Source: an uncultured Bacteroidales bacterium (GTDB lineage: Bacteria; Bacteroidota; Bacteroidia; Bacteroidales; Paludibacteraceae). From it: a stretch of DNA of 64,000 bases. Position numbers and translations under genes: made by a program. The stretch spans positions 48,990 through 112,989 of the forward strand of contig CAMIZG010000002.1 of assembly GCA_946403215.1 (NCBI GenBank). The letters run 5' to 3'. The notes under the pieces were generated by a model. That model had not been told where the DNA came from. It did not search any database and saw only the letters and a program-made list of their open reading frames with translations. Positions 1 through 64,000 of this stretch are shown in pieces (the stretch's first letter is position 1; the number at the start of each line of letters is the position of its first letter).

Positions 1-711
1 CTTGGCTGCGTGGATAACACGCAATCCCAGGCGCGCATTTTGACCGGGATTCGTAGTTTCTACCGTTTTCTTGTTTACCACAACTATATTGAGCAGGATC
101 CCTCCGAATTGCTGGAGATGCCCAAGCGGGACCAGCATTTGCCGGAGGTGTTGACTGTTGAAGAGATTGACCGGATGATTGCCGCCATCGACTTGTCGTC
201 ACCGGAAGGTCATCGCAACCGTGCTATCATTGAGATGTTGTATGGTTCGGGTCTGCGTGTATCCGAACTGACTACGCTCCAGCTCAGTCGCATCTATCTG
301 AAAGAAGGATACATGCTCATCGAGGGCAAGGGTAACAAACAACGGCTGGTGCCGATCTCGCCCGTAGCGATTGAGTGGTTCGGCTATTGGATGGAGGACA
401 GGTCGCGACTGGATGTCAAACCCGAGTACAAGGATTACGCGTTCCTTAACCGCTATGGCCGCGGACTGACAAGGGCTATGATCTTTACCATCGTCAAGCG
501 TTTGGCTGCTGAGACCGGCATCCGCAAGACTATCTCGCCGCACACGTTGAGGCACTCGTTTGCTACCCATCTGCTGCAGAACGGCGCTGACCTGAGACTC
601 ATTCAGCAGATGCTGGGGCATGAAAGCATCACTACCACCGAAATATATACACATCTGGATATTCAAGACCTGCGTCAGGCCGTGCTCAAGTATCATCCTG
701 CCAACCGATGA
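1..711 (+). CDS. xerD: Tyrosine recombinase XerD (5' truncated by window edge)
   Basis: Frame is open to the left edge; C-terminal phage-integrase motifs HTLRHSFATHLLQNGADLRLIQQMLGHESITTTEIYTH. Confidence 0.93.
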   Translation, partial: LGCVDNTQSQARILTGIRSFYRFLVYHNYIEQDPSELLEMPKRDQHLPEVLTVEEIDRMIAAIDLSSPEGHRNRAIIEMLYGSGLRVSELTTLQLSRIYLKEGYMLIEGKGNKQRLVPISPVAIEWFGYWMEDRSRLDVKPEYKDYAFLNRYGRGLTRAMIFTIVKRLAAETGIRKTISPHTLRHSFATHLLQNGADLRLIQQMLGHESITTTEIYTHLDIQDLRQAVLKYHPANR

Positions 712-3134
712 AGCGCCTTGTATCCATAGTGTTGTTGCTACTCTGCATCGGTTGGCTGACCGCTGCGGAGACAATCGTTATCGGCGAGGTGTATAACGCC
801 TATACAGGTGAACCTATCCCGGCGGCGAACATTATGCTGCGCGGCACAAAGATCGGAGCCTCAACCAATGATGAGGGACTGTTCATGATCCGCACCGATA
901 TACAAGAGAAGCATACGCTTGTTGTATCGGCCGTTGGCTATCGCAAGCAGCGTTTTGAAATCATGCCCGGTATGCAGGCTGGTATAGATGTAGCGCTGGT
1001 GGAGAAAGTGGAGAGTCTGCGTGAGATTCAAGTTATGCCCGATGATAATGCCGCCATGGCTATCATTGACAATGTGCGTAACAACCGCGAGCTGAACGAC
1101 CGCCAGTTGGGCGGATTGACAACCGATAGATACGAGGAGTACAAGCACCTCTATTTGTCCGATATACGGGCTAAACATTTGGAGCGATTGCTGTGGAAAA
1201 ATCTGAAGGACGGGATTGTGACGCGTGAGGACAGTTCGATGTTCCTGCCACTGTATATCAGCGTAGGTAGCACTCGTTTGAGTGGGGGATACTTGTCGCC
1301 ACTAACGCAGCAACAGACACGTTGCGTGCTGACAGAGACGGATTATGAACCTATCCTATCACTTACCGGCAACTATGCCGACTTTTACAGCAACAATGTC
1401 AGTCTCTGCGGTACAGCGTTCGTCAGTCCTCTGGCTAAGAGCGGGGCTATCTATTATGACTATTTTCTAGCGGACAGTATAATGCCTGCTCAGGACACAC
1501 TTGCACCAACTCAAGTTCCCAAGCGATACATGCTGCATTATCGGACGAAGAACGGATACTATCCTACTTTTAACGGCGAGATGGAAGTTGATTCGGGCAC
1601 CTGGGCACTACGGCGCATGGAAGCCAAAGTGCCGCGTGAGGTTAACCTGAATTTCCTGCACGGCCTGCATATAGAGCAACAGTTCGATGAGCAGAACATC
1701 CTGCAGACGGAACGGATGACCATGGCAATGGATTTTGCGGTGAAGGCAGACTCCTCGCACATCTTCCCCAGTCTGGTTGTTGAGCGCAGGCTGAGTTATG
1801 TGGCTACGGATGCCGAAGGTGCACCTCAGCTCAACCGCATAGCGGACTCGACAGCTCTTGAGGCGATGAACCGATTTGAAGATCTGCCTATTGTTCGGTT
1901 TGTCAAGTGGGGACTGACTATCGCCACTACCGGGTATATACCTATTGGCGGACCGATAGAGATAGGTAAGATTAGCGACCTGTTCCATTGCAACAAAGCG
2001 CATGGTCTGTACTTCGGTCTGCCACTGCATACTAATGAACGATTGTGGAAACATGTTAGTCTGGATGCCTACTTCGGTTACGGCTGGGGCGACAAGGCGC
2101 TCAAGGGCATGGGACAAGTGGCTGTAATGATTCCAACTGAGCGGCGGCATTGGTTGCAACTACGCTATGAGGATCACTATATCTATTCCGAAAGTTCGAT
2201 ATTTGACAAACTGCCGCGTGAGAACAGTTGTGGTGCACGCGAGATGGATTTCATCCCCTCGCTGCTGGATGGTTTGCCGTACAATAATAAAGTAGCCCGC
2301 CACACAGGCATCCGCGAACGTGCGTTCCTTTTGGGTTATGAGGCCGACTGGCGTGATGGAATAGAAACAACGATTCGCGTCAAGGTAGGTCGGCTTGATC
2401 CGTCGTATGTGAGCGACCGTCTGTTGCGAACGAATGCCATCATCCCTGAGCCAGCTTATCCGTTTACTCCGTTCCGCTTTGCCAGCCTGACAGGTATTGT
2501 ACGACTGAGTTGGCACGAACGAGTGGTGGATCGTTATATGCAACGTTTTCATTTGTATGGACAGATGCCAACGCTCTTTTTGGGAGCCGAGTTGGGGAGT
2601 TATTCGTACGTGGAGGGTGGCGATAAGTATCATGTATATGCAAAGCTTCATGCCACCGTACGCCAGCAAGTATCGTTCGGCGTAGGCGGACGGTTGACAT
2701 ATGTGGCATCGGCAGGCGTAGTGATCGGTAAGGTGCCTTATCCGCTACTGGAGATCATGGATGGCAACCAATCCTATTTGTACGATACGTACCGCTTCAC
2801 GCTTATGAACAGCCATCAGTACGCCACCGACAAGTATCTGACGCTGCAAGCCGAATGGAATGGAATGGGCGTGCTGTTCAACCTTATACCAGGTGTGCGG
2901 TTCTTGCATCTGAGAGAGTTGGTAGAGTGCAAGGTGGCATATGGCGGCTTGGGCAAAGGTCATATGTTTGTAGGCGATATGCAAGCGCTCAATGTACCGT
3001 ATGTTGAGCTGGGCGTAGGTATAGGCAATATACTGCGACTGATTGATGTCTATTCTATCTGGCGCCTCACACACCGCAACGATCCGAGTACACCTCTATG
3101 GGGTATACGCGGATGCGTGCGGTTGGGATTATAA
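708..3134 (+). CDS. DUF5686 / carboxypeptidase-like regulatory domain outer-membrane protein
   Basis: Signal peptide, N-terminal CarboxypepD_reg-like domain (GEVYNAYTGEPIPAANIMLRGTKIGASTNDEGLFMI), long beta-rich C-terminus; ATGA overlap with xerD. Confidence 0.8.
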   Translation: MKRLVSIVLLLLCIGWLTAAETIVIGEVYNAYTGEPIPAANIMLRGTKIGASTNDEGLFMIRTDIQEKHTLVVSAVGYRKQRFEIMPGMQAGIDVALVEKVESLREIQVMPDDNAAMAIIDNVRNNRELNDRQLGGLTTDRYEEYKHLYLSDIRAKHLERLLWKNLKDGIVTREDSSMFLPLYISVGSTRLSGGYLSPLTQQQTRCVLTETDYEPILSLTGNYADFYSNNVSLCGTAFVSPLAKSGAIYYDYFLADSIMPAQDTLAPTQVPKRYMLHYRTKNGYYPTFNGEMEVDSGTWALRRMEAKVPREVNLNFLHGLHIEQQFDEQNILQTERMTMAMDFAVKADSSHIFPSLVVERRLSYVATDAEGAPQLNRIADSTALEAMNRFEDLPIVRFVKWGLTIATTGYIPIGGPIEIGKISDLFHCNKAHGLYFGLPLHTNERLWKHVSLDAYFGYGWGDKALKGMGQVAVMIPTERRHWLQLRYEDHYIYSESSIFDKLPRENSCGAREMDFIPSLLDGLPYNNKVARHTGIRERAFLLGYEADWRDGIETTIRVKVGRLDPSYVSDRLLRTNAIIPEPAYPFTPFRFASLTGIVRLSWHERVVDRYMQRFHLYGQMPTLFLGAELGSYSYVEGGDKYHVYAKLHATVRQQVSFGVGGRLTYVASAGVVIGKVPYPLLEIMDGNQSYLYDTYRFTLMNSHQYATDKYLTLQAEWNGMGVLFNLIPGVRFLHLRELVECKVAYGGLGKGHMFVGDMQALNVPYVELGVGIGNILRLIDVYSIWRLTHRNDPSTPLWGIRGCVRLGL

Positions 3135-3150
3135 ATCTCCGAAATCTTTA

Positions 3151-5454
3151 TCAGAAGGTAACAACGAACCCGGCATGCACATTGATACCTGCCTGGGCGT
3201 AGTACCATGCGCATCGGCTTCCGTCCTGAAAGCGGCTGGCTTCTGCACCACCATTGCTGGCGAACTTGGCGTTAAAGATGTTATTTAGTTGGCATAGCAG
3301 TTTGATGTCAGGCACTCCGCGGCGGTTACCCAGCCAATGCTTCATCGGCAGAGCGTATTGCAGGTTGACATTCGTGGTGGTGAATGCTTTGAGCATAGCA
3401 TTCTTGTCCATCGTGTTGTCGAGGAACTGCCGGCCGGTGACGTTTGTCTGCACGGTGCCGGTGAATCCTGCATACTCAAAGGTGAACAGACTCATGGCGG
3501 TTATCATTGGCGAGAAGGCTATCGTTACCTCGCCCACTATGCTGTCCTGACCAATCCAGTTCCAATTGTCCTGATCGTCATATAGGTCGATATACTGCTT
3601 GTAGTTCCGGATCTTGTTGCGGCTCAACACGATGTTGCCCTCCCAGCGCATCCAGTCAGTAATCTTGACACCTGCTGTAATCTCAGCACCCATTCGGTAA
3701 GAGTCCTTGACGTTGGTGGTCAGGTACTTGCCTACATCGTTGTATTCGCCGGTAAGCACGAGCTGATTGTCATAATCCATGAAGTAGAGGTTAGCCCCCA
3801 CGCTGAATCGCGGATGGCTGTACTGGTAGCCGAGTTCGTAGTCATATAGCGTTTCGGCCTTGGGCATATTGCCGGAGTACGACTTTGTGACAGGATCGTA
3901 CAGGATATTTTCCGTATAGTTGCTGCGGCTCGGGTCGCGGTTGGCGATAGCAAACGAGGCACTCAATGTATGACCATGGTTCTGGTAGGTCAATCCGGCT
4001 TTGGGGTTGAAGAAGTGGAAATTGCGCGACAGTGGCAGTTCGGTCATCGTCTCGTCGTTCACGCCCCACATCGTGTAGCGCACAAAGCGGTACTGCAGGT
4101 CGCCGTAGATGGCAAGCTTCTCCTGGGCACGGTTAATCACGCGCCAGTTAGCCTTGGCATATGCGTTGGCATCGATCTTGTTCGCTGCGTTGCGGTAGTA
4201 CTCGTAGTGGATGGGCAGCGGCTCGGCCAGCGGCTTAGCCAAGTACTCCAGTTGTCCCCAGTGGTGACCAAGGTAGTTATTAGCCGCAGCACCAATCTGC
4301 ACATCCACCGGTTCGGAGATATACTTGCCGGAGATCATGAATCCTGCAAAGTGGTTCTCCAGCCACTTCTGGTACATGCCGTAGGATTTGCCGCTCTCGC
4401 TGAGTCCCCAGTAGCTGTATTTCTTCTTCTTGTATTGTTCGTAGTAGCCTCCGCCATGGGTGTAATGGAACGTGGCAGTGAGGCTCAGTATGGGCGTGAA
4501 GCGGTGATTGATAGTCAGTTGCGCATGTTGCTGCTGGTAGTTGTCCGTCTGGTTGGGGTAATATATAGTTGAGTCCTGTCCTTGACTGCCCGTTACGCTG
4601 TATTCGCCGGCAGGGTTGTACCTGCGGTCAGCACCACCAATGCCATAAGCGGTGTTGTAATCCACGCCTTCCCAGCCCATGCCGGTCTTCTCTGCGCCAC
4701 CAAAGGCGCGCAGGATAACCTGTGTCTTTTCGCCGTACCAGCCAATGTCACCGTACCAGCTGTACAGGTCACTATTCGTACGATAAAGGAAGCCATCGGA
4801 GTTGACCTTGGTGAACCGCGCGTTCATCATCCAACGGTTGCTGATAGAGGCGTGGGCGTGAATCATCTCGCGGAATGTATTGTACATGCCTCCGTTGAAT
4901 GCTATCGTCAGTCGGCTTACCGAGTCAAGCATGTTCGTCTGCATATTCAGACTCGCACCAAATGCCGAACCGCTGGTACTGGTGCCCACGCCGCGCTGCA
5001 CATCGATCTGCGAGATAGACGAACTCATGTCCGTCATGTTCACCCAGAACACGGTCTGGCTCTCCTGGTCGTTCAGCGGCACCTCATTCACGGTCATGTT
5101 GATGCGCGTATGATCCGTTCCGCGCACGCGGAAATAGGTGTAACCGACGCCCAGACCGTCATCACTGGTCACTTGCAAACCGGGGGTGGTGGTCAGCAGG
5201 TACGGCAGGTTCTGCCCGGTGTTGTCCTTGTTAAGCACCTCGTTGCGGATGATGGCAGTTGACAGCGTGGTTTGTTGTACACGCTTGGCGGACACCTCGA
5301 TATCCTCCATCTGATGCATCAGGATGGTCAGGGTGTCCTCTTTGGCGGGGGATGTACTGATAGTGAGGGTTTCATTACTTGTCTGCGCCATGGCAGACAT
5401 GCTCAGCAGAGATAGAATCAGCCAAGTCTGGCTGATGAAGTTGGTTGTTTTCAT
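3151..5454 (-). CDS. TonB-dependent outer-membrane receptor, probable thiamin receptor because of the upstream TPP riboswitch
   Basis: Plug domain (LPYLLTTTPGLQVTSDDGLGVGYTYFRVRGTDHTRINMTVNEVPLNDQESQTVFWVN) and beta-barrel; TPP riboswitch-like leader directly upstream. Confidence 0.88.
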   Translation of the reverse strand: MKTTNFISQTWLILSLLSMSAMAQTSNETLTISTSPAKEDTLTILMHQMEDIEVSAKRVQQTTLSTAIIRNEVLNKDNTGQNLPYLLTTTPGLQVTSDDGLGVGYTYFRVRGTDHTRINMTVNEVPLNDQESQTVFWVNMTDMSSSISQIDVQRGVGTSTSGSAFGASLNMQTNMLDSVSRLTIAFNGGMYNTFREMIHAHASISNRWMMNARFTKVNSDGFLYRTNSDLYSWYGDIGWYGEKTQVILRAFGGAEKTGMGWEGVDYNTAYGIGGADRRYNPAGEYSVTGSQGQDSTIYYPNQTDNYQQQHAQLTINHRFTPILSLTATFHYTHGGGYYEQYKKKKYSYWGLSESGKSYGMYQKWLENHFAGFMISGKYISEPVDVQIGAAANNYLGHHWGQLEYLAKPLAEPLPIHYEYYRNAANKIDANAYAKANWRVINRAQEKLAIYGDLQYRFVRYTMWGVNDETMTELPLSRNFHFFNPKAGLTYQNHGHTLSASFAIANRDPSRSNYTENILYDPVTKSYSGNMPKAETLYDYELGYQYSHPRFSVGANLYFMDYDNQLVLTGEYNDVGKYLTTNVKDSYRMGAEITAGVKITDWMRWEGNIVLSRNKIRNYKQYIDLYDDQDNWNWIGQDSIVGEVTIAFSPMITAMSLFTFEYAGFTGTVQTNVTGRQFLDNTMDKNAMLKAFTTTNVNLQYALPMKHWLGNRRGVPDIKLLCQLNNIFNAKFASNGGAEASRFQDGSRCAWYYAQAGINVHAGFVVTF

Positions 5455-5568
5455 TTTTCTTTAGCAGCATTACCTGCTCAAGTTCTTAGCCCATTGGGCA
5501 CGATGTGCTTCGCCGGGCAACGGGTTTGAATTCTCAGAAGGCGTTTGATGGCCTACTCCCCGAATGAA
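5450..5568 (-). promoter_or_regulatory. TPP riboswitch (THI element)
   Basis: Minus strand: TTCATTCGGGGAGTAGGCC...CTTCTGAGAATTCAAACCCG...GAACTTGAGCAGGTAATGCTGCTAAAGAAAAATGAA; matches the canonical CGGGG / CUGAGA / ACCCG / GAACCUGAnCnGGnUAAUGCnnGC order; P1 TTCATT/AATGAA. Confidence 0.88.
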
Positions 5569-5583
5569 TTTGATGCGATGTTA

Positions 5584-6282
5584 TTATTGTAATTGTTTGA
5601 TTAGTTGGTCAACAACTTGCGGCACACCAATGGTGGCAGGCTGGCGAACGAGCTGTACGCGCGAGGCATATGGTCCGAGTTGCGGGTCACCCGGATCAAC
5701 CATGATAATCTTGGCATCTGCCGGCGCGTAGTGCAGCAGCGAAGCAGCCGGATAAACATTTAGCGACGTACCCACCACCAGTAGGATATCTGCCGTGGCA
5801 GCGATATTACATGCCTCGGTAAACCAGGGCACTCCCTCGCCAAAGAATACGATGTACGGCCTGAGTAGCGAACCGTTAGGATGGCGGTCGCCGTAGTGCT
5901 GCTCCCAGCCATCGATGTCAACGGTTGCCAACTCATCATTTTCAGCACGAAGCTTGCGGATCTCGCCATGCAGATGCACCACGTTGGTTGCACCAGCACG
6001 CTCGTGCAGGTCGTCAATGTTCTGCGTGATGACCCGTGTGCTCGAGATAGCCTTCTGCAATCGCGCTATAGCCTCATGTGCGGCGTTGGGCTTGGCGTTC
6101 AGTACATCGCGACGGCGGGCGTTGTAGAAATCCACGCAGAGCTGCGGATTCCTCAGCCACGCCTCATGCGTGCATACATCCTCAATGCGGTACTTCTCCC
6201 ACAGACCATCCGAGTCGCGGAACGTACCCAAACCACTCTCAGCCGACACTCCGGCACCTGTAAAGACAACGATTTTTTTCAT
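5584..6282 (-). CDS. cobB: NAD-dependent protein deacylase, Sir2 family
   Basis: MKKIVVFTGAGVSAESGLGTFRDSDGLW, TQNIDDLHERAGATNVVHLHG; start moved to MKKIVV. Confidence 0.93.
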   Translation of the reverse strand: MKKIVVFTGAGVSAESGLGTFRDSDGLWEKYRIEDVCTHEAWLRNPQLCVDFYNARRRDVLNAKPNAAHEAIARLQKAISSTRVITQNIDDLHERAGATNVVHLHGEIRKLRAENDELATVDIDGWEQHYGDRHPNGSLLRPYIVFFGEGVPWFTEACNIAATADILLVVGTSLNVYPAASLLHYAPADAKIIMVDPGDPQLGPYASRVQLVRQPATIGVPQVVDQLIKQLQ

Positions 6283-6313
6283 ATGGCAAGCATTATTATT
6301 GTCAATTTGGCTG

Positions 6314-6345
6314 CAAAGGTACAAAAAATAATACAAATTTGCAAA
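6314..6345 (-). promoter_or_regulatory. Bacteroidetes-type promoter for sir2
   Basis: Minus strand TTTG-N20-TACCTTTG. Confidence 0.7.
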
Positions 6346-6360
6346 AAAATCTTGCAAAGA

Positions 6361-6392
6361 TTTGCATATTCGAAAAAAAAAATGTAACTTTG
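6361..6392 (+). promoter_or_regulatory. Bacteroidetes-type promoter for the amylase cluster
   Basis: TTTGcatatt-N14-TAACTTTG, 20-nt spacer. Confidence 0.75.
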
Positions 6393-6446
6393 TGCCCGCG
6401 TTTTGATAATAGCGCCTATACTGCGAACAAAAACAACCATAATACG

Positions 6447-8513
6447 ATGAAAAAGTTTTTCTCCATTATCCTTGCCCTCACTCTTGCCCTTGCCGTGCAT
6501 GCCGACTCGTTTGGCATCCTGCTGAACGGCGAGACGTACATCGAAGGCGAACTGACCGGCGAGTTCGAGGGATTCACCCAATATGTATCCCACGTGCAGG
6601 TCAAGAACGGCGACTACTGCCAGTTGCACAACGGCGGCACTGGTGATTCGTGGGTTGTACTCATCAACACCTACTCCGCTGCAGGCTTCACGCTCAACGT
6701 CGACCGGTACGACATTAGCGTTGACGGCTGCTTTGATTTCTACATCAAACTCAAGTGGGGTGCCGACGAGCTGTACATCGGCAACGGTTCGGGCTGCTAC
6801 GACCCGGCTACAGTGGAGTACTACATAGCCGGTGAGGGACTTCCCGGTGTGAGCTGGGCTGAGCACAAGAAGCTGACAGACAAGACCATCACCTTCAGCA
6901 ACCTCCCGAAAGGCACCTACAAGTTCAAAATCACTTCGGGCGACTGGAGCGGTCTGATATGGGGCTACGACAAGGTTGACGCCTCGTGCAGCAACAAAGG
7001 CTACACCAAGGACAACGACGGCAACGTGATGATTGCCTTTGCCTCGGACGGCGGTTCGATAACCGTGACCGTGGGTGACAACAAGATTTGCGTGGGGATA
7101 ACCGGCGACGTGCAGGAGATATACGGTTCGGCCGTACCCGAGCAGTGCGAGGACGTGCTGATGCAGGCGTTCTTCTATGACTCGTACAGCGACAACGCTC
7201 CGGGTGCAGAGCTGGTAGGCAACACCAAATGGTCCACCCTGCTACCGCAGGCCGCAGAGATAGGCAAGTACATCGACCTGATATGGCTTCCGCCCAGTGC
7301 CAACGGTTCGGGCACAGGCTACCACCCCAAGCAGTACAGCAACCAGAACTCCAACTGGGGCACACGCGCCGAGCTGGAGCAGCTGATAGCCGCGTTCCAC
7401 CAGGCCGGCGCCAAAGTGATTGCGGACATCGTGATCAACCACTGCGAGGGCTGGACGAGCTGGTGCGACTTCCCGGAGATGGACTTCGGCGAGTACGGCA
7501 AGTTCTATCCCGACGCCTCGTACATCTGCAAGAACGACGAGGTGAATGCCGAGTGGAACCAGGAGAGCGCAGGTGCCTGCTGGGGCACGGCCACGGGCAA
7601 CTATGACGACGGCGAGAACTGGGACGGAGCACGCGACTGGTCGCACGACAACGTGTATGTGCAGGACTTCTTCAAGGCCTACCTGCAGTGGATGCGCAAT
7701 GTGATGAAGTACGACGGTTTCCGCTATGACAAGGGCGACGGCTTCAACAACTGGCACCACGACAACTATAACAAGGCCTCCGGTCCGTACATCGCGTTCA
7801 TGGAGTGCTACAGCGGCGACGACCGCATCATAGCCGGCATAGAAGGCGCCAACCGTAACCTGATGGCTCTGGATTTCCAGACGCGCTGGGACGCCATCTG
7901 CAACATAGCAGGCTTCAACTACAGCAAGTGCAAGGGCAGCGGTCTGCTGGGCAAGGGCTACGCAAAGTACGCCGTGACGTTCATTGACAGCCACGACTGG
8001 TTCATGCGTGGCGACAACGAGAACGAGTTCGGCGGGCGCGGCAATTCGCTGAAAGCCGAGCTGAAGGACCGTCTGCTGCAAGCCAATGCATACATATTAG
8101 GCATGCCTGGCGTACCGTGCATCTTCTATCCGCACTGGTACAAGTACAAAGAGGAACTGAAGCCGATGATCGAGGCACGCAAGCTCGCCGGTGTACACTC
8201 GGAGAGCAACGTATATGACGAGTCCGCAGAAGAAGGCGGCTACCAGTGCACGCTGCAAGGCAAGTACGGCTGGCTGGTACTGCAGCTGGGCAACAAGACC
8301 ACCCACGACGGCTGGGGCGATCCGGCATACAAGCTGATAGCCAAAGGCCCGGGCTACGCGATGTGGGTGAACCGTACGGCACCGCTGCCGACAGATGTCA
8401 GCAGTCAGCAGTCAGCGGTCAGCAACCGGGCGGAAAAGTTCATCGAGAACGGAACCCTGTTCATCCGCTGCGGAGAGAACGTGTATGACCTGATGGGAAA
8501 GAAGGTGAAGTGA
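6447..8513 (+). CDS. Secreted alpha-amylase (GH13) with N-terminal putative starch-binding module and C-terminal tag
   Basis: MKKFFSIILALTLALAVHA signal; VIADIVINHCEG, DGFRYDKGDGF, FMECYSGD, FIDSHDWF GH13 regions I-IV; C-terminal KFIENGTLFIRCGENVYDLMGKKVK. Confidence 0.92.
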   Translation: MKKFFSIILALTLALAVHADSFGILLNGETYIEGELTGEFEGFTQYVSHVQVKNGDYCQLHNGGTGDSWVVLINTYSAAGFTLNVDRYDISVDGCFDFYIKLKWGADELYIGNGSGCYDPATVEYYIAGEGLPGVSWAEHKKLTDKTITFSNLPKGTYKFKITSGDWSGLIWGYDKVDASCSNKGYTKDNDGNVMIAFASDGGSITVTVGDNKICVGITGDVQEIYGSAVPEQCEDVLMQAFFYDSYSDNAPGAELVGNTKWSTLLPQAAEIGKYIDLIWLPPSANGSGTGYHPKQYSNQNSNWGTRAELEQLIAAFHQAGAKVIADIVINHCEGWTSWCDFPEMDFGEYGKFYPDASYICKNDEVNAEWNQESAGACWGTATGNYDDGENWDGARDWSHDNVYVQDFFKAYLQWMRNVMKYDGFRYDKGDGFNNWHHDNYNKASGPYIAFMECYSGDDRIIAGIEGANRNLMALDFQTRWDAICNIAGFNYSKCKGSGLLGKGYAKYAVTFIDSHDWFMRGDNENEFGGRGNSLKAELKDRLLQANAYILGMPGVPCIFYPHWYKYKEELKPMIEARKLAGVHSESNVYDESAEEGGYQCTLQGKYGWLVLQLGNKTTHDGWGDPAYKLIAKGPGYAMWVNRTAPLPTDVSSQQSAVSNRAEKFIENGTLFIRCGENVYDLMGKKVK
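8398..8425 (+). repeat. Four tandem heptanucleotides TCAGCAG/TCAGCAG/TCAGCGG/TCAGCAA inside the amylase CDS
   Basis: Direct reading. Confidence 0.9.
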
Positions 8514-8586
8514 GGGAGGGTTTCAGGATTTAAGATTTAGGATTTCAAATTTAGGATTTTAAATTTCAAGATTAAAATTTTAGGAT

Positions 8587-10767
8587 ATGAAAAAGATTCT
8601 TCTGTTTGCTGTCATGCTGACCATGGGTTTGGCAGCAAAGGCTGAGTGTCAGGACGGCCCGTACGGCCTCCAGATAAACGGCAGCAAGGTCGTGGACGCC
8701 CCTAAGTTCGGTGACCCGGACTCGCAGGGACGTGTCCAGTACAAAGCCTCCTGTGTCGAACTGGCAGCAGGTGACAAGATCAAACTGATCAACCAGAGCT
8801 GCGGTGATACATGGATGATTGACATCGACCCCTACGGCGAGTATCAGAAATTCGACGGCGGTAAGGATGCCGGTCAGCTGACCTGCACCACCGCAGGCAC
8901 GTATGACTTCTACATCAAGCTGAAAGCGAACGATGATCTGGTATATATCGGTCCCGGAGACTGCGGCGGCGAATCGGGTTGCGAGGACGGTCCGTATGGC
9001 GTGATTATCAATAACAAGACCGTTGTGGACGCCCCGTTGTTCGGCGACGAGGACACGGAGGGACGCACCCAGTACATGGCATCGTGCGTTGATCTGAAGG
9101 CCGGCGACGAGGTTCAGCTGATCAACAAGAGCTGTGACGCCAAATGGATGGTGGACCTGGACCCGTACGGTCACTACGAGAACTTCAGCGGCGGCTCGAG
9201 CACGAACAAGCTGGTGTGCAACGTAGCAGGCAAGTATGACTTCTATATCAAGCTGAGTATGCAAGCGGGCGACCTGGTATATGTTGAGAGCAGCCAGACC
9301 TGCGGCGGTGGCGGTGGCGGCACTCCCGATCCGGGTTACAAGACTTCCGCTCCGGAGAAATGTCCGGACGTGCTGCTTCAGGCCTTCTACTGGGACAGCT
9401 ATCAGGACAAGGGCTACGGCCGTACCAAATGGATAGACCACCTGAACGGCAACAGCGGTTCGACAGCCGAGGAGATGGGACAGTGGTTTGACCTGATCTG
9501 GCTGCCGCCTATGTCGAAGGCAACCGGCGGAACAGGCTATATCCCGTCGAAGTACAGCGATCTGAACAGCGACTGGGGCACGAAGAAGAAGCTGGAGGAG
9601 ATGGTGGAGATATTCCACAAGAACGGCGCCCGCGTGGTAGCGGACATCGTTATCAACCACGGCGCCGCCTGGAGCGGTTGGTGCGACTTCGCGCAACTGA
9701 ACTTCGGCAGCTACGGTTCATTCAAGCCCGACGCATCGTGGATATGCAATACCGACGAGATGAACTATTCCAGCGAAGCCGGCGACTGCAAAGGCAAGGC
9801 CACCGGTAACAACGACGACGGCTACGGTAACGAGGCGAACTACGACTCCGGCCGCGACTGGGACCACAACAATTCCAAAGTGCGCGACATGTTCAAGGCA
9901 TACCTGAAGTGGCTGCGCAACGACATCAAGATTGACGGTTTCCGCTACGACTACTGCAAGGGATTCCACAACTCGCATATAGACGACTACAACAAGGCCG
10001 CCAAGGCCTACTTCTCCGTGATGGAGATGTGGGACGGCAACCCCGACGTACTGCAGTCGCACCTGAACGATGCCGGATGGAACACGCTGACATTCGACTT
10101 TGCGATGAAGTACCAGGCGTTCAACAACGGTATAGCCTCCGACAACTACGGCGCCCTCAAAGGTGCCGGTTTGCTCGGCGCAGGCAAGGGACGTTATGCT
10201 GTCACCTTCCTTGATAGCCACGACTCGTTCCAGCGTGACGACAACGAGTTCTGCGGCGCAGGCAACGCGATGACCGTGTGCAAGGACAAGATCATGCAAT
10301 GCTACGCCTATCTGCTCTCAATGCCGGGCGTACCTCTGGTATTCTGGCCGCACTGGGTGACCTTCAAGGAAGAACTCAAAGCGCTGATCAACGCACGCTA
10401 CAAAGCAGGCGTACACAGCGAGTCGGCTGTTAGCGACGAGGCCGGCAACGGCTACTACAAGGCCACCGTGACCGGCACGAACGGCCAGATACGCGTACTG
10501 ATAGGTCCTAACTCCGGCTACGGCGACACCCCGTCAGGCTTCACCCTGGCAGGCAAAGGCGTCAACTACGGCGTATATTACAAGATGAACACGCCGCGCG
10601 GTGACAAGAACACCGAGCGTCCCGACCGCACCAAAGAGGAGCAGACGGGCATCAGCACGATTGAGGCAGCAAGCCAACCCGCCGGAGAGAAATTCATCCG
10701 AAACGGACAACTGTTCATCCGCTGCGGCGAACAGGTGTATGACGTGATGGGAAAGAGAGTGGAGTGA
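8587..10767 (+). CDS. Secreted alpha-amylase (GH13) with two tandem N-terminal putative starch-binding modules
   Basis: Two ~105-aa repeats (DGPYGLQINGSKVVDAPKFGD... and DGPYGVIINNKTVVDAPLFGD...); DVLLQAFYWDSY, VVADIVINHGAAW, DGFRYDYCKGF, SVMEMWDGN, FLDSHDSF; C-terminal tag. Confidence 0.93.
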   Translation: MKKILLFAVMLTMGLAAKAECQDGPYGLQINGSKVVDAPKFGDPDSQGRVQYKASCVELAAGDKIKLINQSCGDTWMIDIDPYGEYQKFDGGKDAGQLTCTTAGTYDFYIKLKANDDLVYIGPGDCGGESGCEDGPYGVIINNKTVVDAPLFGDEDTEGRTQYMASCVDLKAGDEVQLINKSCDAKWMVDLDPYGHYENFSGGSSTNKLVCNVAGKYDFYIKLSMQAGDLVYVESSQTCGGGGGGTPDPGYKTSAPEKCPDVLLQAFYWDSYQDKGYGRTKWIDHLNGNSGSTAEEMGQWFDLIWLPPMSKATGGTGYIPSKYSDLNSDWGTKKKLEEMVEIFHKNGARVVADIVINHGAAWSGWCDFAQLNFGSYGSFKPDASWICNTDEMNYSSEAGDCKGKATGNNDDGYGNEANYDSGRDWDHNNSKVRDMFKAYLKWLRNDIKIDGFRYDYCKGFHNSHIDDYNKAAKAYFSVMEMWDGNPDVLQSHLNDAGWNTLTFDFAMKYQAFNNGIASDNYGALKGAGLLGAGKGRYAVTFLDSHDSFQRDDNEFCGAGNAMTVCKDKIMQCYAYLLSMPGVPLVFWPHWVTFKEELKALINARYKAGVHSESAVSDEAGNGYYKATVTGTNGQIRVLIGPNSGYGDTPSGFTLAGKGVNYGVYYKMNTPRGDKNTERPDRTKEEQTGISTIEAASQPAGEKFIRNGQLFIRCGEQVYDVMGKRVE

Positions 10768-10911
10768 GGTAGGGATTTAGGATTTCAAATTTCAAGATTT
10801 CAAGATTTCAAGATTGCTTATCTCGGCTAAAGCCTCGAACGATCGGCAAAGCCGTGCAAGATTTCAAATTTAGAATTTCAAATTTTTTAACAACAAATAA
10901 TCTCAATAAAC

Positions 10912-11829
10912 ATGAAAAAGATTCTTCTTTTTGCAGCTTTGCTGACCATGGGTTTGGCAGCAAAGGCAGAGTGCAGTGATGGCCCTTACGGTCTCCAGAT
11001 TAACGGCAGCAAGGTAGTGGAAGCACCCAAGTTCGGTGATCCCGATTCAGAAGGACGCGTTCAGTACAAAGCTGCATGTGTAGAACTGTCGGCTGGCGAC
11101 AAGATCAAACTGATCAACACCAGTTGCGATGCTACCTGGATGATTGACATCGACCCCTACGGCGAGTATCAAAAGTTCGATGGCGGCAAGGATGCGGGCG
11201 AACTGACCTGCAAGACAGCCGGCAAGTATGACTTCTACATCAAGCTGAGTATGGAAAAAGGTGATGTACTGTATATTGGCCCCGGTGAGTGCGGTGGCCA
11301 AGGTGGCGGTCAAGGTGGTGGCCAAGGTGGTGGCAGCGTAGAGGGCAACCCGCGCTACTACTACAAGATGTACACCAAGGCTGACGAAACATGGCATGAG
11401 CCTTCAGAAGAGACTATCTTCGACCACGGAGTAGCCGAACTGATTGCAGACTACGGAGAGGCATATGTGTTCGTACTCTTCCAAGTGGACGGTCAAGGCG
11501 GCGTGCAGTACCGCACTGAAACCTTCATGGACGAGAGCAACCGTCAGGTTAAACTCGTACTTGAGGGTCCGAGTGACTGGCGTCTGCCTGCTGATGCAAC
11601 CAACCTGTATCTGTATGACAACGGCGATGGCACACTGACATTATCCATTGATGAACTCCCCGGCAAGAAGCTGGCTGACCCGCAACCGGCCAGCGGCGGC
11701 GGTCAGCAGAGCAGCGCAGTGGAGAACACCACAGTCAGCACCAAGGTCGTAAAGACAATCGTGAACGGTCAGGTAGTGATCATCAAGGACGGTGTACGCT
11801 ACAACCTGCTTGGTGCTCAAGTTCAATAA
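10912..11829 (+). CDS. Secreted protein with one putative starch-binding module, GGQ-repeat linker and C-terminal tag (no catalytic domain)
   Basis: N-terminus nearly identical to the module of the preceding amylase; GGQGGGQGGGQGGG linker; ends KTIVNGQVVIIKDGVRYNLLGAQVQ. Confidence 0.85.
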   Translation: MKKILLFAALLTMGLAAKAECSDGPYGLQINGSKVVEAPKFGDPDSEGRVQYKAACVELSAGDKIKLINTSCDATWMIDIDPYGEYQKFDGGKDAGELTCKTAGKYDFYIKLSMEKGDVLYIGPGECGGQGGGQGGGQGGGSVEGNPRYYYKMYTKADETWHEPSEETIFDHGVAELIADYGEAYVFVLFQVDGQGGVQYRTETFMDESNRQVKLVLEGPSDWRLPADATNLYLYDNGDGTLTLSIDELPGKKLADPQPASGGGQQSSAVENTTVSTKVVKTIVNGQVVIIKDGVRYNLLGAQVQ

Positions 11830-11840
11830 TCCAATCATTC

Positions 11841-11870
11841 AGGGTGGTGCGCTTGGCTGCGCGCCACCTT
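11841..11870 (+). terminator. GC-rich hairpin between cluster genes (possible attenuator/terminator, no clear U-tract)
   Basis: AGGGTGGTGCGC ttggct GCGCGCCACCTT. Confidence 0.5.
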
Positions 11871-11898
11871 ACTAACATTCAAAACAGATATCTAACCT

Positions 11899-14286
11899 AT
11901 GAAACGATTCATCTTTAGCGCAGTAGCTGTTCTATGGGCAGTGCTGCTGATGGCACAAGTTATGCCCTCACCAAACCCTATTCCTGTAGGCTATACGGGG
12001 CAAGTGATCATCACCTACGATGCAAAAGCCGGAAACGGTGCGCTGGCATCGGCCACGGAGGTTTATGCTCACACGGGTCTGATCACATCCGCCTCAACAA
12101 GCACAAGCGATTGGAAAAATGTGATTGGCTCGTGGGGATCTACCTCCCAACCTAAACTCACCAAAAACGCAAGTGGCAAATGGGAACTGACAATCTCTAA
12201 TATATTCGAGTTCTACGGTGTGCCGGAATCAACGGACATCAAGAAACTCGCCTTCGTCTTCCATAATGGTAAGGGAGACAATTCAACAGCCGGCAAGACC
12301 AGCTCCAACGGAGATATATTCATCACCCTCGGTGAGAAAGTCGATGACAGCGATATATGGTCATCTGTCGAAGGCCTGACTCCTACGACCATGGCGCGCC
12401 CCGCAGGCGTAAGTAACGGCATCTACTATGGTGAAGACGGCACGTCGGTTACGCTGTGTACGTACGCCGCCAGCAAGACGGAAGCCGCCAAGCGCGTTTT
12501 CCTGCTCGGTGATATGACCAACTGGAAACTGGATGCTGAGCACCAGCTCTACAAGGACGGCAACTACTTCTGGATCACCCTCACCGGCCTTACCAAAGGC
12601 AAGGAGTACCGTTTCCAGTACGCCGTGGAGCGCGCCGACGGAGTGCGCAAGCAGATATGCGACCTCTATTCCGAAAAAGTCCTGCATCCCGACGACAAGT
12701 ACGAACCCAAGACCGCTGACCCCACGCTCATCAGTTATCCTACCAAAGGTGCTGACGGAGGGTACGTAACAGTTATCCGACCCGGCAAACCCGAATACCA
12801 GTGGAGCAGCGCCACCCTCAACTTCTCTCGCCCCAAAAAGGAAAACCTCATCATCTACGAAGTGTGGGTACTCGACTATACATCCAAGCGCACCTTCAAG
12901 GCGCTCAAAGATCGTCTCGATTACATCCAGAACCTTGGCGTCAATGCCATCGAGCTGATGCCTGTGTCGGAGTTCGAAGGCAACCAGAGTTGGGGCTACA
13001 ACCCCACGCTGTACTTCGCCGTAGATAAAGCATACGGCACAGCCGATGACCTCAAAGACCTGATTGATGCCTGCCACCGACGCGGCATAGCTGTTATCGT
13101 CGATATGGTATTTAACCACGCTTATGGCCTCAACCCCATGAACAAACTCTACCCCTACGGCACCGACCTGAGCAGCAACCCGTGGTTCAATGTCACACCT
13201 CCCGAAGGCGGACAAACCTATGGTCAGGACTGGAACCATGACTTTCCTCCTGCCCACGAGATGTTCACTCGCGTGTTCCAATACTGGCTCAAGGAGTACA
13301 AGATCGACGGTTTCCGTCTTGACCTCAGTCATGGTCTGTGCGGCACGACAGTTAATGCCGTTTACAACCTCAAGGACTATTACGCCAACGGCGTGCAGGC
13401 TACCTCACCCGGCGCATACATGATCCTCGAGCACTGGGGCGACGGACAGAGCGAACTGATCAGCAAAGGTATGCAATGCTGGACTGGACAGACCGTTTCC
13501 AACGCCTATTGCCAGACTGCTATGGGGTGGCTCAAAGAGGGTGACGGATTTGAAGGAGCAAACAAAGCAGGCTATGTTTCCTACGCCGAGTCGCATGACG
13601 AGGAGCGCATGCAATACAAAGCCAAGGCGTACGGCAACGGCGATCTGCAGACCAACGAGGCGGCTCGGCTCGGTCGCGTGGCGGAAAATGTGGCATTCAA
13701 CGTACTGCTCAAGGGCGCACATATGCTCTGGCAGTTCGAGGAGATAGGCTACGACATATCCATCGACCAGAACGGCCGTACCGGTACCAAACCCAATCCC
13801 AAGGGCAAAGGCTATTTCACGCAGGCGGAACGTGTTGACGCGTTCACCAAATGCGCCCAGGTCATCACTTTGCGCACGCAACTCATGCCTGACGCCTTCA
13901 CCGGTACGCCTACCGTAAGCATCAGTTCGGGCAAAGCCCTGCGCACCATACAATGGGGCAGCAATGTGCTGGTGGCTGCGAACTTCGGCGTTACAGGCAA
14001 CCAGGCCGTAACCATGCCATCAGGCACATGGTACGACTACCTGGATGGCGGAAACCGCGCAACATCATCTACCTACGTCCTCAAACCGGGCGAGCTGAAA
14101 GTATTCACAGGTAAGGCAGTGGAAGCGCCGACCTTTGCAGATATCGAAAAACGCGACCACACAGACGTGGAGTTTGTATCTGACAACAGCAACCTGCCAC
14201 ACCTGGAGAAATTCTTCTACAACGGCACGCTGTATCTGCGCCGCGGTAACGAGACATATACCATTGAGGGACTGAGAGTGCAGTAA
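11899..14286 (+). CDS. Secreted GH13-family glycoside hydrolase with N-terminal CBM48/Ig-like region and C-terminal tag
   Basis: YEVWVLDYTSKRTFKALKDRLDYIQNLGVNAIELMPVSEFEGNQSWGYNP, DMVFNHAYG, DGFRLDLSHG, YMILEHWGDG, YAESHDEERM. Confidence 0.9.
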   Translation: MKRFIFSAVAVLWAVLLMAQVMPSPNPIPVGYTGQVIITYDAKAGNGALASATEVYAHTGLITSASTSTSDWKNVIGSWGSTSQPKLTKNASGKWELTISNIFEFYGVPESTDIKKLAFVFHNGKGDNSTAGKTSSNGDIFITLGEKVDDSDIWSSVEGLTPTTMARPAGVSNGIYYGEDGTSVTLCTYAASKTEAAKRVFLLGDMTNWKLDAEHQLYKDGNYFWITLTGLTKGKEYRFQYAVERADGVRKQICDLYSEKVLHPDDKYEPKTADPTLISYPTKGADGGYVTVIRPGKPEYQWSSATLNFSRPKKENLIIYEVWVLDYTSKRTFKALKDRLDYIQNLGVNAIELMPVSEFEGNQSWGYNPTLYFAVDKAYGTADDLKDLIDACHRRGIAVIVDMVFNHAYGLNPMNKLYPYGTDLSSNPWFNVTPPEGGQTYGQDWNHDFPPAHEMFTRVFQYWLKEYKIDGFRLDLSHGLCGTTVNAVYNLKDYYANGVQATSPGAYMILEHWGDGQSELISKGMQCWTGQTVSNAYCQTAMGWLKEGDGFEGANKAGYVSYAESHDEERMQYKAKAYGNGDLQTNEAARLGRVAENVAFNVLLKGAHMLWQFEEIGYDISIDQNGRTGTKPNPKGKGYFTQAERVDAFTKCAQVITLRTQLMPDAFTGTPTVSISSGKALRTIQWGSNVLVAANFGVTGNQAVTMPSGTWYDYLDGGNRATSSTYVLKPGELKVFTGKAVEAPTFADIEKRDHTDVEFVSDNSNLPHLEKFFYNGTLYLRRGNETYTIEGLRVQ

Positions 14287-14289
14287 AAC

Positions 14290-14354
14290 AGCCATTAGCC
14301 GTTAGCCATTAGCCATTGGCAGCCAACGGCCAAAAGCCAAAACCAAAAGCCAAC
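14290..14354 (+). repeat. Intergenic heptanucleotide repeat (AGCCATT)n-type upstream of topB
   Basis: agccatt agccgtt agccatt agccatt ggcagcc aacggcc aaaagcc. Confidence 0.8.
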
Positions 14355-16334
14355 ATGATACTCTGCGTAGCCGAGAAACCGTCCGCCGGACGAGATATAG
14401 CCAAAGTGCTGGGTGCAAACACCCGGCACGATGGTTTTATGGAAGGTAACGGCTACTGCGTTACCTGGACGTTCGGTCACCTCTGCGCCCTATATGATCC
14501 CAACGACTACAACGAGCAGTGGAAAGGCTGGAATATGTCAGCTCTGCCGATGATCCCTGAACGATTCAGTATTAAGGTTAGTGGCGATGAGGGTGTACAG
14601 AAGCAGTTCGCCATCATAAAAAAACTGATGTCCGAAGCCACCGAGGTTATCAACTGCGGCGACCCCGGTCAGGAAGGTGAACTCATCCAGCGCTGGGTCT
14701 ATCAGCAGGCGGGCTGTAAGGTGCCTGTTAAGCGTCTGTGGACTTCGTCACTAACAGAGGAAGCTATACGCGAAGCATTCAATCAACTCAAGGATCAATC
14801 AGCCTACCAGCACTTGTACGAAGCAGGACTGATGCGCGCCATTGGCGACTGGCTGCTTGGCATGAATGCCTCGCGCGCATATACTCTTAAGTACGCACGC
14901 AACGCAGGCCGGCGTGATATCTTATCCATCGGGCGCGTGCAGACACCCACGCTCGCCCTAATCGTCAAACGTCAGCAGGAGATAGAACACTTCGTGCCAC
15001 GCACGTACTACGAACTAAAAACGCTGTATAGGGACACATTGTTCAGCTATGTATTCGGCAAAGAATCGGAGAACTCGGATAATTCCGAGAATTCCGACAA
15101 TTCCGAACTCAAAGGATTTTCATCCCTCGAGGAGGCGCAGGCACTTGTGGATAGCATCAAAGATCAGCCGCTGACCATCATCTCCGTCGAGAAAAAGAAA
15201 AGCACCGAGTTTGCGCCGAGGTTGTTTGACCTGACATCGCTACAGGTGGAGTGTAACAAGTCGTACGGCTATACCGCCGAACAGACCCTGAAGCTCATCC
15301 AGTCGCTCTACGAGAAGCACGTAACAACCTACCCGCGTGTGGATACAACTTATCTGAGCGAGGATATCTACGCCCATGTGCCCAAGACACTCGAGGGCAT
15401 CAAGGATTTCTTCTCCGAGGTGCAGCCGTTGTTAGGGCTGAAAGCCGATGGCAAGAAAGGCGAGGGTTCGCTGCCCAAGTCGAGGAAGGTGTTCGACAAC
15501 AAGAAGGTGACTGACCACCACGCCATTATCCCCACCGGCCAGCGTCCGGACAACCTGACTGAGGAGGAAAAGAAGGTATTCAAAAAAATTGCCCTGCGTT
15601 TCATCGCCGCGTTCTACCCCGACTGCCAGGTCAGCAATACGACTGTTCTGGCCAAGGCTGGCGAGTCTGAATTTAAGGTGACGGGGCGTCAGGTGCTGGC
15701 TCCAGGCTGGAGAGCTGTGTTCGCCAAGAGCGCGGATACCACGCAGAACACCGAACCCGCTGAGGAGACGGATGAGGCCCAGAAAAGTTTGCCCGACTTT
15801 GTCAAGGGCGAACAGGGAAAACACGAGCCGCAGCTGAAGGAAAAGACAACCACGCCTCCTAAGTACTACACCGAGGCCACTCTGCTGCGTGCGATGGAAA
15901 CAGCCGGCAAGACCGTTGAGGACGAAGATCTGCGCGACGCGATGAAGGAGAATGGCATCGGCCGTCCTTCCACTCGCGCAGCCATCATCGAGAAGCTCTT
16001 CCAGCGCAAGTATATTGAGCGTCAGGGAAAAGCCGTACATGCCACGGCATTGGGTATTGACCTGATCAGTAAGATTATCTCACCCTTACTGATGTCCGCC
16101 GAACTGACCGGTCGCTGGGAGAAGAAGATGCGCATGATTGAGCGTGGCGAGTATGAGGCAAAGGACTTCCTTGCCGAACTCAAGCAGATGACCACCGAAG
16201 TAGTGCGCGAAGTTAAAGCCGATGTTACTGGGCAACCTTGCCCCGTTTGCAAGCAAGGACGTATCATCCGTGGACGCACCCGATATGGCTGCTCACGTTG
16301 GCGTGAGGGATGCACTTATGCAGCACCGTTCTAA
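14355..16334 (+). CDS. topB: DNA topoisomerase III
   Basis: MILCVAEKPSAGRDIAKVLGA, CGDPGQEGELIQRWVY, SIGRVQTPTLALIVKRQQEIE, TTYPRVDTTYLS; C-terminal zinc-finger-like CPVCKQGRIIRGRTRYGCSRWREGC. Confidence 0.95.
   Translation: MILCVAEKPSAGRDIAKVLGANTRHDGFMEGNGYCVTWTFGHLCALYDPNDYNEQWKGWNMSALPMIPERFSIKVSGDEGVQKQFAIIKKLMSEATEVINCGDPGQEGELIQRWVYQQAGCKVPVKRLWTSSLTEEAIREAFNQLKDQSAYQHLYEAGLMRAIGDWLLGMNASRAYTLKYARNAGRRDILSIGRVQTPTLALIVKRQQEIEHFVPRTYYELKTLYRDTLFSYVFGKESENSDNSENSDNSELKGFSSLEEAQALVDSIKDQPLTIISVEKKKSTEFAPRLFDLTSLQVECNKSYGYTAEQTLKLIQSLYEKHVTTYPRVDTTYLSEDIYAHVPKTLEGIKDFFSEVQPLLGLKADGKKGEGSLPKSRKVFDNKKVTDHHAIIPTGQRPDNLTEEEKKVFKKIALRFIAAFYPDCQVSNTTVLAKAGESEFKVTGRQVLAPGWRAVFAKSADTTQNTEPAEETDEAQKSLPDFVKGEQGKHEPQLKEKTTTPPKYYTEATLLRAMETAGKTVEDEDLRDAMKENGIGRPSTRAAIIEKLFQRKYIERQGKAVHATALGIDLISKIISPLLMSAELTGRWEKKMRMIERGEYEAKDFLAELKQMTTEVVREVKADVTGQPCPVCKQGRIIRGRTRYGCSRWREGCTYAAPF
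15069..15104 (+). repeat. Four tandem 9-bp units encoding [D/E]NS within topB
   Basis: gagaactcg gataattcc gagaattcc gacaattcc. Confidence 0.85.
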
Positions 16335-16365
16335 TTTTAATCAGTTTGCCGGCTGATAGCACAAC

Positions 16366-17616
16366 ATGAACCTACAGGAACTACATATTCTCAATTTCAA
16401 GAACATCCAAGAGGCGAGTTTGTCGTTTGCTGACAAACTCAACTGCTTCGTTGGGCTTAACGGCCAGGGCAAGACGAACCTGCTGGATGCCATCTACTAC
16501 CTCAGTTTCACCAAGTCGGCCTTCAACACCATCGACTCGCAGAACATCAGCCACGATGCCGACTTCGCCATGATTCAAGGCGCCTTCGTCAACGCGGTCG
16601 CATCGGATGCTGCGTTGCAGCATAAAAGCGACGCGTGCCTCGGCTCTCCCCAAAACAACGATTCTCGTTCTTCCGGGGACCCCGTATTAGTGACGTGTAG
16701 TATCAAGCGTGGCCAGAAGAAGCAGTTCCGCATGGGCAAGAAGGACTATCCACGCATGCTTGATCACATAGGCCGCATACCTCTGGTGATGGTTTCCCCC
16801 GAGGACAACCAGTTGATTGCCGAAGGCAGTGACGAGCGCCGGCGGTTCATGGATATCGTGATTGGTCAGACCGACCGTGCCTATCTGGAGCATCTGAGCC
16901 AGTACAATGCTCTCGTCAAGCAGCGCAACGCTCTGCTGAAGCAGTATGGCGAGCAATCGGCTCTCAGCGGTCAGCAGTCAGTGGGCGATGAGCTGTTTGA
17001 GGTGTTGGAGTTGCAGATGGTGCCTCATGCGGAATATATCTTCCGTCAGCGCAAGGCGTTTGTTGAGACGTTTGTGCCTGTTTTTGCTGACTTGTATCGC
17101 ACTATTGCAGACGTCGAGGAGCAACCGCAACTCACCTATCGTTCGCAACTCTTCAACCGCGAGCTGGGCGAGGCGCTCAAGCGTACACGACAGCGCGACC
17201 TTATATTAGGATGGACATCGCAGGGTGTGCATAAGGATGAATTGGAGATGATGCTCGGCGACTACCCGCTACGCCGCGTAGGCAGTCAGGGGCAACAGAA
17301 GACCTACCTTATCGCCCTCAAACTCGCTCAAGCTCTGTATTTGAGCGATCAGCAGTCAGCAATTGGCAACCAGTCTATCATCAACAAGCCTATCTTGCTA
17401 TTGGACGACATCTTCGACAAACTCGATGCCGAACGTGTTGTCCGCATCATCAATCTGGTGCGTAGTGAGCGCTTCGGGCAGATCTTCCTAACAGACACCG
17501 ACCGCCAACACTTGACTGACATCGTCCGTCCCATCGGCGATATCAACGGCGAACCTGTACCATTAGGTTCCAGTAAGGTCTTCTATGTTGCCGGTGGAAA
17601 TTTCCGCGAAGCGTAA
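16366..17616 (+). CDS. recF: DNA replication/repair protein RecF
   Basis: NLQELHILNFKNIQEASLSFADKLNCFVGLNGQGKTNLLDAIYYLSF; GSQGQQKTYLIALKLAQ; LLLDDIFDKLD. Confidence 0.95.
   Translation: MNLQELHILNFKNIQEASLSFADKLNCFVGLNGQGKTNLLDAIYYLSFTKSAFNTIDSQNISHDADFAMIQGAFVNAVASDAALQHKSDACLGSPQNNDSRSSGDPVLVTCSIKRGQKKQFRMGKKDYPRMLDHIGRIPLVMVSPEDNQLIAEGSDERRRFMDIVIGQTDRAYLEHLSQYNALVKQRNALLKQYGEQSALSGQQSVGDELFEVLELQMVPHAEYIFRQRKAFVETFVPVFADLYRTIADVEEQPQLTYRSQLFNRELGEALKRTRQRDLILGWTSQGVHKDELEMMLGDYPLRRVGSQGQQKTYLIALKLAQALYLSDQQSAIGNQSIINKPILLLDDIFDKLDAERVVRIINLVRSERFGQIFLTDTDRQHLTDIVRPIGDINGEPVPLGSSKVFYVAGGNFREA
16964..16984 (+). repeat. Three tandem heptanucleotides (TCAGCGG TCAGCAG TCAGTGG) inside recF
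   Basis: Direct reading; same family as 8398-8425. Confidence 0.85.
17349..17369 (+). repeat. Second heptanucleotide repeat (TCAGCAG TCAGCAA TTGGCAA) inside recF
   Basis: Direct reading. Confidence 0.75.
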
Positions 17617-17649
17617 AAACGCAGATATTTGCAACTTTTTACGCAAAAA

Positions 17650-17681
17650 TATGCATAATTCAAAAATTTTTCGTATTTTTG
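17650..17681 (+). promoter_or_regulatory. Orphan Bacteroidetes-type promoter
   Basis: TATGcataatt-N13-TATTTTTG, 20-nt spacer, no + strand CDS downstream. Confidence 0.55.
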
Positions 17682-17686
17682 CATCG

Positions 17687-17811
17687 GTTTTTCTTATATA
17701 GGGCGTGCGTGCAAAAAGTGCCGAAAAACGCTCAAAAATCAGTCCTTGTAATTTGCTGATATACAATAAAGAAGGCTCATGAGGTTCCTATAGGGTTCCT
17801 ATGAGCCTTCT
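17687..17811 (+). ncRNA. Candidate small RNA ending in hairpin AGAAGGCTCAT...ATGAGCCTTCT
   Basis: Promoter 17650-17681 followed by ~85 nt non-coding and an 11-bp stem at 17770-17811. Confidence 0.4.
17770..17811 (-). terminator. Hairpin; likely terminator of the response-regulator gene on the minus strand
   Basis: AGAAGGCTCAT...ATGAGCCTTCT then TTTATTGT on minus strand. Confidence 0.55.
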
Positions 17812-17859
17812 ATGAGGTTTATAGTTAGCCCTCAGGCGGAGTACCGGAGGGGAGGATGA

Positions 17860-19041
17860 TCAGGCGAAGTGCTCGATGTCGGCGGCTGAGATCTCTGCAC
17901 CGGAGAGAATGATCAGGCGCTCGACCACGTTTCTGAGTTCGCGGATGTTACCTGGCCAATGGCGCTTCTGCAACGCTGCGATGGCAGCCGGAGCAAAGTG
18001 CTTGACTGCCCAACCTTGCTCTTCGCAGATCTGGGCGGTGAAGAACTCGACGAGTTCGGGTATATCCTCCTTGCGCTCGTCCAATGGCGGTACGTGAATG
18101 GGAATAACGTTGAGTCGGTGGAAGAGGTCCTCACGGAACGTGCCTTTCTCAATCTCCTTGTGAAGATCTTTGTTGGTGGCTGCAATGACGCGTACGTTGA
18201 CCTGAATCGGTTTGTCGCTGCCTACGCGTGTCACTTCACCCTCTTGCAGAGCGCGCAGCACTTTGGTTTGTGCGGCGAGTGACATGTCACCAATCTCGTC
18301 GAGGAAGAGTGTGCCTCCGTTCGCCTGCTCAAACTTGCCGGCACGGTCTTTTACGGCGCCGGTAAACGAGCCTTTGGTGTGTCCGAACAGTTCGCTCTCA
18401 ATCAGTTCGGAAGGAATAGCGGCACAGTTGCAGGTGACGAGCGGCATATCCGCGCGGTTGCTTTGCTCGAACAGCATTCGTGCCACGACTTCCTTGCCTG
18501 TACCGTTCTCACCAGTGATGAGCACGCGCGCCTCGGTTGGTGCAACTTTGGCAATCATTTCGCGAACGTTCTCTATTGCTTTGCTTGTACCGATCATCTG
18601 GTACTTGCTGTTGACTTTCTTTTTGAGGGCTGTGGCTTCGTTGCGCAGCGTGGTGGCCTCATGTCGCAGTTGCTTGCTATCGATGCCGTGGCGCGTGGTG
18701 ACGAGCAGTCGGTTGAGGTCGAGTGGTTTCTCGAGGAAGTCGTAGGCCCCCTGTTTGATACATTCGACGGCTGTCTCAATGTTGCCATGTCCGGAGATCA
18801 TCACAACCGGCACGTCGGCGCAACTGCTATCGGGCTGCTTGAGTGCAGCGAGGAGTTCGGTGCCATCCATCTGGGGCATCTTTACGTCGCTATATATTAG
18901 GTCGTAATTTCCGGCCTGCGCCATCTCAATACCTTGTGCACCGTTTTCGGCAACATCAACGGAGTAGCCCTCGAACTCTAAGGTCTCCTTGAGGATATTC
19001 CGGATAGCTCTTTCGTCGTCAATAACTAAAATTTTTGCCAT
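17860..19041 (-). CDS. Sigma-54-dependent (NtrC-family) response regulator lacking a C-terminal Fis HTH
   Basis: Receiver MAKILVIDDERAIRNILKETLEFEGYSVDVAENG...YSDVKMPQMDG; AAA+ GENGTGKEVVARMLFEQSNR, ESELFGHTKGSFTGAVKDRAGKFEQANGGTLFLDEIGDM; ends at ...LSGAEISAADIEHFA*. Confidence 0.92.
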   Translation of the reverse strand: MAKILVIDDERAIRNILKETLEFEGYSVDVAENGAQGIEMAQAGNYDLIYSDVKMPQMDGTELLAALKQPDSSCADVPVVMISGHGNIETAVECIKQGAYDFLEKPLDLNRLLVTTRHGIDSKQLRHEATTLRNEATALKKKVNSKYQMIGTSKAIENVREMIAKVAPTEARVLITGENGTGKEVVARMLFEQSNRADMPLVTCNCAAIPSELIESELFGHTKGSFTGAVKDRAGKFEQANGGTLFLDEIGDMSLAAQTKVLRALQEGEVTRVGSDKPIQVNVRVIAATNKDLHKEIEKGTFREDLFHRLNVIPIHVPPLDERKEDIPELVEFFTAQICEEQGWAVKHFAPAAIAALQKRHWPGNIRELRNVVERLIILSGAEISAADIEHFA

Positions 19042-19130
19042 ATTTTGAGTGTTTCTTTAGCGTTCGAATGATTGTTTTGCTTAAAAAATGAAGATATTTC
19101 AACAAAAACGCAACAAAGTTAAAAAAAAAT

Positions 19131-19161
19131 TTTGATATTTGCAAAAATTGTTGTATCTTTG
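19131..19161 (+). promoter_or_regulatory. Bacteroidetes-type promoter
   Basis: TTTG-N19-TATCTTTG. Confidence 0.65.
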
Positions 19162-19257
19162 TATCAGACTAAATGTGCGGTGGTGGTATAATATCACCTC
19201 GTCATTGCAAACAGAAAGACAAAAATCACAATATTCAATCTTTATTAACCTAAGATC

Positions 19258-20853
19258 ATGAAGAAATTTTTATCCATTTGTATGGCTTTAGCAAGTGCCG
19301 TTTCGATGTATGCCCTCAAGGACACAATCGACTTCAGCACTCCGGCAGGCCTTGAGGCCATTGAGGTTACTCCAGCCGTAGTTGCCGATGAAGATGAGAC
19401 CGGCAAAGGCGTGGAGTTTACCACAGCTACGGTCGGTAACATCGTCATCACCGTAGACAAGGGTACAGGCGACAATGCCCCTGTCGTATGGACAAACAAG
19501 GACGACAAGCGCACTACCGAGCTCCGTCTGTACAAGGGCAACACCATCACGTTGGCCGCAAAGGATGAGGCTGGTCTGCTGGCACAGGTTGTGTTCGCAG
19601 GTTCAGACCTGAATATAACCGACCTGAAGAACAAAAAGTGGGAGGGCGCGGAGCATAGCATGACCTTCACTACCACAGAGCAGGCTGAGACGTGCAAGAT
19701 CACCAAGATCATGACCGCTCAGGCAATTGGTGTTGCCAGAGCGATTGAGATGATAACCCAAAATGATCCGCTTTCCAGCAAACCGCACTATGTTCGCGGC
19801 ATCGTTGCCGGTGACCCGTTCATGGCCGGCAGCAGTATAGCCTTCTTCCTGAAGGATGTAGAAAACCCGTCGGACGAAGAGGCGCAAATGCTTCAGGGAT
19901 ACAAGATCGGCAAAACGGCATCGTCGCAGTACACGAGTATTGAGGAGATGACGGCTGTTTTCGGGCAAGGTGACACCATCCTCATCTGCGCCAATGCTCT
20001 GAAGAAATACAATACGATCTATGAGTCCGATGGTGGCTATTTCGTTAAAGTATTGGGCAAAGTCCCCTCTCTTGAATGGGAGAAAGCCGTTGTATTGCGC
20101 GAAGAGGGCAAATGGACGCTAACCGTTTCTGACCTTGAGTCGGATGGTCGTATTGATCTGATCTTTGCCAGCAATAAGGACAACTCCATCTCCGGTTCGT
20201 ACAACATTGCCGAGGGATCGAAGGTTGTTTCTGACGGTGTGGCAGCCGATATTACATCTGGGACGCTGCAGTTCACCTATAAGAGAGCCGTAGTGGATGA
20301 TAACGTATATAAGATACAAGCCACAGCGTTTGCCGGCGATAAGAGTTACCGCATCAACAAGGAGTATCGCATCTTTGCGTGGGACGGCGAGTTCCCCATT
20401 TTGCTGGCAGCTGACCGTCCGTACGTTCCGCAGGAAGGTGAACAGCTCACATGTGCCCAGGCACGCGAATACGCGTTCACCTTGGATGGCGCGAGGGGCG
20501 TGAACATCACTGTTGAAGGCTATATAACGGACATTGTGACAAATCTGACGAACACGTTCTGGATGGATGACAAAGCCGGTAGCGGTAAGACGATTGAAGT
20601 GTACAGATACCTCACGTTCGACCCATCAGACGAAACACCGCAAAAGGGTCAGAAGGTACGTGTAAGCGGTTATGTTGAGATCTACGGAGGTTCGACTCCC
20701 GAGCTTACCAGTGCAGCCGTTGAACTGCTGAACGGTACGGCTGTTGAGAATGTATGCACAGATATATCGGCCGCGAAGTTCATTGAGAACGGGCAGTTGT
20801 ATATCATTCGTGGTGGTGTTCGCTACAATGCGCAAGGACAAGTAGTCAAGTGA
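19258..20853 (+). CDS. Secreted modular protein with C-terminal OB-fold-like domain and C-terminal tag
   Basis: Signal MKKFLSICMALASAVSMYA; LTCAQAREYAFTLDGARGVNITVEGYITDI...QKGQKVRVSGYVEIYGG OB-like; ends KFIENGQLYIIRGGVRYNAQGQVVK. Confidence 0.8.
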   Translation: MKKFLSICMALASAVSMYALKDTIDFSTPAGLEAIEVTPAVVADEDETGKGVEFTTATVGNIVITVDKGTGDNAPVVWTNKDDKRTTELRLYKGNTITLAAKDEAGLLAQVVFAGSDLNITDLKNKKWEGAEHSMTFTTTEQAETCKITKIMTAQAIGVARAIEMITQNDPLSSKPHYVRGIVAGDPFMAGSSIAFFLKDVENPSDEEAQMLQGYKIGKTASSQYTSIEEMTAVFGQGDTILICANALKKYNTIYESDGGYFVKVLGKVPSLEWEKAVVLREEGKWTLTVSDLESDGRIDLIFASNKDNSISGSYNIAEGSKVVSDGVAADITSGTLQFTYKRAVVDDNVYKIQATAFAGDKSYRINKEYRIFAWDGEFPILLAADRPYVPQEGEQLTCAQAREYAFTLDGARGVNITVEGYITDIVTNLTNTFWMDDKAGSGKTIEVYRYLTFDPSDETPQKGQKVRVSGYVEIYGGSTPELTSAAVELLNGTAVENVCTDISAAKFIENGQLYIIRGGVRYNAQGQVVK

Positions 20854-20876
20854 ATTGAGCATAATTGAGCAAAGGA

Positions 20877-20898
20877 GCCACCAGAAGGTGGCTTTTTT
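20877..20898 (+). terminator. Rho-independent terminator
   Basis: GCCACC agaa GGTGGC TTTTTT. Confidence 0.9.
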
Positions 20899-20907
20899 GT
20901 GCAAATA

Positions 20908-20939
20908 TTTGCAAATGCGGAAAAAAAATGTTACCTTTG
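20908..20939 (+). promoter_or_regulatory. Bacteroidetes-type promoter
   Basis: TTTG-N20-TACCTTTG. Confidence 0.7.
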
Positions 20940-20963
20940 CACGCATCCAATAAATACAGGTAT

Positions 20964-21722
20964 ATGAAGCGCGTTTATTTTATTCTGTGTGTCGCCGTTC
21001 TTTTTGCGGCGTGCAAGAAAGAAGACAAGTCAGCAAAGTTATTAGAGGACTTTCAGGCACTCAATGACCATGTGTCGGAGCAACTCAAGCAAACCGAATC
21101 GCCAGCTCAGGCGGACTCGATCATTGAGGCGTATGTCAATGAGGCATTTGCCATGCAGCAGGCTGCACCGGGTTCCGAGGCATCGTACGTTATTCTGGAG
21201 GACATCTATTATATGCTCAGCCTTCCTCAGAAGGAGCAAGCGTTTGTCATCTTGGATCCGGATAGCATTGAGGCGCGAGGCATGCAGCGTTACCTCGAAG
21301 CGTTCCAAGCCGAGCAACGTACTATGGCCGGTTCGCCATTCACGGACTTCACGGCATTTAGCAAGGACGGTGCGGCTGTGCAGTTGAGTTCGCTGGTTGG
21401 GCAGAAAGACTTCCTGCTTGTGGACTTCTGGGCCAGTTGGTGCGGTCCCTGCCGCCGTTCGATGCCCGGACTGAAAGAACTGCTTGCGGCCCATGGCGAC
21501 AGACTGTCCATCGTAGGCATCTCGGTTGATGATAGTGAGGAGTCCTGGCTGCAGGCTGTCGAGGCGCTGGAAATAACCTGGCTGCAGTTGCGTGATGTAA
21601 ACGACGAAGGATCACGTGCCTATGGCATAACGGCTATCCCACACACCGTGCTCATCAACCGCGATGGCATCATCCTCGCCCACAACCCCGAGCACGAAGA
21701 GGTGGCTGAACTAATTAAGTAA
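20964..21722 (+). CDS. TlpA-like thiol-disulfide oxidoreductase lipoprotein
   Basis: Lipobox VLFAAC; DFWASWCGPCRRSMPGLKELL. Confidence 0.88.
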   Translation: MKRVYFILCVAVLFAACKKEDKSAKLLEDFQALNDHVSEQLKQTESPAQADSIIEAYVNEAFAMQQAAPGSEASYVILEDIYYMLSLPQKEQAFVILDPDSIEARGMQRYLEAFQAEQRTMAGSPFTDFTAFSKDGAAVQLSSLVGQKDFLLVDFWASWCGPCRRSMPGLKELLAAHGDRLSIVGISVDDSEESWLQAVEALEITWLQLRDVNDEGSRAYGITAIPHTVLINRDGIILAHNPEHEEVAELIK

Positions 21723-21749
21723 ATCACAACTATCAACATATTTCGCCCA

Positions 21750-21806
21750 ATGAACAGTTGTGAGTTCTGCGGGCATAAACATTTGTACGTTTATCAAATA
21801 TGGTAA
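21750..21806 (+). CDS. Candidate 18-codon leader [21 protein letters not shown] overlapping the thrS start
   Basis: ATG at 21750, TAA at 21804-21806; ATGGTAA overlap with thrS ATG (21800). Confidence 0.3.
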
Positions 21807-23770
21807 AAATCACTTTCCCCGACCGGAGTGTTCGGGAGTATCAAGACGGCGTTACCCCGTTACAGGTAGCAGAAAGTATCAGTTCACGTCTGGCGCAGGA
21901 TATCCTCGTTGCCAGCATTCGCCCCGCTGACGCAGCCCCCGAAGCTGAGTGGCAGATCATTGAGCTCAACCAGCCCATCTCGGCTGACAGCCAGATCCGC
22001 CTGCACAAGTGGGACGACGCAGAAGCCAAGCACGCCTTCTGGCACACCAGTTCGCACCTCATGGCGGAAGCCCTGCAGGAGCTCTATCCGGGTATCCAGT
22101 TCGGTATAGGCCCCGCTATCGAGAACGGATTCTATTACGACGTGATGCCTGCTGAAGGTCAGGTGATCAAAGAGAGCGACCTGCCCGCCATTGAGGCGAA
22201 GATGCTGGAGCTCCGCGCCAAGAAAGAGCAACTTGTTCGCAAGCAGATCAGCAAGGCGGATGCCCTGCGTGACTTCGAAGCCAAGGGTCAGCACTACAAG
22301 TGCGAACTGATTGGTGACCTGGAGGACGGACATATCACGACCTACACCCAGGGTAATTTCACCGATCTGTGCCGCGGTCCGCATATCCTCAGCACAGAGC
22401 CTATCAAGGCCGTGAAGGTACTCAGTTGCGCTGCCGCCTACTGGCGCGGTGACGCTTCACGTCCGATGATGACGCGTATATACGGTATCTCCTTCCCCAA
22501 GAAAGCCATGCTCGACGAGTATCTCGCCCTGCTGGAGGAAGCCAAGAAACGCGACCACCGCAAGATAGGCAAAGAGATGGAGCTCTTCATGTTCTCGGAC
22601 ATGATCGGCAAAGGTCTGCCCGTATGGCTGCCGAAAGGCACCGCTCTACGTCTGCGCCTGGAGGATTTCCTCAAGCGCATACAGAAGCGCTACGGCTACC
22701 AGCAGGTGATCACCCCGCATATCGGCGCCAAGCAGCTATATGTAACCTCCGGTCACTGGGATCACTACGGCAAGGACTCCTTCCAGCCAATCACCACACC
22801 GGAGGAGGGCGAAGTATATATGCTCAAGCCCATGAACTGCCCGCACCACTGTATGATCTTCAAGAACCAGCCGCGCTCCTATAAGGAACTCCCCTTCCGC
22901 TGCGCCGAGTTCGGTACCGTATATCGCTACGAGCAGTCGGGCGAGCTGCACGGCCTCACGCGCGTGCGTTCCTTTACTCAAGATGATGCGCATATCTTCT
23001 GCCGTCCTGATCAGGTGAAGGACGAGTTCATCCGCGTGATGGAAATCATCGAGATCATCTTCAAGGCGCTGGACTTCCAGAACTTCGAGGCTCAGATCTC
23101 GCTCCGCGACCCGAAGAACACCACCAAGTACGTCGGTTCTGACGAGGTGTGGGAGAAAGCCGAGCAAGCCATCATCGAGGCCTGCAAGGAGAAGAACCTG
23201 CCCGCACGCGTCGAGTACGGCGAGGCTGCGTTCTACGGACCGAAGCTCGACTTCATGGTCAAGGACGCTATCGGTCGCCGCTGGCAGCTCGGTACTATCC
23301 AGGTGGACTACAACCTGCCCGAGCGCTTTGAACTCGAATATGTAGGCGAGGACAACCAGAAGCACCGCCCTGTGATGATCCACCGTGCGCCGTTCGGCTC
23401 GATGGAGCGCTTCGTAGCCGTACTCATAGAGCACACCGCAGGTAAGTTCCCGCTCTGGCTCACGCCTGACCAGTGCATCGTGCTGCCTATCTCCGAGAAG
23501 TCGAACGAGTACGCCCACAAGGTGCAGGAGATCCTGGAGGCACAAGAGGTGCGCACCCTCGTCGATGACCGCAACGAGAAACTCGGTCGTAAGATCCGCG
23601 ACAACGAGATGAAGCATATCCCGTTCATGCTCGTAGTAGGCGAGAAGGAAGCCGAGCAAGGTTTAGTAAGTGTCCGTGTGCAAGGTGCAGAGGACAAAGG
23701 TCAGATGACTATTCAGGAATTTGCCAATCTGGTGAAGAACACCGTAGCCCAACAGATGGCTGCCTACTAA
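21800..23770 (+). CDS. thrS: Threonyl-tRNA synthetase
   Basis: TGS domain; [32 protein letters not shown]; class II motifs. Confidence 0.97.
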
Positions 23771-23792
23771 TATCTGTACGAAGTGAATACGA

Positions 23793-23820
23793 AGAGAGTG
23801 AACCGACTGGCTCACTCTCT
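23793..23820 (+). terminator. Bidirectional terminator between thrS and mdh
   Basis: AGAGAGTGA...TCACTCTCT followed by TGTTATTT. Confidence 0.75.
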
Positions 23821-23857
23821 TGTTATTTGACCTAAGTGGTCGATTAGCCGGATTAGC

Positions 23858-24799
23858 TTAGATGGCGTTGATCTCGTGGAGGATGTTCGTGGTCTTAGCC
23901 GTTGCGTCGTGTGAAGCCTTGAACAGGGCTTTCTCCTCGTCGTTGAGGTCAAGTTCAACGATCTTCTCGATACCATTGCGCCCGATGATGCAAGGAACGC
24001 CAATCATGATATCATCGTAGCCATACTCGCCTTCGAGCTTAGCCGATGCGGGGATGAGACGCTTCTGGTCGTTGATGATAGCATCCACCATGAAGGCAAC
24101 CGATGCACCCGGAGCCATCCAAGCCGATGTGCCGAGCAGGCCGGTCAGGGTGGCACCACCCACCATGGTAGCCTTAACTACCTCGTCAAGCTCCTCAGCG
24201 CTCAGCAAGTTGGATACAGGTACACCACGATAAGCAGCATAGCGCTTCATCGGGATCATGGTCGTGTCGCCGTGCCCACCGATAACAAAGGCATCAATGT
24301 CGTGGGCGAAGCATCCGAGTTTCTGGCTCAGGTAGTACTTGAAGCGGCTGGAGTCGAGAGCACCGCCCATACCGATCACGCGGTTGCGCGGCAGCCCCAT
24401 AGCTTTGAGTGTCAGATAAGCCATTGTATCCATCGGGTTGGAAACAACGATGATGATAGCGTTGGGCGAATGAGTGAGCACCTGAGTTGCAACGCTCTTA
24501 ACTATACCTGCGTTGACACCGATGAGCTCCTCACGCGTCATACCCGGCTTACGTGGCAGACCTGAGGTGATAACAACAACGTCCGAACCGGCGGTCAGAC
24601 TATAGTCATTGGTTATACCCTTAACTACGGTCGAGAAACCGATGGTTTGAGCAGATTGCATGATATCCATGGCCTTGCCCTCAGCAACGCCTTCCTTGAT
24701 ATCAATCAGTACAACTTCGCTGGCAATGTTCTTAACAGCGATTACATTAGCGGCGGTAGCACCTACGTTACCAGCGCCTACAACAGTTACTTTTGACAT
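23858..24799 (-). CDS. mdh: Malate dehydrogenase
   Basis: MSKVTVVGAGNVGATAANVIAVKNIASEVVLIDIKEGVAEGKAMDI; ITSGLPRKPGMTREELI; VIGGHGDTTMIP. Confidence 0.95.
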   Translation of the reverse strand: MSKVTVVGAGNVGATAANVIAVKNIASEVVLIDIKEGVAEGKAMDIMQSAQTIGFSTVVKGITNDYSLTAGSDVVVITSGLPRKPGMTREELIGVNAGIVKSVATQVLTHSPNAIIIVVSNPMDTMAYLTLKAMGLPRNRVIGMGGALDSSRFKYYLSQKLGCFAHDIDAFVIGGHGDTTMIPMKRYAAYRGVPVSNLLSAEELDEVVKATMVGGATLTGLLGTSAWMAPGASVAFMVDAIINDQKRLIPASAKLEGEYGYDDIMIGVPCIIGRNGIEKIVELDLNDEEKALFKASHDATAKTTNILHEINAI

Positions 24800-24850
24800 G
24801 TTTTGTATTTGTATTTAATTGTTAGTAATATGGTTTTCTATAGCAAATGC

Positions 24851-27178
24851 CTATGCTTTACTTAATGCTTCGTGCATGGCAGCAGCAGCTTTGCGACCGT
24901 CGCTCATGGCGAGGATAACCGTTGCGCCACCGCGGACAATGTCACCTCCTGCGTATAATATAGGTAAGGAGGAGCGCATATTATCATCCACGACGATAGT
25001 TCCCTTGCGGGACACTTCGAGTCCGGCTACGCTCTTCGGTATAATTGGGTTAGGCGAGACGCCTACAGCCACAACAACCATGTTGGCCGGTACGTTGATA
25101 GTCTTTCCCTCAACAGGCACCGGCGAGCGGCGTCCTGATTCATCAGGTTCGCCGAGGGTCATGACCTGCAGGGTGGCTTCGCATACGCGGCCGTTGTCGT
25201 CCGCCTTGTACGAGAGTGGGTTGTGGAGCGTCATGAACTCAATGCCTTCGGCTTTGGCGTGCTCCACCTCCTCGCGGCGTGCGGGCATCTCCTCCTCGCT
25301 GCGGCGATAGACTATGATTGCATGTTCGGCGCCCAGACGTTTGGCGGTGCGCACAGCATCCATAGCGGTGTTACCGCCACCTATGACGAGGACGTTTTTG
25401 CCGTAGAGCACGGGTGTGTCAGTGTCTGCATTGGTGGCATCCATAAGATTGACACGGGTGAGGTACTCGTTGGACGACATCACACCGTTGAGGTTCTCGC
25501 CCGGGATACCCATGAAGCGCGGCAGACCTGCACCTGAGGCAACGAAGATAGCCTTGAAGCCTTCCTTCTGCAGATCATCGACAGTAACCGTCTTGCCGAC
25601 AATCGTGTCGGTGACGAAATGTACGCCGAGTGCGCGCAGGCCATCGATTTCCTTATCCACGATGGCGTTAGGCAGACGGTACTCGGGAATACCATACTTG
25701 AGCACGCCGCCAATGGCGTGTAGTGCTTCGAAGACGGTAACGTCGTAGCCGTACTTAGCCATATCGCCGGCAAAGGTGAGGCCGGCAGGGCCGGAGCCGA
25801 CGACAGCGACTTTAGTTGCGGGAGCACTAGGTTGACTAGGCGTCCCAGGCTTACTTGGCTGACTAGATTCAAGTGCGTGGTCGGCGACGAAGCGCTCGAG
25901 GTAACCGATGGCAACAGGCTGATGCCCCATCTTCAGATGGATGCACTGCGCCTCGCACTGTTTCTCCTGCGGGCAGACACGTCCGCATACGGCAGGTAGC
26001 GAACTGGACTCATGGATGATATCCGAAGCCTTCTGTATATCGCCGAGTTCTATCTGTTTGATGAAAGCAGGGATGTCGATGTTCACGGGACAGCCCTTGA
26101 CGCAGCCCGGGTTCTTGCAACTCAGGCAGCGATGGCTCTCGGTGAGCGCTTGCTCGGCGGTCAGACCGAGGTTCACCTCTTTGTGGAGATACTTGACGCG
26201 CTCCTGTGGCGGCAGTTCGGGCATCTTGACGCGTGGTATGGCCGCCCGCTCTTTCGCGGTCAGCACACTCGGAGACGGACTGACGCTCTGCGTCATGAAC
26301 TCCTCGCGGCTGCTCGCTCTCGCCACAGGACGCACTTCGTCAGCATCCGTCGGGGCCCCCGATTTAAGGTATTGCTCATAAGCTGCGGCCTCTTCGGGTT
26401 TGTATGAACGCAGGCGGGAGAGCATTTCGTCAAAATCGACTTGGTGGGCATCGAACTCGGGGCCATCAACGCAGACGAACTTCGTCTGTCCGCCTACGGT
26501 AACGCGGCACGCACCGCACATACCTGTGCCATCGACCATGATGGTGTTGAGCGATGCTTCGGTGGGAATGTCGTACTTCTTCGTGGTGAGCGCGACAAAC
26601 TTCATCATGATAGCCGGACCGATGGTGATGCACTTGTCAACATGCTCACGCTGAACAACCATCTCTATGCCTTGTGTGACGAGTCCCTGCGTACCCATCG
26701 AGCCGTCATCGGTCATGACGATGACCTCGTCGCTGGTGGCGGAGAGTTCGTCGTGGAGGATGATGAGGTCTTTGTTACGTGCCGCAAGAACAGTAATGAC
26801 GCGGTTGCCGGCACGTTTGAGCGCCTGGGCGATAGGCAGCATCGGCGCTGCACCAACGCCACCGCAGGCACATACAACCGTACCGTAGTTCTCGATGCGT
26901 GTGGCCTGCCCCAACGGCCCGACGACGTCGGCAAGACAATCGCCCGGATTCATGGCGCAGAGTTTGGCGGAGGAAACGCCTATACGCTGTACGACAAGGG
27001 TGATAGTGCCGGCCTGGACGTCCGCATCGGCAATGGTGAGCGGCATACGTTCGGAGTTCTGATCAACGCGGATGATGACGAAGTGTCCTGCACGCCGACT
27101 CCTGGCAATGAGCGGAGCTTCAACGACGAGCTCCGCTACATTGTCAGAGAAGAATCTTTTAGAGATGATCTTATTCAT
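24851..27178 (-). CDS. Fused NAD(P)-dependent electron-transfer subunit / glutamate synthase small-subunit-like oxidoreductase (SudBA/NfnAB-type)
   Basis: N-terminal ferredoxin-reductase-like half (VCACGGVGAAPMLPIAQAL; CGACRVTVGGQTKFVCVDGPEFDAHQVDF); C-terminal GltD-like half (CLSCKNPGCVKGCPVNIDIPAFI; VAVVGSGPAGLTFAGDMAKYGYDVTVFEA). Confidence 0.93.
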   Translation of the reverse strand: MNKIISKRFFSDNVAELVVEAPLIARSRRAGHFVIIRVDQNSERMPLTIADADVQAGTITLVVQRIGVSSAKLCAMNPGDCLADVVGPLGQATRIENYGTVVCACGGVGAAPMLPIAQALKRAGNRVITVLAARNKDLIILHDELSATSDEVIVMTDDGSMGTQGLVTQGIEMVVQREHVDKCITIGPAIMMKFVALTTKKYDIPTEASLNTIMVDGTGMCGACRVTVGGQTKFVCVDGPEFDAHQVDFDEMLSRLRSYKPEEAAAYEQYLKSGAPTDADEVRPVARASSREEFMTQSVSPSPSVLTAKERAAIPRVKMPELPPQERVKYLHKEVNLGLTAEQALTESHRCLSCKNPGCVKGCPVNIDIPAFIKQIELGDIQKASDIIHESSSLPAVCGRVCPQEKQCEAQCIHLKMGHQPVAIGYLERFVADHALESSQPSKPGTPSQPSAPATKVAVVGSGPAGLTFAGDMAKYGYDVTVFEALHAIGGVLKYGIPEYRLPNAIVDKEIDGLRALGVHFVTDTIVGKTVTVDDLQKEGFKAIFVASGAGLPRFMGIPGENLNGVMSSNEYLTRVNLMDATNADTDTPVLYGKNVLVIGGGNTAMDAVRTAKRLGAEHAIIVYRRSEEEMPARREEVEHAKAEGIEFMTLHNPLSYKADDNGRVCEATLQVMTLGEPDESGRRSPVPVEGKTINVPANMVVVAVGVSPNPIIPKSVAGLEVSRKGTIVVDDNMRSSLPILYAGGDIVRGGATVILAMSDGRKAAAAMHEALSKA

Positions 27179-27241
27179 TTACTATTTAATCATTTACCAA
27201 TGATTATTTATTTTGCTATTTGACCAGTTGGTTAATTCGGT

Positions 27242-28129
<888 letters not shown>

Positions 28130-28149
28130 GGCTTTGATTATTTAAGTGA

Positions 28150-28827
28150 TTATAGTTTTGCAATTATTGTTTGGTTGCCTCGGACGTTGTCGCCCATCTC
28201 GACGAACATCTCTGTGTCGAGCGGGAGATAGAGGTCAACTCGCGAGCCCAGTTTGATGAAACCGAGGTGCGAGTTACGATGGCATTCTTTGCCGGCACGG
28301 GCGTAAGTAACGATACGTCGTGCCATGGCACCGGCTATCTGGCGGACGGCAATGATGGCTTTGCTCTTGGTCTCGATGACCACGAGCGAGCGTTCGTTCT
28401 CGGTGGATGATTTGGGTAGCCATGCGGCCTTGTGGTTGCCTGCTTGGTGCTCAGAAACGAGGATCGTGCCTTCGCACGGATACCAGTTGGCATGCACATT
28501 GAACGGCGACATGAAGATGCTTACTTGCAGACGCTCTTCATGGAAATACTCATTTTCCATGACAGGCTCAATGACCACTACCTTGCCGTCGGCAGGTGCA
28601 ACGAGGTAATTAGGGTCGTCGATGGTGAAGATTCGTACCGGGTCGCGGAAGAAGTACACAACGAACACCAATGCTCCTGCGGATAAGCCGAGCAGCGTGG
28701 CAAATATCCAATGCGGCCAGAAGAGGTAAGCCGACAGGTTAAGAATAAACACAACGAGTGCCACGATGAGCAGCATTTTGCGTCCCTCGCGGTGGAGTCC
28801 GGTGCGTTTGCGTTGTTTGGTATGCAT
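28150..28827 (-). CDS. psd: Phosphatidylserine decarboxylase
   Basis: YFFRDPVRIFTIDDPNYLVAPADGKVVVIE; FMSPFNVHANWYP; LGFIKLGSRVDLYLP (LGS processing motif). Confidence 0.93.
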   Translation of the reverse strand: MHTKQRKRTGLHREGRKMLLIVALVVFILNLSAYLFWPHWIFATLLGLSAGALVFVVYFFRDPVRIFTIDDPNYLVAPADGKVVVIEPVMENEYFHEERLQVSIFMSPFNVHANWYPCEGTILVSEHQAGNHKAAWLPKSSTENERSLVVIETKSKAIIAVRQIAGAMARRIVTYARAGKECHRNSHLGFIKLGSRVDLYLPLDTEMFVEMGDNVRGNQTIIAKL

Positions 28828-28856
28828 AATAGTTAAGATGTTAAATCGTTAAACTG

Positions 28857-29294
28857 TCATATTGTTGAGTTAGCCCATTGTTCGAATGGCATCTTAGCCA
28901 TCATGTCTGCCGCTTGGTCGATGCCTTCCTGAATTTTGTTGCCAGCCATCATGGCAATCATCATGGGCAGCTCTGCTTTCAGAGTGAGCTTGAGGCGGCT
29001 GTCGTGCGGTGCGACTTGCTTGACCTGAATCCAGAAGTTACCTTCCACTGGCAGGTTTTCGACGCCGAACTTAACGGTGTCTCCCGGAATGCGATCGACG
29101 ATGCGGAAGATGATTTTCTGTCCGAGTCCGTCCACCTTGAGTCGAACGAAGTCGGTGTCTGCTTCAAACTCTTGCACCTTGTCTTTGGGGATAAGGTCTT
29201 TGACTCGCTCCAAGTTACTCAGGTCGGACACAACGGCATAGATGGCAGCTGCGTCTGCCGGTACTTTGACTATATGACTTTCGTAAGTTTTCAT
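28857..29294 (-). CDS. SRPBCC-family protein
   Basis: VPADAAAIYAVVSDLSNLERVKDLIP; size and pattern of START/SRPBCC fold. Confidence 0.75.
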   Translation of the reverse strand: MKTYESHIVKVPADAAAIYAVVSDLSNLERVKDLIPKDKVQEFEADTDFVRLKVDGLGQKIIFRIVDRIPGDTVKFGVENLPVEGNFWIQVKQVAPHDSRLKLTLKAELPMMIAMMAGNKIQEGIDQAADMMAKMPFEQWANSTI

Positions 29295-30106
29295 TGCTGT
29301 TTGGATTCGTAGTGTTCTATTCGCTGCGATGCTATACGTATTTGTTGCTCAAGTTGGTTAATGTCGCGCATGAGCAGTCCAAGGCGGTATGTCTTGTCCA
29401 GCGCTTGCTTCTCGTTGTCGGAGAGGTAGTACACCGCTTTGCCGCTGCCTTTTGCCGTTACTCGGATGCGTTCGCGGGGGTGCGAAGATACGAAGTTTAG
29501 CACCTCAAGCGCCCGTTCGTCGGTGATAGTGAGGATTTCGTGCCACCCTTCGACTTCAAAAGCGTGGTTTTGTCCTTGCTGCTCTATTTCCTGTTCGTTG
29601 CATTGGAGTGCGATGCTACTCTGGTGGATAGGCTTGGCGCCGTAGTAGTAACTCTTGACGAGCGTCTTGCGGTCGTCGGAGACATAAGCTTGCAGGAAAC
29701 AGCGGTTGGTGTTCCATCCGGTTTGCAGATCGCGATAAACGTACTGCCCGTGATCTTCATAGGCATCGGCCTTGTTGTAACGGAAATCCTTGAGCAGTTT
29801 GTCGGCTTCGGGGAGCAGCGTTTGCAGGATAGAGTCGGAATAACGAAGCGTTTGTTGTGATTGGAGATAGATGATGCTATCCTTGAGCGCCTTGGCATGT
29901 CGGCGCTGAGTTACCTGCTTGGGGTAGAGGGCGTGCACGCTGTCCAGTTGACGGAGCGCAGCCTCATAACGATGCTGCTCAATCAGTAGAGCAGCTTGAT
30001 CCACGCGATCTTGTGCAGCACGCTCAGGATTTTGTCCCGAGCACGCAGCAAAACTCAGTATACAAACTGCGCATGCAAATACAATATGAGACGGTGTGTA
30101 CCTCAT
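29291..30106 (-). CDS. Conserved lipoprotein of unknown function
   Basis: Lipobox LSFAAC; coiled/helical; 4-nt overlap with the next gene. Confidence 0.7.
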   Translation of the reverse strand: MRYTPSHIVFACAVCILSFAACSGQNPERAAQDRVDQAALLIEQHRYEAALRQLDSVHALYPKQVTQRRHAKALKDSIIYLQSQQTLRYSDSILQTLLPEADKLLKDFRYNKADAYEDHGQYVYRDLQTGWNTNRCFLQAYVSDDRKTLVKSYYYGAKPIHQSSIALQCNEQEIEQQGQNHAFEVEGWHEILTITDERALEVLNFVSSHPRERIRVTAKGSGKAVYYLSDNEKQALDKTYRLGLLMRDINQLEQQIRIASQRIEHYESKQQ

Positions 30107-30220
30107 TAATAGATATTGCGTACAAAGATACGAAAATTATTCTAAATTTCCTAATTTAAGGTCATTTATATAGTAATATTGTGCACAAAAAATATTTTTT
30201 GCAAAAAAAATGCTTAAAAA

Positions 30221-30252
30221 TTTGCATATTTCATATTTTTTTTGTATCTTTG
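30221..30252 (+). promoter_or_regulatory. Bacteroidetes-type promoter
   Basis: TTTGcatatt-N14-TATCTTTG. Confidence 0.75.
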
Positions 30253-30358
30253 CAGCCGATTAACAGTGTACTGCGCTTTCCGCATGCTGAATTGGCGTGT
30301 GTGAAGGTGCGTTTAGGCACGAACAAACAATCAAAAAATTATACAATAATTTACAAGT

Positions 30359-32050
30359 ATGAAAAAACATTTCCTAATGCTTGCAGTGATTGCAATGGCA
30401 GTCCTGACATCATGTAACAACACCGTGCCCAATCCTGAGCAGGTGAAGGTTAATCCGAGTCCTATGGCCGTAGTGGCAGACAAGGTAAACGTTGACATCA
30501 CGGGTACTTTCCCCGAGAAGAAGTTCGCCAAGAAAGGCGTTCTAACCGTAACTCCGGTGCTGAAAGCCGGTGATCAAGAGCTGAAAGGCGAGCCTGTAAC
30601 TTACGTAGGTGAGAAGGCTAAAGAGAACGGTACACAAGTTAACTTCAAGGAAGGTGGCACGTATCGTCAGCATGCTACGTTCGACTACAACGGTAGCATG
30701 GACAAGAACACGAAGCTCTATCTGCGTTTCGAGGCCAAGGTAGGTAAGAAGGACATCGAACTTCCCGACCTGCTGATTGCCGAGGGTTTGAATACTACAG
30801 CAAAGCACGTATCTGCAGGCGACAACAAGCCTCAGATCACCGCTGACAAGTTCCAGCGTGTTATCCAACAAATGCAGGAGGCTGACGTATTGTTCCTCAT
30901 CCAACAGGCTACTCTTCGCAACTCGGAGACCACTACACAACAGATGAAAGATCTGCAGGAGGCAATCAAGGAGGCTAACGCCAACGAGCGCAAGGCTATC
31001 CACAGCCTGGAGGTTGCCGGTTATGCTTCGCCTGATGGCGCACAAGCTCTGAACGAGAAACTGGCAAAGAGCCGTCAAGACGTTGCTCAGAAGTTCCTGG
31101 CTAAGGACCTGAAGAAGAACAAGATCAACCAGAATATTGAGAGCAATATTACGGCTGAGGACTGGGAAGGCTTCAAGGCTGCCCTGGAGAACAGCAACAT
31201 TCAGGACAAAGAGTTGGTTCTGCGCGTTCTGTCGATGTACAGCGATCCTGAGGAGCGTGAGGCTCAAATCAAGAACATTGCAGCTGCTTACAAGAACATT
31301 GCTGACGAGATTCTTCCCGCTCTGCGTCGCAGCCGTCTGATCTTGACTACCGATCTTATCGGTAAGTCTGATGACGAGATCACCGCTCTGGCCAAGAACG
31401 ATCCTGCTGCTTTGACCGTTGAGGAGTTGCTCTATTCGGCTACTCTGACCAACGACCGCGCTGAGAAGATCCGCATCTACAAGAAGGTTACAGAGCTCTT
31501 CCCGAGCGACTTCCGTGGTTTCAACAACCTGGGTATGGTTTACCTGCAGGAAGGCAACGTAGCTGAGGCTCGTCGCTGCTTCCAGAGCGCTCTGCAGATT
31601 GAGCCCAACAATCCTGACGTTAACTACAACGCCGGTGTGGCAGCAATGGCTGATGGCGACTTGAAGAAGGCTGAGGAGTACCTTGGCAAGGCAGGTGGCA
31701 CACAAGCTAACCTCGCAGCTGCTATGGGTACCTTGTACACCCTGAAGGGCGATTACAAGTCTGCTCGCAGTGCTTATGGTCAGAGCGCAACCAACAACGC
31801 TGCTGTTCAGCAGATTCTGGCTGAGGACTACGCTGCTGCCAAGAAGACTCTTGACGCTGTAGCAGAGCCGAACGCAACCACAGCTTATCTGAAGGCTGTT
31901 GTAGGTGCACGCACCAACGTAAAGGCTGACGTGCTGAGCAACCTGAAGAGTGCGATAGCTCAGGACGCAAGTCTGAAGGCTAAGGCTGCTAACGACGTTG
32001 AGTTCGCCAAGTTTGCTGAGGATGCCGAGTTCCTGGCTATCGTTAAGTAA
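30359..32050 (+). CDS. TPR-containing lipoprotein
   Basis: Lipobox AVLTSC; TPR units FNNLGMVYLQEGNVAEARRCFQSALQIEPNNPDVNYNAGVAAMADGDLKKAEEYL. Confidence 0.82.
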   Translation: MKKHFLMLAVIAMAVLTSCNNTVPNPEQVKVNPSPMAVVADKVNVDITGTFPEKKFAKKGVLTVTPVLKAGDQELKGEPVTYVGEKAKENGTQVNFKEGGTYRQHATFDYNGSMDKNTKLYLRFEAKVGKKDIELPDLLIAEGLNTTAKHVSAGDNKPQITADKFQRVIQQMQEADVLFLIQQATLRNSETTTQQMKDLQEAIKEANANERKAIHSLEVAGYASPDGAQALNEKLAKSRQDVAQKFLAKDLKKNKINQNIESNITAEDWEGFKAALENSNIQDKELVLRVLSMYSDPEEREAQIKNIAAAYKNIADEILPALRRSRLILTTDLIGKSDDEITALAKNDPAALTVEELLYSATLTNDRAEKIRIYKKVTELFPSDFRGFNNLGMVYLQEGNVAEARRCFQSALQIEPNNPDVNYNAGVAAMADGDLKKAEEYLGKAGGTQANLAAAMGTLYTLKGDYKSARSAYGQSATNNAAVQQILAEDYAAAKKTLDAVAEPNATTAYLKAVVGARTNVKADVLSNLKSAIAQDASLKAKAANDVEFAKFAEDAEFLAIVK

Positions 32051-32355
32051 TGTCGGTTTTATTCCCGAAAGTAAATAAACCTCGTGAATGGGACTATCGT
32101 CCTATTTACTACGATGAAGAAAAAGAGGCGCGCAAGCAAAAACTTGCGCGCCTTCGGGCTTTGCGTGAGCAGAAGGAGGCGGATGATCGGGTGAACGGCG
32201 ATGCGGAGCGCGTGACTACGCTGCACCGTGGTTCTTTCCGCGAGGCACATGAGGCGCAGACCAAGCTCCGAATTGATACCGAGCGAAAGTCCAAGCTGTC
32301 GTTCTGGATTGTGCTGCTATTGATGCTTATCTTTGTCTTTTATTTTCTGCTATAG
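32050..32355 (+). CDS. Small membrane protein of unknown function (C-terminal TM helix)
   Basis: TAATG overlap with upstream gene; C-terminal FWIVLLLMLIFVFYFLL. Confidence 0.7.
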   Translation: MSVLFPKVNKPREWDYRPIYYDEEKEARKQKLARLRALREQKEADDRVNGDAERVTTLHRGSFREAHEAQTKLRIDTERKSKLSFWIVLLLMLIFVFYFLL

Positions 32356-32389
32356 CGCCAATTATCAATTGTAAGATTGTCCGATCTCT

Positions 32390-34240
32390 ATGGATGTCAT
32401 CCGCCTATTACCGGATAGTGTAGCCAACCAGATTGCGGCAGGTGAGGTTATTCAGCGACCTGCCTCCTGTCTGAAGGAGTTGATGGAGAACTCGCTAGAT
32501 GCGGGTGCTCACACCATCCGTGTGCTCATACGTGATGCTGGCAAGACGCTCATCCAGGTGGCAGACGATGGTTCCGGAATGTCTCCTTCGGATGCTCGTA
32601 TGGCATTTGAGCGTCACGCGACTTCGAAGATACGCGATGCTCAGGATTTGTTCCGTCTTCGCACAATGGGCTTCCGTGGTGAAGCACTGCCGAGTATATG
32701 CGCTGTGGCGCAGGTGAAGATGACATCGCGCCGTTCGGAGGATGAGGTGGGTACATTGTTGGAGATTAGCGGCTCTCAGGTGCAACGGCAAGAGCCTTGT
32801 CAGTGTTCGGCGGGTACCAGTATTCAGGTGCAGAACCTGTTTTTTAATGTACCTGCGAGGCGTAGGTTCCTCAAATCTGACCAAACCGAACTGCGCAACT
32901 TGATCATAACGTTTCAGCATGTGGCGCTTGTTTATCCGTCGGTGTCATTTACGTTTGTGTCCGACGACGAAATCATCTACGACTTGCCTATAGGTTCGTA
33001 CAAGCAGCGTATAGAAGGGATCTTTGGTAAGAGCAAGAGCAAACTCTACACCTCGCAACTATTGGAGATTGAACAACAGACCGAACTGGTGACTATTCAT
33101 GGCTTTGTAGGCAAGCCGGAGGCGGCTAATAAACAGGCGCAGCAGCTATTCTTCGTCAACGGGCGTTACATGCGCCACCCCTATTTCCACAAAGCCGTGT
33201 TGCAGGCATACGCAGGTATGCTGCCGGCTGAGCAGTTGCCTCCGTACTTCATCTATTTTGATATATCGCCAGAGCAGATTGATGTGAATGTGCATCCGAC
33301 TAAGACGGAGATCAAGTTTGCCGATGAGCAGTCAATATTTCCTATTCTGATGGCTACGGTGCGTGCAGCGTTGGGTAAGTTCAATGTTGTGCCGTCGATT
33401 GACTTCCTAGGAGGAAATATTGAGATGCCTGTATCAGATGAACAGATGCGCGCTGATGCCAAAGCTCCGCAGTTACATGTGACGGCAGGCTATAACCCGT
33501 TTGCTACGCAGCGAGACAATTGCCCACGTGAGAGTCATAGTCCACAACACGAGCGCGTGTCGCCGCACTGGCAGGAACTGTATGAGCCGCTCCGTCAGCA
33601 AACGCAGCAATCACCACAGCAACCCCTGCAGGTGTCCCCTGAACTGCAGCAGACCGAATTGACGGTCGACTGGAGCTCAGCAGCCCTTCATCCACAGATT
33701 GTAGCAGGAGGGTATATTGTTTGTGCGCATGGAGACGGGGTGATGCTCGTGCATGCGCGACGTGCGCATACAACTATCTTATACGAGCAACTCATTTCCC
33801 AAATGCGCAATCGGCAGGGAGTAAGCCAGCAGTTGCTCTTTCCCGAGCAACTGACGTTGAATGCAGAAGAGCAGCCGGTGTTGGAGGCTTTGTTGCCCAA
33901 CTTGCGTCACGTGGGGTTTGAACTTCAACAGACGGCACCACTGCAGTACGATATTACCGCCCTTCCCTCGGTCTTGGGAAACCAGAGCGCGGAGGTCGCC
34001 CTGCGTGCGATCCTCTCCCGTGCTGCTGATGGACAAGCAGACGTGAGCGAAGAGTTGCAGCAGCGCGTAGCGCTGACGTTGGCGCAAAGTGCTGCTATAC
34101 CTATGGGGAAACCGCTTGGCGAAGCGGAGATGCGAGACCTAATCGACAGGCTATTCGCCCTCCCGTCGCACAGCATTACACCCGATGGCAAAACAGTAGT
34201 GGTCTGGTTAGCGGCTGAGGAGATTGCGCGGCGGTTTTAG
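32390..34240 (+). CDS. mutL: DNA mismatch repair protein MutL
   Basis: MDVIRLLPDSVANQIAAGEVIQRPASCLKELMENSLDAGA; TMGFRGEALPSICAVAQVKM. Confidence 0.96.
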   Translation: MDVIRLLPDSVANQIAAGEVIQRPASCLKELMENSLDAGAHTIRVLIRDAGKTLIQVADDGSGMSPSDARMAFERHATSKIRDAQDLFRLRTMGFRGEALPSICAVAQVKMTSRRSEDEVGTLLEISGSQVQRQEPCQCSAGTSIQVQNLFFNVPARRRFLKSDQTELRNLIITFQHVALVYPSVSFTFVSDDEIIYDLPIGSYKQRIEGIFGKSKSKLYTSQLLEIEQQTELVTIHGFVGKPEAANKQAQQLFFVNGRYMRHPYFHKAVLQAYAGMLPAEQLPPYFIYFDISPEQIDVNVHPTKTEIKFADEQSIFPILMATVRAALGKFNVVPSIDFLGGNIEMPVSDEQMRADAKAPQLHVTAGYNPFATQRDNCPRESHSPQHERVSPHWQELYEPLRQQTQQSPQQPLQVSPELQQTELTVDWSSAALHPQIVAGGYIVCAHGDGVMLVHARRAHTTILYEQLISQMRNRQGVSQQLLFPEQLTLNAEEQPVLEALLPNLRHVGFELQQTAPLQYDITALPSVLGNQSAEVALRAILSRAADGQADVSEELQQRVALTLAQSAAIPMGKPLGEAEMRDLIDRLFALPSHSITPDGKTVVVWLAAEEIARRF

Positions 34241-34300
34241 CGAGTGAATATAGCAAAAAAAAGTTAATTGCATACAAAGTACACATGCAGATACTAAATA

Positions 34301-34332
34301 TTTGCTTTTTTGTAAAAAAAGCCGTTACTTTG
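34301..34332 (+). promoter_or_regulatory. Bacteroidetes-type promoter for acpP-fabF
   Basis: TTTG-N20-TTACTTTG. Confidence 0.65.
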
Positions 34333-34380
34333 TAGTCGCTTTATACAAATCGAATAATTAACCATTTAAAGATAACAATT

Positions 34381-34620
34381 ATGTCTGAAATTGAATCGAA
34401 AGTTATTGACATCATCGTTGAGAAGTTAGGTGTCAGCAAATCCCAAGTTACCATGGAGTCCTCTTATACGGCTGACCTTAATGCCGACTCTTTGGATGTT
34501 GTTGAGCTTGTCATGGAGTTTGAGAAAGAGTTTGGTATCACCATCTCTGACGACGCTACCCAGAAGATCAGCACCGTAGGTGACACGGTTGCTTACATCA
34601 CCGAGGCTCTGAATAAGTAA
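34381..34620 (+). CDS. acpP: Acyl carrier protein
   Basis: [21 protein letters not shown] (DSL phosphopantetheine site). Confidence 0.96.
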
Positions 34621-34637
34621 TATCAGTTATTCGTTCT

Positions 34638-35897
34638 ATGGCATTAAAGCGAGTCGTAATCACCGGTTTAGGAACGATCAACCCGCTGGGTAATGACGTT
34701 GCATCTACTTGGTCGGCTTTGATGGCGAGCGAGAGTGGTGCTGCTCCTATCACGTTGTTTGACGCTACGCTTCATCGTACGCGTTTTGCATGTGAAGTGA
34801 AGGGATTCGACCCGAATGCCTGGTTTGATTTCAAGGAGCAACGTAAGCTTGACCGATTTACCATGTTGGCTTACGTTGCTGCTGTTGAAGCCTATAAGGA
34901 TGCCGCCCTGTCAGCTGAAGATGATCCTGCACGTGTTGGTGTGATTGTCGGCTCCGGAATGGGAGGTGTCAAGACGTTTGAGGATCAAGTAGTGGAGCAC
35001 GAGAGCCAAGGCGATGACGTGCCTCATTACTCGCCGTTCCTCATACCGCGCATCATTACCGATATCGCAGCCGGGTACATTGCAATACGTTTGGGACTGA
35101 AAGGCCCCAATTTCTGCACAACAGCCGCTTGTGCGTCGTCGGCCATCGCCTTTATGTCGGCGATGAACCATATTCGTTTGGGCAAGGTAGATGCAGTGCT
35201 TGTAGGAGGTAGCGAGGCAGAGATTTGCCCCATCTCCATTGGCGGGTTCAATGCGTTGCGTGCTTTATCGACGCGCAACGATGATCCTAAGACTGCCTCT
35301 CGTCCGTTCTCGGCCTCTCGCGATGGTTTCGTGGCAGGCGAAGGAGCGGCGTGTGTCGTGCTGGAGGAGTATGAGCACGCCGTAGCTCGTGGCGCACGCA
35401 TCTATGCCGAGCTAGTAGGCTACGGCTCAACGGCCGATGCGTTCCACCTTACAGCCCCTGATCCTGAGGGCGAGGGAGCGGCGCGAGTCATGCTCGATGC
35501 CATCAAGGATGCCGGCATAAAGCCTGAGGATGTGGATTACATCAACACCCATGGTACTTCCACCCCCATTGGCGATCTGGCTGAAGCAAAAGCTATCATG
35601 CGTGCCTTTGGCGACCACGCCTTCGAGATGAACCTGTCATCCACTAAGTCGATGACAGGTCACCTATTAGGCGCTTCGGGGGCGTTGGAAGCGCTGATCA
35701 CCACCTTGGCACTCTACCATCAGGTAGTGCCGCCGACTATTAACCATGCCGAGGGTGACGATGACCCTAATATCGACCCGAGGCTCAACTTCACATTCAA
35801 TATCCCCCAAAAGCGTGAACTGCGTTATGCAATAAGCAATGCGTTCGGCTTTGGCGGACACAATGCCGCGCTCGCCTTCCGCGCGTGGCAGAAGTAA
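34638..35897 (+). CDS. fabF: Beta-ketoacyl-ACP synthase II
   Basis: TAACASSAIAFMSAMNHIRLGKVDAVLVGGSEA; NTHGTSTPIGD; SNAFGFGGHNAAL. Confidence 0.96.
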   Translation: MALKRVVITGLGTINPLGNDVASTWSALMASESGAAPITLFDATLHRTRFACEVKGFDPNAWFDFKEQRKLDRFTMLAYVAAVEAYKDAALSAEDDPARVGVIVGSGMGGVKTFEDQVVEHESQGDDVPHYSPFLIPRIITDIAAGYIAIRLGLKGPNFCTTAACASSAIAFMSAMNHIRLGKVDAVLVGGSEAEICPISIGGFNALRALSTRNDDPKTASRPFSASRDGFVAGEGAACVVLEEYEHAVARGARIYAELVGYGSTADAFHLTAPDPEGEGAARVMLDAIKDAGIKPEDVDYINTHGTSTPIGDLAEAKAIMRAFGDHAFEMNLSSTKSMTGHLLGASGALEALITTLALYHQVVPPTINHAEGDDDPNIDPRLNFTFNIPQKRELRYAISNAFGFGGHNAALAFRAWQK

Positions 35898-35983
35898 GAC
35901 CGATACCATGTTAAACGCGAACTGATTTGATAATAGTGCAAAAGACTATTTATAACCCTAACGTTTAACAAAACTGAGAAATT

Positions 35984-36181
35984 ATGAATGTAGAACTTAT
36001 TGGCGCTAACGCCGGAAAGATTTGGAATGCACTGCACGAAGGTGCTCTGACAGCCAAGGCTCTGAAGAAAGCAACCAAGCTTAAAGAGGCAGACCTTAAC
36101 CTGGCATTGGGTTGGTTGGCACGCGAAGGCAAACTTGCTTTTAACGAGGCAGAGGAAGATATCATCATCGCTCTTGCATAA
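35984..36181 (+). CDS. Small winged-helix domain protein (DUF2582-like)
   Basis: MNVELIGANAGKIWNALHEGALTAKALKKATKLKEADLNLALGWLAREGKLAF. Confidence 0.8.
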   Translation: MNVELIGANAGKIWNALHEGALTAKALKKATKLKEADLNLALGWLAREGKLAFNEAEEDIIIALA

Positions 36182-36197
36182 CAAATTGACTACCAAC

Positions 36198-36233
36198 GAT
36201 ACCCACCTTAACCAAGTGTGGGTATCTTTTTTT
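36198..36233 (+). terminator. Rho-independent terminator
   Basis: GATACCCAC...GTGTGGGTATC TTTTTTT. Confidence 0.92.
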
Positions 36234-36257
36234 GAAAACTATCAATTGTAACGTACC

Positions 36258-37733
36258 ATGAAACAAATCATCTTCACTCTATTGGCACTATTAACGACTT
36301 TCTGCTTTATTCGTGCGGAAGAGGTGTTTGATTTCTCCGGTTCGTTACCTCCGGGATGGAAAACTACCGTTGACCCTAAGGGTTACGAGACTACCGAACT
36401 GGCGCGAGGTACGCAGCTCGATGCATCCAATACGCTCACTTTTCCTGAGGTGCAGAACGTAAGCAAGGTGACCATCAACGGCTCGACCAACATTGACAAC
36501 TATACCATTGAAGTGCGCATCGGTGAGGTGTCGTTCGGAACTAAAACGCTGCAACAGGGTAACTATCAGACTTGGGAGTTCGCCGGGCAGACAACAACAG
36601 GACAATTGCAGATCATAATAACAAAGAAAACCAAGAAGTCCGTCTGGATAAAGAAGGTAACTATTGACGGCACCTACGACAAGAGCCTCACACCAGAGGA
36701 TAATCCGTTTGAGGGCTTGGAGGAGGAATACGAATACGAGGAGCCCACCATCGTTGTAAGTCATAAGTCGGAGGGCAGTAAAATCAAATTTGCCTTCATT
36801 GACAATAATATCAGGGTTACATGCATCAGCGGTACCAAGACTGAAGATTACTTTGGTCCTCTGGCTGGGCAGGGCATAACCTTTGCCGCCACCAAACCAA
36901 TGAAAGCCATTGTGGTGGATGGATTTGTGCGTAAGGGATTTAGCGCCGAAACATCAGACGGCAAACTGGCATATAAAAGTTCCATGGCTATGGACTTGGA
37001 AGAAGAGCAAATCTTGGCCGTAACCGATATAAACAGCAAGACACTAACACTCACTTGCGCCAAACAATTGCGCTGCAACAAGGTGTATGTGTATTTCGAT
37101 GCTAATCCCGAGATTGATATCGAGGTAGTGGAGGATATATACTCTTATGCGGATGAGACGCAAGAGCAATCGGCTATAGATATCACGTTCACCTCGCTGG
37201 AGGCAGAAGACCTGACGGAGAGTGTAGGGTATCCGTGCACCAGCCTGTACTTCTCTAATGACGAATACGATCTTGATGCTTGGGTGTTTGCCTCTTCGCT
37301 TGGCGAGCCCACCATATTGCCGTTGGGCACCTATCCTATTGCCCAGCAGCCCGAGGGCTCCTATACGCCCAACACGGTTATGGCTTCACCCGGTGGTGTG
37401 GAGGATTATGATATTCAGACCTATCTTATCACTGATTTTGAATACAACGAAAGTTCTGCCAATTGGTCGTACAACAAGGTATACTACCTCGTTTCCGGCA
37501 AGCTGACCGTGACTGAACAGGACGAGAGTGTGCGGATGAATGTTCAGGCTGTGACCTATAACGGCTCAACGGTCAATGCGACTTATGTGCTGCCCTCCGT
37601 CGAACCGATCGATGCAGTAGACAACACCGCCATAGGTCGACAGGCCACCAAGCGCCTAAGCAACGGAAGGATAATCATCGAGCGCTACGGACTGCTCTAC
37701 AACATTGACGGCCAACAGATTGTCCGAGATTAA
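36258..37733 (+). CDS. Secreted modular protein of unknown function with C-terminal tag
   Basis: Signal MKQIIFTLLALLTTFCFIRA; ends KRLSNGRIIIERYGLLYNIDGQQIVRD. Confidence 0.78.
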   Translation: MKQIIFTLLALLTTFCFIRAEEVFDFSGSLPPGWKTTVDPKGYETTELARGTQLDASNTLTFPEVQNVSKVTINGSTNIDNYTIEVRIGEVSFGTKTLQQGNYQTWEFAGQTTTGQLQIIITKKTKKSVWIKKVTIDGTYDKSLTPEDNPFEGLEEEYEYEEPTIVVSHKSEGSKIKFAFIDNNIRVTCISGTKTEDYFGPLAGQGITFAATKPMKAIVVDGFVRKGFSAETSDGKLAYKSSMAMDLEEEQILAVTDINSKTLTLTCAKQLRCNKVYVYFDANPEIDIEVVEDIYSYADETQEQSAIDITFTSLEAEDLTESVGYPCTSLYFSNDEYDLDAWVFASSLGEPTILPLGTYPIAQQPEGSYTPNTVMASPGGVEDYDIQTYLITDFEYNESSANWSYNKVYYLVSGKLTVTEQDESVRMNVQAVTYNGSTVNATYVLPSVEPIDAVDNTAIGRQATKRLSNGRIIIERYGLLYNIDGQQIVRD

Positions 37734-37760
37734 CTGTAAATGACTAAATTGTAAATAGCA

Positions 37761-38927
37761 ATGGCTTCCAACTTCATCGACTACGTCAAGATATACTGCC
37801 GCTCGGGCAAGGGCGGTGCGGGGAGTCTGCATTTCCACCGAGCCAAGTACGTTCCCAAAGGGGGCCCCGATGGCGGTGATGGTGGTCGTGGCGGGCATAT
37901 TATTCTGCGCGGCAACCGCAACCTATGGACACTGCTGCACCTGAAGTACCAGAAGCATATTCAGGCTACGGATGGTGGCAAGGGTGGCGAGAGCCGTTCT
38001 TTTGGCAAGGATGGTGAGGACAGGATTATTGAGGTGCCCTGTGGTACGGTCGTTTATGATGGCGAAACGGGCGAGTGGCTGACTGAGATCAAGGAGCATG
38101 GCGAGCAAGTAATTCTGCTCAAGGGGGGGCGTGGTGGACTGGGTAACTGGCATTTCCGCACGGCTACCAACCAGGCGCCCCGTTATGCGCAGCCGGGTGA
38201 GCCTGCGCAGGAGCGCACGGTGATTATGCAGATTAAGGTGCTGGCAGATGTAGGTTTGGTGGGCTTCCCCAATGCCGGCAAATCGACGCTACTGAGTGTA
38301 GTGTCGGCTGCCAAACCCGAGATAGCCGACTATCCGTTCACTACCTTGACACCGCAGTTAGGTATTGTGTCCTACAGGGATGACCGATCGTTCTGTATGG
38401 CTGATATACCGGGAATCATCGAAGGTGCGGCCGAAGGTAAAGGATTAGGGCTGCGGTTCTTGCGGCATATAGAGCGCAATGCAGTGCTGCTGTTCATGGT
38501 GCCGGCGTGCACGGAGGATCCGAAGCATGAGTATGAAGTGCTGTTAGGTGAGTTGGAGAAGTATAACCCGCAGTTGCTGAGCAAGGCACGTATTTTAGCC
38601 GTGAGCAAGTCGGATACGATGCCGGAGGACGAGGTGCAGAAGATTGTAGCCAAGCTAGGTGACGACTACGATATCCCCGTGGTGGCGTTTTCGTCGGTAA
38701 CCGGACAGGGGCTGAGTGAACTCAAGGACGTGCTCTGGGATGAACTGAGTAAGGAGCAGAACCAGGTGATCGAGATATCGCACTCGCCGCTGGATATAGA
38801 GCGTGTAGAGCGTCAGGAAGCTGAGGCAGGCAATGAGCAGAACGACGAACCACACACCATATACCTCAACGAGGTGGAGGAAGAGTGGGATTTGGACAAA
38901 TACAAAGGTATCGGCTGGGATGCCTAA
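37761..38927 (+). CDS. obg: GTPase Obg
   Basis: MASNFIDYVKIYCRSGKGGAGSLHFHRAKYVPKGGPDGGDGGRGG; LVGFPNAGKSTLLSVVSAAKPEIADYPFTTLTPQLG. Confidence 0.96.
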   Translation: MASNFIDYVKIYCRSGKGGAGSLHFHRAKYVPKGGPDGGDGGRGGHIILRGNRNLWTLLHLKYQKHIQATDGGKGGESRSFGKDGEDRIIEVPCGTVVYDGETGEWLTEIKEHGEQVILLKGGRGGLGNWHFRTATNQAPRYAQPGEPAQERTVIMQIKVLADVGLVGFPNAGKSTLLSVVSAAKPEIADYPFTTLTPQLGIVSYRDDRSFCMADIPGIIEGAAEGKGLGLRFLRHIERNAVLLFMVPACTEDPKHEYEVLLGELEKYNPQLLSKARILAVSKSDTMPEDEVQKIVAKLGDDYDIPVVAFSSVTGQGLSELKDVLWDELSKEQNQVIEISHSPLDIERVERQEAEAGNEQNDEPHTIYLNEVEEEWDLDKYKGIGWDA

Positions 38928-38936
38928 CAGTCTGCT

Positions 38937-38971
38937 GCCATAAGCCGTTAGTCATTAGTCAAAAAGCCAAC
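38937..38971 (+). repeat. Intergenic heptanucleotide repeat upstream of the ClC gene
   Basis: gccataa gccgtta gtcatta gtcaaaa agccaac. Confidence 0.7.
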
Positions 38972-40720
38972 ATGATCAAGTGGTTGGAGCAACATATTCC
39001 GCAGAAGCAGTTGGTGCTGCTGTTGAGCTTGATGGTGGGCGTATTGTCCGCCATGGCGGCGTATGTGCTTAAGTTGTTCATCCATCTCATTCAGTACGTG
39101 ATTAACAGCTATCTGATAGTGGGTGAGCATTGGTGGTGGCTGATCGTTTGCCCGATGATTGGTATTGCTTTGGCTGCGTTGTTCGTCAAGTATGTGGTGC
39201 GCGACGATATATCTCACGGCATAACCAAAATCCTGTACGCCATCTCTCAACGTAAGTCGATCATTAAGCCACATAACACATGGTCGAGCCTCATAGGCAG
39301 TGGTCTGACGATCGGTTTTGGCGGTTCAGTAGGTGCAGAGGCTCCTATCGTGCTGACCGGTGCGGCTATCGGTTCTAATTTGGCAAAGCTGTTCCACCTC
39401 GACCAGAAGACGATGATGCTCATGATTGGTTGTGGTGCTGCGGGGGCAATAGGCGGCATTTTCAAGGCACCTATTGCAGGCTTGGTGTTCACGCTTGAGG
39501 TGCTGATGATGGATATAACGATGAATTCCATAGCGCCGCTATTGATCTCATCGGTCACGGCTACGGCTATAGCGTACTTTACTACAGGCTTCACGCCCAT
39601 GTTCGAACTTACCACTATTGAGTCGTTCACCCTGCGGCGTATACCTTGGTATCTATTGCTGGGTGCGGTGTGCGGCTTTGTGTCGCTGTACTTCACGCGT
39701 GGAATGAACTACCTCGAGCAACGCTTCAAGAGGCTGAAGAATATGTGGGTGAAGATCGTTCTTGGCGGTTCGGTGCTTGGGGCGCTAGTCTATCTGTTCC
39801 CGCCTCTATATGGCGAGGGCTACGACACTATCCTACAGCTCTTTAGCGACAACCCTCAGGCGGGGCTTGAGTATAGTCCGCTGGCGCGGCTCGGTGAGGG
39901 CACATGGGTTATTATTGCTTACTTCTCACTCGTGCTGCTGCTCAAGATCGTTGCCTCGGTCGCGACCAACGGCGGTGGCGGTGTAGGCGGAATATTTGCT
40001 CCCTCGCTGTTCATGGGTGCCTTGACGGGCTTTCTGTGCGCTTACCTGCTCAAGTTGGTGGGCATCAATGTTCCGGTAGTTAATTTCACGTTGGTGGGTA
40101 TGTCCGGACTCATGTCGGGTGTGATGCATGCGCCGCTGACGGGTATCTTCCTCATAGCCGAGCTCACGGGTGGCTATCACCTCTTGATGCCGCTGATGAT
40201 TGTTGCTGTGGTATCGTACCTGACGATCATGCTCTTCGAGCCTCATAGCTTGTATGCCATGCGTCTGGCTCAGAAGGGCGAACTGCTCACACACAACAAG
40301 GACCGTTCTGTGCTCACGCTGCTCAAGATGGATAATGTGCTGGAGACCGACCTACGTACCGTCTCGCCCGAGATGACCCTGGGACAGCTCGTCAAGGTCA
40401 TTGCCGACAGCAAGCGTAACCTCTTCCCCGTGGTGGATGACCGAGGCGAACTGCAGGGTATACTCCTGCTTGATGAGGTCAGAAACATCATGTTCCAACC
40501 CCGGCTGTACAACCGTTTCACCGTAGCGCAGTTGATGAACTACCCACAGGCCGTGCTGCGTCGTGATATGCCTATGGAACGTGTCATGGAGCTCTTCGAG
40601 GACACCGGGGCGTGGAACTTGCCGGTGGTGGATGAGCACAACAAGTACCTGGGCTTTGTATCCAAATCGAAGATATTCAACTCCTATCGTCATGTGCTTG
40701 TGCACTTCTCCGACGAGTAG
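38972..40720 (+). CDS. ClC-type chloride channel/antiporter with C-terminal CBS pair
   Basis: SGLTIGFGGSVGAEAPIVLTGAAIGSNL; GGGGVGGIFAPSLFMGALTG; C-terminal CBS domains. Confidence 0.93.
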   Translation: MIKWLEQHIPQKQLVLLLSLMVGVLSAMAAYVLKLFIHLIQYVINSYLIVGEHWWWLIVCPMIGIALAALFVKYVVRDDISHGITKILYAISQRKSIIKPHNTWSSLIGSGLTIGFGGSVGAEAPIVLTGAAIGSNLAKLFHLDQKTMMLMIGCGAAGAIGGIFKAPIAGLVFTLEVLMMDITMNSIAPLLISSVTATAIAYFTTGFTPMFELTTIESFTLRRIPWYLLLGAVCGFVSLYFTRGMNYLEQRFKRLKNMWVKIVLGGSVLGALVYLFPPLYGEGYDTILQLFSDNPQAGLEYSPLARLGEGTWVIIAYFSLVLLLKIVASVATNGGGGVGGIFAPSLFMGALTGFLCAYLLKLVGINVPVVNFTLVGMSGLMSGVMHAPLTGIFLIAELTGGYHLLMPLMIVAVVSYLTIMLFEPHSLYAMRLAQKGELLTHNKDRSVLTLLKMDNVLETDLRTVSPEMTLGQLVKVIADSKRNLFPVVDDRGELQGILLLDEVRNIMFQPRLYNRFTVAQLMNYPQAVLRRDMPMERVMELFEDTGAWNLPVVDEHNKYLGFVSKSKIFNSYRHVLVHFSDE

Positions 40721-40732
40721 TCATTACTTCCT

Positions 40733-41428
40733 ATGCAGCCATCTGACTCGCATACTATGCTCTTGCAACCTATTGCTTATGCACACAACGGGTTCACCGA
40801 TAAGTTCGGCATCCCTCGTCAGGTGCCGGAGCACACCTGTCTGCGCACCCGCATCGTGTTCTGCCCCGCCTACCGCAACAACGATGCTATCCGCGGCATT
40901 GAGCAGTTCAGCCATCTGTGGCTCGTCTGGGGCTTCCATGAGGCTGTCCGAGGCTCCCAACACAATGCGACTGTTCGTCCGCCACGCCTGGGCGGCAATA
41001 CACGTGTGGGCGTGTTCGCCTCGCGTTCGCCATACCGTCCCAACCCGCTGGGCTTGACCTCTGTCAGATTGGTCGGCGTGGAGCATACGCCGCACGAGGG
41101 CGCCGTGCTTGTTGTGGAAGGCGCAGATATGCTTGATGGCACACCAATATATGATATCAAGCCCTACGTGCGATATGCCGACTGCCATGCGGACAGCCGG
41201 GATGGGTTTGTTGATACCACGCCGCGCCGGTTGCTAAAGGTGGTGTGGCCTGAGTCGCACCCCATGCAACTGCCTATGGATGAACTGCAGGAGGTGCTGG
41301 AGCAAGACCCGCGTCCGGCGTACCACTCCGATCCCGAGCGCGTCTATGGCCTGGACTATGCTGACTGGAATATTCATTTCCGCGTCTGTGATGACATGCT
41401 GTTCATCACTGACATACGTCGCATATGA
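40733..41428 (+). CDS. trmO: tRNA (N6-threonylcarbamoyladenosine(37)-N6)-methyltransferase TrmO
   Basis: TKFGIPRQ-like FTDKFGIPRQVPEH; FSHLWLVWGFHE; FASRSPYRPNPLGLTSVRL. Confidence 0.92.
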   Translation: MQPSDSHTMLLQPIAYAHNGFTDKFGIPRQVPEHTCLRTRIVFCPAYRNNDAIRGIEQFSHLWLVWGFHEAVRGSQHNATVRPPRLGGNTRVGVFASRSPYRPNPLGLTSVRLVGVEHTPHEGAVLVVEGADMLDGTPIYDIKPYVRYADCHADSRDGFVDTTPRRLLKVVWPESHPMQLPMDELQEVLEQDPRPAYHSDPERVYGLDYADWNIHFRVCDDMLFITDIRRI

Positions 41429-41452
41429 TTGTATCCCATAAGTGCGCATAAA

Positions 41453-41490
41453 AATCCTCCGCCTATCGTTTGAGATAGATGCGGAGGATT
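41453..41490 (+). terminator. Bidirectional terminator between trmO and murE
   Basis: AATCCTCCGC...GCGGAGGATT with inner CTATC/GATAG. Confidence 0.85.
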
Positions 41491-41529
41491 ATTCTTGCTG
41501 TTCAGTAGCGACGCTTAGGGTACGCGGGA

Positions 41530-42984
41530 TCAGATGTATTTGCGCACTTGTTCGTGGTCGTCGAAATGATGCTTAACGCCCTTGATTATCTGGTAATCTT
41601 CATGCCCCTTGCCTGCGATGAGGATTACATCGTTCAGTTGGGCGAGTGTGCAGGCGGTCTGGATGGCAGTTGCACGATCCTCGATAACGAGGGTGCTCCG
41701 CAACTCATCTTCGGTCAGGCCATCAGTCATATCCTTTAGGATGTCCTTGGGCTCCTCGTCACGCGGGTTGTCGGAGGTGAGAATGAGTTGCTCACTGCCG
41801 CGTTTGGCAATCTGCGCCATCATCGGGCGTTTGCCTTTGTCGCGGTTACCACCGCAGCCTACTACGGTTATGAGTTTGGCGCTTTCTTTCTTTATCTCGC
41901 GGATGGTGCGGATGACATTATCCACGGCATCGGGTGTATGGGCGTAGTCAACGATGGCTGTCCAGCCTCTAGGTGAGCGGATGGTCTCAAAGCGGCCATT
42001 CACAGGTTTCAATGCGCTGAGTACGCGTAGCACCTCGAGTCGGTCGAAGCCCAGGCAGAGTGCAGCGCTATAGATACAGAGCAGGTTAGACACATTGAAT
42101 CGCCCTACGAGTGGCACGAACACCTCCTGACCATCGATGCTGAGCAGCATACCGTCAAAGCCCTCTTCGAGGATCTTGCCGCGGTGGTCGGCCATGGTCT
42201 GGGTGGAGTAGGTATAGACACGTGCGCAGGTGTTCTGTGTCATGACGAGTCCGTTCTTGTCGTCTGCATTGGTAACTGCAAAAGTACTCTTGGCGAGACC
42301 ATCAAACAGGCGCTTCTTGGTGTCACGGTAGTTGTCGAAGGTCTTGTGGTAATCAATATGGTCACGCGTCAGATTGGTGAACAGCGCGCCGTTGAATTGA
42401 AGTCCGGCTATACGCTCTTGCGCAATCGAGTGGCTACTGACCTCCATGAAGGCGTACTCGCATCCGGCATCCACCATCTGTGCCAGCAGGGCATTGAGCG
42501 CGAGTGCGTCGGGCGTGGTGTGCGTCGAAGGGAAAGCCTGCCCATCGACATAATAGACGACGGTGGATAGCAATCCTGCCTTGTGCCCCATGGCGCGCGT
42601 CATCTCGTAAAGCAGGGTGGCGATGGTTGTCTTGCCGTTGGTGCCGGTTACTCCGACAAGCGTGAGCTTCTCGCTGGGGCGGTCGTACCACTGATGTGCC
42701 AGGCGGCCGAGAGCCTCCTCGGAGTTCTTGACAAGCACGTATGTAAGGCTCTCCTGCGGCTGCTGTGGCAGGTAGTCTGGGTTGTCGAGCACGATGACGC
42801 GTGCCCCCTGGTCGATGCATGACGGAATGAATGTGTGACCGTCCACTGCTGTGCCGGCTTGGGCTACAAAGAGGTCACCGGGCTCAATCTTGCGGGAATC
42901 GAACTGGATAGCATGAATGTCAGTGTCCGTACGTCCAATGATGCGTAGCGGCTCAATGGCTGATAATAGATCCGATAATATCAT
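41530..42984 (-). CDS. murE: UDP-MurNAc-tripeptide synthetase
   Basis: VTGTNGKTTIATLLYEM; STVVYYVDGQAFPSTHTTPDAL; DNPRDEEPKDIL. Confidence 0.95.
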   Translation of the reverse strand: MILSDLLSAIEPLRIIGRTDTDIHAIQFDSRKIEPGDLFVAQAGTAVDGHTFIPSCIDQGARVIVLDNPDYLPQQPQESLTYVLVKNSEEALGRLAHQWYDRPSEKLTLVGVTGTNGKTTIATLLYEMTRAMGHKAGLLSTVVYYVDGQAFPSTHTTPDALALNALLAQMVDAGCEYAFMEVSSHSIAQERIAGLQFNGALFTNLTRDHIDYHKTFDNYRDTKKRLFDGLAKSTFAVTNADDKNGLVMTQNTCARVYTYSTQTMADHRGKILEEGFDGMLLSIDGQEVFVPLVGRFNVSNLLCIYSAALCLGFDRLEVLRVLSALKPVNGRFETIRSPRGWTAIVDYAHTPDAVDNVIRTIREIKKESAKLITVVGCGGNRDKGKRPMMAQIAKRGSEQLILTSDNPRDEEPKDILKDMTDGLTEDELRSTLVIEDRATAIQTACTLAQLNDVILIAGKGHEDYQIIKGVKHHFDDHEQVRKYI

Positions 42985-42986
42985 AA

Positions 42987-44822
42987 TTATTTCCTTTTTT
43001 CGTATACTAATGAGTCTCCTTGGATAATATAATATCCGGAATAGACAATGGCTTTCTCCGCGATTTGACGAACGACCGAGCCGCAGTCCAAACCGGCATC
43101 GTACGCGCCGTAGTTCTTCGGGAACTCTACCATACAGATACAGGAGTATTGGGGTTTATCCTCGGGGAAGTAGCCAACAAATGTCATTCGGTGTTCACGC
43201 GACTGGTATTTTCCGTTGCGGAACAACTGAGCAGTACCTGTCTTACCGGCTATTGGCGCGAGTTTTGACTGCGCTTTTGGTGTTCCCCATGGCAAGCGGG
43301 ATGCCGTACCGAGCTTATTGTCCCATACTACGTCATGCAGGCCAGCTTGAACATCCTTGAGCGTGCTGCGTCGGCACATGCTGCTCTTCAGCGTCTCAGT
43401 ATCGAATTTGCGAATTACTTCCTCGCCATCCATGATGCGCTCAACCAAGTATGGCCGTATCATCTTGCCGTCGTTGGCTATACCGTTGTAGAACGTGAGG
43501 ATCTGCAGGGGCGTGAGCTCAACCGAATAGCCGTACGCCATACGCGACAGGGTCACGGCATCCTTAGGCACGTCAATGCGCGGCTTTTGTGCACCCGGAA
43601 TCTCGGAATAGACGCTGTCTCGGATGCCCATACTTTGAAGTTTGTCAACAAACTTGGCTGCTTTCTTGTCGTAACTCTGTAGAATCATCTTGGCGAAGGC
43701 GATGTTCGACGACACGGCCAGTGCGCTGCGCAGGGTGAGCACGGTGTCGAACTTATGGGCGTCGGTGTGCGTGGCGTTCAGATACTTCCAACCGGCCTTA
43801 TAGATCTCAAAACTATCGGTAAGGTTAACCTTGCCATCGTCGAGTGCCGCCATCATTGAGATGGTCTTGAAGGTTGAGCCTGGCTCAACGCGTGTAACGG
43901 CGTGGTTGGCTTTTTCGCTATAGGTGCCGTCGGTGTTGCGGTCGAGGTTACAGATGGCGCGTATCTTGCCGCTGTGGGTTTCCATGAGGATGCAGCAGCC
44001 CCAGTCAGCCTGTGTGCGCTCCAGGCAACCTCGTAGGGCGGTCTCGGTTATATCAAGCAGGTTGGCATCGAGGGTGGTGACTATGTCATAGCCATTGACA
44101 GCCTCGCGCACCGGCACGAACTCCCAGCGTCCGCCCATGCGCTCGCGTAGCGACAGTCCGTCAATGCCATGCAGGTCGTTTTCGAAGGTCTTCTCCAGAC
44201 CGGAGTTGCCCTTACCGCTACTGAGGATATTGCCAATGGTGCGTGAGGCGAGTGAGCCGAATGGTTTCTTGCGTTGTGGCTTGCTCTCGAACCATATACC
44301 CGATTGGTAGTAACCGCGTCGGAAGAGCGGCAGATGTTCAATCTCGCGTTTCTGGATGAACGATACGCGGTGGGGGCAAAGCTTGAGGTAACTGCCGTTT
44401 TCGCGCTGCTGGCCGCTTGCGGTTTTGCCGTTCTTGGTGCGGAAGGATCGGGTAATCATCTGCTTGTATTCGCCAGCCGACTTTTCGGGCAGGATACGGC
44501 TCAGACCGATGGATATGCTGTCGATATATCGATAAAACAGCGTATCGCCTCCCTGATGCAACGCAGGCACGCGAGTATCCATATAAACGTAGTAGCCCGG
44601 AATACTGCTGGCGAGTAGACGCCCCTCGCAGTCGAGAATATTACCTCGCTGCGGGTCGATGATCTTTTCCACGGGCTTGGTGGGCGTGTTGCCGCCAAGC
44701 AGGGCATCGCGCTGGAACCATTGTATGCGGACTATATACACCAATACCGCCGCAAAGCCTGCCGCGATAAGCAGAAACACCAGCGCGAAGCGGAAGATAG
44801 TATTTTGTCGGTTGTCAGGCAT
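42987..44822 (-). CDS. ftsI: Peptidoglycan transpeptidase (class B PBP, FtsI-like), no PASTA domain visible
   Basis: EPGSTFKT (SxxK), VSSNIAF (SSN), GKTGTAQL (KTG); position in dcw block. Confidence 0.92.
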   Translation of the reverse strand: MPDNRQNTIFRFALVFLLIAAGFAAVLVYIVRIQWFQRDALLGGNTPTKPVEKIIDPQRGNILDCEGRLLASSIPGYYVYMDTRVPALHQGGDTLFYRYIDSISIGLSRILPEKSAGEYKQMITRSFRTKNGKTASGQQRENGSYLKLCPHRVSFIQKREIEHLPLFRRGYYQSGIWFESKPQRKKPFGSLASRTIGNILSSGKGNSGLEKTFENDLHGIDGLSLRERMGGRWEFVPVREAVNGYDIVTTLDANLLDITETALRGCLERTQADWGCCILMETHSGKIRAICNLDRNTDGTYSEKANHAVTRVEPGSTFKTISMMAALDDGKVNLTDSFEIYKAGWKYLNATHTDAHKFDTVLTLRSALAVSSNIAFAKMILQSYDKKAAKFVDKLQSMGIRDSVYSEIPGAQKPRIDVPKDAVTLSRMAYGYSVELTPLQILTFYNGIANDGKMIRPYLVERIMDGEEVIRKFDTETLKSSMCRRSTLKDVQAGLHDVVWDNKLGTASRLPWGTPKAQSKLAPIAGKTGTAQLFRNGKYQSREHRMTFVGYFPEDKPQYSCICMVEFPKNYGAYDAGLDCGSVVRQIAEKAIVYSGYYIIQGDSLVYEKRK

Positions 44823-44826
44823 GAGG

Positions 44827-45144
44827 CTATTTGATAACGATGACAGGTGTGTTGGCTTCGCGGAGTTTGCTGCCGTTGTCCTTTAGTTGGCGTGCAATGG
44901 CTGACTGCCGAGTGCTATTGACCAGTTCCGAACTGATGGTCAGTTCCTCGTTTCGGGCATCCTGCAACTCCTTCTTCAGCGCGCCGATACGCACGTACTG
45001 CCACTCGGACACGAACCCCATCAGTATGCTGATGAAGATATAAAAGCCGATGAGCGCCAGTAAGCGGTAGTGGCGGGATATACGTTCGCTGCGGAAGATA
45101 TCTCCGTTCAAGATCTGTTGTAGTATGCTGAGGCGTTTGTCCAT
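44827..45144 (-). CDS. FtsL-like cell-division protein
   Basis: Single TM plus coiled coil, between rsmH and ftsI. Confidence 0.72.
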   Translation of the reverse strand: MDKRLSILQQILNGDIFRSERISRHYRLLALIGFYIFISILMGFVSEWQYVRIGALKKELQDARNEELTISSELVNSTRQSAIARQLKDNGSKLREANTPVIVIK

Positions 45145-45156
45145 ACGATTGGTTGT

Positions 45157-46074
45157 TTAGCAGCCAAGGTCGGCTGTCGTTTTTTCTGCTACGCGTAGTT
45201 TGGCGGAGCGTGCGCGAGGGTTGCGTGCGACCTCGTCGGGTGATGCGCTGCGGCCTTTCTCAATCACCTTGAATGGGGTGAGCGGGTTACCGTAGAAGTC
45301 CTTTTCTATCGTACCCTCGGTGTTGCCTGAGCGCATGAAGTTCTTGACTATGCGGTCTTCGAGCGAGTGATAGGTCAGTATAACCAATCGTCCTCCGGGT
45401 GCGAGTAGTTGCGTGCCGGCCTGTAGCAGTTCGCGCAAGGCGCCCAGTTCGTCGTTGACTTCTATACGCAGGGCTTGGAAGAGTCGCGCTGCATCCTGCT
45501 TGTCTTTGAGCCGCACGCAGTCGTGTAACTGCTGGGTGGTGAGAATAGCCTGCTTCGAGCGTTGGCTGACTATCTGCCGTGCTATAGCGCGCGAGTCGCG
45601 GAACTCGCCGTAGAGGTAGAGCACGCGTGCCAGATCTTCCTCGCTGTAGGAGTTGATGATATCCGCAGCTGTGAGTCGTTGGCGGCTGTTCATGCGCATG
45701 TCAAGCGGAGCATCGTAGCGGAACGAGAATCCGCGTTCTGGGGCATCGAAGTGATGAAAACTGACTCCTAAGTCTGCCAGAATACCATCCAACTGCGTCA
45801 CACCGTAGTAATCCATGAAGTTAGCCACATAGCGGAAATTACTGCGCACGAAGGTGAAGCGCTCGTCGTCGATGCGGTTGGCGTATGCATCCGAATCTTG
45901 GTCTATACCATACAGGTGCGAGTTTGTTCCCATGCGAGCTATGATACCCCGGCTATGTCCTCCGCCACCAAAAGTGGCATCAACGAAGTACTGTGCCTTG
46001 CCGGGGTCAATGAGCAAACCATCTAGCACTTCGCTCAACATCGCAGGAATATGATATACTACTTCTGTATCCAT
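45157..46074 (-). CDS. rsmH: 16S rRNA (cytosine(1402)-N(4))-methyltransferase
   Basis: YHIPAMLSEVLDGLLIDPGKAQYFVDATFGGGGHSRGI; LGVSFHHFDAPERGFSFRYDAPLDMRM. Confidence 0.95.
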   Translation of the reverse strand: MDTEVVYHIPAMLSEVLDGLLIDPGKAQYFVDATFGGGGHSRGIIARMGTNSHLYGIDQDSDAYANRIDDERFTFVRSNFRYVANFMDYYGVTQLDGILADLGVSFHHFDAPERGFSFRYDAPLDMRMNSRQRLTAADIINSYSEEDLARVLYLYGEFRDSRAIARQIVSQRSKQAILTTQQLHDCVRLKDKQDAARLFQALRIEVNDELGALRELLQAGTQLLAPGGRLVILTYHSLEDRIVKNFMRSGNTEGTIEKDFYGNPLTPFKVIEKGRSASPDEVARNPRARSAKLRVAEKTTADLGC

Positions 46075-46111
46075 CGCCTAAAAGCTCACATCTTTCAACT
46101 TTCAACAACAT

Positions 46112-47038
46112 CTACACCCTGAACTGCAGGGCATGGTGGATGCAGTGCACTTCGCATGGACCTAATATATTGTGAAGGATACCATCCGCCTCAAAGAGCA
46201 GATGTTCCTCCGTTTCCATGCGGATATCCTTACCCACGTAAGCGTGGATGAACGGCAGTTCGGTCAGTCGTCCGTTGAACAGGTGTGGCAGTGCCTTGAT
46301 AATCTGTATGAGGGTAGGCTTGCACACGAACATCCCATGGAACACGCCATCCTGCGGGTCGGCATCTGGGTTTTGCTTGATGCCACCGCCGGAATATGGG
46401 CCATTTCCGACGTTCATGGTGAACAGCGCCTCATCTACCAGCACCTCACCATCCACTACCAGTTGCATCGGGATTGGCTTTTGTTGTACGATAGCACCTA
46501 TTAGTCCGATCAGGTAGTTCACATGGTGCGAGCCGAGGTAGTACTTGAGTCTTTCGGCTTTCTGGCAGCAGAGGGGGTCGACGCCAAAGCCCACGGAATT
46601 GATGAAGTAGCGGTGGTGCTCAATATGGTTGCGCCAGTAAGTGACACATCCTACGTCAAGCGGATGCCCCTTGCCCGATAGGAAGCGTTCGATTGCATCG
46701 CGGTAGTTCTTGGTCAGGTTCCAGTACCGTCCCCAGTCGTTGCCTGTGCCGCGCGGCATCAGTCCAAGTTGGATCTTCCGCCGTTGCTCTGCAGTGATTT
46801 TGGCTCGCATGATACCATTGAGCGACTCGGACAGCGTGCCGTCGCCACCGATAACGAGTATCTCGTCGCAACCATAATCCTCCACCAGTTCGCGTGCCAG
46901 TTCGGTAGCATGTGCGGCGTATTTGGTTACGCGGAACTCATATGGTATATGTCGCTCGCGCAACAGATTCCACAGGTACATTCGCTGCCTGCGGTAGGCT
47001 TTCTTACCCGATTTGGGATTAATAATTACTCCAAGCAT
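46112..47038 (-). CDS. Diacylglycerol kinase family lipid kinase (YegS/BmrU-like)
   Basis: INPKSGKKAYRRQ; VIGGDGTLSESLNGIM; LMPRGTGNDWGRYWN. Confidence 0.9.
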   Translation of the reverse strand: MLGVIINPKSGKKAYRRQRMYLWNLLRERHIPYEFRVTKYAAHATELARELVEDYGCDEILVIGGDGTLSESLNGIMRAKITAEQRRKIQLGLMPRGTGNDWGRYWNLTKNYRDAIERFLSGKGHPLDVGCVTYWRNHIEHHRYFINSVGFGVDPLCCQKAERLKYYLGSHHVNYLIGLIGAIVQQKPIPMQLVVDGEVLVDEALFTMNVGNGPYSGGGIKQNPDADPQDGVFHGMFVCKPTLIQIIKALPHLFNGRLTELPFIHAYVGKDIRMETEEHLLFEADGILHNILGPCEVHCIHHALQFRV

Positions 47039-47049
47039 CTGTTCTCAAT

Positions 47050-47802
47050 TTAGTTCTTCAGTAAAGCGGCGAATTGTTCGGCTTCCTCCAATTGTTCAAT
47101 CTTCCCTACATCCATCATCTTATAGTGTTGCGGCACGTAGGCACGTATCACGCCGGTCTGCCGGCTCACAACAGACAAGTATGCATCAATGAGCGAGAAC
47201 TTCTCGCCGTCCTGTTCTCTTACTTTCCTTAGTTCGGCGAAGAACGCGGGTTCAACGATCTGCATGCCGGAGAAGGCCAACATCCTTAAGCCGCTCACCA
47301 TCAAACCTGACGGTTTTACCTCTCCGGTTGCAATATTCATCCATCCGCGTAACTCTCCTTGTTCATCAAACAGCAAGTAGCGCTGCGTCTCGCGTTCGGA
47401 TACCACGACGGTAGCTATAGGCCTCTGGCTATTGTGTGCCGCGATGAGTTGCCCGAGGTGGATGTTTGACAATATATCTACGTTGCATACTAGCACAGGT
47501 GCGTCTTCTCCGAGCAGTGGTGCTGCTTTGATTAGCCCTCCTCCTGTCTCGAGCAGTTTCTCGCGTTCGTCGCTGATCTGCACCTTGCATCCGAAGCCGT
47601 TGTTCTGTGCCAAATGGTCGATGATCTGCTCGGCGAAGTGGTGAACGTTGACCACTATATCGTTGATTCCGGTGTTGCGCAGTCGTTCGATCTGCCATTG
47701 CAGTAGCGTCTTGCCTGCCAGGGGCAGCAAGGCTTTCGGATGGCTATTGGTGAACGGCTTGAGGCGTGTGCCTAACCCTGCCGCAAAGATCATCGCTTTC
47801 AT
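47050..47802 (-). CDS. Nucleotidyltransferase (MurU/RmlA-like)
   Basis: MKAMIFAAGLGTRLKPFTNSHPKALLPLAGKTLLQWQIERL. Confidence 0.9.
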   Translation of the reverse strand: MKAMIFAAGLGTRLKPFTNSHPKALLPLAGKTLLQWQIERLRNTGINDIVVNVHHFAEQIIDHLAQNNGFGCKVQISDEREKLLETGGGLIKAAPLLGEDAPVLVCNVDILSNIHLGQLIAAHNSQRPIATVVVSERETQRYLLFDEQGELRGWMNIATGEVKPSGLMVSGLRMLAFSGMQIVEPAFFAELRKVREQDGEKFSLIDAYLSVVSRQTGVIRAYVPQHYKMMDVGKIEQLEEAEQFAALLKN

Positions 47803-47827
47803 TGTACTGATTGTTTTTGAGAGCGAG

Positions 47828-49279
47828 TTATTTTTCCACTTCCGCTAGTACGCGTTCCACGTTCTGTTCGCGGTGGATGAGTCGCACTTCTACGCCGAAC
47901 TTCTCATTGATATGCTCAGCCATCTTCTCTGCAGCATAAACTGAGCGGTGTTGTCCGCCGGTGCAGCCGAAACTGACCATCAGGCTGGTGAACCCACGGT
48001 CTTTGTATCGCTTGACGCTGGCGTCTACGAGCCGGTAGGCGGCATCCAGGAATGGGAAGATCTCGCCGTCATCCTCAAGGAACTTAATCACGGGCTCATC
48101 CCTACCTGTGTAGTGATTATAACGCTCATACTTACCGGGGTTGTTCACAGCGCGGCAGTCGAAAACGAATCCGCCACCGTTGCCGCTATCGTCCGCAGGA
48201 ATTCCTTTCTTGAACGAGAAAGAGTACACCTTTACCACCAGCGGTCTGCGGACGTTCACCTCCTTGAACTGCTTCATCTCCGTCATCTCGTGTAGCACCT
48301 CGATTAGGTAAGGGTAGTCGTCGGCTGCATCTTTGAGCAGACGGCGCAGGTTCTCTATCGCAAACGGTATTGACTGCAGGAAGTGGGGTTTCTTCTCGAA
48401 GTACCCGCGGAAGCCGTACGCTCCGAGCACCTGCATCGTTCGGAACAGCACAAAGTGCCGCAGCGTGGCGTAGAACGCCGGTTTGTCCACCGGCATGTAC
48501 TTGGCAAGTTCGTCGAGGTACTCTTCGATGAGTTCATGCCGTAGTTCGTCGTGGAAGTTTGCCTTGGCTTGCCATAGGAATGAAGCGACGTCGTAATAGA
48601 TGGGACCTCGCCTACCGCCCTGGTAGTCGATGAAGTACGGCACGAGTTCATTGGGGGTGTTGCGCGCAACCATGACATTGCGGCTCTGGAAGTCGCGATA
48701 CATAAAGGCGTTCATCTGCTTCTGCTCAAGCAGGATATATGCCAGACGCTCAAACTCGTTCTCGAGTTTATCCTCTTGGAACTCCACCCCCGTGGCTTTG
48801 AGGAAGCAGTACTTGAAGTAGTTGAGATCCCAGCGTATGCTCCTAAGGTTGAACTCCGGTTGCGGATAGCACACGTTGAAGTCGAAGTCCTCAGCGGCTT
48901 TTACCTGAAATTGCGCGAGCGCGCGTATAGTTTTCCTCAGCATCACCTTCTCGCTCTCGCAGAATACGCCCGTCTTACGTCCTTCGGCTATATAGTCGAA
49001 GAGTAGGGTGTTTCCCAGATCTTGCTGCACGTACTGCATCTCATCGTCGCTGACGGCGAGTACACGTGGCACGTTGAGCCCTTGGCTGGCGAAGTGGGCA
49101 GACATAGTAAGGAAAGCGTGGTTCTCGTCACGCGACGTACCCTCTACGCCGATAAGCGAAACGGATTTGTCCTCGCTCCAGATGCGGTGGTACCGTCGGT
49201 TACTGCCCGACGCGGTCAGGGCTATTTGTTCGCCGGCTGCCAGACCGGTTGCTTGAGTGAAGAGTTGTGATAGTTGCAT
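47828..49279 (-). CDS. Fusion of AmgK-like phosphotransferase with RapZ C-terminal domain
   Basis: N-terminal APH-like kinase (MYRDFQSRNVMV, IDYQGGRRGPIYYDVASFLWQ); C-terminal RapZ (KKGIPADDSGNGGGFVFDCRAVNNPGKY, VSFGCTGGQHRSVYAAEKM). Confidence 0.9.
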   Translation of the reverse strand: MQLSQLFTQATGLAAGEQIALTASGSNRRYHRIWSEDKSVSLIGVEGTSRDENHAFLTMSAHFASQGLNVPRVLAVSDDEMQYVQQDLGNTLLFDYIAEGRKTGVFCESEKVMLRKTIRALAQFQVKAAEDFDFNVCYPQPEFNLRSIRWDLNYFKYCFLKATGVEFQEDKLENEFERLAYILLEQKQMNAFMYRDFQSRNVMVARNTPNELVPYFIDYQGGRRGPIYYDVASFLWQAKANFHDELRHELIEEYLDELAKYMPVDKPAFYATLRHFVLFRTMQVLGAYGFRGYFEKKPHFLQSIPFAIENLRRLLKDAADDYPYLIEVLHEMTEMKQFKEVNVRRPLVVKVYSFSFKKGIPADDSGNGGGFVFDCRAVNNPGKYERYNHYTGRDEPVIKFLEDDGEIFPFLDAAYRLVDASVKRYKDRGFTSLMVSFGCTGGQHRSVYAAEKMAEHINEKFGVEVRLIHREQNVERVLAEVEK

Positions 49280-49283
49280 GGTA

Positions 49284-50066
49284 TCAGAGCGTATAAACGA
49301 AGCTGACGTGCCACTGCCACTCGGACATTCTGTCGGGTGAGTATATAGGTGTGCGTATCAGATTGTTGAGTCCGAAGTCGTACCCTGCTTCCAAGCGATA
49401 AACATCCCAGGTGAAGCCTCCTCCAACACCCATCATGATGTTGGTGCGGAAGAGTTCTTTGGCTACATACTTGTCGTAGGTTTCAAGATGTTTTCCTTGT
49501 GCAAGCAACCACTCGCGTGTGCCGTCACTGACATCAGCCTTGACGTAATCGGTCTGCGCCAAGCCGATCATGAGTTGGGGGCCGCCGTAGAAGTGCATGC
49601 TCAGTTGCTTCCAAAGGGGTATGTTATACTGCACGCGCACAGGGATAGTCAGCGCGTGCTCCACTATATGGTTATTAACCACTTCCGATTGCACCTGTTC
49701 CGGACTGACCGAACGGTAGTGCTGACGACTAATGCCGTACAGAACACTGTACAACACCCCTATATTGACTGAGAATCGCTTAGGAAGAAATAGCTCGAAT
49801 TGAGCGCCTACGCGTGCGCCATGTAGGTAAAGAGCACTGACCGTGTCACTGGTCATGCGCTGATGGTCTTGGGCGTAACCCGCTTCCAGATGGTAGGCGA
49901 TGCCAAAGGAATAATTTTCTTGTGGTTTCTCAGTGCGGGTAGGGTCAAAGAAGTCATGCTGCTCCAAGCCCGCTTCGCGGATAGATTTATCTTGCGCATA
50001 CAATGTACTGCTCACGCCTGACAGGCATGCCAAGGACAAGATAATAGCTATAAAATGGCTTTTCAT
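49284..50066 (-). CDS. Outer-membrane beta-barrel protein (PorT-like family)
   Basis: Signal MKSHFIAIILSLACLSGVSSTLYA; alternating beta-barrel, terminal aromatic-rich strand WQWHVSFVYTL. Confidence 0.75.
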   Translation of the reverse strand: MKSHFIAIILSLACLSGVSSTLYAQDKSIREAGLEQHDFFDPTRTEKPQENYSFGIAYHLEAGYAQDHQRMTSDTVSALYLHGARVGAQFELFLPKRFSVNIGVLYSVLYGISRQHYRSVSPEQVQSEVVNNHIVEHALTIPVRVQYNIPLWKQLSMHFYGGPQLMIGLAQTDYVKADVSDGTREWLLAQGKHLETYDKYVAKELFRTNIMMGVGGGFTWDVYRLEAGYDFGLNNLIRTPIYSPDRMSEWQWHVSFVYTL

Positions 50067-50159
50067 TCTGAATTGTGCTGATTTTTGACATGCAAAGATA
50101 CTAAAAACAAATGGAAAGTGCAAATAATTGTGCATTTTTTGAACTTTTTCTCGCGAAAA

Positions 50160-50191
50160 TTTGCATAATTGAAAATAAATTTGTACTTTTG
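50160..50191 (+). promoter_or_regulatory. Bacteroidetes-type promoter for tRNA-Glu / rpsT
   Basis: TTTGcataatt-N13-TACTTTTG, 20-nt spacer. Confidence 0.72.
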
Positions 50192-50346
50192 CATGCTTTT
50201 TCCGCGAAAGAGCCCCGCCAAAGTGTCACAAGACCATCACGGGTACCCGATGCAAACCAGCGAATCGTTTGCGGTAGGGGGGCGGAGGCAATCGTGTGTT
50301 TTATATCGCAACATGACATCCGATAGCACGATTTGCCGAACGCAAA

Positions 50347-50421
50347 GGTCCATTCGTCTATCGGTTAGGACGAGAGATTTTCATTCTCTAAAGAGCAGTT
50401 CGACTCTGCTATGGACTACCA
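50347..50421 (+). tRNA. tRNA-Glu (UUC), CCA encoded
   Basis: GGTCCATTCGTCTATCGGTTAGGACGAGAGATTTTCATTCTCTAAAGAGCAGTTCGACTCTGCTATGGACTACCA; cloverleaf, anticodon TTC. Confidence 0.96.
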
Positions 50422-50531
50422 CTTTCCTCTCAAAAGAATCTTGTTGGCTAAGCAATTAGCAAGATCGTGTAAATGTAAACATTTATCACTAACAAACAAA
50501 ACAACGAGAGTAGTTGACTCTCATTAGAACG

Positions 50532-50786
50532 ATGGCAAATCACAAATCATCACTGAAGCGCATACGCCAGACCGCGACCCGCAAGGCCCGCAATCATTAT
50601 TATGCAAAAACCGCTCGCAACGCTGTTCGCGACCTCCGCGCCACGACCGACAAAGCTGCTGCTGCAGCAATGTTGCCGAAGGTAAGTTCGTTGCTTGACA
50701 AGCTGGCAAAGCGCAACATTATCCATGACAACAAGGCCGCTAACTTGAAATCGAAGTTGGCTATCTACATCAATAAGCTCGCTTAA
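50532..50786 (+). CDS. rpsT: 30S ribosomal protein S20
   Basis: [35 protein letters not shown]. Confidence 0.95.
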
Positions 50787-50870
50787 TTGGTGTGGTGTTG
50801 ATGGAATATGGGGCTGCCAACTATGGTAGCCCTATTTTTCGCTTTCGATAAACAACAAATGCAATATACT

Positions 50871-51554
50871 ATGAATGACTTTTTGAAATACGCTACATCA
50901 CAGGGCATGAACAGCATGCATGTGGAGCGAGTGATGCGTGACTCTATGGGCACGCAGCCTAAGGCAAACTATATCAGCCCTTCTATTCTTGAGGAGCGTC
51001 AACTCAACGTGACGCAGATGGATGTGTTCTCTCGGCTGATGATGGATCGCATCATCTTCCTCGGCACGGAGATTAACGACTATACGGCTAATGTGATTGA
51101 GGCGCAACTGCTGTACCTCAACTCCAGTGATCCTGACCGCGATATTCACCTGTACCTGAATACGCCGGGTGGATCGGTATATGCCGGTTTAGGTATATAC
51201 GACACGATTCAGTTCGTTTCATCCAAGGTGAGCACGATGTGCACGGGTATTGCCGCGTCGATGGGAGCTGTGCTGTTGGTGGCCGGCGAGGCGGGTATGC
51301 GTAGCGCGCTCCCGCACTCACGCGTGATGATCCATCAGCCGATGGGGGGCATACAAGGTCAGGCCAGTGATATAGAGATCACCGCACGCGAGATACTCAA
51401 ACTCAAGGACGAACTCTACCAGATCATAGCCGATCACTCGCATCAGACAATCGACAAGATCCGTCAGGATGCCGACCGTGACTACTGGATGACAGCCCAA
51501 GAGGCTCTGGAGTACGGTATGATTGACCGCGTATATACCAAATCGGAGAGATAA
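50871..51554 (+). CDS. clpP: ATP-dependent Clp protease proteolytic subunit
   Basis: LNTPGGSVYAGLGIYDTIQF; GIAASMGAVLLVAGE; HSRVMIHQPMGG. Confidence 0.96.
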   Translation: MNDFLKYATSQGMNSMHVERVMRDSMGTQPKANYISPSILEERQLNVTQMDVFSRLMMDRIIFLGTEINDYTANVIEAQLLYLNSSDPDRDIHLYLNTPGGSVYAGLGIYDTIQFVSSKVSTMCTGIAASMGAVLLVAGEAGMRSALPHSRVMIHQPMGGIQGQASDIEITAREILKLKDELYQIIADHSHQTIDKIRQDADRDYWMTAQEALEYGMIDRVYTKSER

Positions 51555-51593
51555 TATGCAGCAGCCAAATTGGTTGCTATAAAAGAACAAAAA

Positions 51594-52892
51594 ATGAGTA
51601 AGAAAGATAGAGGACGTTGCTCGTTCTGCGGCAGAGAGGTGCCATTCGAGCAGCTTTTCCAGGGCACGGACGGACGGTTTATTTGTTTTGACTGCGTGGA
51701 GAACGCGCACGAGATAATCGAAGAGCAGTACCAACTTAGCAACGGTGCCGGTGGAGTAGAGGAAGACCGCAAGCGCAAGAAAGAAAAGGAGCGCAAGGAA
51801 GCTTCAGCCGCAGGTATCATGAACTCCGGCAAACTTGACATGCAGTCCCTACCCAAGCCAATGCAGATCAAGGAGTTCCTTGACCAGTACGTGATTGGTC
51901 AGGATGATGCGAAAAAGCATCTGTCTGTAGCCGTGTATAACCACTATAAGCGTTTGCTGCAGCCGGACACCAACGATGGCGTGGAGATAGAGAAGTCGAA
52001 CATTATCCTTGTGGGCTCGACCGGAACCGGCAAGACCCTGATGGCGCGCACGATAGCCAAGATGCTGGCTGTGCCGTTTACCATTGTAGATGCTACGGTG
52101 CTAACCGAAGCGGGTTACGTGGGCGAGGATGTGGAGTCGCTGTTGGTACGTCTGCTGCAAGAGGCCGATTATGACCTGGAGCAGACTGAGCGTGGCATCG
52201 TGTTCATCGACGAGATCGACAAGATAGCCCGCAAGAGCGATAACCCATCCATCACACGTGACGTATCTGGCGAAGGTGTGCAGCAAGGCTTGCTCAAACT
52301 ACTGGAGGGAGCGATAGTGAATGTGCCGCCCAAAGGTGGAAGGAAGCATCCGGAGCAGGAGTTTATCCATGTGAATACGCAGAATATACTATTCATCTGC
52401 GGTGGAGCGTTTGACGGCATAGAGAAGAAGATCGCCCAACGCCTGAACACGCAGGTGGTAGGCTTTGAGTCGCAGTCCAAAACCAAGCGAATAGATAAAG
52501 ATAATATGCTGCAGTACATCGCTCCGCAGGACCTTAAGTCGTTCGGACTGATACCAGAGATTATCGGTCGTCTGCCAATCATCACCTACCTTGAGCCGCT
52601 CGATCGCGCGGCACTCAAGCGTATATTGACTGACCCGAAGAACGCCATCACCAAGCAGTACCAGAAACTGATGCAGATGGATGGCATCGAGCTCACATTT
52701 GAGGATAGTGCACTTGACTACATCGTGGATAAAGCCATCGAGTTCAAACTCGGCGCACGTGGACTGCGCAGCCTGACGGAGACCATCATGATGGATACGA
52801 TGTTCGATATACCCAAAGAGAATTGCGTAGTGACTCGCCAGATGGCCGAGGAGAAACTTGCCAAGATTGATGCCAACAGGCTGGTGGCGTAA
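51594..52892 (+). CDS. clpX: ATP-dependent Clp protease ATP-binding subunit
   Basis: Zinc finger CSFCGREVPFEQLFQGTDGRFICFDC; GSTGTGKTLMARTIAKML. Confidence 0.97.
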   Translation: MSKKDRGRCSFCGREVPFEQLFQGTDGRFICFDCVENAHEIIEEQYQLSNGAGGVEEDRKRKKEKERKEASAAGIMNSGKLDMQSLPKPMQIKEFLDQYVIGQDDAKKHLSVAVYNHYKRLLQPDTNDGVEIEKSNIILVGSTGTGKTLMARTIAKMLAVPFTIVDATVLTEAGYVGEDVESLLVRLLQEADYDLEQTERGIVFIDEIDKIARKSDNPSITRDVSGEGVQQGLLKLLEGAIVNVPPKGGRKHPEQEFIHVNTQNILFICGGAFDGIEKKIAQRLNTQVVGFESQSKTKRIDKDNMLQYIAPQDLKSFGLIPEIIGRLPIITYLEPLDRAALKRILTDPKNAITKQYQKLMQMDGIELTFEDSALDYIVDKAIEFKLGARGLRSLTETIMMDTMFDIPKENCVVTRQMAEEKLAKIDANRLVA

Positions 52893-52907
52893 AGACGAAA
52901 GAGAACG

Positions 52908-54044
52908 ATGGATGTCTTAATTGTTAGCATAGCAATAGGTGTGGTAGGCGCTCTGATGGGTGCCCTGATAGTGTGGCTGGTGGTTCGTCATCAGCAGAAT
53001 ATGCATGATAAGCGTCAGCAGGAGTTGGCTGAGATGCAGCAACGGCTGACTACGGAATTTGAGAACATTGCCAACAAAGTGCTGCAGCAACGTCAGGAAG
53101 AACTGTCGCAGCAGAGCAGCAAGCAGATCAATGATATACTACAGCCACTCAACGAACGCATCAAGGACTTCCGCGAACAAGTGACCAATGCATTCAGTCA
53201 GGAGACACGCGAGAAAGCCTCGCTGCAAGCCGAACTCAAGCAACTCATCGAACTCAACCAAACGCTATCGAAAGATGCTACCAGCCTGACGCAGGCGCTC
53301 AAAGGTGACGTGAAGAAACAGGGCAACTGGGGAGAGTTCATTCTGGAGAAAGTGCTGGAAGCATCAGGTCTGCGCAAAGGAGTGGAATACGACCGTGAGG
53401 TGGTAGTGCATGGCGTGGAAGGTGATACCTTGCGCCCTGATGTGATCATCCGCATGCCTGACAACAAGCAGATCATTATTGACTCCAAGGTATCGCTTGT
53501 TGCCTATGAGCAGTTGCAGCATGCAGAAGGCGAAGAGAAGTACAAAGCTGTCCTGAAGGCGCACGTGGAGTCGCTCAAGCAGCATGTGAAAGAACTCTAT
53601 GACAAGCAGTACCAGCGCGCTACAGGACTGAATACGCCGGATTTTGTGCTTATGTTCGTGCCGATTGAGGCGTCTTATAGTGTGGCGATACAGGCTGACA
53701 GTACGCTCTATGATTATGCGTTGGAGCGGAAGATCGTGATTGTAAGTCCGACCACCTTGCTTGCCACGTTGCACACAATCAGTTATGTGTGGAAGCAGGA
53801 GAACCAGAGCAAGAATGCTATGGAGATAGCGCGTTTGGCAGGTGCGATGTACGACAAGCTTAGCGGTGCATTGGAGGATTTTCAGAAAGTACAGAAGAGT
53901 CTGGATGCCGCGCAGAAAGCTTACAGCGAGACCTACAAGAAACTCTCCGACGGCAACGGCAATGTGCTGCGCACCGCAGAGAAGATCCGCGAACTTGGTG
54001 CCAAAACGAGCAAGTCGCTACCATTATCCGCTGAAGCTGAGTAA
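52908..54044 (+). CDS. rmuC: DNA recombination protein RmuC
   Basis: KKQGNWGEFILEKVLEASGLRKGVEYDRE; IIIDSKVSLVAYEQ; FVLMFVPIEASYSVAI. Confidence 0.93.
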   Translation: MDVLIVSIAIGVVGALMGALIVWLVVRHQQNMHDKRQQELAEMQQRLTTEFENIANKVLQQRQEELSQQSSKQINDILQPLNERIKDFREQVTNAFSQETREKASLQAELKQLIELNQTLSKDATSLTQALKGDVKKQGNWGEFILEKVLEASGLRKGVEYDREVVVHGVEGDTLRPDVIIRMPDNKQIIIDSKVSLVAYEQLQHAEGEEKYKAVLKAHVESLKQHVKELYDKQYQRATGLNTPDFVLMFVPIEASYSVAIQADSTLYDYALERKIVIVSPTTLLATLHTISYVWKQENQSKNAMEIARLAGAMYDKLSGALEDFQKVQKSLDAAQKAYSETYKKLSDGNGNVLRTAEKIRELGAKTSKSLPLSAEAE

Positions 54045-54065
54045 GAACAGACATGATACATAAAC

Positions 54066-54096
54066 AAAGGGGCGTGCCGCAAAGCACGCCCCTTTA
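54066..54096 (+). terminator. Bidirectional terminator between rmuC and EF-G-like gene
   Basis: AAAGGGGCGTGC cgcaaa GCACGCCCCTTT. Confidence 0.88.
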
Positions 54097-54114
54097 CTGT
54101 TAGGGAAGTAGATA

Positions 54115-56277
54115 CTACTCGTCCTCCTTGAGGCTCTCCTGGTAAGCCTTGAGCAACTTGTCCTGAACATCGCCCGGAACGAGCTCGTAGTCCTTGAACT
54201 TCATGGTGAACGTAGCGCGACCGCCGGTCAGTGATGACAGCGTTGTCGAGTACGACGACATCTCTGCCAGAGGAATCTGGGCGCTCAGGCGGGTGAAGTT
54301 CTTCTCAGTATGCATGCCCAGAACCATGCCTCGACGGCCGGTGATGTCGGACATAACATCACCCATCATATCCGACGGAACGAATACCTCAACGTCGTAG
54401 ATCGGCTCCAGTACCTTCGGGTTAGCGTTGCGGAACGCCTCGGCAAAGGCGTTACGGCCTGCCAGACGGAAGGAGATTTCGTTGGAGTCAACCGGGTGCA
54501 TCTTACCATCATATATAATGACGCGCACGTCACGCGCATACGAGCCCGTGAGAGGTCCTTGCTCCATACGATCCATCAAACCCTTCAGGATAGCCGGGAT
54601 GAAGCGTGCGTCGATGGCACCACCAACGATCGAGTTGATCAGCACGAGCTTGCCGCCCCACTCCAGGGGTATCTCCTGCGTGTCCTTAACGCTTATGCGG
54701 TACTCCTGGTTGCCGAACTTGTAAACCTCCTTAACAGGTACGCCTTCCTCATACGGTTCAACGATCAGGTGCACCTCACCGAACTGACCTGAACCACCGG
54801 ACTGCTTCTTGTGACGATAGTCGGCACGTGCAGCCTTGGTAATCGTCTCACGATACGGAATCTTCGGCTCTTCGAAGGTTACCATCATCTTATCGTTGTT
54901 CTCCAGACGCCACTTCAGGGTACGCAGGTGGAACTCACCTTGTCCGCTAACGATGGTCTGCTTGAGCTCCTTGCTCTGCTCGATGAGCCAGGTCGGATCT
55001 TCCTCGTGCATACGGGTCAGCAGGGCACTGAGTTTCTCAGCCTCCTGCTCGTTGTTCGGGCGGATAGCACGACGGTACTTGGGATCAGGATAACTGATCG
55101 GAGCGTACTGCAGTTCGCACTCCTTGGCGTTGAGGGTGTTGCCGGTGCGGGTGTCTTTGAGCTTAACGGTAGCAGCTATGTCGCCTGCAGCTACTTCGTC
55201 AACCGGTACGCGGATGCTGCCATCGATAGCGTAGAGCTGAGAGATGCGCTCTTTCGAACCACGATCCATGTTAACCAGGTCGTCAGCAGCGCGTACTGTC
55301 CCCTGCAGAACTTTGAAGTAGTTAACCTCACCGATGTGCGGTTCAACCGATGTCTTGAAGATGAACATCGATGTCGGGGCAGCAGCGTCGGGAGCCACCT
55401 CTGTGCCGTCAACGGCTATGGGCTTCGGTGCGTCAGCAACTGACGGCGCCATCTCGCCAAGGAACTCCATCAAGCGGCGTACACCCATGTCGCGGGTACC
55501 GGATGCGCAGATAACAGGCAGGATTCCACCGTCCTTGAAGACAACGCGGATACCTTCCAAAGTCTCATCCAGGCTCAGTTCGCCCTGATCGAAGAACTTC
55601 TCCATCAGTTCGTCATTGGCCTCGGCTGCGCGCTCCATCACTTCAGCCAACAGGCTCTCGGCCTTAGCTTGCTCCTCAGCGGGGATATCTTTGAGCTCAG
55701 GGGCACCGCCCTCGGCTTTCCAAACGAGCATCTTACGCTTCAGTACGTCGATAGCGGCGTTGAAACCTGCACCCGGGTTAACGGGGTACTGCAGCACTAC
55801 CACGTGGTTGCCGAAGTTCTCCTTCAGTCCCTCAAGTGTGCGGTCGATGTTAGCGTTCTCGTGGTCGCACTTGTTAACGAGGAACACCACGGGTTTCTTG
55901 GCGTTCTCAGCCAGGCGGAAGTTGTTCTGCGTACCTACCTCTACGCCACCATTGGCGGTCAGGGTGATGATAGCCGTATCGCACACGTGCAGTGCACTGA
56001 TGGCACCACCACAGAAGTCGTCGGAACCCGGGCAGTCGATGATGTTCAGTTTTTTGCCGGCGAACTCGATGTTACAAACGGTGGAGAACACCGAGTAGCC
56101 GTACTCCTTTTCTACGGGGAAGTAGTCGCATACGGTTGATTGAGCCTCCACCGTGCCACGACGTTTGATCACTCCGCTCTCGAAGAGCATAGCCTCCATC
56201 AGAGTGGTCTTACCTGAGCCACTACCTCCCATCAAGGCAATGTTCTTGATTTCATTTGCATGATACACTTTAGCCAT
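54115..56277 (-). CDS. Elongation factor G paralog (EF-G2-like)
   Basis: Non-canonical P-loop GGSGSGKTTL, NKCD, full EF-G domain order ending DVQDKLLKAYQESLKEDE. Confidence 0.9.
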   Translation of the reverse strand: MAKVYHANEIKNIALMGGSGSGKTTLMEAMLFESGVIKRRGTVEAQSTVCDYFPVEKEYGYSVFSTVCNIEFAGKKLNIIDCPGSDDFCGGAISALHVCDTAIITLTANGGVEVGTQNNFRLAENAKKPVVFLVNKCDHENANIDRTLEGLKENFGNHVVVLQYPVNPGAGFNAAIDVLKRKMLVWKAEGGAPELKDIPAEEQAKAESLLAEVMERAAEANDELMEKFFDQGELSLDETLEGIRVVFKDGGILPVICASGTRDMGVRRLMEFLGEMAPSVADAPKPIAVDGTEVAPDAAAPTSMFIFKTSVEPHIGEVNYFKVLQGTVRAADDLVNMDRGSKERISQLYAIDGSIRVPVDEVAAGDIAATVKLKDTRTGNTLNAKECELQYAPISYPDPKYRRAIRPNNEQEAEKLSALLTRMHEEDPTWLIEQSKELKQTIVSGQGEFHLRTLKWRLENNDKMMVTFEEPKIPYRETITKAARADYRHKKQSGGSGQFGEVHLIVEPYEEGVPVKEVYKFGNQEYRISVKDTQEIPLEWGGKLVLINSIVGGAIDARFIPAILKGLMDRMEQGPLTGSYARDVRVIIYDGKMHPVDSNEISFRLAGRNAFAEAFRNANPKVLEPIYDVEVFVPSDMMGDVMSDITGRRGMVLGMHTEKNFTRLSAQIPLAEMSSYSTTLSSLTGGRATFTMKFKDYELVPGDVQDKLLKAYQESLKEDE

Positions 56278-56307
56278 AATTCAATAGTATTAAAGATTCA
56301 AAATTTG

Positions 56308-57036
56308 TTATTCGTGATTATTTTTGCTTTGCAGTTTTTTCAATAGGTCTTCTGCGTGCTTGAATGCCGGCCAGCGTTTGAGTAGGATCTTAGCCTGCCG
56401 GATTGCTTTGTCGTGCTGGTTGTTGTACTCGTAACATTGTGCGAGCGCATAGGCTTGCGAAGCGTACGCCCAATTGTACTTGTTCTGCTCGGCGTTAGCG
56501 GCGAATATGCTATCGGCGCGTTCGTACTCTGCCTGTGCCATTTGCTTGTTGCCTCCGAGCAGTCGCGGTGCGTAGAAGTGCACGTTGCCTTGTATGCCCC
56601 ATGAGAGGGGTTGTGTACTATCAGCGACTATCGCTTGCTCGGCGTGGTGGAAGATTGCCTGCTTATGACTTATTACCTGCCGTTTGGTCAGTGCCAGGAG
56701 GTAGGTACTGTGCGCGGATTTATATACGTGCCAAATGGCTTTAGGCAGTTGGTTTTCCAGCGCATCGATGTGCCGACCGAACTGCTGTACATAAGGCAGC
56801 GCATAATCCTTGCCAATGGTCATCAGCACACCACAATAGCCATATTCGTAGTTCAGCACTCGCTCGCGTTCTGCATCGTTGAGCGCACTCCAGTCTGTCT
56901 GGTCGATGAAGGCCTTCCAGACGTTCATGTCAGCTCTGAGGTAGGCATCGAAGAGTTGCTCGTCGGAGTATTGGGCAAACGCCTGTACTCCAACAAGCAA
57001 CAGTGCCAATAGACCTATCAGTCTGCTGTGCTTCAT
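56308..57036 (-). CDS. Secreted protein of unknown function with TPR-like helical repeats
   Basis: Signal [21 protein letters not shown]; helical repeats. Confidence 0.7.
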
Positions 57037-58688
57037 TTTCCGGCCTGCTCGAGTTTGAGCGTGATGGTCGGCTGGTCGCAAACCTCCGTCGGGCCGTAAT
57101 ATTGAATCGGTCCCGGATAGATGTAACTGGTGTTAGCGTCAGCCCATTCGGCGCGGTGTGCAGCAAAGTACTTGAACGGTGCTCCGTCCAGCGTTACCAG
57201 TGCTTTCTGGATCACGGGTTTCATCTTGCCATTGCGCTTCTCCATGTTCATCATCATTGTGATAGGCACACCACCTGCTATCCACTCGGCAGCAGGCTTG
57301 GTCAGGTTGCGCACGAGCGACATATATCCGGTCTTGCCGGCAGCGATCAGGTGCGTAGCTGTTATGCCGATCGAGTAGCAGTAGTCGGCATCGAAGTTCG
57401 AAGGTATTGCGCAGCGTCCTTCGTAGCCGAAGAAGTGGTTGAGTGCAGCAAACTTGCCTTTGTAGGTTCCGGCAGCCTTCAGCTGTGCCAGACGCTTGCC
57501 TACCATCTCAATGAGCAACTTCTCGGTCTCGATCTGGCTTACCATCACGTTGCCGTGAGGATCGCGGTCGAGCGTCAGTTGGCGTGCAATACCCTTCGGC
57601 AGCGAGCGATATAGTTCGCAACTGGCAGGTGAGAGCATTGACTTAACATACTCGCGCTTGGCGTCATCGCCTTCGAGCTGAGCAAATTCCTCGTTCTGGG
57701 CGAGCAGGTCGTTGAGCTCCTGGATAAGAATGCGCATAGCGGGGATGAACTCGATGATGCCTTCGGGGATAAGGATTGTACCGAAGTTCAGACCGTGGTT
57801 GGCGCGGTCAACGATTACCTCTACAATCTGCTCCACGATATCGTTGAGCGTCATGTTCTTTGCCTCCACTTCCTCACTGATCAGGCAGATGTTCGGCTGC
57901 GACTGCAAGGCGCACTCCAGAGCAATATGGCTGGCGCTACGACCCATGAGGCGGATGAAGTGCCAGTATTTCTTTGCCGAGTTGGCGTCACGCTGGATGT
58001 TTCCGATAAGCTCGCTATATACCTTGCAAGCGGTGTCAAAACCAAACGAGGTCTCAATCATCTCGTTCTTCAGGTCGCCGTCGATGGTCTTCGGGCAGCC
58101 GATGACTTGGATGCCGCACTGCTTCTGCAGGTAGTACTCTGCCAGCACGCAAGCGTTGGTGTTCGAGTCGTCACCGCCGATGATCACTACGGCCTTGATG
58201 CCGAGCTTCTTGCACACCTCGATGCCGTTGTCGAACTGCCAGGTCTCTTCCAGCTTGGTACGCCCTGAACCGATTATATCAAAGCCACCGGTGTTACGGT
58301 ACTCGTCAATGATGTCCTTGGTCAGTTCCTGGTATTTGCCCTCTATCAGACCTGAAGGGCCACCGAGGAAACCGTAGAGCTTGTTCTCGGGGTTCAGACG
58401 TTTCAGTCCGTCGAACAGACCGCTGATCACGTTGTGTCCGCCGGGGGCTTGACCGCCGCTCAGGATAACGCCTACGTTGATGGCAGGCTGAGCTTTGGGG
58501 GCTTCAGCGCTCGGCTCCATAGTGATAACGGGCAGACCGTAGGTGTTCGGGAACAGTTTCTTGATCTCTTCCTGATCAGCTACACTCTGCGTAGCTTTAC
58601 CTTCTGCCAGACGTACGTGGCCGGACAGAGCTGCCGGCATCTTCGGCTGATAACTGCCGCGTGCAATTTGTAAAGGAGATTTTTGCAT
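57033..58688 (-). CDS. pfp: Diphosphate--fructose-6-phosphate 1-phosphotransferase
   Basis: [54 protein letters not shown]. Confidence 0.95.
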
Positions 58689-58816
58689 GGTTGTATGTTT
58701 TTAGTTGATTTTTATCGACGCATCAATGCATTTCCGCATAATTGGCATACAAAGATAAAAAATATTTTGCAAATATGCAAATAGAAATAGATTTTTTTAC
58801 GATTTTTGTCCAAAAA

Positions 58817-58848
58817 TTTGCATATTTCAATAAAATGTCGTATCTTTG
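58817..58848 (+). promoter_or_regulatory. Bacteroidetes-type promoter for tRNA-Leu
   Basis: TTTGcatatt-N14-TATCTTTG. Confidence 0.78.
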
Positions 58849-58861
58849 CACTGTTTTTGAT

Positions 58862-58950
58862 GCCGCGATGGTGGAATCGGTAGACACGAAGGACTTAAAA
58901 TCCTTTGGCCCGAAACGGCTGTGTGGGTTCAAGTCCCACTCGCGGTACCA
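58862..58950 (+). tRNA. tRNA-Leu (UAA), CCA encoded
   Basis: GCCGCGATGGTGGAATCGGTAGACACGAAGGACTTAAAATCCTTTGGCCCGAAACGGCTGTGTGGGTTCAAGTCCCACTCGCGGTACCA; long variable arm. Confidence 0.95.
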
Positions 58951-59012
58951 AGAGTAAAAGAGGGACGCCACATGCATGCAAGTTCACTTGTGAATGTATG
59001 TGGTGTCTGTCT

Positions 59013-59058
59013 TTTCTATTGCAGGCACTGCAATAGGACTTACGAAGAAAGTCCCGCT
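59013..59058 (+). repeat. 46-nt direct repeat copy A (contains TATTGCAGgcaCTGCAATA palindrome)
   Basis: tttctattgcaggcactgcaataggacttacgaagaaagtcccgct. Confidence 0.88.
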
Positions 59059-59164
59059 CTCGTGTTTTTCTTTTTGATTTTCGCGTGACGCGAAGGGACT
59101 CCCGTAGGAAGTCCCCGCGGTACCACCCCGTCCAAAATCACGAAGATGCTCATCTTCTTTTGCA

Positions 59165-59210
59165 TTTCTATTGCAGGCACTGCTATAGGACTTACGAAGA
59201 TAATCCCGCT
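59165..59210 (+). repeat. 46-nt direct repeat copy B (43/46 identical to copy A)
   Basis: tttctattgcaggcactgctataggacttacgaagataatcccgct. Confidence 0.88.
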
Positions 59211-59338
59211 TGAGGTATCGAAATCCAATCGGTACTTCCCCGAGGTTTTGTAAGGGGTTTGCCGAGGGTATCCTGGACAATACCCGAACTTTTCTCGTAG
59301 GCTCGTCCTATACTTATCCCTATTTTTTTTGGAAAATA

Positions 59339-59370
59339 TTTGCATAAGTCATTTCTTTTTTGTAACTTTG
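59339..59370 (+). promoter_or_regulatory. Bacteroidetes-type promoter
   Basis: TTTGcataag-N14-TAACTTTG. Confidence 0.72.
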
Positions 59371-59422
59371 CGGCGTTTTTAATGGTTTCGTGAATATGAT
59401 TAACCCCAAAACTACCAATACA

Positions 59423-59926
59423 ATGAAAAGTGCAATCAATCGCGCCCTTGTGGCAGAGAAAAAACTACTTGTCCTGCTTATCGCCTGCATGATGACTATG
59501 GGTGCCGCCGCGCAGCATTATCCTGATCGCCATCCTCAGCCCCATCCTCATCCGCAAGCTGTAGAACGCCATCACCACGGCGACCCGCGTGTCGGGCGTC
59601 ACGACCGGCGTCACGAACCGCAGCCGATGCCCCCCAAGCCCTGCGCCACACCACGGCAGATGCACATGGTGATGCAGACTATCAAAGGCCAATCGTTTGA
59701 CGACAAGAAACTGGAGATAGCGCAGTTGTGCGTAACGATAGGGCAGTTCTGCACGGATGATCTGGCACTGATGGCTAAAGAGTTCTCGTTCGATGAGAAA
59801 CGCTTGGAATTCCTGCAATACGCCTATTCGTACTGCACCGACCGCGAACGCTATCCTGTGCTGCAAGACTGCTTTACTTTCCGCACCAACTACGACAAAC
59901 TGATGCAAACCATCTACGCCAGGTAG
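59423..59926 (+). CDS. Secreted DUF4476-like protein with His/Pro/Arg-rich N-terminal segment
   Basis: MKSAINRALVAEKKLLVLLIACMMTMGAAAQ signal; HYPDRHPQPHPHPQAVERHHHGDPRVGRHDRRHEPQ; C-terminal helical domain; exact start uncertain (59390/59396/59423). Confidence 0.7.
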   Translation: MKSAINRALVAEKKLLVLLIACMMTMGAAAQHYPDRHPQPHPHPQAVERHHHGDPRVGRHDRRHEPQPMPPKPCATPRQMHMVMQTIKGQSFDDKKLEIAQLCVTIGQFCTDDLALMAKEFSFDEKRLEFLQYAYSYCTDRERYPVLQDCFTFRTNYDKLMQTIYAR

Positions 59927-60044
59927 TTTGCTCGTTTGCCGCAAATCTTTCGTTTCATTCCCTTATCCGGGAGTGGTATCGAATATGGATTTTGGCGAAA
60001 AAATGAAGATTGTTGCATATTTGCGAATAATTCTTCCGAAAAAA

Positions 60045-60076
60045 TTTGCATATTCGAAAATTAATTTGTATCTTTG
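60045..60076 (+). promoter_or_regulatory. Bacteroidetes-type promoter
   Basis: TTTGcatatt-N14-TATCTTTG. Confidence 0.75.
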
Positions 60077-60147
60077 TTTGCTTTTTGGGGTAAATGCCCG
60101 GACAGAAAGTGAAAGACCCAGTTTTATTAACCAAAATATCTAATCGT

Positions 60148-62559
60148 ATGAAAAAACTCTTTACTCTTTTTGCTGCCGTTCTTTTCGCAGGCAGCATGTC
60201 AGCCGTCTATAACCTGACCAAGGTTACAGCGGTTGAAGATGGTGGATTGTATGTGTTCGAGCGCAACAGCCGTGTGCTTATTGGTACTTCAAGTAGTGAT
60301 AAACTACAATCTACTAGTGAGTATTCTACAGCAGGACTCTCCGGTACCGAACTCTATGTTTGGAGGCTTGATGCCATTGAAGGTGATGTGGAAAAAGGCT
60401 ATTGTATTACCAATATGGGTAGGTATAGTCAAGATCCCAACGGGCACATTCAACTAAGCAATGCATCAGGAGGTACAAAATTAACCCTTGCCAATGCAAG
60501 TGCATCTGCATGGGTATTTGAGTTCACCGATGGCATAGCTCTTATTTCCAACAAGGCAAATTCTAATCGTTTCATTGGTGAAACATCTGATGGCTCTGGT
60601 GAATACAAAGCTTATGCCACGCAGAATTTGGATGTAAACGGTCACGACTTCACGGTGTATAAGCTGGAGGAATCAAGCGATCCGTTTGTAAGCGTAAGTC
60701 CGGCAACCATTGACTTCGGTACAGTAAAGAAAGATGCTTCTGTTGCTGCAAAAGAGGTAACCGTAAGCTTCGGTAACCTGACAGGTGCCGTTACGTTCTC
60801 CGGTCTGACAGCTCCGTTTGGTGCAGCAGGTACAATTGCTGCTTCGGGTGACAAGATTACTATCTCCGCTTCTACCGCTACGGCTGGTGAGTACAGCCAG
60901 ACGCTGACCGTTCAGTCGGCTGCTGACAGCAAGTCTGCTACCGTAACCGTAACGATGAAAGTTGTTGAAGGTGCTGACCCGAGTGCGGACTTTGAACTCT
61001 ATACCGATGCTATCGTTGAAGGCGACTACGTTATTTGCTCTGATAATAGTGCATTGAATACTACAGAGGCAAGCAACCGCTTGGGATCAACCGCAGTTAC
61101 TCCGGTAAATGATGTTATTTCCGGCCCTGACGCTGCTATCGTTTGGCATATTGCCAAGTCAGGTGACTATTGGACACTCTACAATGCTGATGCCAATAAA
61201 TATGCTGCTGCCAAAACAGCTAAGAACCAGGCTGCCATGCAGGAAAGCGGCACAGATGACAAGGCTTTGTGGACTGTTACTGTGAGCAACGGCAAGTTTG
61301 AATTCGAGAACAAATCACGTGCAGCAGGTACTGACCCCAATAACAAATGGCTGCGTTACAATAGCCAGGTTTCGGCTTTTGCTTGCTATGCTTCCGGTAC
61401 CGGAAAGGCGCTTACTCTCTATAAGAAAGCTTCGGGCGCTCCGGCATCGGTAGCCAAACCCGCTATCTCCGGCAGCGAGAACTTCCAGGATGAGACAACT
61501 GTTTCTATTACGTGTGCAACTGACGGTGCGGAGATCTTCTACACCCTCGACGGTTCAGAGCCTACCAAGGAGGCTACCAAGTTCGTTGATGCATTCAAAC
61601 TCACTGCATCCACTACCGTCAAGGCTATCGCTATCAAGGGCGAGGACAAGAGTGCTATTTCAACCAAGGAGTTCCATGCATTCAAGTCGCAATATACCTG
61701 CGCTGAAGCAGCTGAACTTGCCATGACTGTTTCCGGCAACAATATTCCTGTTGGCGAGGGTCTGGAGTTCATCATCGAAGGTTATGTTACCGAAATAACG
61801 TATGCATACGGAGGCAGTAACATGAGCTTCTGGATGGCTGACGAAGCCGATGGCGATAACACATTGCAGGCCTACAAGGTTGAACCTGAATCCGCTGAGG
61901 CTGTGCCTGAGGTAGGTGACAAGGTTAAGGTTACCGGCAAGCTGACCAAGTTCAACAGCAACCCGCAGGTTGCCGCCGGCGGCAAGTGCGTCATCCTTGA
62001 GAAAGGCGGAGGCGGTGGTGGCGAAGAAAGCCAGTATGAGGATGACGAGAATGCTGACTTCAATATTGCATTCGCTTCCTATACTGTTGATGACCAGTCT
62101 CTGGCTGAAGACGGTGATGTATATGTAGAGGCTCAGGATGCAAACAACAACTACATTGTTCTGGATATAATGGTTCCCGAGGACGCTGATGGCTTGGTAG
62201 CCGGAACGTATCCTGTTGACGCTACGGAGACTTATCCTGCCCAGACGGTTGTTGCCGGTATCTACGATGAAGGTGTTTATCCTTCCTTTGCTGCGGTTTT
62301 GGCAAGCGACGGTGAGAATCTCGAGAAAGTTTGGTACATCGTTTCCGGTACAGTAGTTATTGACGCTGACCTGAATATCACGGTTACAGCCAAGAACTCG
62401 CTCGGCAAGGATGTGAAGGCTACACTCGCAGGTCCGAAGGGTACAGGCGTTGAGAAGAACAATGTTGCTGCCAAGGCTGTCAAGACCATTGAGAATGGCA
62501 TGATTGTGATTGAACTTGACGGGGTGCGTCACAACATTATCGGACAGGTTATCCGCTAA
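60148..62559 (+). CDS. Large secreted modular protein: Ig-like, chitobiase-C-terminal-like and OB-fold-like domains, C-terminal tag
   Basis: Signal MKKLFTLFAAVLFAGSMSA; VSVSPATIDFGTVKKDASVAAKEVTVSF; EIFYTLDGSEPTKEATKF; VGDKVKVTGKLTKFNSNPQVAAGG; ends KTIENGMIVIELDGVRHNIIGQVIR. Confidence 0.82.
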   Translation: MKKLFTLFAAVLFAGSMSAVYNLTKVTAVEDGGLYVFERNSRVLIGTSSSDKLQSTSEYSTAGLSGTELYVWRLDAIEGDVEKGYCITNMGRYSQDPNGHIQLSNASGGTKLTLANASASAWVFEFTDGIALISNKANSNRFIGETSDGSGEYKAYATQNLDVNGHDFTVYKLEESSDPFVSVSPATIDFGTVKKDASVAAKEVTVSFGNLTGAVTFSGLTAPFGAAGTIAASGDKITISASTATAGEYSQTLTVQSAADSKSATVTVTMKVVEGADPSADFELYTDAIVEGDYVICSDNSALNTTEASNRLGSTAVTPVNDVISGPDAAIVWHIAKSGDYWTLYNADANKYAAAKTAKNQAAMQESGTDDKALWTVTVSNGKFEFENKSRAAGTDPNNKWLRYNSQVSAFACYASGTGKALTLYKKASGAPASVAKPAISGSENFQDETTVSITCATDGAEIFYTLDGSEPTKEATKFVDAFKLTASTTVKAIAIKGEDKSAISTKEFHAFKSQYTCAEAAELAMTVSGNNIPVGEGLEFIIEGYVTEITYAYGGSNMSFWMADEADGDNTLQAYKVEPESAEAVPEVGDKVKVTGKLTKFNSNPQVAAGGKCVILEKGGGGGGEESQYEDDENADFNIAFASYTVDDQSLAEDGDVYVEAQDANNNYIVLDIMVPEDADGLVAGTYPVDATETYPAQTVVAGIYDEGVYPSFAAVLASDGENLEKVWYIVSGTVVIDADLNITVTAKNSLGKDVKATLAGPKGTGVEKNNVAAKAVKTIENGMIVIELDGVRHNIIGQVIR

Positions 62560-62576
62560 CCTAATGACTGAATTAT

Positions 62577-62604
62577 GGGAAATAGGGCTTGTGCCCTGTT
62601 TCCC
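62577..62604 (+). terminator. Strong hairpin after the 60148-62559 gene (no clear U-tract)
   Basis: GGGAAATAGGGC ttgt GCCCTGTTTCCC. Confidence 0.55.
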
Positions 62605-62652
62605 GTATGCAAAAGAATAAACAAACAAAAGTATAACCCAATTTATTAATTT

Positions 62653-62735
62653 ATGAAGGTTCGAGCAAGTCAAGCATAAGCTTGCTTATACAACTTGACG
62701 AAGCCGAAACTCCAAAATTTAAATTTATTTAAATT
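62653..62735 (+). repeat. 83-nt conserved leader copy 1 (mini-ORF MKVRASQA* plus hairpin)
   Basis: atgaaggttcgagcaagtcaagcataagcttgcttatacaacttgacgaagccgaaactccaaaattt...; ~74/83 identical to copy 2. Confidence 0.85.
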
Positions 62736-63332
62736 ATGAAAAAGATTTTTTCTCTTTTCGCTGCCGTGCTGTTTGCTGGTAGCATGATGGCAACTGTAGT
62801 AACTCTTGATCCTGCGCAGCATGATCCTATTGAGCCGGTTTCCTCCAATCAAGGTGCTGACATTGACATCACGATGGAAGGCATTCAGATCGTGTACAAT
62901 GGTTCGTTGAATGCTGCAAACGAGAGCAATCCTGCCGATTTCCGCGTATTTGGCGCTAAGACATTGACGCTTACGGCTGAAAGCGATATCTCCAAGGTTG
63001 TTATTGCGGGCAAGGCAAACAAAGCAGGTTGGGCTCCTTCCGTATCAGCCGGTGAGATCACTGTCGGTGCCAGCTATGATGCTGTTACAACCAAGAAGGA
63101 TCTGGAAGATCCCTTGTTCGTAGTTGAGAACATCAACGCCAAGAGCATTACTATCACTTGCAACAAGCAGCTTCGCGCTTATAAGATTCAAGTTACTCTG
63201 TCGGGTGACGCTCCGACAGCTGTTGACAATGCTACCGTAGGTGTTAAGGCACAGAAGGTGGTTCGTGACGGCCAGATCTACATCGTTAAGGACGGCGTTA
63301 TGTTCAACGCTAACGGTGCTGTGGTAAAGTAA
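62736..63332 (+). CDS. Small secreted protein with C-terminal tag
   Basis: Signal MKKIFSLFAAVLFAGSMMA; ends KVVRDGQIYIVKDGVMFNANGAVVK. Confidence 0.8.
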   Translation: MKKIFSLFAAVLFAGSMMATVVTLDPAQHDPIEPVSSNQGADIDITMEGIQIVYNGSLNAANESNPADFRVFGAKTLTLTAESDISKVVIAGKANKAGWAPSVSAGEITVGASYDAVTTKKDLEDPLFVVENINAKSITITCNKQLRAYKIQVTLSGDAPTAVDNATVGVKAQKVVRDGQIYIVKDGVMFNANGAVVK

Positions 63333-63388
63333 TATATATACCTTATTATATATACTAAAATTATTAATAAAAAAAACTCGTTTTAAAT

Positions 63389-63471
63389 ATGAAGGTTCGT
63401 GCCAGTCAAGCATAGGCTTGCTTATGCAACTTGACGAAGCCGAAGCTCCAAAATTAAAATTCGTTTAAATC
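63389..63471 (+). repeat. 83-nt conserved leader copy 2
   Basis: atgaaggttcgtgccagtcaagcataggcttgcttatgcaacttgacgaagccgaagctccaaaatta... Confidence 0.85.
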
Positions 63472-64000
63472 ATGAAGAAACTATTTTCAATTTTTGCTGC
63501 CGTGCTGTTTGCAGGCAGTATGATGGCTGGTTCGTACACCATTACATTTAAGGAGGGTTCTGGCTCAAGTGACAGTAGTACAAAAGTTAGCACGGTTGCT
63601 GATATTATCTCTGACGGTGCGTCTTATGTGTCTGCTGTTACTGCTGATAACGTGTACAATGCACGTTCGGGACGCGGTGTTAAGTTGGGAACCAGTTCAA
63701 AAACAGGCTCTCTGACATTGACACTTGCTGAAGCAGTGAAAGCTACTTCTCTCGTAGTCAACGTTCGTAAGTACAATGACTCGGAAAAGGCATTTACCAT
63801 TCAAGGTAAAGATTTTACGGCTGATGATGGCGATGATTTTACAGAGGCAACATACACCTATAATACTGCCACGGAAATCACTTCAATTGAGTTGGCTTCT
63901 CCTAAGCGCATTTATTTCACCACTCTTACCGTTAACTTCGAAGAAGAAGGCGGCGAAGAAGAGACCGGTTGCGCATGGGATGAGCTGGAGTGGCTCGGTG
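63472..64000 (+). CDS. Secreted protein, 3' truncated by window edge
   Basis: MKKLFSIFAAVLFAGSMMAGSYTITFKEGSGSSDSSTKVSTVADIIS...; open frame to the right edge, absent from the supplied ORF list. Confidence 0.82.
   Translation, partial: MKKLFSIFAAVLFAGSMMAGSYTITFKEGSGSSDSSTKVSTVADIISDGASYVSAVTADNVYNARSGRGVKLGTSSKTGSLTLTLAEAVKATSLVVNVRKYNDSEKAFTIQGKDFTADDGDDFTEATYTYNTATEITSIELASPKRIYFTTLTVNFEEEGGEEETGCAWDELEWLG

Follow-up and report, generated by a model that had tools for sequence, protein, structure and literature searches.

The locus and its two leaders

The window, i.e. the whole stretch of 64,000 nt that was analysed, comes from an uncultured Bacteroidales bacterium. It contains three adjacent genes for secreted proteins (60148-64000), which are alike in the DNA encoding their signal peptides and differ in their mature parts. 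Only the last two of these genes are preceded by the element described here. Its two copies lie where the initial annotation had placed them and are identical at 74 of 83 positions, and each ends on the base directly before the start codon of its gene (ATG at 62736 and 63472). The mini-ORF MKVRASQA* reported there is present in both copies, with its three internal differences all at third codon positions, as is the GTCAAG/CTTGAC stem with a CUUG loop. Three things had been overlooked: the sequence ATGAA is duplicated, a further hairpin (P4) separates the first one from the ATG, and the genome contains three more copies. P4 is kept in copy 1, whereas in copy 2 it is decaying and no longer folds well.

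Table 1 Features of the two leaders and their genes in the window
Feature	Position	Strand	Evidence
Element copy 1, old start codon included, rebuilt start excluded	62653..62735	+	Covariance model, 84.4 bits
Left repeat ATGAA, original start codon of the gene, read as mini-ORF start	62653..62657	+	Empty sites at ackA and serC
Helix P1, 5' arm (G.G or G.A mismatch, one bulge)	62657..62666	+	Fold analysis
Helices P2 and P3, CUUG loop, CAA bulge; mini-ORF stop TAA inside	62669..62699	+	Compensatory changes in most pairs
Helix P1, 3' arm	62703..62711	+	Fold analysis
Hairpin P4, composed of A and T only; its closing base directly precedes the ATG	62716..62735	+	Closing at or within the ATG in 109/113 family copies
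Right repeat ATGAA, where the downstream gene now starts (rebuilt start codon)	62736..62740	+	Repeat comparison
198-aa protein, signal peptide MKKIFSLFAAVLFAGSMMA	62736..63332	+	ORF
Element copy 2, P1-P3 intact, P4 partly decayed	63389..63471	+	Covariance model, 86.1 bits
Left repeat ATGAA of copy 2	63389..63393	+	Repeat comparison
Secreted-protein gene downstream of copy 2, running off the contig end	63472..64000	+	ORF

A genus-wide family

The similarity of copy 2 to copy 1 is far from chance (E = 1.8e-26 in a DNA search of their own genome). A plain DNA search retrieved 38 copies in 23 of 101 genomes, all belonging to one genus. With a covariance model made from 37 copies of the main subfamily, to which the window copies match with E ~1e-23, the element was detected in 123 of the 178 genomes of this genus (1-8 copies per genome), and in no other of the 205 genera sampled across the order. 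The model also raised the number of copies in the window's own genome from the two seen in the plain DNA search to five: the window pair and copies in the rplO (L15)/secY, infA/rpmJ and tuf/tRNA-Trp spacers. These counts come from copies that are not independent of one another and from genomes that are mostly incomplete, with gene starts assigned by simple scripts.

For the window copies, Rfam 15 contained nothing near the gathering threshold, permissive thresholds included, and for loci with tRNA-adjacent copies it returned only the tRNAs themselves. Phages and plasmids gave no match to the element, viral contigs gave no exact match to one restrictive pattern, and our literature searches found no element that rebuilds a start codon. 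The window leaders are members of a large, apparently undescribed family of small folded DNA or RNA inserts found in one genus.

Insertion at start codons

To describe the placement of the element, we studied 120 copies of the main subfamily. Essentially all of them adjoin start codons, before 35 groups of unrelated genes that include ackA, serC, serA, secY, rpmJ, rpmE and genes for secreted proteins, and the copies before genes run in the sense direction of the gene. According to the start calls of the script, the downstream gene begins with ATGAA in all but two of 119 cases. One of the exceptions starts with ATGAG; the other (L050) was assigned an upstream in-frame ATG, although the start of its signal peptide is ATGAA. 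Since the first five bases of the element (ATGAA) match the gene start, and from base 6 on the match is only at chance level, the element is framed by a 5-nt direct repeat. The left ATG is retained in 119 of the 120 copies.

Comparison with empty sites at ackA and serC gave an exact pattern, ...X|ATGAA versus ...X|ATGAA-[insert]-ATGAA. At ackA, the spacer ...AAATAACCTTATTAAATATAATACAC before ATGAA is common to the filled locus L211 and the empty locus L236, and ...CATTTAAGCATTTAGACATTT is common to filled L221, where the left ATG has mutated to ACG, and empty L230. At serC, the genes of filled L035 and empty L393 are ~4.5% apart, and both loci have the spacer ...GGAACCATAAATATTATACACTTAAATAAC before ATGAA. 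These exact empty sites show that the ATG of the mini-ORF is the old start codon of the gene in its native context, and that the insert brings a new ATGAA. Target sequence alone fails to explain the placement: of 28 intergenic or start ATGAA sites in the window, 18 are gene starts and 10 are intergenic non-starts, and no main-subfamily copy sits on any non-start site. From the target sequence one would expect many insertions at starts and some elsewhere; either selection or some additional preference is therefore at work.

The element has been gained and lost repeatedly. In single-gene trees, its distribution at ackA (16 filled and 65 empty loci) needs at least 10 changes, and that at serC (7 filled genomes) at least 7, five of them forced by well-supported branches. 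P4 remnants without the core are present at ackA in L217, L246 and L261. The serC element and its flank are identical or nearly so in three lineages (L047, L162 and L166) whose close relatives are empty; this indicates that whole loci have been transferred between species, which adds to the patchiness.

The window pair could also have arisen without any mobile element, through tandem duplication of a gene front (leader plus signal peptide) at this locus. The two copies are closer to each other (56 of 61 core positions) than to any other copy (54 at best), their signal-peptide DNA is also alike (46/57), and a comparable tandem pair exists in another genome (G165, locus L124). However, the upstream flanks are dissimilar (36 of 66 aligned positions), and such a duplication cannot account for the copies before ackA, serC, secY and rpmJ or for the empty sites. 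As a complete explanation we regard it as very improbable; this particular pair may well have originated in that way.

Fold and covariation

Read from 5' to 3', the element starts with ATGAA, followed by the P1-P2-P3 hairpin, in which P1 contains a mismatch, the internal loops are small and the end loop is of the CUYG type. Then come a CC(A) linker, P4 and the ATGAA of the gene. Covariation in the 62-nt hairpin is overwhelming and restricted to one strand. In the core hairpin, 98.6% of the cells are paired, and two-sided changes occur in 13 of 21 core pairs, compared with 3.7 in shuffled and at most 2 in slid versions. The number of cells with two-sided changes was 33 in the core set (4.7 in shuffles) and 210 in a larger, model-fitted set (43.6). 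G.U cells (98) far outnumber A.C cells (13), showing that the sense strand is the folded one. Compensatory changes in the stem, which the initial annotation had proposed to look for, are thus present in most pairs.

The sequence of P4 is nearly free to vary: there are some 85 different versions, almost all of them palindromic, and 109 of 113 copies have P4 closing at the ATG or within it. That pairing is held despite this variation could mean that P4 has a function in place. The linker after P1 varies with the target, being CCA for ATG, CCCGG for CGG and TGCGC for GCG.

These features would also fit a cis-regulatory RNA, a start-codon switch that answers a protein or a general signal and has spread between genes by recombination; in such a switch, the linker CCA/CCAU would have two alternative pairing partners, the old AUG and, when P4 is extended, the new one. 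The strand-specific fold with its strong covariation, the nearly invariable closing of P4 at the ATG, the sense orientation before genes, the left ATG kept in 119/120 copies and the change of the linker with the target (CCA/ATG, CCCGG/CGG, TGCGC/GCG) are all in line with this. Nevertheless, the downstream genes, tRNAs among them, have no common function, the element is missing from the same gene in most relatives, the in-gene copies are antisense to their gene, and P4 of window copy 2 now folds poorly. We therefore consider a purely regulatory origin improbable.

The mini-ORF is not a conserved leader peptide

The initial annotation had offered three readings of the leaders, the first being a translated leader peptide with an attenuator, in which ribosome movement over the MKVRAS mini-ORF would control hairpin formation. 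Indeed, the mini-ORF is open in almost all copies, most commonly as MKVRASRV* or MKVRANRV*. Its stop is at codon 9 in 95 of 119 copies, with MKV*, MKVRAS* or 25 and more codons elsewhere, and lies within nine codons in 107 of them. The other 12 mini-ORFs end at the new ATG or no more than 6 nt from it, or enter the gene in frame; ends near the new ATG are partly an automatic result of the ATGA overlap. However, both the stop position and the codons vary, changes of CGA to TGA truncate the mini-ORF, and covarying changes in P1 swap arginine for cysteine. Furthermore, P4 is A/T-rich and followed by the ATG, with no terminator U-tract, and the downstream genes have no function in common. The comparative sequence data thus contradict this reading, which appears largely refuted and is in our view hardly credible. 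Frame-disrupting changes in the mini-ORF, which had been named in advance as evidence against it, do occur, whereas the absence of stem covariation that had been named along with them was not found, the covariation being very strong.

The third-position differences do not provide a coding signal either: in the window pair, one affects a bulge, one an internal-loop base, and one turns an A-U pair into G-U. Overall, the hairpin part contains five differences: these three, one at the P1 mismatch, and one that gives copy 2 an additional C-G pair. As structure explains this pattern, no coding explanation is needed. Across copies, the entropies at the three codon positions of the mini-ORF are 0.30, 0.24 and 0.39, and the excess at the third is mainly due to the unpaired columns 12 and 15.

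The second reading, capture of the 5' end of rpmJ (ribosomal protein L36, MKVRAS...) as the origin of the element, was suggested by the identity of the first six residues, and copies do lie before rpmJ in three genomes (L051, L096, L157). Yet the element copies at rpmJ read MKA or MKVC, the serine codons in the window's own genome differ (TCT versus AGT), and subfamilies with the same fold (ATGAAGTCTTGTGC, NTGAAGTCTTGTGC) have no MKVRAS reading at all; the MKVRAS letters belong to the covarying stem. This origin can be set aside with near certainty. The third reading, a mobile 5' cassette, is borne out by the exact empty sites, the 5-nt direct repeat, the unrelated downstream genes and the repeated gain and loss.

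A probable small mobile element that rebuilds the start codon

Taken together, the family, the single-strand fold, the direct repeat, the exact empty sites, the repeated gain and loss and the unrelated targets make it likely (roughly 80%) that each leader is a copy of a small (~78-85 nt), non-autonomous mobile element, one that is active as a folded single strand and inserts 3' of GAA. The element would insert directly behind GAA, in the main subfamily behind ATGAA at start codons. The native ATGAA would stay on the left and the element's own ATGAA would form its right end, behind the hairpin, leaving both the start codon and the reading frame of the gene undamaged. Movement may proceed by a strand-specific single-strand DNA (or RNA) route, with the mobilising enzyme probably encoded elsewhere. 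Initiation at the old ATG may persist, with ribosomes stopping or coupling ahead of the new one; the closing of P4 at the ATG and the retained left ATG leave room for a role in translation.

Several observations count against a mobile element: no autonomous version or circular intermediate was seen, the non-start ATGAA sites are unoccupied, the P4 pairing is kept, and serC alleles have been transferred. In addition, the search for a mobilising enzyme turned up none. The window's own genome lacks Y1 transposases (PF01797); they occur in 69 of the 178 genomes of the genus with no enrichment in those bearing the element (51/123 with and 18/55 without it). None of 30 Y1_Tnp loci contained an element match, and no Y1 gene lay beside a copy.

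The loci L289, L296, L303 and L305 encode RAYT-like Y1 proteins of ~320-390 aa with a C-terminal extension, ISxGEKxIxxALRE...LIILLxxGFP. By eye this extension resembles a Rossmann-type nucleotide-binding fold; in the one protein tested, Pfam recognised only Y1_Tnp.

A more specific version of the mobile element is possible, although we consider it rather unlikely: three linker bases complementary to the landing site (CCA/ATG, CCG/CGG, CGC/GCG) would direct the element to start codons or tRNA 5' ends and the right end would rebuild the site, after which the linker would serve as a portable start-codon switch. This version covers the pairing of the same linker with the old or the new AUG once the element is in place.

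Other subfamilies and landing sites

Rarer subfamilies adjoin the 5' ends of tRNA-Trp and tRNA-Gly or sit in frame inside genes. At tRNA-Trp, the tRNA begins with ACGGAAG and the element with ACGGAA (ACGGA in some lineages); at tRNA-Gly, both begin with GCGGAA. A hypervariable hairpin precedes tRNA-Trp even where the element is absent, so P4 may be host sequence there. In the tuf/tRNA-Trp spacers L184-L210, a terminator-like hairpin stands directly before tRNA-Trp; it is hypervariable between species and usually still a hairpin. Some other species of the genus have a structured insert of another kind (CCTCnACCAAATCAACGAGC ... GCTCGTTGATTTGAGAGGAGG ... CCGACGA) exactly at the 5' end of tRNA-Trp (L181, L183, L187, L188, L199, L201, L203, L207); it was not found in Rfam and is absent from the window's genome. 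Between tuf and tRNA-Trp in genome G144 (L095), two consecutive copies of the element are separated by part of the other insert family, so that a single tRNA shows nested or repeated insertion.

More distant relatives lie antisense inside two genes (L317, L327), adding 27 codons with the frames open. In genome G140, comparison of a methylmalonyl-CoA mutase (MCM) pseudogene with its intact parent placed the insertion after GAA, with GTTGAA as the end of the element. Most in-gene copies have this right end whatever their left flank, which suggests that the right repeat may be carried by the element and not be a duplication. The PPDK and MCM fragments of G140 (L318, L329) contain several short palindromic inserts, and a second palindromic family (GGGGTCCCCAAAGAGCTTCGCTCGCATGGGGTG) adds codons in frame there. 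Stop-bearing inserts in these fragments had suggested removal at the RNA level; for MCM this was rejected, since the interrupted MCM is a pseudogene and an intact gene is located at a distance of ~11 kb.

Discussion

As a rule, a start codon is either spared by mobile elements or destroyed by them. In the present family, an entire subfamily would occupy start codons harmlessly by carrying its own ATGAA, with related subfamilies doing the equivalent at tRNA 5' ends and within reading frames. If confirmed, the family offers a natural series of exact before/after pairs in which the effect of an 80-nt structure and a displaced start codon on translation could be followed in Bacteroidales. The family also calls for caution: a short upstream ORF that is conserved, or a leader that covaries, can mark a mobile element and not a regulator. 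The enzyme, once found, would allow testing whether base pairing selects the site.

Among known systems, REPs flank a RAYT gene and bear a GTAG/CGTC-type tag. They share with the element the small single-strand hairpins dispersed in the genome, and RAYT-like Y1 proteins exist in the genus. The element, however, has only 1-8 copies per genome, shows no GTAG or CGTC tag in the alignment, and sits on start codons instead of extragenic space and not beside RAYT-like genes. MITEs of DDE transposons are likewise small and non-autonomous, with a short flanking direct repeat. The 5-nt ATGAA repeat could be a target-site duplication, but its right copy may be element-borne. Unlike MITEs, the element has no terminal inverted repeats (its ends are GGTTCG... 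and ...ATGAA, and P4 is variable), and its orientation and position are fixed relative to start codons.

The IS200/IS605 family, including PATE-like elements, resembles our element in the position 3' of a short fixed sequence that is retained on the left (ATGAA, or GAA in the in-gene subfamily), in strand-specific subterminal hairpins, and in bases complementary to the target. In IS608, the target stays in the left flank and guide bases pair with it (PMC5934647). There, the guide is 5' of each hairpin, whereas in our element the complementary linker is 3' of P1, the hairpin starts at the flank, and the left flank and the right end are both ATGAA. The likeness is functional only, given that the complementary bases lie on the side of the hairpin opposite to that in IS608 and that the element has no associated Y1 (HUH) transposase.

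Rickettsia palindromic elements (RPEs) are short palindromic inserts in many unrelated genes, some of them in frame within ORFs that they leave unbroken (PMC10969869). Similarly, two copies of our element, both of a minor subfamily (L317, L327), add their codons in frame. RPEs are set apart by their length (~150, compared with ~80 for the element) and their different phylum. Furthermore, the main subfamily of the element lies on start codons in the sense direction and rebuilds the start, it shows a single-strand G.U asymmetry, and other subfamilies are found at the 5' ends of tRNAs.
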